DNA of 19,310 nt, from positions 1 to 19,310 of the forward strand of contig JAHFVB010000021.1 in assembly GCA_023264755.1 (NCBI GenBank), written 5' to 3'. The translations under genes and the position numbers were made by a program. Below are positions 1 through 19,310 of the stretch, piece by piece. The notes beneath the pieces were generated by a model. It saw only the letters and a list, made by a program, of their open reading frames with translations. It was not told where the DNA came from and ran no database searches. Within the stretch, counting starts at the first letter, position 1; the number at the start of each line of letters is the position of its first letter. Source of the stretch: Mycobacterium sp. (GTDB lineage Bacteria > Actinomycetota > Actinomycetes > Mycobacteriales > Mycobacteriaceae).

Positions 1-518
1 ACATCCCCGCCGCCGACCCCCAGGACCCGGGCACCCTCTGCGGTCCGGTGATCTCGGCCAAGCAGCAGTCGCGCATCCTCGGCTACATCCAGAAGGGCGT
101 CGACGAGGGCGCCACCATGCTGGTCGGCAGCACGGAGGCGCCCAAGCAGTTCGACAAGGGGTTCTGGGTCAGCCCAACGCTGTTCACCAACGTCGACAAC
201 ACGATGACCATCGCGCAGGAGGAGATCTTCGGACCCGTCCTGGTGGTGATTCCCTACGACGACGAGGACGACGCGGTCGGGATCGCCAACGACAGCGTGT
301 ACGGCCTGGCCGGCAACGTGATGTCGAGCTCCCTGGAGAGGTCGCTTGCCGTCGCCCGCCGGCTGCGGGCGGGGTTCATCGGGCTCAACGGCACCGCGGG
401 CTACGGCGCGGACACGCCGTTCGGCGGCTACAAGGCCAGCGGCGTCGGACGCCAGAACGGCGTGTCCGGCTTCCACCAGTACACCGAGATCAAGTCCGTC
501 GCCTACCCGGCCCAATAG
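1..518 (+). CDS. aldehyde dehydrogenase family protein, 3' part only
   Basis: The reading frame is already open at base 3 and runs to TAG at 516-518, so this is the C-terminal ~171 residues of a gene starting outside the window. The ATG at 48 lies inside the protein and is not the start. The segment QEEIFGPV holds the conserved Glu-Ile-Phe-Gly-Pro of the NAD(P)-dependent aldehyde dehydrogenase superfamily, whose Glu contacts the nicotinamide ribose. It is followed by the usual NDSVYGLAG and PFGGYKASGVGRQNG blocks of the oligomerisation/C-terminal region. The catalytic Cys lies upstream, off the window. The enzyme would oxidise an aldehyde to a carboxylic acid in the cytosol; the substrate cannot be read from this part. 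It sits 24 nt upstream of a P450 gene on the same strand. A shared operon is likely, in which the dehydrogenase could finish oxidations begun by the P450s; that link is inference. Confidence 0.95.
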   Translation, partial: IPAADPQDPGTLCGPVISAKQQSRILGYIQKGVDEGATMLVGSTEAPKQFDKGFWVSPTLFTNVDNTMTIAQEEIFGPVLVVIPYDDEDDAVGIANDSVYGLAGNVMSSSLERSLAVARRLRAGFIGLNGTAGYGADTPFGGYKASGVGRQNGVSGFHQYTEIKSVAYPAQ

Positions 519-529
519 CACTCAGCTGC

Positions 530-535
530 AAGGAG
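530..535 (+). promoter_or_regulatory. Shine-Dalgarno AAGGAG for the first P450 gene
   Basis: AAGGAG is followed by a 7-nt spacer to the ATG at 543. It is a near-consensus site in the 24-nt gap after the aldehyde dehydrogenase stop, and it fixes the P450 start at 543. No promoter-like element is evident in this gap, which supports co-transcription with the upstream gene. Confidence 0.75.
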
Positions 536-542
536 TTCAAGC

Positions 543-1766
543 ATGGAACAGCTTTTCGACGACCTGGAGGACTTCGGGTCGTTCGACGACGCCGTCTCGG
601 GCGACGTGCGCGACCCGTATCCCGAGTTGGCCCGGCTCCGACGCGAGGAGCCGATCCAGCGGATCGACATGTCCGCGATGCCCGGTGAGGAAGGCAAGCC
701 GGTATTCATCGTCTACCGCTACGAGGATGCCCAGCAGATGCTGCGGGACAACCTGACGTTCTCGTCGTCGGGGGTCATCGCGGCGTTCGGACCGGTCCTC
801 GGTGAGCGCGTGATGCTCGGCATGGACGAACCGGTGCATGGCAGGCTGCGTTCGCTGGTGTCGAAGGCGTTCTCGCAGAAGGCCCTTGCGCGTTGGCAAG
901 ACGAACTGGTCGGCCGCGTCGGCAACGAATTGATCGACGGGTTCGCGGCCAACGGCAAGGCCGACCTGGTCAAGGAGTTCACCTTCGACTACCCGAGCCG
1001 GATCATCGCCGGCCTGCTGGGGCTGCCGGAGCAGGACTACCCGCAGTTCCAGCGCTGGTCGATCTCGCTGTTGAGCTGGATCATGAACCCGGAGCGGGGG
1101 CTGGCCGCGGCGGCCGCGCTGTGTGACTACTTCGCGCCGATCCTGGAGTCCCGCCGCGCCGAGCCGAAGGACGACCTGATCAGCCTGCTGGCCGAGGCGG
1201 AGATCGACGGGGAGAAGCTGACGGACGACGAGATCTTCTCGTTCCTGCGGCTGCTGCTACCCGCCGGAGTGGAGACCACGTATCGGTCGCTGGGGAATCT
1301 CCTCTTCGCGCTGCTGTCGGATCCGTCGCAGTTGGACGCCGTTCGCGCCGGTCGCTCCCTGCTGCCCCAGGCCATCGAGGAGGCGGTGCGCTGGAATCCG
1401 CCGCTGCTCACCATCACCCGGACCACCACGTGCGATACCGAACTCGGCGGCGTACACATTCCCGAGGGGTGCTCGGTGTTGCCGATGCTCGGTTCGACGA
1501 ACCGCCAGGAGGATCGGTGGGGCGACCCGGACCAGTTCAACATCTTCCGCACGCCCAAGGGGAACCTCGGCTGGGGCCACGGGGTGCACGTCTGCCTCGG
1601 GATGCACCTGGCACGGCTCGAGATGCGCACTGCCGTCAACCTTCTGCTGGACCGGCTGCCCAATCTGCGGATGGATCCCGATGGCGACGACCCGCACATC
1701 CGGGGCCAGGTGTTCCGGTCGCCGACATCACTGCCCGTGCTGTTCGACCCGGTGGTGACCCGATGA
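543..1766 (+). CDS. cytochrome P450 (first of a tandem pair)
   Basis: A 407-residue protein of normal length for a soluble bacterial class I P450, with no membrane anchor. The I-helix oxygen-activation motif AGVETT is at 241-246 and the K-helix ExxR at 280-283 (EAVR). The heme-thiolate loop is WGHGVHVCLG at 344-353, with Cys351 as axial ligand. The first position of this loop is Trp344 where almost all P450s have Phe. Such enzymes hydroxylate hydrophobic substrates with electrons from a ferredoxin and ferredoxin reductase; neither partner gene is in the window. The start is supported by AAGGAG 7 nt upstream. The stop overlaps the next P450's ATG (ATGA at 1763-1766), so the two are probably translated together. 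I do not recognise the CYP family. The position between an aldehyde dehydrogenase and a flavin oxidase suggests catabolism of a small hydrophobic compound, which is inference. Confidence 0.95.
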   Translation: MEQLFDDLEDFGSFDDAVSGDVRDPYPELARLRREEPIQRIDMSAMPGEEGKPVFIVYRYEDAQQMLRDNLTFSSSGVIAAFGPVLGERVMLGMDEPVHGRLRSLVSKAFSQKALARWQDELVGRVGNELIDGFAANGKADLVKEFTFDYPSRIIAGLLGLPEQDYPQFQRWSISLLSWIMNPERGLAAAAALCDYFAPILESRRAEPKDDLISLLAEAEIDGEKLTDDEIFSFLRLLLPAGVETTYRSLGNLLFALLSDPSQLDAVRAGRSLLPQAIEEAVRWNPPLLTITRTTTCDTELGGVHIPEGCSVLPMLGSTNRQEDRWGDPDQFNIFRTPKGNLGWGHGVHVCLGMHLARLEMRTAVNLLLDRLPNLRMDPDGDDPHIRGQVFRSPTSLPVLFDPVVTR

Positions 1767-3049
1767 CTCAGCTCGACAGATCGGGCGCCGACTTCGAGAC
1801 AGTCGACTACTTCTTCGACCAGTCGCTGGTGCCCGACCCCTACCCGTACTACGACTACCTACGCTCCCAATGCCCAGTGCGGCCGGCGACCCCGCACGGC
1901 GTGCTCGCTGTCACCGGTCATGCCGAAGCGCTTGCCGCGTACAAGGATCCGGCCATGTCGTCCTGCGTGGCCGTCGCGGGTCCGTTCCCGCCGCTACCGT
2001 TCACGCCCGAAGGCGACGACATCAGTGCGCAGATCGAGGCGCACCGCGCCGAGATCCCGATGGCCGAGCACGTCGTCACCATGGATTCCGACCTTCACGC
2101 CAAGACCCGCGGGCTGCTGAACAAGCTCATCACGCCAAAACGGTTGAGCGAGAACGAAGAATTCATGTGGCGATTGGCCGACCAGCAGCTCGATACGTTC
2201 ATCGACGACGGTTCGTGCGAGTTCATGGAGGGCTACGCGAAACCCTTTGCCATGCTGGTCATAGCCGACCTGCTCGGCGTTCCGTTGGAGGATCACATCC
2301 AGTTCCGCAGGGTGTTGGGCAACGAGGTCGTCGGCGAGATCGGCGCCGAGGACACCGTCGCGCACAATCCGTTGGCATGGCTGGACGACAAGTTCCGCGA
2401 GTACATCAGCGATCGTCGCCGAGAGCCGCGCGCTGACGTGCTGACCGAGCTAGCCGCCGCGACCTACCCCGATGGCGCGGTGCCCGAGATAGAGGAGGTC
2501 GTCAAGCTCTCGACCTTCCTCTTCGCCGCAGGCATGGAGACGACGACCAAACTGCTCAGCACTGCCATGCGGGTGACTGCGGAGCGCTCGGACATTCAAC
2601 AGTCACTTCGTGACAACCGGGCCCAGATTCCCGGCTTCCTCGAGGAGGCCTTGCGGACGGAGAGCCCCGTCAAGAGTCACTTCCGGCTTGCTCGCACCAC
2701 GACGAGCGTTGGGGGAGTAGAGATTCCGGCGGGCACGATCATCATGATGCTCCCGAGCGCTAGCAACCGTGATCCGCGCAAGTTCGACAATCCCCATGAG
2801 TTTCAACACGACCGTCGCAACGTACGCGAGCACGTCGCTTTCGGTCGCGGCCCACATTCGTGCCCAGGGGCGCCGCTGGCGCGTTCGGAAGCGCGGATCT
2901 CGATGAATCGGATTCTCGATCGGATGGCCGACATCCGGATCGACGAATCCGTCCACGGGGCGGCGGGGCACCGCAACTACACCTACGATCCGACGTTCAT
3001 CATGCGGGGGCTGTCCAATCTGCACGTGAGGTTCACGCCCGTTCAATAG
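1763..3049 (+). CDS. cytochrome P450 (second of a tandem pair)
   Basis: A 428-residue P450 starting at the ATG of an ATGA overlap with the preceding P450. The frame is open further upstream to 1430, but that stretch lies inside the first P450 and has no P450 character. The I-helix motif AGMETT is at 256-261 and ExxR at 295-298 (EALR). The heme loop FGRGPHSCPG is at 360-369 with Cys367 as heme ligand, so all core motifs are canonical. It is clearly diverged from the first P450 (heme loop HSCPG versus HVCLG, different N-terminus), so the pair is not a recent duplication. Translational coupling suggests matched amounts and consecutive or parallel oxidations of related substrates. No ferredoxin gene is adjacent. 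The CYP family and substrate are unknown to me. The following gene starts about 110 nt downstream on the same strand. Confidence 0.95.
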   Translation: MTQLDRSGADFETVDYFFDQSLVPDPYPYYDYLRSQCPVRPATPHGVLAVTGHAEALAAYKDPAMSSCVAVAGPFPPLPFTPEGDDISAQIEAHRAEIPMAEHVVTMDSDLHAKTRGLLNKLITPKRLSENEEFMWRLADQQLDTFIDDGSCEFMEGYAKPFAMLVIADLLGVPLEDHIQFRRVLGNEVVGEIGAEDTVAHNPLAWLDDKFREYISDRRREPRADVLTELAAATYPDGAVPEIEEVVKLSTFLFAAGMETTTKLLSTAMRVTAERSDIQQSLRDNRAQIPGFLEEALRTESPVKSHFRLARTTTSVGGVEIPAGTIIMMLPSASNRDPRKFDNPHEFQHDRRNVREHVAFGRGPHSCPGAPLARSEARISMNRILDRMADIRIDESVHGAAGHRNYTYDPTFIMRGLSNLHVRFTPVQ

Positions 3050-3159
3050 CCATGGCCGGCTCGGCCGCGGAAACCGCGACCCCCAACAATTCCGAACAGC
3101 TCCGAATCGGCGACCTGTGATGAGGTCACGGGGCCCGGGTGCGAACAATTGGGATCGTG

Positions 3160-4080
3160 GTGAACCGAATCCAAGCCCTGTTGGGGGTCGAGTACCCCGT
3201 CGTGCAAGCCCCGATGACCTACATCGCCCGAGCCGCGTTGGCCGCGGCGGTATCGCAAGCCGGCGGGTTGGGCATGATCGAAACCCTCACCGAGGAAGGT
3301 CGAGCGGACCTACGCCGGGTGCGTGCGCTGACCGACCGGCCCGTCGCGGCCAATCTGATGATCCAGGGCTGGAAGAAGGACCCGTCGATCGTCGACGTGC
3401 TGGCCGAGGCGGGCGTGCGCCACGTCTTCACCTCGGCAGGCGATCCGGCGTTGTTCACCGCGCCGCTGCACGACGCCGGCATGACCGTCGTCCACGTCGT
3501 CGGCTCGCTCAAGGGCGCCCAGAAGGCGGCCGACGCGGGAGTGGACGCGCTGGTGGTCGAGGGCGTGGAGGGCGGTGGATTCAAGGCCGCGCTCGGCGCT
3601 TCGACCATGGTGTTGCTACCGCTGGTCGCCGAACGCATCGACCTGCCGATCATCGCCGCGGGCGGGGTGTGTGATGCCCGGTCTGCGGCGGCGGCCGTCG
3701 TACTGGGAGCCGAGGGCGTCCAACTGGGCACGCGGATGCTGGCCAGCCAGGAGGCGGCCGTGCACGCGAACTTCAAGAACGCCATCGTCGCGGCCGACGA
3801 CGCCGGCACAGTGCTGCTCGACATCCCCGGCAACCCGACCATGCGGGTGCTGCGCACGGGCTTGGCGGCCCGCGTGGCAGCCGACGATCCCGGGGCGCGA
3901 CTGCTGGGGCGCATCACCGAGCTCTACTTCGACGGGGACCTCGAGGCCAGCGTCGCCAACACCGGTCAGGTGTCGGCGCGGATCGTCGACCTCCCGCCGG
4001 TGGCCGAACTGGTGCGCGACATCTGGGGCGGCATCGCGGCGGCCCTGGACTCGGCCTCGGCGCGGCAGGGCAGTCCCTGA
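3160..4080 (+). CDS. nitronate monooxygenase / 2-nitropropane dioxygenase-like FMN protein
   Basis: A TIM-barrel flavoprotein of about 306 residues. The N-terminus has the family signature I-x-x-L-L-G-V-E-Y-P-V-V-Q-A-P-M (residues 4-19). The phosphate-binding segments IIAAGGVCDARS (164-175) and LGAEGVQLGTR (182-192) are typical of NMO/FabK-like FMN proteins. Family members oxidise alkyl nitronates or, in the FabK branch, reduce enoyl-ACP. The usual E-x-G-G-H motif reads EGVEGGGF at 134-141, so the active-site His is Phe141. The exact reaction is therefore uncertain, and many proteins carrying the NMO name do not act on nitronates. Start choice: GTG at 3160 puts the signature where the family expects it. 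GTG codons at 3157 and 3139 (313 residues) are in-frame alternatives, and no site has a strong Shine-Dalgarno sequence. Probably co-oriented with the P450 operon but separated by 110 nt. Confidence 0.85.
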   Translation: MNRIQALLGVEYPVVQAPMTYIARAALAAAVSQAGGLGMIETLTEEGRADLRRVRALTDRPVAANLMIQGWKKDPSIVDVLAEAGVRHVFTSAGDPALFTAPLHDAGMTVVHVVGSLKGAQKAADAGVDALVVEGVEGGGFKAALGASTMVLLPLVAERIDLPIIAAGGVCDARSAAAAVVLGAEGVQLGTRMLASQEAAVHANFKNAIVAADDAGTVLLDIPGNPTMRVLRTGLAARVAADDPGARLLGRITELYFDGDLEASVANTGQVSARIVDLPPVAELVRDIWGGIAAALDSASARQGSP

Positions 4081-4113
4081 CCCCAGGTGGCTCGGACAGC
4101 GGTCGGGCTCGGG

Positions 4114-4908
4114 TCAGGGTCCGATGACGCGCCCCAGCCACTTCTGGCTGAGCGCCGCGTAGGTGCCGTCGTTGGCGATGACGGCGAGCCACTGATTCAC
4201 CCATTGTTGAGTCATCGCAGCAGTGCCGGGGACCAGATACGCCTTCTGGGCGAAGGTGAACGGGTGATCGAGTCCGACACCGCAAAGTTCGGGGTGTTGT
4301 GTCGTCTGCCAACGGATTTCACTGGCGTCGGTGATCATCGCATCGGCGTCGTTGCCGATGATTCGATCGAAGATGGTGTTGTTGTCGGGGTATTCCACGA
4401 CGGTGGCGTGCTTGAGGTTCGCCTTGTCGAAGTCGGCATTGGTACCGCCCGGGTTGACCACGACTCTGACCCCGGGCCGATCGATGTCGGCCAACGTCCG
4501 ATACTTCGCCGCCTCGGCGCACCGCACGACGGCGGCCTTGCCGTCACGCAGGTAGGGCGCCGAATACCTGGCCCGCTTCGCCCGGTCGAGGGTGACGGTG
4601 ATACCGCCCATCGCCACATCGCAGCGCTCGTCCAAGTCGCTCATCAGGGTCGGCCACGTGGTCGGTACCAGGTCGAGCCGTACACCCAGGCGTGCGGCGA
4701 GGTCGCGGGCCAGGTCGACGTCCAGTCCGCTCCACTGCCCCTGCGGATCACGAAACGTATAGGGCCGATAGTCGCCCGTGCTGCAGACGCGCACCACGCC
4801 TGCGCCGAGGATGCGGTCGAGGTCGGAGCGCGGGGCCTGCTGCTGGCATGCGCTCGCCGCCAACGCGAGCGGCAGCGCGAGGCAGGCGATGAATCGCAAC
4901 GGCTTCAC
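4114..4908 (-). CDS. PheC-like cyclohexadienyl dehydratase / SBP_bac_3-fold lipoprotein
   Basis: A 264-residue exported lipoprotein. The GTG at 4908 is preferred because GAGG lies 8 nt upstream and it gives a compact signal peptide ending in a lipobox (A-A-S-A-C, Cys21). A GTG at 4929 would add seven residues. The mature part has the type 3 solute-binding fold of polar-amino-acid binding proteins. It matches the recalled Pseudomonas PheC sequence along nearly its whole length: LDRIL, GDYRPYTF, WPTLM, YSAPYLRDGK, VNPGGTN, HPELC and QKAYLVP. The T-D-x-x-E segment carrying PheC's proposed general-acid Glu is kept (Glu197 here). Two cysteines, in VVRCAEA and HPELC, match cysteines in PheC and may form a disulfide. 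PheC makes phenylpyruvate from prephenate, or Phe from arogenate, outside the cytoplasm. There are no permease or ATPase genes nearby, which favours an enzyme over a transporter receptor, but a binding protein remains possible. Confidence 0.8.
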   Translation of the reverse strand: MKPLRFIACLALPLALAASACQQQAPRSDLDRILGAGVVRVCSTGDYRPYTFRDPQGQWSGLDVDLARDLAARLGVRLDLVPTTWPTLMSDLDERCDVAMGGITVTLDRAKRARYSAPYLRDGKAAVVRCAEAAKYRTLADIDRPGVRVVVNPGGTNADFDKANLKHATVVEYPDNNTIFDRIIGNDADAMITDASEIRWQTTQHPELCGVGLDHPFTFAQKAYLVPGTAAMTQQWVNQWLAVIANDGTYAALSQKWLGRVIGP

Positions 4909-4991
4909 CGGTTCAGCCTCGCACGCCACCCGCGCTGGACGAATCGCTGCGGCGAACGTGCGGTGGTGAGAACGAGTCGGGGACCGCCCCG

Positions 4992-5012
4992 CTCGCCGGG
5001 CTCTGCGGCGAG
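4992..5012 (-). terminator. possible hairpin after the SnoaL-TetR-MBL operon
   Basis: CTCGCC (4992-4997) and GGCGAG (5007-5012) form a perfect 6-bp stem with a 9-nt loop. It lies one base beyond the stop codon of the last operon gene, reading on the minus strand. There is no T-run after it, so it is at best a weak or non-canonical terminator, as is common in mycobacteria. Confidence 0.3.
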
Positions 5013-5013
5013 T

Positions 5014-5499
5014 TCAGAACGCGCTCAGCACCGTTCGCGAACCCAGCGGTGCTTGCAGCCTCACCTCGAGGGTGGCCGGTACGACGATCATGGTGCACAT
5101 CCGGTGTACCGCTGCGGGGTGGGTGCCCTCCTGCAGCTGCACCGTCACTGAGTCGGCGGTCTCGTTCGCCACGGCGTGCACCCCGGAACAATCCGGCGAG
5201 CCGAGCCAGAATTGGACGATCAGGGCATCGTCCGACTGGCCTCGGCTCCACGCGTCGGCGGGTAGTGGACGGATGCCGACGAGGGCCGGGTCGTCGGTCG
5301 CGACGAGCGCGCCGGCGCTGGGCTCGACCTGCGGTATCGGATGGCCGACCGGACTGGCCGACGCTCTCGCGTCGCACGTGACGAACCCGACCACCACCAC
5401 CACCACCGACCCGGTCCCCAGCAGGCTCAGGAGCCCGGCCACCCACTGCGGGCGCCGGCCGAAGCTCGGCGCCCGGGGGTGCGTGCATCGCGGGCTCAA
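5014..5499 (-). CDS. small membrane-anchored or secreted protein of unknown function
   Basis: A 161-residue protein not assigned to a named family. It has a basic N-terminus, one hydrophobic segment at about residues 19-41 containing six consecutive Val, and a ~120-residue region that should lie outside the membrane. That region carries Cys104 and Cys135, a likely disulfide pair, within [13 protein letters not shown] and R-x-x-x-x-x-P-L-G-S-R-T-V blocks. Similar small exported actinobacterial proteins exist, but I know no function for them. The start is TTG at 5499, whose TTGA overlaps the stop of the upstream hydrolase gene by 4 nt. That arrangement matches the two GTGA overlaps in the same operon and supports this unusual start codon. 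It is the last gene of the TetR-controlled operon. A run of six ACC triplets (5390-5407 on the + strand) encodes the poly-Val core. Confidence 0.75.
5390..5407. repeat. (ACC)6 trinucleotide microsatellite
   Basis: Six perfect ACC units on the + strand. On the coding (minus) strand they give GTG/GTC codons for the Val run inside the membrane segment of the 161-residue protein. A unit gained or lost would stay in frame and change the helix length by one residue. Confidence 0.85.
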
Positions 5500-6281
5500 G
5501 CGCTGGTCGCGATGGCCTCGGCCAATAGCGTCGGGTCGTGGGCCGACACGATGAACAGCTCGGGATCCCTACGCGCATACAGCTCGGCAAGCCGGGAATG
5601 ATTGTCGCGCACCTGTTTCCGATCGAACGCGATCACCGATTCGGAGAGCTTGATGGAACGGGGCACGGGCGTGCTTCCGTCCAGAGTGCCGCGGTAGTAG
5701 AACGCGTCGCCGCAGTGCAATATCCAGCGGTGTCCGGCATCGACGGCGACGCAGGCGTGGCCACGGGTATGGCCGGGGAGCGACACCAACACGATTCCCG
5801 GGGCGATCGCGTCGAGCTCCTTGGCTGCTGCGAAACCCCGCCACCGCTCGCCGGTGGGCTCGTGCTCGACCAGCTTCGGGCCGTGCGCCCACTGCCTGGG
5901 CTGGAAGCGGAACCGCTCCGATCGAGTGGGCGGACGCATCGCCCCCAGCACTTCGGCGGCGGTGACGTGCACCTGGGCGTCGGGGAAGTCGGAAAGCCCA
6001 CCGATGTGGTCGATGTCGAAGTGAGTGGTGATGATGTGGCGGACGTCGTCGCGCTGAAAGCCGAGCCGCTCGACCTGGCGGGCGGCGGTCTCGTCGGCGT
6101 CGAACAGCGGCCGCAACAGGTGCCGGCTGGGTCCGATGCGGGACGGATCTGCACAGTCCTCCAGCCCGTAGCCCGAATCGACCAGGACCAGTCCGTTGTC
6201 GGTCTCGACCAAGAGCACGTGACAGACGACCGGCGCCCCCGGGGGCTTCATGGTGCCGCAGTTGAGGTGATGGACCTTCAC
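5496..6281 (-). CDS. metallo-beta-lactamase fold hydrolase (lactonase-like)
   Basis: A 261-residue cytosolic protein without a signal peptide. The metal-site motif is [10 protein letters not shown] at 86-95, followed by G-H-T-R-G-H at 170-175, C-G-D-A-F at 190-194 and a C-terminal S-A-H-D. These are the expected zinc/iron ligand blocks of the MBL-fold superfamily. The first motif is HxDxDH rather than HxHxDH: Asp89 replaces the second His. The overall layout is nearest to MBL proteins annotated as N-acyl homoserine lactone or other lactone hydrolases; glyoxalase II-like thioester hydrolysis is an alternative. The substrate is unknown. The start is GTG at 6281, in a GTGA overlap with the tetR stop, and its own stop overlaps the next gene's TTG. 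Being in the regulator's operon suggests it acts on a small molecule that the TetR protein senses, which is inference. Confidence 0.88.
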
Positions 6282-6889
6282 GGCAAAATCCTTTTCGTCA
6301 GAACGTGCTCGACTTCGGCCCGGCAGGCGTCCAGCTCGAGTTCGTCATCAAGCATCGACTGCAGCGCCACCCCGCGCAACATTCCTATGATGACGGTCGC
6401 CGTGGCGAGTGGGTCGACCGATCCCGCGAACTCGCCTGCGGCGACGCCGCGCTCGATGCGCTTGGCGAGCTCGTCGCGGAACGCACGGTCCGCCGCCAGC
6501 ATGGTCGACCGCACTTCGGGTTCGCCCGAGGACACCGCATCGGCCCACAGCAGCAGGCGCGCCCGGTTGGCCGGTCGGGGGTCGCGGAGCTCGTGAAAAT
6601 ACGCCCTCACCAGCCCCAGGGCCTGATCGAGCGCGCTGTCCGACGCGCTTTCGCCGAATACCTCGGCCCGGAATCCGGACGTCACCGACGCGACGAGCCG
6701 CTGCATCATCGCGCCCTTGGATCCGAAGTGGTGGGTGGCCAAGCCCCGGCTGTAACCCGCGCGCTCACCGACGTTGGCGAGGGTGAAGCCGGACGGCCCG
6801 ACCTCCGCGATCAGTTCGGCGGCCGCCGCCAGCAAGCGGTGCTCGGCCTCGGTGCGGCGCTGCTCCTGGGTGCGACGGGTTTCGGTCAC
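6278..6889 (-). CDS. TetR/AcrR family transcriptional regulator
   Basis: A 203-residue TetR-type repressor. The N-terminal helix-turn-helix spans residues ~36-57 ([16 protein letters not shown] then H-H-F-G-S-K), the classic TetR pattern ending in a Tyr/His-Phe-x-x-K recognition segment. Residues ~65-200 form the variable all-helical ligand-binding and dimerisation domain. It sits between the SnoaL-like gene and the MBL gene, overlapping both by GTGA, so it is made from the same mRNA. A 26-bp palindrome at 7365-7390, immediately upstream of the first operon gene, is the obvious operator candidate. Autorepression of the whole operon, relieved by a ligand that the SnoaL and MBL enzymes may handle, is the simplest model. 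The ligand is unknown. Confidence 0.93.
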
Positions 6890-7347
6890 GGCGAGGAATC
6901 GAGTTGGCCTACGAGTGCGAGCAGTTCGCCGCGTCCGATTTGGGTGACCAGACTGGCCGAGTCGAAGTAGATCCGTTCGTTCACCACCCGGTCGCCGGCG
7001 AACCGGAACACCGCGATGACCGGCACCCGGAAGGCCTTGCCGGTCGGCGGCAAACCGTAGAACTCGCCGAGATTGGTGCCCAACAAGTCGAATTCGACGA
7101 TCACCGAGTCGTCGGTGACGTGAAACCGCGAATTGTCGTGGCGCTGATCGGGGAACGCCGTACGGGTAGTGCGGTAGTAGTTCATCACCTCGTCGTCACC
7201 GTCGTAAACCTGACCGGTCGCCATGATCTCGTAGCGGGGATGGCCGTCGAACGTCGCGAGCGTGCGGTCGAACTCATGGGTGACCTCGGTGTCCATGTGT
7301 TCCTTGATGACGGCCAGGCGGCGTTCCCGGAGGGTTTCATCGATCAT
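6886..7347 (-). CDS. SnoaL/NTF2-like protein (polyketide cyclase-type fold)
   Basis: A 153-residue protein of the SnoaL-like ester cyclase/NTF2-like superfamily. It has an N-terminal helical pair followed by the cone-shaped barrel, with segments such as ATGQVYDGDDEVMNYYRTTR, FPDQRHD, G-x-F-Y-G-L-P-P-T-G-K-A-F-R-V-P and F-R-F-x-G-D-R-V-V-N-E-R-I-Y-F-D. Members include polyketide cyclases, dehydratases and isomerases, and many of unknown role. The GLPPTGKAFRVP stretch is typical of the SnoaL-like carbonyl-cyclase set. The start is ATG at 7345-7347 with GAGGAG 5 nt upstream. It is the first gene of the four-gene operon. Its promoter region holds the palindrome at 7365-7390, so it is probably the gene most directly controlled by the TetR regulator encoded next. 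The substrate cannot be told from the sequence. Confidence 0.87.
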   Translation of the reverse strand: MIDETLRERRLAVIKEHMDTEVTHEFDRTLATFDGHPRYEIMATGQVYDGDDEVMNYYRTTRTAFPDQRHDNSRFHVTDDSVIVEFDLLGTNLGEFYGLPPTGKAFRVPVIAVFRFAGDRVVNERIYFDSASLVTQIGRGELLALVGQLDSSP

Positions 7348-7364
7348 CTCGGCTCCTCGCTCTT

Positions 7365-7390
7365 ACTAACTGGTTGGCCAACAAGTTAGT
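7365..7390. promoter_or_regulatory. 26-bp palindromic operator, probable TetR binding site
   Basis: The left arm ACTAACTGGTTGG (7365-7377) and right arm CCAACAAGTTAGT (7378-7390) pair at 12 of 13 positions, with the one mismatch at 7372/7383. The centre is GG|CC. Each arm also contains a near-palindromic AACNNGTT core (7368-7375 and 7380-7387), centres 12 bp apart, so it could hold two repressor dimers. It ends 18 bases before the ATG of the SnoaL-like gene and lies upstream of its Shine-Dalgarno sequence, as expected for an operator overlapping a promoter. The regulator encoded in the operon is the natural partner; that pairing is inference. Confidence 0.75.
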
Positions 7391-7479
7391 TGCGTAGTGG
7401 CCGGTCGTCAACGGTCCAGTCCCTGGCGGTGTCGACGGCGGACAGTCGATCCAGGTCTCGCGGGCGCGTTCACCGGCCC

Positions 7480-8474
7480 GCCGCCGTCGGGGCCGGCAGC
7501 GTGGCCCTGACCCGAGCGCAGGGGGCGTCGACCGCAGCCGCGCGGACTGGAACCGATCGCGGCGGCGCGCCTCGAGTGAGCGGCCTGCACCTGCAGTTCG
7601 GCGCCGATGCGGCGACCGAAGTCATCGCGTCGTGGCACACGCCGGAGGCGATCGGCAACCCGCGCGTGCTGCTGGGCACCCCCAGCGGCGGATTTGGCCT
7701 GACGATCCAAGCGGAACCCCGAACCTACCGGGATGCGAAGTCGGGCAGCGAGATTCGAATCAATCACGCGCGGCTCACGGGACTCTCGCCCGATACGGAC
7801 TACGTCTACGCGGCCATCCACGACGGTGCGGCACCCGAGCTGGGGACCTTCCGCACGGCGCCCCGGGGTCGGGCGGCGTTCACCTTCACCAGCTTCGGCG
7901 ACCAGTCGACGCCGACGTTGAGCACGCCACAGGGGCCGACGTCGTTCGTCAACGATCATCGCGGGTCCCGGCCGCGGGCGACGTGACCACGGGCATCGAG
8001 CGCATCGCGCCGCTGTTCAATCTGGTCAACGGCGACCTCTGTTACGCCAACCTGGCCGCCGACCGGATTCGGGCGTGGTCGGACTGGTTCGACGACAACA
8101 GCCGCTCGGCGCGCCTCGACAACGACGACATCTGCTACCAAGACGCCGACAACTCGTACGTGCGCGGCTGTTCGGGGGGCGCGCAGCGCCCCTTCCTCGA
8201 GGCGGAACTTGCTGCGGCCCAAGCGAACACCGACATCGACTGGATAGTGGTCTGCATGCACCAGACTGCCATCTCCACCGCCGACGCCAACAGTGCCGAC
8301 CTCGCGATTCGCGAGCAGTGGCTGCCGCTGTTCGACCGTTACGGCGTCGACCTGGTGCGCTGTGGGCACGAGCATCACTACGAACGCTCACATCCGATCA
8401 GGGGAGCTCAGCCGACCGACGGCGGACTCGAACCGGTCGACCGGTTCACGTTGGTCAAGCCACGACGCGACTAG
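7480..8474 (+). pseudogene. decayed purple-acid-phosphatase-like metallophosphoesterase (Rv2577-like)
   Basis: Two frames together read as a metallophosphoesterase resembling the recalled M. tuberculosis Rv2577. In the first frame, VSGLHLQFGADAATEV (from 7576) opens the N-terminal fibronectin-like domain, and the frame continues to FTFTSFGDQST and then NDHRGS. The match then moves to the next frame at about 7966-7969, where restoring one C to the CCC run would give GSPAAGDVT. The second frame holds NGDLCYAN, VVCMHQTA and GHEHHYERSHP, all metal-site motifs. Between WFDDNSRSAR and LDNDDICYQD (near 8118) about 60 residues are missing, including the GNHE metal-binding motif. A second gap lies between SHPIRGA and the C-terminal DRFTLVKP. 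The 5' end has no clear start, ribosome site or intact Tat signal, although the frame is open from TTG 7390. The product would be inactive. The stop is 8 nt from the convergent DUF1990 stop. Confidence 0.85.
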
Positions 8475-8482
8475 TGCCGGCC

Positions 8483-8980
8483 TCAGACCGCCCTGACGTA
8501 CCGCTTGCTGACGACGCACTGCACCAGGGCCGTCAACGGGCCGGCCGCCTTGCTCCACCACGTTCCGTGACGGGAGAAGGCGGTCACCTCCGCCGTCACC
8601 GCCGCACTGGTCGGGTCGTATCGAACCGCGAACAATTCCTCACCCGTTTCGGCATGCCCCGGCAGCGTGCCGTAGGCGAACCCGCGGTGGTTCGGTTCGT
8701 CGACGACGTACACCACGCGACACGGCGCCCGCACGGGACCGAGCCGAACGATGACCTCGGAGCCCACTTCGGCGAGCTCCGTGGTCGCCTCGACCCGCGC
8801 CCCGGCTCCCCGCAACATGCCCCAGCGCAGCACCGCATCGGCAGCCTCGTCGAACCGTTCGCGCCCATGACCGATCACCGCGGACTCGCGCACATGGTGG
8901 TACCCGGGCGGCAGGACCCCCGCGGTGGCCCCGATCTCGGGGTAGGTCAAGGGCAGGGCAGCCAACTCGCTTAGCTTCAC
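8483..8980 (-). CDS. DUF1990 (UPF0548) family protein
   Basis: A 165-residue protein matching the DUF1990 family over its full length. It opens with L-T-Y-P-E-I-G-A-T, then P-P-G-Y-H-H-V-R and the central L-G-P-V-R-A-P-C-R-V-V-Y-V-V-D-E-P. The characteristic G-F-A-Y-G-T-L-P-G-H-x-E-x-G-E-E segment and F-S-R-H-G-T-W-W-S-K near the C-terminus follow. The fold is predicted to be a small START/SRPBCC-like barrel, and no biochemical role is known to me. There is no signal peptide. The start is GTG at 8980 with no strong Shine-Dalgarno sequence. Its 5' end faces the aldo/keto reductase across 38 bases, so the two promoters must overlap. Its 3' end abuts the phosphoesterase pseudogene. Confidence 0.9.
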   Translation of the reverse strand: MKLSELAALPLTYPEIGATAGVLPPGYHHVRESAVIGHGRERFDEAADAVLRWGMLRGAGARVEATTELAEVGSEVIVRLGPVRAPCRVVYVVDEPNHRGFAYGTLPGHAETGEELFAVRYDPTSAAVTAEVTAFSRHGTWWSKAAGPLTALVQCVVSKRYVRAV

Positions 8981-8983
8981 CGG

Positions 8984-9011
8984 TTCACCATCGCATCATC
9001 GGGGGTACGTT
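8984..9011 (+). promoter_or_regulatory. promoter giving a probable leaderless aldo/keto reductase mRNA
   Basis: A -10 element TACGTT (TANNNT type, 9006-9011) is followed by exactly 7 bases and then the GTG at 9019. That spacing places the transcription start at or next to the start codon. TTCACC at 8984-8989 is a plausible -35 with a 16-bp spacer, matching TTGACA at 4 of 6 positions. There is no ribosome binding site before the GTG. Leaderless mRNAs are common in mycobacteria. Confidence 0.55.
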
Positions 9012-9018
9012 CGATCGG

Positions 9019-9891
9019 GTGAGTACGCCATCAAATTCACCGGAATCGGGATCGTTCTCCATCGGCGGCGAGCTGCCCGTGAACCGGTTGGGCTTCGGGG
9101 CCATGCGCATCACCGGTAAGGGCGTCTGGGGCCCACCCGCCGATCACGACGAATGCATCCGGGTGCTGCGCCGCGCCGTCGAACTCGGAGTCAACTTCAT
9201 CGACACCGCCGACTCGTACGGACCGTACGTCTCGGAGGAACTGATCCGCGAGGCGTTGCACCCCTATCCGGACGACGTGGTCGTCGCCACGAAGGCGGGT
9301 CTGGTGCGGACCGGCCCAGACGAGTGGTCGCCGCTCGGCTACCCGCCCTACCTTCGCCAGGAATGCGAGATGAGCCTGCGGCGACTCGGCACCGACTGCA
9401 TCGACCTCTATCAACTACATCGCATCGACGCCAAGTTCCCGCTCGAGGACCAACTCGGCGAGCTCGTCGCGCTGCAACGGGAGGGCAAGATCCGCCACCT
9501 CGGGTTGTCCGAGGTGACCGTCGACCAACTGGCCGCCGCCCAGCAGCACGCGACCATCGCATCGGTGCAGAACATGTACAACCTCACCGTTCGCACGTCC
9601 GAGGCACTGCTGGACAAGGTCACCGAGGAGAGCATCGCCTTCATCCCGTGGTTCCCGCTGGCCTCGGGTCCGTTGGCCGCCGCCGACGGACCGCTGCAGC
9701 GCATCGCCGCCGAGCATCACGCCACCCCTTCCCAGCTGGCGCTGGCGTGGCTGCTCAAGCGTTCACCGGTGGTGTTGCCGATCCCCGGCACGTCGAGCGT
9801 GGCCCATCTGGAGGAGAACGTCGCGGCAGCGACCATCACCTTGTCCGACGAGGAATTCGACACGTTGAGCAAAGCCGGTGCGGGCGGCTGA
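9019..9891 (+). CDS. aldo/keto reductase
   Basis: A 290-residue cytosolic (beta/alpha)8-barrel NADPH-dependent oxidoreductase. The catalytic tetrad is visible: Asp62 and Tyr67 in NFIDTADSYG, Lys92 in VVATKAG and His134 in LYQLHRID. The C-terminal cofactor-phosphate segment PIPGTSSVAHLEENVAA is present and the length is normal for the family. It would reduce aldehydes or ketones with NADPH; the physiological substrate is unknown. The predicted start is GTG at 9019, probably on a leaderless transcript, because a TANNNT -10 box lies 7 nt upstream and no ribosome site is seen. The gene diverges from the DUF1990 gene and is followed after 25 nt by a thioesterase gene that appears to have its own promoter. 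Confidence 0.93.
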   Translation: MSTPSNSPESGSFSIGGELPVNRLGFGAMRITGKGVWGPPADHDECIRVLRRAVELGVNFIDTADSYGPYVSEELIREALHPYPDDVVVATKAGLVRTGPDEWSPLGYPPYLRQECEMSLRRLGTDCIDLYQLHRIDAKFPLEDQLGELVALQREGKIRHLGLSEVTVDQLAAAQQHATIASVQNMYNLTVRTSEALLDKVTEESIAFIPWFPLASGPLAAADGPLQRIAAEHHATPSQLALAWLLKRSPVVLPIPGTSSVAHLEENVAAATITLSDEEFDTLSKAGAGG

Positions 9892-9903
9892 GGCGCCGGG
9901 CCA

Positions 9904-9909
9904 TACCGT
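9904..9909 (+). promoter_or_regulatory. -10 element of a probable leaderless thioesterase mRNA
   Basis: TACCGT (TANNNT) lies 7 bases before the GTG at 9917, the same spacing as in front of the aldo/keto reductase. There is no Shine-Dalgarno sequence between them and no convincing -35. This favours GTG 9917 over an upstream in-frame start at 9878. Confidence 0.5.
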
Positions 9910-9916
9910 GTTTGGC

Positions 9917-10567
9917 GTGGCAGCCGAACAGCAGCACGAACCGCCCTCCGACGCTTCGCTCGTCCAGGACGGTGGGGGCTTCAACCCGCCGACCCCCACG
10001 AAGCGCGGCGGCCCCGACTACGGGCGCTTCGTCGAGGCCGTCCGCACGTTGCAGGACCTGACGCGCGGGGCGGACGCCCCCGACGACGTCGTCACCAAGG
10101 CCGCCGAACTCGTCGAGTCCGCGAACGCGCTGCTCGCCCCGTTCGAGACCGACGAGTGGCACGCCCCCTCGGGCCGACGGTTCGACCTGCCCAACCGCGG
10201 CAGCATCCTGTCGGTCCCGGTGGAACTGACCATCACCGAGGACGGCCGCGTCCGCGGTACCGCATTGTTTCGCCGCTTCCATCTCGGACGCAACGGCGCC
10301 GTGCACGGCGGCTCGCTGGCCCACCTGTTCGACTCCCTGCTGGGCTTCACGGCGTTCAAGCTCAGCGGCAGCCAGAAACAGCGCACCGCCTACCTGCACG
10401 TCGACTACAAGCGGATCGCGCCCATCGAGAAGCCGCTGCAGGTCGAGGCGGGCATCGACCGCATCGAAGGCCGCAAGATCTTCGTCGCGGGCCGCCTGTT
10501 CGACGGCGAGCACGAACTATGCGAGGCGAAGGCCCTGTTCGTCATGCTGAAGCCCGGACAGCCGTGA
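9917..10567 (+). CDS. PaaI-type hotdog-fold thioesterase
   Basis: A 216-residue protein with a poorly conserved, Pro-rich N-terminal ~80 residues followed by a single hotdog domain (about 85-212). The domain signature is [20 protein letters not shown] at 124-143: the HGG turn at 130-132 and Asp139 on the central helix are the positions used for thioester hydrolysis in PaaI/4HBT-like enzymes. It probably hydrolyses an acyl-CoA, releasing CoA in the cytosol; the acyl chain is unknown. The GTG at 9917 is chosen because a -10 box fits a leaderless start and the extra residues from 9878 lie in the promoter. Its stop overlaps the next gene's start (GTGA, 10564-10567), so it is coupled to the PGPGW membrane protein. 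Confidence 0.88.
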
Positions 10568-10995
10568 CCAAGCAGGGCCGGCTGGCTCACCTGAAGCGGC
10601 GCTGGGCGCGGTGGCGGGACGCGCTGCGCGACCGGCCGGCTGCCGACCTGACCTACCGCGTCGTCGTCGGGGTGGTCGGGCTGGCGGTGCTGACCGTCGG
10701 CATCATCGCCATTCCGTACCCAGGGCCGGGCTGGGCGATCGTGTTCGTCGGACTGGCCCTGCTGGCCACCGAGTTCGATTGGGCGCACCGCCTGCTGACC
10801 TACACCCGCAAGCGATACGACCGCGCGATGGACTGGTTCAAGGCGCAGGGCTGGGGGATACAGGCGCTGGGCTTCGTGGTGACCGCGGCAGTCGTGGTCG
10901 GCACGCTGTGGCTGCTCGGTGGAGTCTCGTGGGCGGCCAGCCTCGCCGACGTCGAACGGCCATGGCTCAACAGCCCCGTCGGCATAGGGTCCTAG
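10564..10995 (+). CDS. PGPGW-family (TIGR02611-like) transmembrane protein
   Basis: A 143-residue integral membrane protein. After a basic, cytosolic-looking N-terminus there are hydrophobic segments at about 31-50, 54-70 and 100-120. The family hallmark P-Y-P-G-P-G-W is at 51-57 between the first two, followed by [10 protein letters not shown] charged stretch ([13 protein letters not shown]) links to the last helix. The function of the PGPGW family is unknown to me. The GTG start overlaps the thioesterase stop (GTGA), so the two are co-translated. The next gene, thrS, begins 71 nt after its stop with its own ribosome binding site and possibly its own promoter. Confidence 0.88.
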
Positions 10996-11008
10996 CCACC
11001 CTCACCGA

Positions 11009-11014
11009 TAGCAT
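11009..11014 (+). promoter_or_regulatory. candidate -10 box for thrS
   Basis: TAGCAT fits TANNNT and would start transcription near 11021, leaving a leader of about 46 nt that contains the hairpin at 11030-11044. No clear -35 is seen, so this is tentative. Confidence 0.3.
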
Positions 11015-11029
11015 GGTCGCGACCCGACC

Positions 11030-11044
11030 GTCCGCTGTGCGGAC
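11030..11044 (+). promoter_or_regulatory. hairpin in the thrS leader
   Basis: GTCCGC (11030-11035), loop TGT, and GCGGAC (11039-11044) form a perfect 6-bp GC-rich stem. It lies about 9 nt upstream of the AGGAG ribosome site and 22 nt before the start codon. It could influence translation of thrS or reflect leader folding; no T-box-like elements are seen. Confidence 0.4.
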
Positions 11045-11066
11045 CCCACGACCAGGAGACCCACCG

Positions 11067-13142
11067 ATGACCGCCGTCGCCAGCACCGCTCCAGCAGTCC
11101 CGATCCGGGTCACTGCCGGAACCACCGCGGGCGCTGCCGTGCGCGACGCCGGGCTACCCGGCCGCGGGGCCCCGGACGCGATCGTCGTCGTACGGGACCC
11201 GGAAGGACGGTTGCGCGATCTGTCGTGGGTGCCCGAGGTCGACGTCGAGGTCACCCCCGTGGCCGCCGATACCGAGGACGGGCGCAGCGTCATCCGGCAC
11301 TCGGCCGCGCACGTGCTGGCCCAGGCGGTGCAGAACCTGTTCCCCGAGGCCAAGCTGGGCATCGGCCCGCCGATCACCGACGGCTTCTACTACGACTTCG
11401 ACGTGCCGCGGGCGTTCACCCCGGAAGACCTGACCGCGCTGGAGAAGCGCATGCGCCAGATCGTCAAGGACGGCCAACTGTTCGACCGGCGCGTCTACGA
11501 GTCGAAGGATCAGGCCAGGGAAGACCTCGCCGACGAACCCTTCAAGTTGGAACTGGTCGACGACAAGTCCGGCGACCCCGACGTCATGGAGGTCGGAGGT
11601 GACGAGCTGACCGCCTACGACAACCTCAATCCCCGGACCCGCGAACGCATTTGGGGCGACCTCTGCCGGGGCCCGCACATCCCGACCACCCGCTACATCC
11701 CGGCGTTCAAGCTGACCCGCAGCTCGGCCGCCTACTGGCGGGGCAACCAGGCCAACGCCAGCCTGCAGCGCATCTACGGCACCGCCTGGGAATCGCAGGA
11801 GGCGCTCGACCGCCGCCTCGAGCTGCTCGAGGAGGCCAAGCGCCGCGACCACCGCAAGCTCGGCGTGGAACTGGATCTGTTCAGCTTCCCCGACGAACTC
11901 GGCTCCGGGCTGCCCGTCTTCCACCCCAAGGGCGGCATCATCCGCCGCGAACTCGAGGACTACTCGCGCCGCAAGCACGAACAGGCGGGCTACGAGTTCG
12001 TCAACACCCCGCACATCACCAAGGAGCAGCTGTACATCACGTCGGGCCACCTCGAGTGGTACGCCGACGGCATGTTCCCGCCGATGCACATCGACGCCGA
12101 GTACGACGCCGACGGCACCGTGCGCAAGCCCGGCCAGAACTACTACCTCAAGCCCATGAACTGCCCGATGCACCACCTGATCTACCGGTCGCGGGGGCGT
12201 TCCTATCGCGAACTTCCGTTGCGGCTCTTCGAGTTCGGTTCGGTGTACCGCTACGAGAAGTCCGGTGTCGTGCACGGGCTGACCCGGGTGCGGGGCATGA
12301 CCCAGGACGACGCGCACATCTATACCACCCGCGAGCAGATGCGCGACGAACTGACCTCGTTGCTGCGCTTCGTGCTCGACCTGCTCGCCGACTACGGCCT
12401 CGACGACTACTACCTGGAGCTGTCCACCAAGGACCCCGAGAAGTACGTCGGATCCGACGACGTGTGGGAAGAGGCCACCGACACGCTGCGCGAGGTGGCC
12501 GAGGCGTCCGGGTTGGACCTGGTGCCCGACCCCGGTGGCGCGGCGTTCTACGGCCCGAAGATCTCGGTGCAGGTCAAGGACGCGCTGGGCCGTACCTGGC
12601 AGATGTCGACCATCCAGCTGGACTTCAACATGCCCGAACGCTTCGAGCTGGAGTACACCGCGGCCGACGGTAGCCGGCAGCGCCCGGTGATGATCCACCG
12701 CGCCCTGTTCGGGTCGATCGAACGGTTCTTCGGGGTGCTCACCGAGCACTACGCGGGCGCGTTCCCGGCCTGGCTGGCGCCGGTGCAGGTGGTCGGCATC
12801 CCGGTAGCCGATGCCTTCGTGCCGTACCTGGAAGACGTTGCGGCCCAACTCAAGGCGCGGGGGATCCGGGTCGACGTGGACGCCAGCGACGATCGGATGG
12901 CAAAGAAGATCGTCAACCAGACCAACCAGAAGGTGCCGTTCATGTTGCTCGCGGGGGAGCGGGACGTGGAAGCCGGTGCGGTCAGCTTCCGGTTCGGCGA
13001 CCGCACGCAGATCAACGGCGTACCCCGCGACGTTGCGGTCGAGGCCATCGTGGACTGGGTCGCGCGCCGTGAAAATGCCATTCCCACTGCGGAACTCGTC
13101 GAGGCCGGCGCTGCATTGAGCGCTCGCGGGAAGAGCGGTTAG
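11067..13142 (+). CDS. thrS: threonine--tRNA ligase
   Basis: A 691-residue class II aminoacyl-tRNA synthetase that charges tRNA-Thr. The N-terminal ~70 residues are TGS-like. The editing domain follows, with H78-x3-H82 (HSAAH) and C200-x3-H204 (CRGPH), which removes mischarged Ser. The catalytic core has the zinc Cys in PMNCPMHH, motif 2 around [23 protein letters not shown], and motif 3 in [17 protein letters not shown]. The C-terminal anticodon-binding domain starts at about [14 protein letters not shown]. Length and sequence match mycobacterial ThrRS. ATG 11067 is chosen because AGGAG at 11054-11058 is 8 nt upstream; the frame is open further upstream, but that part lies in the preceding gene and its leader. 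The Ap4A phosphorylase gene starts 7 nt after the stop. ThrRS is known to form Ap4A as a side product, so the neighbour may clear it. Confidence 0.97.
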
Positions 13143-13149
13143 TGCCGTC

Positions 13150-13707
13150 GTGACCGAGCAGGATGACCAGACGATCGTCGATCACGGAGTTGGGGACCAA
13201 GACCACCTCCAGCGGCTATGGACGCCGCATCGGATGAACTACATCGCCGGGGCTCCGATGAAGGGCGGCTCGGCCGCCTCGAGCGAACCGTTCACCGACA
13301 TCCCCCACATGTCCGACGAGGACGGTCTGGTGGTCGCCCGCGGCGAGCTCGTCTACGCGGTGCTCAATCTCTACCCCTACAACCCCGGCCACCTGATGGT
13401 CGTGCCCTACCGCCGGGTGGCCGAACTCGAGGACCTCACCGAAGCCGAGAGCGCGGAACTGATGGCGTTCGCGCAGAAGGCGATTCGCGTCATGAAGGGG
13501 GTGTCCCGGCCGCACGGGTTCAACGTGGGGTTGAACCTGGGCAGCTCGGCCGGAGGCTCGCTCGCCGAACACCTGCACATGCACGTGGTCCCGCGCTGGG
13601 GTGGCGACGCCAACTTCATCACGATCATCGGCGGATCCAAGGTGATCCCTCAGCTGCTGCGCGACACCCGCGAACTGCTCGCCGCCGAATGGGCCAGGAC
13701 GCCATGA
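13150..13707 (+). CDS. HIT-family Ap4A phosphorylase (Rv2613c type)
   Basis: A 185-residue histidine-triad protein. The catalytic loop is H141-L-H143-M-H145-V-V, in which the middle His forms the nucleotidyl intermediate. It resembles the recalled M. tuberculosis Rv2613c almost throughout: LQRLWTPHRMNY, the YPYNPGHLMVVPYRRV block, and GGDANFITIIGGSKVIPQLLRDT. Rv2613c has been characterised as a diadenosine tetraphosphate phosphorylase that splits Ap4A with phosphate into ADP and ATP. The start is GTG at 13150, 7 nt beyond the thrS stop with no good ribosome site, so translation probably follows from thrS. Its stop overlaps the pgsA1 ATG (ATGA, 13704-13707). It is cytosolic. Confidence 0.93.
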   Translation: MTEQDDQTIVDHGVGDQDHLQRLWTPHRMNYIAGAPMKGGSAASSEPFTDIPHMSDEDGLVVARGELVYAVLNLYPYNPGHLMVVPYRRVAELEDLTEAESAELMAFAQKAIRVMKGVSRPHGFNVGLNLGSSAGGSLAEHLHMHVVPRWGGDANFITIIGGSKVIPQLLRDTRELLAAEWARTP

Positions 13708-14402
13708 GCGACGCCTATCTGTTGACCAGAGCGGCCTACGCGAAGCTGAGCCGCCCGCTCGCCAAGGCCGTCCTACGCCTGGGGCTGACCCCGGACAGCG
13801 TGACGATCCTGGGCACCGCCGGCACCGTCATCGCCGCGCTGACCCTGTTCCCGATCGGCCAACTGTGGTGGGGCGCCTTCGCAGTGTTCATCTTCGTGCT
13901 CGCCGACATGCTCGACGGGGCAATGGCGCGCGAGCGCGGATTCAGCACCCCCTTCGGCGGTGTGCTGGACGCGACCTGCGACCGGATCAGCGACGGCGCG
14001 GTGTTCTGCGGGCTCCTGTGGTGGGCGGCCTTCGGCATGCGCAGTACCGCGCTCGTCGTAGCCACGATGATCTGCCTGGTGACCTCGCAGGTGATCTCCT
14101 ACATCAAGGCCAGGGCGGAGGCCAACGGCCTCAAGGGGGACGGCGGCATCATCGAACGCCCCGAACGGCTCATCATCGTGCTGGTCGGGGCCGGCCTGTC
14201 CGGCGTGGGGTTCCTCCACGTGCCGTGGCTGGTGCACGTCGCGATGTGGCTGCTCGCCGCCGCCAGCATCGTAACCCTGGGCCAGCGGCTCCATGCGGTG
14301 CGGACCTCGCCAGGTGCCATGGATCCATTGGCCACCGATGCCACGCCGCCCACCGACGCCACGCCCCCCAGCGATGCGGCCGAGGAGCCGAGCGAGCAGT
14401 GA
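13704..14402 (+). CDS. pgsA1: phosphatidylinositol phosphate synthase (CDP-alcohol phosphotransferase)
   Basis: A 232-residue multispanning membrane enzyme. The CDP-alcohol phosphotransferase signature D-x2-D-G-x2-A-R-x8-G-x3-D-x3-D is complete, with Asp68, Asp71, Asp89 and Asp93 (DMLDGAMAR ... GGVLDATCD). It joins CDP-diacylglycerol and inositol-1-phosphate to give phosphatidylinositol phosphate, the precursor of PI and of all PIMs, LM and LAM. Hydrophobic helices cover about 30-50, 55-72, 97-125 and 150-190. The hydrophilic C-terminal tail (about 205-232) carries a short repeat rich in Ala, Thr, Pro and Asp. The ATG start overlaps the Ap4A phosphorylase stop, and its TGA shares bases with the GTG of patA. 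Position and family agree with Rv2612c. Confidence 0.95.
   Translation: MSDAYLLTRAAYAKLSRPLAKAVLRLGLTPDSVTILGTAGTVIAALTLFPIGQLWWGAFAVFIFVLADMLDGAMARERGFSTPFGGVLDATCDRISDGAVFCGLLWWAAFGMRSTALVVATMICLVTSQVISYIKARAEANGLKGDGGIIERPERLIIVLVGAGLSGVGFLHVPWLVHVAMWLLAAASIVTLGQRLHAVRTSPGAMDPLATDATPPTDATPPSDAAEEPSEQ
14337..14372 (+). repeat. 18-bp tandem repeat in the pgsA1 tail
   Basis: Two imperfect 18-bp units (14337-14354 and 14355-14372), with a partial third starting at 14373, encode D-A-T-P-P-T / D-A-T-P-P-S. They lie in the disordered C-terminal tail of PgsA1, outside the catalytic membrane core. Confidence 0.7.
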
Positions 14403-15358
14403 GCACACCATCGTCGGGACTGCCACGCATCCGCGGCGTCCGCGTCCCGTTGGGCGGCCAGCTCACCGATCTCGGGTATGCCGCGGGCTGGCAACTCGTG
14501 CGCGCGATGCCGGAGTTCGCTGCGCGCAACGCCTTCGAGACCGGTGCGTGGTACGCGTCGCGCGGGGGCGGGCCGGAGCAGCTGCGCAAGAACCTGGCGC
14601 GGGTACTGTCCGTGCAACCCGCCAAGGTGCCGGCACACCTGATTCGTGCTTCGCTGGCCTCCTACGCCCGATACTGGCGGGAGGCCTTCCGATTGCCCTC
14701 GATGGATCACCAGGCCATCGCCCGTCAGGTCCAAGAGACCAGCACCGGTAGCGAGCACGTCGTCGAGGCCCTGCGGGCGGGCCGCGGCGCCATCCTCTCG
14801 CTACCGCACAGCGGCAACTGGGATCTCGCAGGCGTGTGGCTGGCCAATACCCACGGCAAGTTCGCCACCGTCGCCGAGCGGCTCAAGCCCGAATCGTTGT
14901 ACCGGCGGTTCCTCGCCTACCGGGAAAGCCTCGGATTCGAGGTCATTCCGCTGACCGGCGGCGACCGGCCCCCCTTCGAAATCCTGGCCGAGCGCCTCCG
15001 CAGCAACGGCCTGGTGTGCCTGATGTCGGACCGCGACCTGACGCGCTCCGGGGTCGAGGTGGACTTCTTCGGCGAACCGACCCGCTTCCCCGCCGGCCCG
15101 GCCAAGCTCGCGCTGGAAACCGGTGCGGCCCTGGTGCCCATCCACAGCTGGTACGAGCCACGCGACTCGCGACTGGACCTCTACCCGCCACTGGACACGT
15201 CATCCGGCGACGTCCGCGTGATCACGCAGGCGCTGGCCGACCGCTTCGCCACGTGCATCGCCGCGCATCCCGCCGACTGGCACATGCTTCAGCCGCAATG
15301 GTTGGCCGACCTGTCCGAGCAGCGCCGCTCACGCCTCGAACCGGGGCGGGAGGGCTGA
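14399..15358 (+). CDS. patA: phosphatidylinositol mannoside acyltransferase
   Basis: A 319-residue LpxL/HtrB-type acyltransferase corresponding to Rv2611c. The active-site motif H-x4-D is H137-S-G-N-W-D142 inside LSLPHSGNWDLAG. Downstream LMSDRDLTRSGVEVDFFGEPTRFPAGPAKLALETGAALVP holds the conserved Arg-Asp and FFG blocks of the family. PatA transfers palmitate from palmitoyl-CoA to the 6-position of the mannose added by PimA, and acts at the cytosolic face of the plasma membrane. There is no signal peptide, which fits peripheral membrane binding. The start is GTG at 14399, overlapping the pgsA1 stop by 4 nt (GTGA). The stop TGA shares its last base with the pimA ATG. The open frame extends upstream to 13865, but only within pgsA1. 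Confidence 0.94.
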   Translation: MSTPSSGLPRIRGVRVPLGGQLTDLGYAAGWQLVRAMPEFAARNAFETGAWYASRGGGPEQLRKNLARVLSVQPAKVPAHLIRASLASYARYWREAFRLPSMDHQAIARQVQETSTGSEHVVEALRAGRGAILSLPHSGNWDLAGVWLANTHGKFATVAERLKPESLYRRFLAYRESLGFEVIPLTGGDRPPFEILAERLRSNGLVCLMSDRDLTRSGVEVDFFGEPTRFPAGPAKLALETGAALVPIHSWYEPRDSRLDLYPPLDTSSGDVRVITQALADRFATCIAAHPADWHMLQPQWLADLSEQRRSRLEPGREG

Positions 15359-16542
15359 TGCACATCGGCATGGTCTGCCCGTACTCGTTCGACGTGCCCG
15401 GCGGTGTCCAGGCGCACGTCTTGCAGCTCGCCGAGGTGATGCTGAGCTACGGGCACCAGGTCAGCGTGCTGGCGCCGTCCTCGCCGCACGTGACGCTGCC
15501 CTCCTACGTCGTGTCCGGGGGCAAGGCCGTCCCCATTCCGTACAACGGGTCCGTCGCCCGGCTGCGGTTCGGTCCCGCCACGCACCGCAAGGTGAAGAAG
15601 TGGATCCTCGAGGGTGACTTCGACGTCTTGCACGTGCACGAACCCAATGCCCCCAGCCTGTCGATGTTGGCGTTGATGGTGGCCGAGGGGCCCATCGTCG
15701 CGACGTTTCACACGTCGACCACGAAGTCGTTGACACTGAGCGTCTTTCAGGGCATCTTGCGGCCCTGGCACGAGAAGATCGTCGGCCGCATCGCGGTATC
15801 GGATCTGGCGCGCCGCTGGCAGATGGAGGCCCTGGGCTCCGATGCCGTGCAGATCCCCAACGGCGTGGACGTGGCGTCCTTCGCAGCGGCACCCAAGCTG
15901 GACGGATACCCGCGGCCGGGCAAGTCCGTGCTGTTCCTCGGCCGTTTCGACGAGCCGCGCAAGGGCATGGACGTCCTACTGGCCGCGCTGCCCACGCTCG
16001 TCGAGGCGTTCCCCGACGTCGAGGTGCTCGTCGTCGGGCGCGGTGACGAGGAGGCCTTGCGGGAAGAGGCCGGCGCGCTCGCCGCACATCTGACGTTCCT
16101 CGGACAGGTCGACGACGCGGTCAAGGCCTCGGCGATGCGCAGCGTGGACGTGTACTGCGCCCCCAACACCGGCGGCGAGAGCTTCGGCATCGTGCTGGTC
16201 GAAGCGATGGCCGCAGGCACCGCCGTGGTGGCCAGCGACCTCGACGCCTTCCGCCGGGTACTCGAGGACGGCGCGGCGGGCCGCTTGGTGCCCGTCGACG
16301 ACGCACCCGCGCTGGCCGCGGCCTTGGTCGAGGTGCTGTCCGACGACGCGAGGCGGCAGGGCTTCGTCGAGGCCGCCAGCGATGCAGTCCAGCGCTACGA
16401 CTGGTCGGTGGTGGCGCAGGAGATCCTGCGCGTCTACGAGACGGTGGCGGGGGCAGGCGTGAAGGTGCGTGTGGTCGGGTCGGCGACGACTCGGGACGCC
16501 AAGAAGGCCGGCCGGAGCGAAGCGACGAGGGGTCCGGCGTGA
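15358..16542 (+). CDS. pimA: phosphatidyl-myo-inositol alpha-mannosyltransferase
   Basis: A 394-residue GT-B glycosyltransferase of family GT4 that transfers mannose from GDP-mannose to the 2-position of PI, the first committed PIM step. The N-terminal Rossmann domain has GGVQAHVLQLAE (15-26), including the PI-binding region. His118, Arg196, Lys202 and Glu274 occur at exactly the numbers known for M. smegmatis PimA. The retaining GT4 E-x7-E is E274-S-F-G-I-V-L-V-E282. A C-terminal tail of about 20 residues rich in Lys, Arg and Ala (from about 375) is less conserved. The ATG start is in a TGATG junction with patA (1-nt overlap), and its stop overlaps the Nudix gene's GTG (GTGA). It acts at the inner leaflet, as do its neighbours' products. 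Confidence 0.97.
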   Translation: MHIGMVCPYSFDVPGGVQAHVLQLAEVMLSYGHQVSVLAPSSPHVTLPSYVVSGGKAVPIPYNGSVARLRFGPATHRKVKKWILEGDFDVLHVHEPNAPSLSMLALMVAEGPIVATFHTSTTKSLTLSVFQGILRPWHEKIVGRIAVSDLARRWQMEALGSDAVQIPNGVDVASFAAAPKLDGYPRPGKSVLFLGRFDEPRKGMDVLLAALPTLVEAFPDVEVLVVGRGDEEALREEAGALAAHLTFLGQVDDAVKASAMRSVDVYCAPNTGGESFGIVLVEAMAAGTAVVASDLDAFRRVLEDGAAGRLVPVDDAPALAAALVEVLSDDARRQGFVEAASDAVQRYDWSVVAQEILRVYETVAGAGVKVRVVGSATTRDAKKAGRSEATRGPA

Positions 16543-17573
16543 TCACGTGGATCGTGGTCGGCGCCCTGGTGGGGCTACTGGTCGCCATCGTCGTCGTGAT
16601 GGGCGCCTGGGCGTTGCAGACCGCGAGCCGGCTCAACCGACTGCACGTCAGATACGACCTGTCCTGGCAGGCGCTCGAAGGCGCGCTGGGCCGACGCGCC
16701 GTGGTCGCGCGTGCGGTGGCCACCGATGCCTACGGCCGCAGCCCGGCGGGCAAACAGTTGGCGGCGCTGGCGGCCGCCGCCGAACGGGCGCCCCGATCCA
16801 GCCGCGAGGCCGCGGAGAACGAGTTGTCGGCGGCGCTCTCACAGGTCGACCCCGCGTCGCTTCCGGTCGCGCTGGTGGCCGAGGCGGCCGACGCCGAGGC
16901 ACGGGTCTTGCTGGCCCGGCGCTTCCACAACGACGCCGTCCGCGACACGCTCGCGCTGCGCGAGCGGCCGTTGGTGCGCTGGTTCCACCTCGGCGGAACC
17001 GCGGCGATGCCGACCTATTTCGAGATCGCCGAACTCGCGGCCCAAGACGCCGTCGGACAGGTGAGCCGGCGCACGTCGGCGCGGGTGGTGCTGCTCGACG
17101 AGGACGGGTTCGTACTGCTGCTGTGCGGTTCGGATCCGGCTGCCGAGGCGCACGTCGCGCCACGCTGGTGGTTCACCGTCGGAGGGGCCGTGCAACCGGG
17201 GGAGCAGCTGCCGGACGAGGCCGCCCGCGAGCTCGCCGAGGAGACCGGCCTGCCGGTCAGCCCCGTCGACCTCATCGGGCCGGTCTGGCGCCGCGACGCG
17301 ATGATCGACTTCAACGGATCGGTGATGCGCAGCGAGGAGTTCTTCTTCGTCTATCGGGCGCAGCGGTTCGAGCCGTCGACCGTCGGCCACACTGTCCTGG
17401 AGCGCGAGTACCTCCACGGCCACCGCTGGTGTGACGCAAGCGCCATCCGGGCCCTCGTCGAAGGCGGCGAGGCCGTGTACCCGCTTCAGCTCGCCGAGCT
17501 GCTCTCCGATGCGATCGCCCTGGCCGACCGGCGGTTGGTGCCGCCAGCTCGCGAGCTGCAGTCGATTCGCTGA
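16539..17573 (+). CDS. membrane-anchored LemA-like / Nudix hydrolase fusion (Rv2609c type)
   Basis: A 344-residue protein. Residues ~2-24 form one transmembrane helix. Residues ~28-168 resemble a LemA helical bundle: R-L-N-R-L-H-V-R-Y-D-L-S-W-Q-A-L-E-G-A-L-G-R-R-A after the helix, A-E-N-E-L-S-A-A-L in the middle, and ARRFHNDAVRDTLALRE then MPTYFEIAE at the end. These line up in order with recalled LemA sequences. Residues ~180-325 are a Nudix domain with a perfect box G-x5-E-x7-R-E-L-x-E-E-x-G-L at 216-238. The Nudix part should hydrolyse a nucleoside diphosphate linked to another group; the substrate is unknown. The GTG start overlaps the pimA stop (GTGA), so it is co-translated with PIM genes. 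GDP-mannose, CDP-alcohol or dinucleotide substrates are attractive guesses only. M. tuberculosis Rv2609c is the positional counterpart. Confidence 0.9.
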   Translation: MITWIVVGALVGLLVAIVVVMGAWALQTASRLNRLHVRYDLSWQALEGALGRRAVVARAVATDAYGRSPAGKQLAALAAAAERAPRSSREAAENELSAALSQVDPASLPVALVAEAADAEARVLLARRFHNDAVRDTLALRERPLVRWFHLGGTAAMPTYFEIAELAAQDAVGQVSRRTSARVVLLDEDGFVLLLCGSDPAAEAHVAPRWWFTVGGAVQPGEQLPDEAARELAEETGLPVSPVDLIGPVWRRDAMIDFNGSVMRSEEFFFVYRAQRFEPSTVGHTVLEREYLHGHRWCDASAIRALVEGGEAVYPLQLAELLSDAIALADRRLVPPARELQSIR

Positions 17574-17619
17574 TTTCGCCTGCTACCCGTGCGGATCGCA
17601 AACGATTTGGCCCGGCCAC

Positions 17620-17625
17620 TAGACT
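17620..17625 (+). promoter_or_regulatory. candidate -10 box of the pdxS promoter
   Basis: TAGACT fits the TANNNT -10 consensus. It lies in the 81-nt gap between the Nudix gene and pdxS and predicts a transcript start near 17632, about 10 nt before the ribosome site. No convincing -35 is seen. Confidence 0.5.
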
Positions 17626-17641
17626 GATTTAGTACCAATTT

Positions 17642-17648
17642 GGAGGAG
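17642..17648 (+). promoter_or_regulatory. Shine-Dalgarno GGAGGAG of pdxS
   Basis: GGAGGAG is almost a full consensus. It is only 0-2 nt from the ATG at 17649 but about 7 nt from the GTG at 17655, so it argues for GTG 17655 as the true start. Confidence 0.7.
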
Positions 17649-17654
17649 ATGGCA

Positions 17655-18584
17655 GTGGATACCGGCGGGCAACAGCGAAGCGGTAACGGGTCGGTGGAGA
17701 CCAACCAGACGGGAACCGCTCGCGTCAAGCGTGGCATGGCCGAGATGCTCAAGGGCGGCGTCATCATGGACGTCGTCACCCCCGAGCAGGCGCGCATCGC
17801 CGAGGGCGCCGGCGCCGTCGCGGTCATGGCGCTCGAGCGCGTACCCGCCGACATCCGCGCTCAGGGCGGCGTGTCGCGCATGAGCGACCCCGACATGATC
17901 GAGGGCATCATCTCGGCGGTCACCATTCCGGTGATGGCCAAGGCCCGCATCGGGCACTTCGTGGAGGCGCAGATCCTGCAGAGCCTCGGCGTGGACTACA
18001 TCGACGAGTCCGAGGTGCTCACGCCCGCCGACTACGCCAACCACATCGACAAGTGGAAGTTCACCGTGCCGTTCGTGTGCGGTGCCACCAACCTGGGCGA
18101 GGCACTGCGCCGGCTCACCGAGGGCGCGGCGATGATCCGGTCCAAGGGTGAGGCCGGCACCGGCGACGTCTCCAACGCCACCACGCACATGCGCAAGATC
18201 GGCGGCGAGATCCGCCGGTTGGGGTCGCTGTCGGAGGACGAACTGTTCGTCGCCGCAAAGGAACTCCAGGCCCCCTATGAGCTCGTGGTCGAGGTGGCGC
18301 GGGCCGGCAAGCTGCCGGTGACGCTGTTCACCGCGGGTGGCATCGCCACCCCCGCCGATGCGGCGATGATGATGCAGCTCGGCGCCGAAGGCGTGTTCGT
18401 CGGCTCGGGCATCTTCAAGTCCGGCGACCCGGCCGCGCGGGCCGCGGCGATCGTCAAGGCCACCACGTTCTACGACGACCCCGACATGCTGGCCAAGGTG
18501 TCACGTGGGCTCGGGGAGGCCATGGTCGGCATCAACGTGGAGGACATCGCGCAGCCGCATCGCCTCGCCGAACGCGGCTGGTAG
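17655..18584 (+). CDS. pdxS: pyridoxal 5'-phosphate synthase subunit PdxS
   Basis: A 309-residue synthase subunit of the DXP-independent vitamin B6 pathway. It builds PLP from ribose 5-phosphate, glyceraldehyde 3-phosphate and ammonia supplied by the glutaminase PdxT. Catalytic residues are present: Asp39 (GGVIMDV), Lys96 (VMAKARIG) and Lys164 (RSKGEAGTG). All are offset by exactly 15 from the Bacillus Asp24/Lys81/Lys149, because the N-terminus is longer and rich in Gly, Gln, Asn and Thr. The phosphate-binding [15 protein letters not shown] and [12 protein letters not shown] segments are intact. It would form the usual dodecameric TIM-barrel core in the cytosol. GTG 17655 is chosen from the GGAGGAG spacing; ATG 17649 and TTG 17640 are in-frame alternatives. 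It appears to start a new transcription unit and is followed after 37 nt by tesB2. Confidence 0.96.
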
Positions 18585-18621
18585 TGCCGATGAGCGCGCG
18601 TGCGGCGACCAGGCGTTCGTA

Positions 18622-19310
18622 GTGGCCATCGAGCAGATCCTCGATCTGGAGCAGATCGAGGTCAACATCTACCGCGGCGGTGTGTTCAGCCCCGAATCGG
18701 GGTTCCTGCAGCGCACCTTCGGCGGACACGTGGCCGGCCAGTCGTTGGTCTCGGCGGTGCGGACCGTCGATCCCAGATTCCAGGTGCACTCGCTGCACGG
18801 ATACTTCCTGCGCGGCGGTGACGCCCGGGCGCCCTCGGTGTACACCGTCGAACGCATCCGCGACGGCGGGTCGTTCTGCACCCGGCGGGTGACCGCGATC
18901 CAGCACGGCGAGACGATCTTCTCGATGTCGGCGTCGTTTCAGACCGACCAGAGCGGCCTCGAGCACCAGGATGCGATGCCCGCGGCGCCGCCGCCCGACG
19001 ACATCCCTGACTTCAAGTCGGCGAGCAAGGTGTTCGACGACGCCAGCTTCCGGCAGTTCGACGAATGGGACGTGCGCATCGTGCCGCGCGATCAGATGAC
19101 GTTCCTGCCGGGTAAGGCCTCTCAGCAGCAGGTCTGGTTCCGCCACCGCGATCCGCTGCCCGACGACCCGGTGCTGCACATCTGCGCGCTGGCCTACCTG
19201 AGCGACCTGACCCTGCTGGGCTCGGCACAGGTCAATCACGTCGAGGAGCGCCCGCACCTCATGGTGGCGTCACTGGACCACGCGATGTGGTTCATGCGTC
19301 AGTTCCGCGC
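18622..19310 (+). CDS. tesB2: acyl-CoA thioesterase II (TesB type), 5' part only
   Basis: An open frame of 229 codons runs from GTG 18622 off the end of the window. It is a double-hotdog TesB-family thioesterase that hydrolyses acyl-CoA to free fatty acid and CoA in the cytosol. The first hotdog has RTFGGHVAGQSLVSAVRTV, VHSLHGYFLRGGD and FCTRRVTAIQHGETIFSMSASF, all diagnostic. After a linker, VWFRHRDPLPDDPVLHICALAYLSDLTLLG and the start of SLDHAMWFMRQFR open the second hotdog; the Asp in YLSD is the expected catalytic position. In M. tuberculosis the gene here is tesB2 (Rv2605c), between pdxS and pdxT, so pdxT is expected next but cannot be seen. GTG 18622 shares a base with the TAG of a 10-codon ORF (18590-18622), and the ribosome site is weak. 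Confidence 0.92.
   Translation, partial: MAIEQILDLEQIEVNIYRGGVFSPESGFLQRTFGGHVAGQSLVSAVRTVDPRFQVHSLHGYFLRGGDARAPSVYTVERIRDGGSFCTRRVTAIQHGETIFSMSASFQTDQSGLEHQDAMPAAPPPDDIPDFKSASKVFDDASFRQFDEWDVRIVPRDQMTFLPGKASQQQVWFRHRDPLPDDPVLHICALAYLSDLTLLGSAQVNHVEERPHLMVASLDHAMWFMRQFR

Follow-up and report, generated by a model that had tools for sequence, protein, structure and literature searches.

A LemA-type membrane domain, fused to a Nudix hydrolase in mycobacteria, is encoded beside pimA in the PIM operon

Introduction

Mycobacterial mannose lipids begin with phosphatidylinositol mannosides (PIM), to which PimA adds the first mannose. The sixth ORF of the PIM operon, Rv2609c, is listed in a 2011 review as a putative hydrolase of GDP-Manp that carries a mutT domain, and GDP-mannose turnover beside PimA is already in print there (PMC3229680). 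The same review gives PimA as essential in M. smegmatis (PMC3229680). An M. smegmatis knockout of MSMEG_2936 is reported to be viable, with a doubling time of 3.36 ± 0.04 vs 3.18 ± 0.14 h; it loses the glycerol-dependent switching of division symmetry, which complementation restores (PMC8151439). In the passages that treat them, published accounts of Rv2609c and MSMEG_2936 describe the Nudix part only. The term LemA is absent from the main text of the MSMEG_2936 study (PMC8151439), and we found no LemA link for the PIM-operon gene in the openly licensed literature; an earlier mention elsewhere is possible.

Two further systems bear on the gene described here. MamQ, a LemA protein, has been suggested to be a hub organising membrane proteins (PMC4902198). 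Ppm2 keeps its partner Ppm1 at the membrane, and the enzymes of PIM synthesis are placed in the mycobacterial intracellular membrane domain, with PimB′ as the marker and PimA unnamed in the cited passages (PMC5784251).

Results

The window, the whole 19,310-nucleotide stretch of Mycobacterium sp. DNA that was analysed, contains an operon with the order thrS, HIT gene, pgsA, patA, pimA and a gene encoding a LemA-type domain and a Nudix domain, with pdxS downstream. The features are as follows.

13150..13707, + strand: gene in the place of Rv2613c / MSMEG_2932, which we take to be of the HIT family (position, published operon order, comparison)
13704..14402, + strand: pgsA, CDP-alcohol phosphatidyltransferase (PF01066; longer ORF in the same frame)
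14399..15358, + strand: patA, PIM acyltransferase (NF005919)
15358..16542, + strand: pimA, phosphatidylinositol mannosyltransferase, GT4 (Pfam glycosyltransferase domains, operon order, comparison)
16539..16542, + strand: GTGA overlap of the fusion-gene start codon and the pimA stop codon (sequence)
16539..17573, + strand: LemA-Nudix fusion gene, 344 aa, GTG start, last in the PIM operon
16551..16607, + strand: membrane helix, residues 5-23, no K/R before and K/R-rich after, predicted N-out/C-in
16587..17039, + strand: LemA-type helical bundle, residues 17-167 (profile comparison and fold models)
17040..17063, + strand: linker, residues 168-175 (pLDDT <50 at 168-172)
17064..17447, + strand: Nudix domain, residues 176-303 (PF00293, E 1.3e-16, Pfam match 177-303; first strand of the predicted structure begins at residue 176)
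17184..17249, + strand: canonical Nudix box GX5EX7REUXEEXGU, residues 216-237
17640..18584, + strand: pdxS, next gene after the fusion gene (NF003215; start approximate)

A search of Pfam, NCBIfam and PDB sequences with the single protein gave a significant match for the Nudix part only, and the Pfam profile PF04011 found nothing at E≤10 in the window protein or in the window's own genome, an assembly that is 70% complete. An earlier note on this DNA had read a LemA-type bundle behind a single N-terminal membrane anchor and before a canonical Nudix box, and had proposed HMM-HMM comparison with LemA; each of these readings was borne out. HHalign aligned the PIM-type domain with LemA at 98.2-99.3%, with reversed controls at ~1%, the structure 2ETD (T. 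maritima TM0961, LemA) was matched at profile level with E 2.1e-7, and the LemA bundle fold was recovered, with the fold match made through the model of a relative (L086). A blind search of 118 genomes of the class with profile A3 retrieved the PIM-operon copies together with canonical LemA (E 1e-9 to 1e-19). PF04011 matches 17 of 34 sequences (window included) at E≤1, the best at 3.9e-4. Its matches to PIM-operon copies are weak, and pimA lies upstream in 20/20 that we inspected, a hand-picked, non-random set of mostly ~180-aa ORFs with two above the Pfam cut-off. PIM-operon relatives above this cut-off (26.2 bits) are found in genomes G198 (29.3) and G156 (26.8).

The stretch DLIPNLVETVKGYAAHE occurs with small variations in all canonical LemA sequences compared (8 + 12) and is absent from the PIM-type rows. 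Because it is missing, we file the window protein as a diverged LemA homologue and not as a canonical LemA. Common to the LemA family and the window protein are the N-terminal membrane helix, the same helical-bundle fold and several positions: an RR pair, EN..L..aL, R..lAR..yND.V and YF[ED]. Unlike canonical LemA, the window protein lacks both this stretch and the YPDLKA loop, is arginine-rich, lies below Pfam detection and carries a fused Nudix domain. A quick tree places the PIM-type domains in one group, on a long branch adjoining canonical LemA; their attachment next to L181, a LemA adjoining PimA, is too weak to prove orthology. In the window's genus, a separate match to canonical LemA is seen in two genomes, each time with one in-frame TAG within the matched region (G034:C1:4567674-4568096 and G007:C1:2821636-2822061).

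In all 70 relatives a hydrophobic 19-mer lies among residues 1-45, with a lowest mean of 1.78. Ahead of the most hydrophobic 19-mer, 2 of them have a lysine or arginine, a single residue each (0 in 68/70), and the 20 residues that follow it contain at least 3 K/R in 70/70. From this distribution the positive-inside rule predicts a cytoplasmic bundle. The opposite orientation has been predicted for LemA/MamQ, with the C-terminal part facing the lumen or outside (PMC3905215, 2014).

The association with pimA extends through the class. PimA is found in 101 of 118 genomes (E≤1e-60), and all 101 carry the LemA-type domain. In 99 it lies downstream of pimA on the same strand, always within 1.1 kb; the distance is ≤300 nt in 92/101, with a median gap of 63 nt. 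Three of the 99 pairs (G163, G219, G228) are short or broken pieces kept for their position, and without them the count is 96/101. The two exceptions are G162, where the locus is divided between contigs and a PimA piece adjoins its LemA-type copy, and G159, where the domain is on the opposite strand ~1.6 kb from pimA. Two class genomes have a LemA-type domain without a PimA match. The placement of the gene in the PIM operon by the earlier note, with tight coupling to pimA, is supported, and the GTGA overlap suggests that translation of the gene may be coupled to that of pimA.

We also made some observations on the neighbouring genes. In three genomes of one genus (code g64) the pimA-LemA gap is ~1.03-1.06 kb, and the sole intervening ORF scanned there is AlkZ-like (L084:1837-2907). 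In several Actinomycetes a DUF3048 gene (PF11258/PF17479) lies between the LemA-type gene and pdxS, accounting for 4/8 gap ORFs scanned (L031:4541-5632, L038:4661-5713, L046:4565-5644, L092:3342-4361); its product is a possible second partner. The idea that gap ORFs beside the LemA-type gene are Nudix genes was rejected, since 0/8 scanned match NUDIX.

Within the order, the LemA-type domain is present in 144 of 150 genomes (E≤0.01). Of 50 loci, 20 have a Nudix match behind it (L001-L018, L020, L033); no Nudix was found in the other 30, and the LemA-type domain there is a separate protein of 156-193 aa. A Nudix profile search of the 150 genomes placed a Nudix domain ≤300 nt behind the LemA-type domain in at least 34 of the 144 (31 in frame, 3 out of frame) among the matches listed, and every one of the 14 genomes from the window's genus belongs to these. 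Of 80 named loci, drawn from mycobacteria, Nocardia, Antrihabitans and a few MAGs, 66 carry a fusion, 12 encode the two parts in separate ORFs, most of which overlap, and 2 show no Nudix match. The separate ORFs are joined by GTGA in L107, L133, L145 and L177 and by ATGA in L111, L123, L124 and L125, with further cases in L109, L115, L147 and L178. The two without a match are L121, whose locus ends at a contig end, and L160, a Mycobacterium MAG that keeps the LemA part (L160:469-948) with no Nudix match in the next 4 kb. A glycine-rich reading frame follows the LemA part in L160.

On another quick tree the fused or split state has changed at least three to four times (at least 4 changes, 3 of them forced by starred branches); the arrangement is therefore labile, whereas the LemA part persists. 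The conserved core is the LemA domain, and Nudix is an optional accessory. Since the pairing of LemA with PimA is near-universal in the class and the Nudix domain is optional, the primary role must work without Nudix. The earlier note had read a LemA scaffold tethering a nucleotide hydrolase; the fusion is real, but the pairing with PimA lies in the LemA core and the Nudix domain is optional. Two records stand apart. L125 is a mycobacterium-like copy (73% identical) in a record titled Bifidobacterium breve MAG, probably mislabelled or contaminated. The order genome G111, with no LemA-type domain match, has a Nudix-domain relative (G111:C1:8315907-8316347, E 3.6e-53) in an open frame of 510 aa, which could be either a fusion that has diverged or a Nudix on its own.

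The Nudix box is complete in 17/17 fused proteins checked, and the domain is therefore probably active. In NCBIfam no specific family came up to its cut-off: the matches are Nudix models that score far too low, the best with 32.3 bits vs 200. Among PDB sequences the Nudix part is matched best by the MutT/Nudix protein 1SJY (E 1.8e-6); to 2GT4, the structure of a GDP-mannose mannosyl hydrolase, the match is weak (E 0.58). Candidate substrates would be GDP-mannose, a CDP-lipid and ApnA.

In a search of 149 genomes of the phylum, 82 genomes outside the class have a PimA-like enzyme (E≤1e-40). A LemA-type gene follows it on the same strand within 300 nt in at least 28 of the 82 and further off but within 4 kb in at least 11, these counts being lower bounds with the weakest matches left out; 43 have no LemA-type gene within 4 kb downstream among the matches listed, contig breaks included. 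Twelve loci chosen among the 28 were read, and all 12 have a LemA that is canonical by eye, with PatA before PimA. The same stretches, of unequal lengths, contain PgsA in 8, HIT in 8, ThrS in 5 and PdxS in 3. Canonical LemA behind PatA-PimA in 12/12 loci indicates that LemA can fill the same operon slot outside the class.

Discussion

The sixth gene of the PIM operon, so far read as a Nudix enzyme, is recast by these results: what is conserved in it is a membrane LemA domain, to which the hydrolase has been added. A LemA-type gene just downstream of pimA in 99/101 class genomes gives a poorly understood family a concrete pathway. Beyond the directly supported LemA homology, model-based fold, operon position, near-universal PimA pairing in the class, optional Nudix domain and intact Nudix box, we propose that this single-pass inner-membrane protein could be dedicated to tethering or organising the early PIM enzymes at the membrane and would have gained Nudix in some lineages; we see the case for and against this role as evenly balanced. 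PimA is a peripheral enzyme of the cytoplasmic face. A cytoplasmic LemA-type bundle on a single inner-membrane helix would hold or organise PimA foremost, and may contact PimA, PatA or PgsA. In mycobacteria, in Nocardia and in some of their relatives this bundle comes with a Nudix domain, fused to it or encoded directly behind it, which would keep a nucleotide-diphosphate hydrolase where GDP-mannose and CDP-DAG are consumed. From the predicted orientation, the suggested MamQ hub, the Ppm1-Ppm2 pair and the location of the PIM enzymes we infer that this protein tethers or organises PimA and its neighbours. Against it, conservation of a neighbour does not make it a binding partner, the LemA C-terminal part is predicted to face outward in PMC3905215, the pairing outside the class is incomplete (43/82 without a neighbouring LemA among the matches listed), and the MSMEG_2936 knockout is viable though PimA is essential, so the partner is not strictly required for PimA.

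The operon also invites explanations that start from the Nudix chemistry. With thrS, the HIT gene and Nudix all in one operon, the main task could be dinucleoside polyphosphate control, in which ThrS makes, a HIT-type phosphorylase splits and Nudix hydrolyses ApnA, the LemA part merely anchors and the division link is central. A role in Ap4A/Ap6A levels was proposed in PMC8151439, which reports altered division symmetry in the MSMEG_2932 and MSMEG_2936 knockouts, and a MutT/Nudix protein (1SJY) is the best PDB sequence match. However, the two knockouts have opposite division phenotypes in that study (PMC8151439), and 110/144 order genomes retain the LemA partner with no Nudix behind it among the matches listed. 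Nudix chemistry thus cannot explain LemA conservation, and we consider ApnA control an unlikely main task. The same enzyme might instead hydrolyse GDP-mannose or a CDP-lipid precursor beside PimA, setting flux, as PMC3229680 proposed; the earlier note, too, suggested local turnover of a nucleotide-linked donor or by-product, or sensing of one, and the gene adjoins PimA and PgsA. There is no sequence evidence for such a substrate in the 32.3-bit NCBIfam score or the 2GT4 match, and hydrolysis of the enzyme's own donor at the site of use would require regulation, of which none was seen, leaving donor control improbable in our view. We reject the suggestion that convergence has made an unrelated helical bundle in the N-terminal part look like LemA: PF04011 without a match to the window protein and the unconserved DLIPNLVETVKGYAAHE stretch speak for it, but we find it very hard to credit.

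The canonical LemA genes behind PatA-PimA may point further back. LemA proteins could be ancient PIM organisers of Actinobacteriota, canonical at first and placed behind PatA-PimA in other classes, then diverged into the constant PimA partner of Actinomycetes and later turned into a membrane-bound Nudix enzyme in the mycobacterial line, a history that we put forward tentatively and with some doubt. If this history is true, PIM synthesis would be the second process assigned to the LemA family after MamQ, and this would suggest that LemA proteins generally collect peripheral enzymes into membrane patches.

Among described systems, Rv2609c and MSMEG_2936 correspond to the window gene: each is the sixth ORF of the same operon with a Nudix/MutT domain, with orthology by position and annotation. 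MamQ is, by description, also a LemA member tied to one membrane process and a proposed hub of the cytoplasmic membrane; it differs in acting in magnetosome membrane formation, in having no Nudix domain mentioned in its description and in its opposite predicted orientation. Ppm1-Ppm2 resembles our proposal in that a peripheral enzyme of a mannose pathway is anchored by a membrane partner, but the families differ from PimA and LemA, and the pair is a precedent for tethering only.
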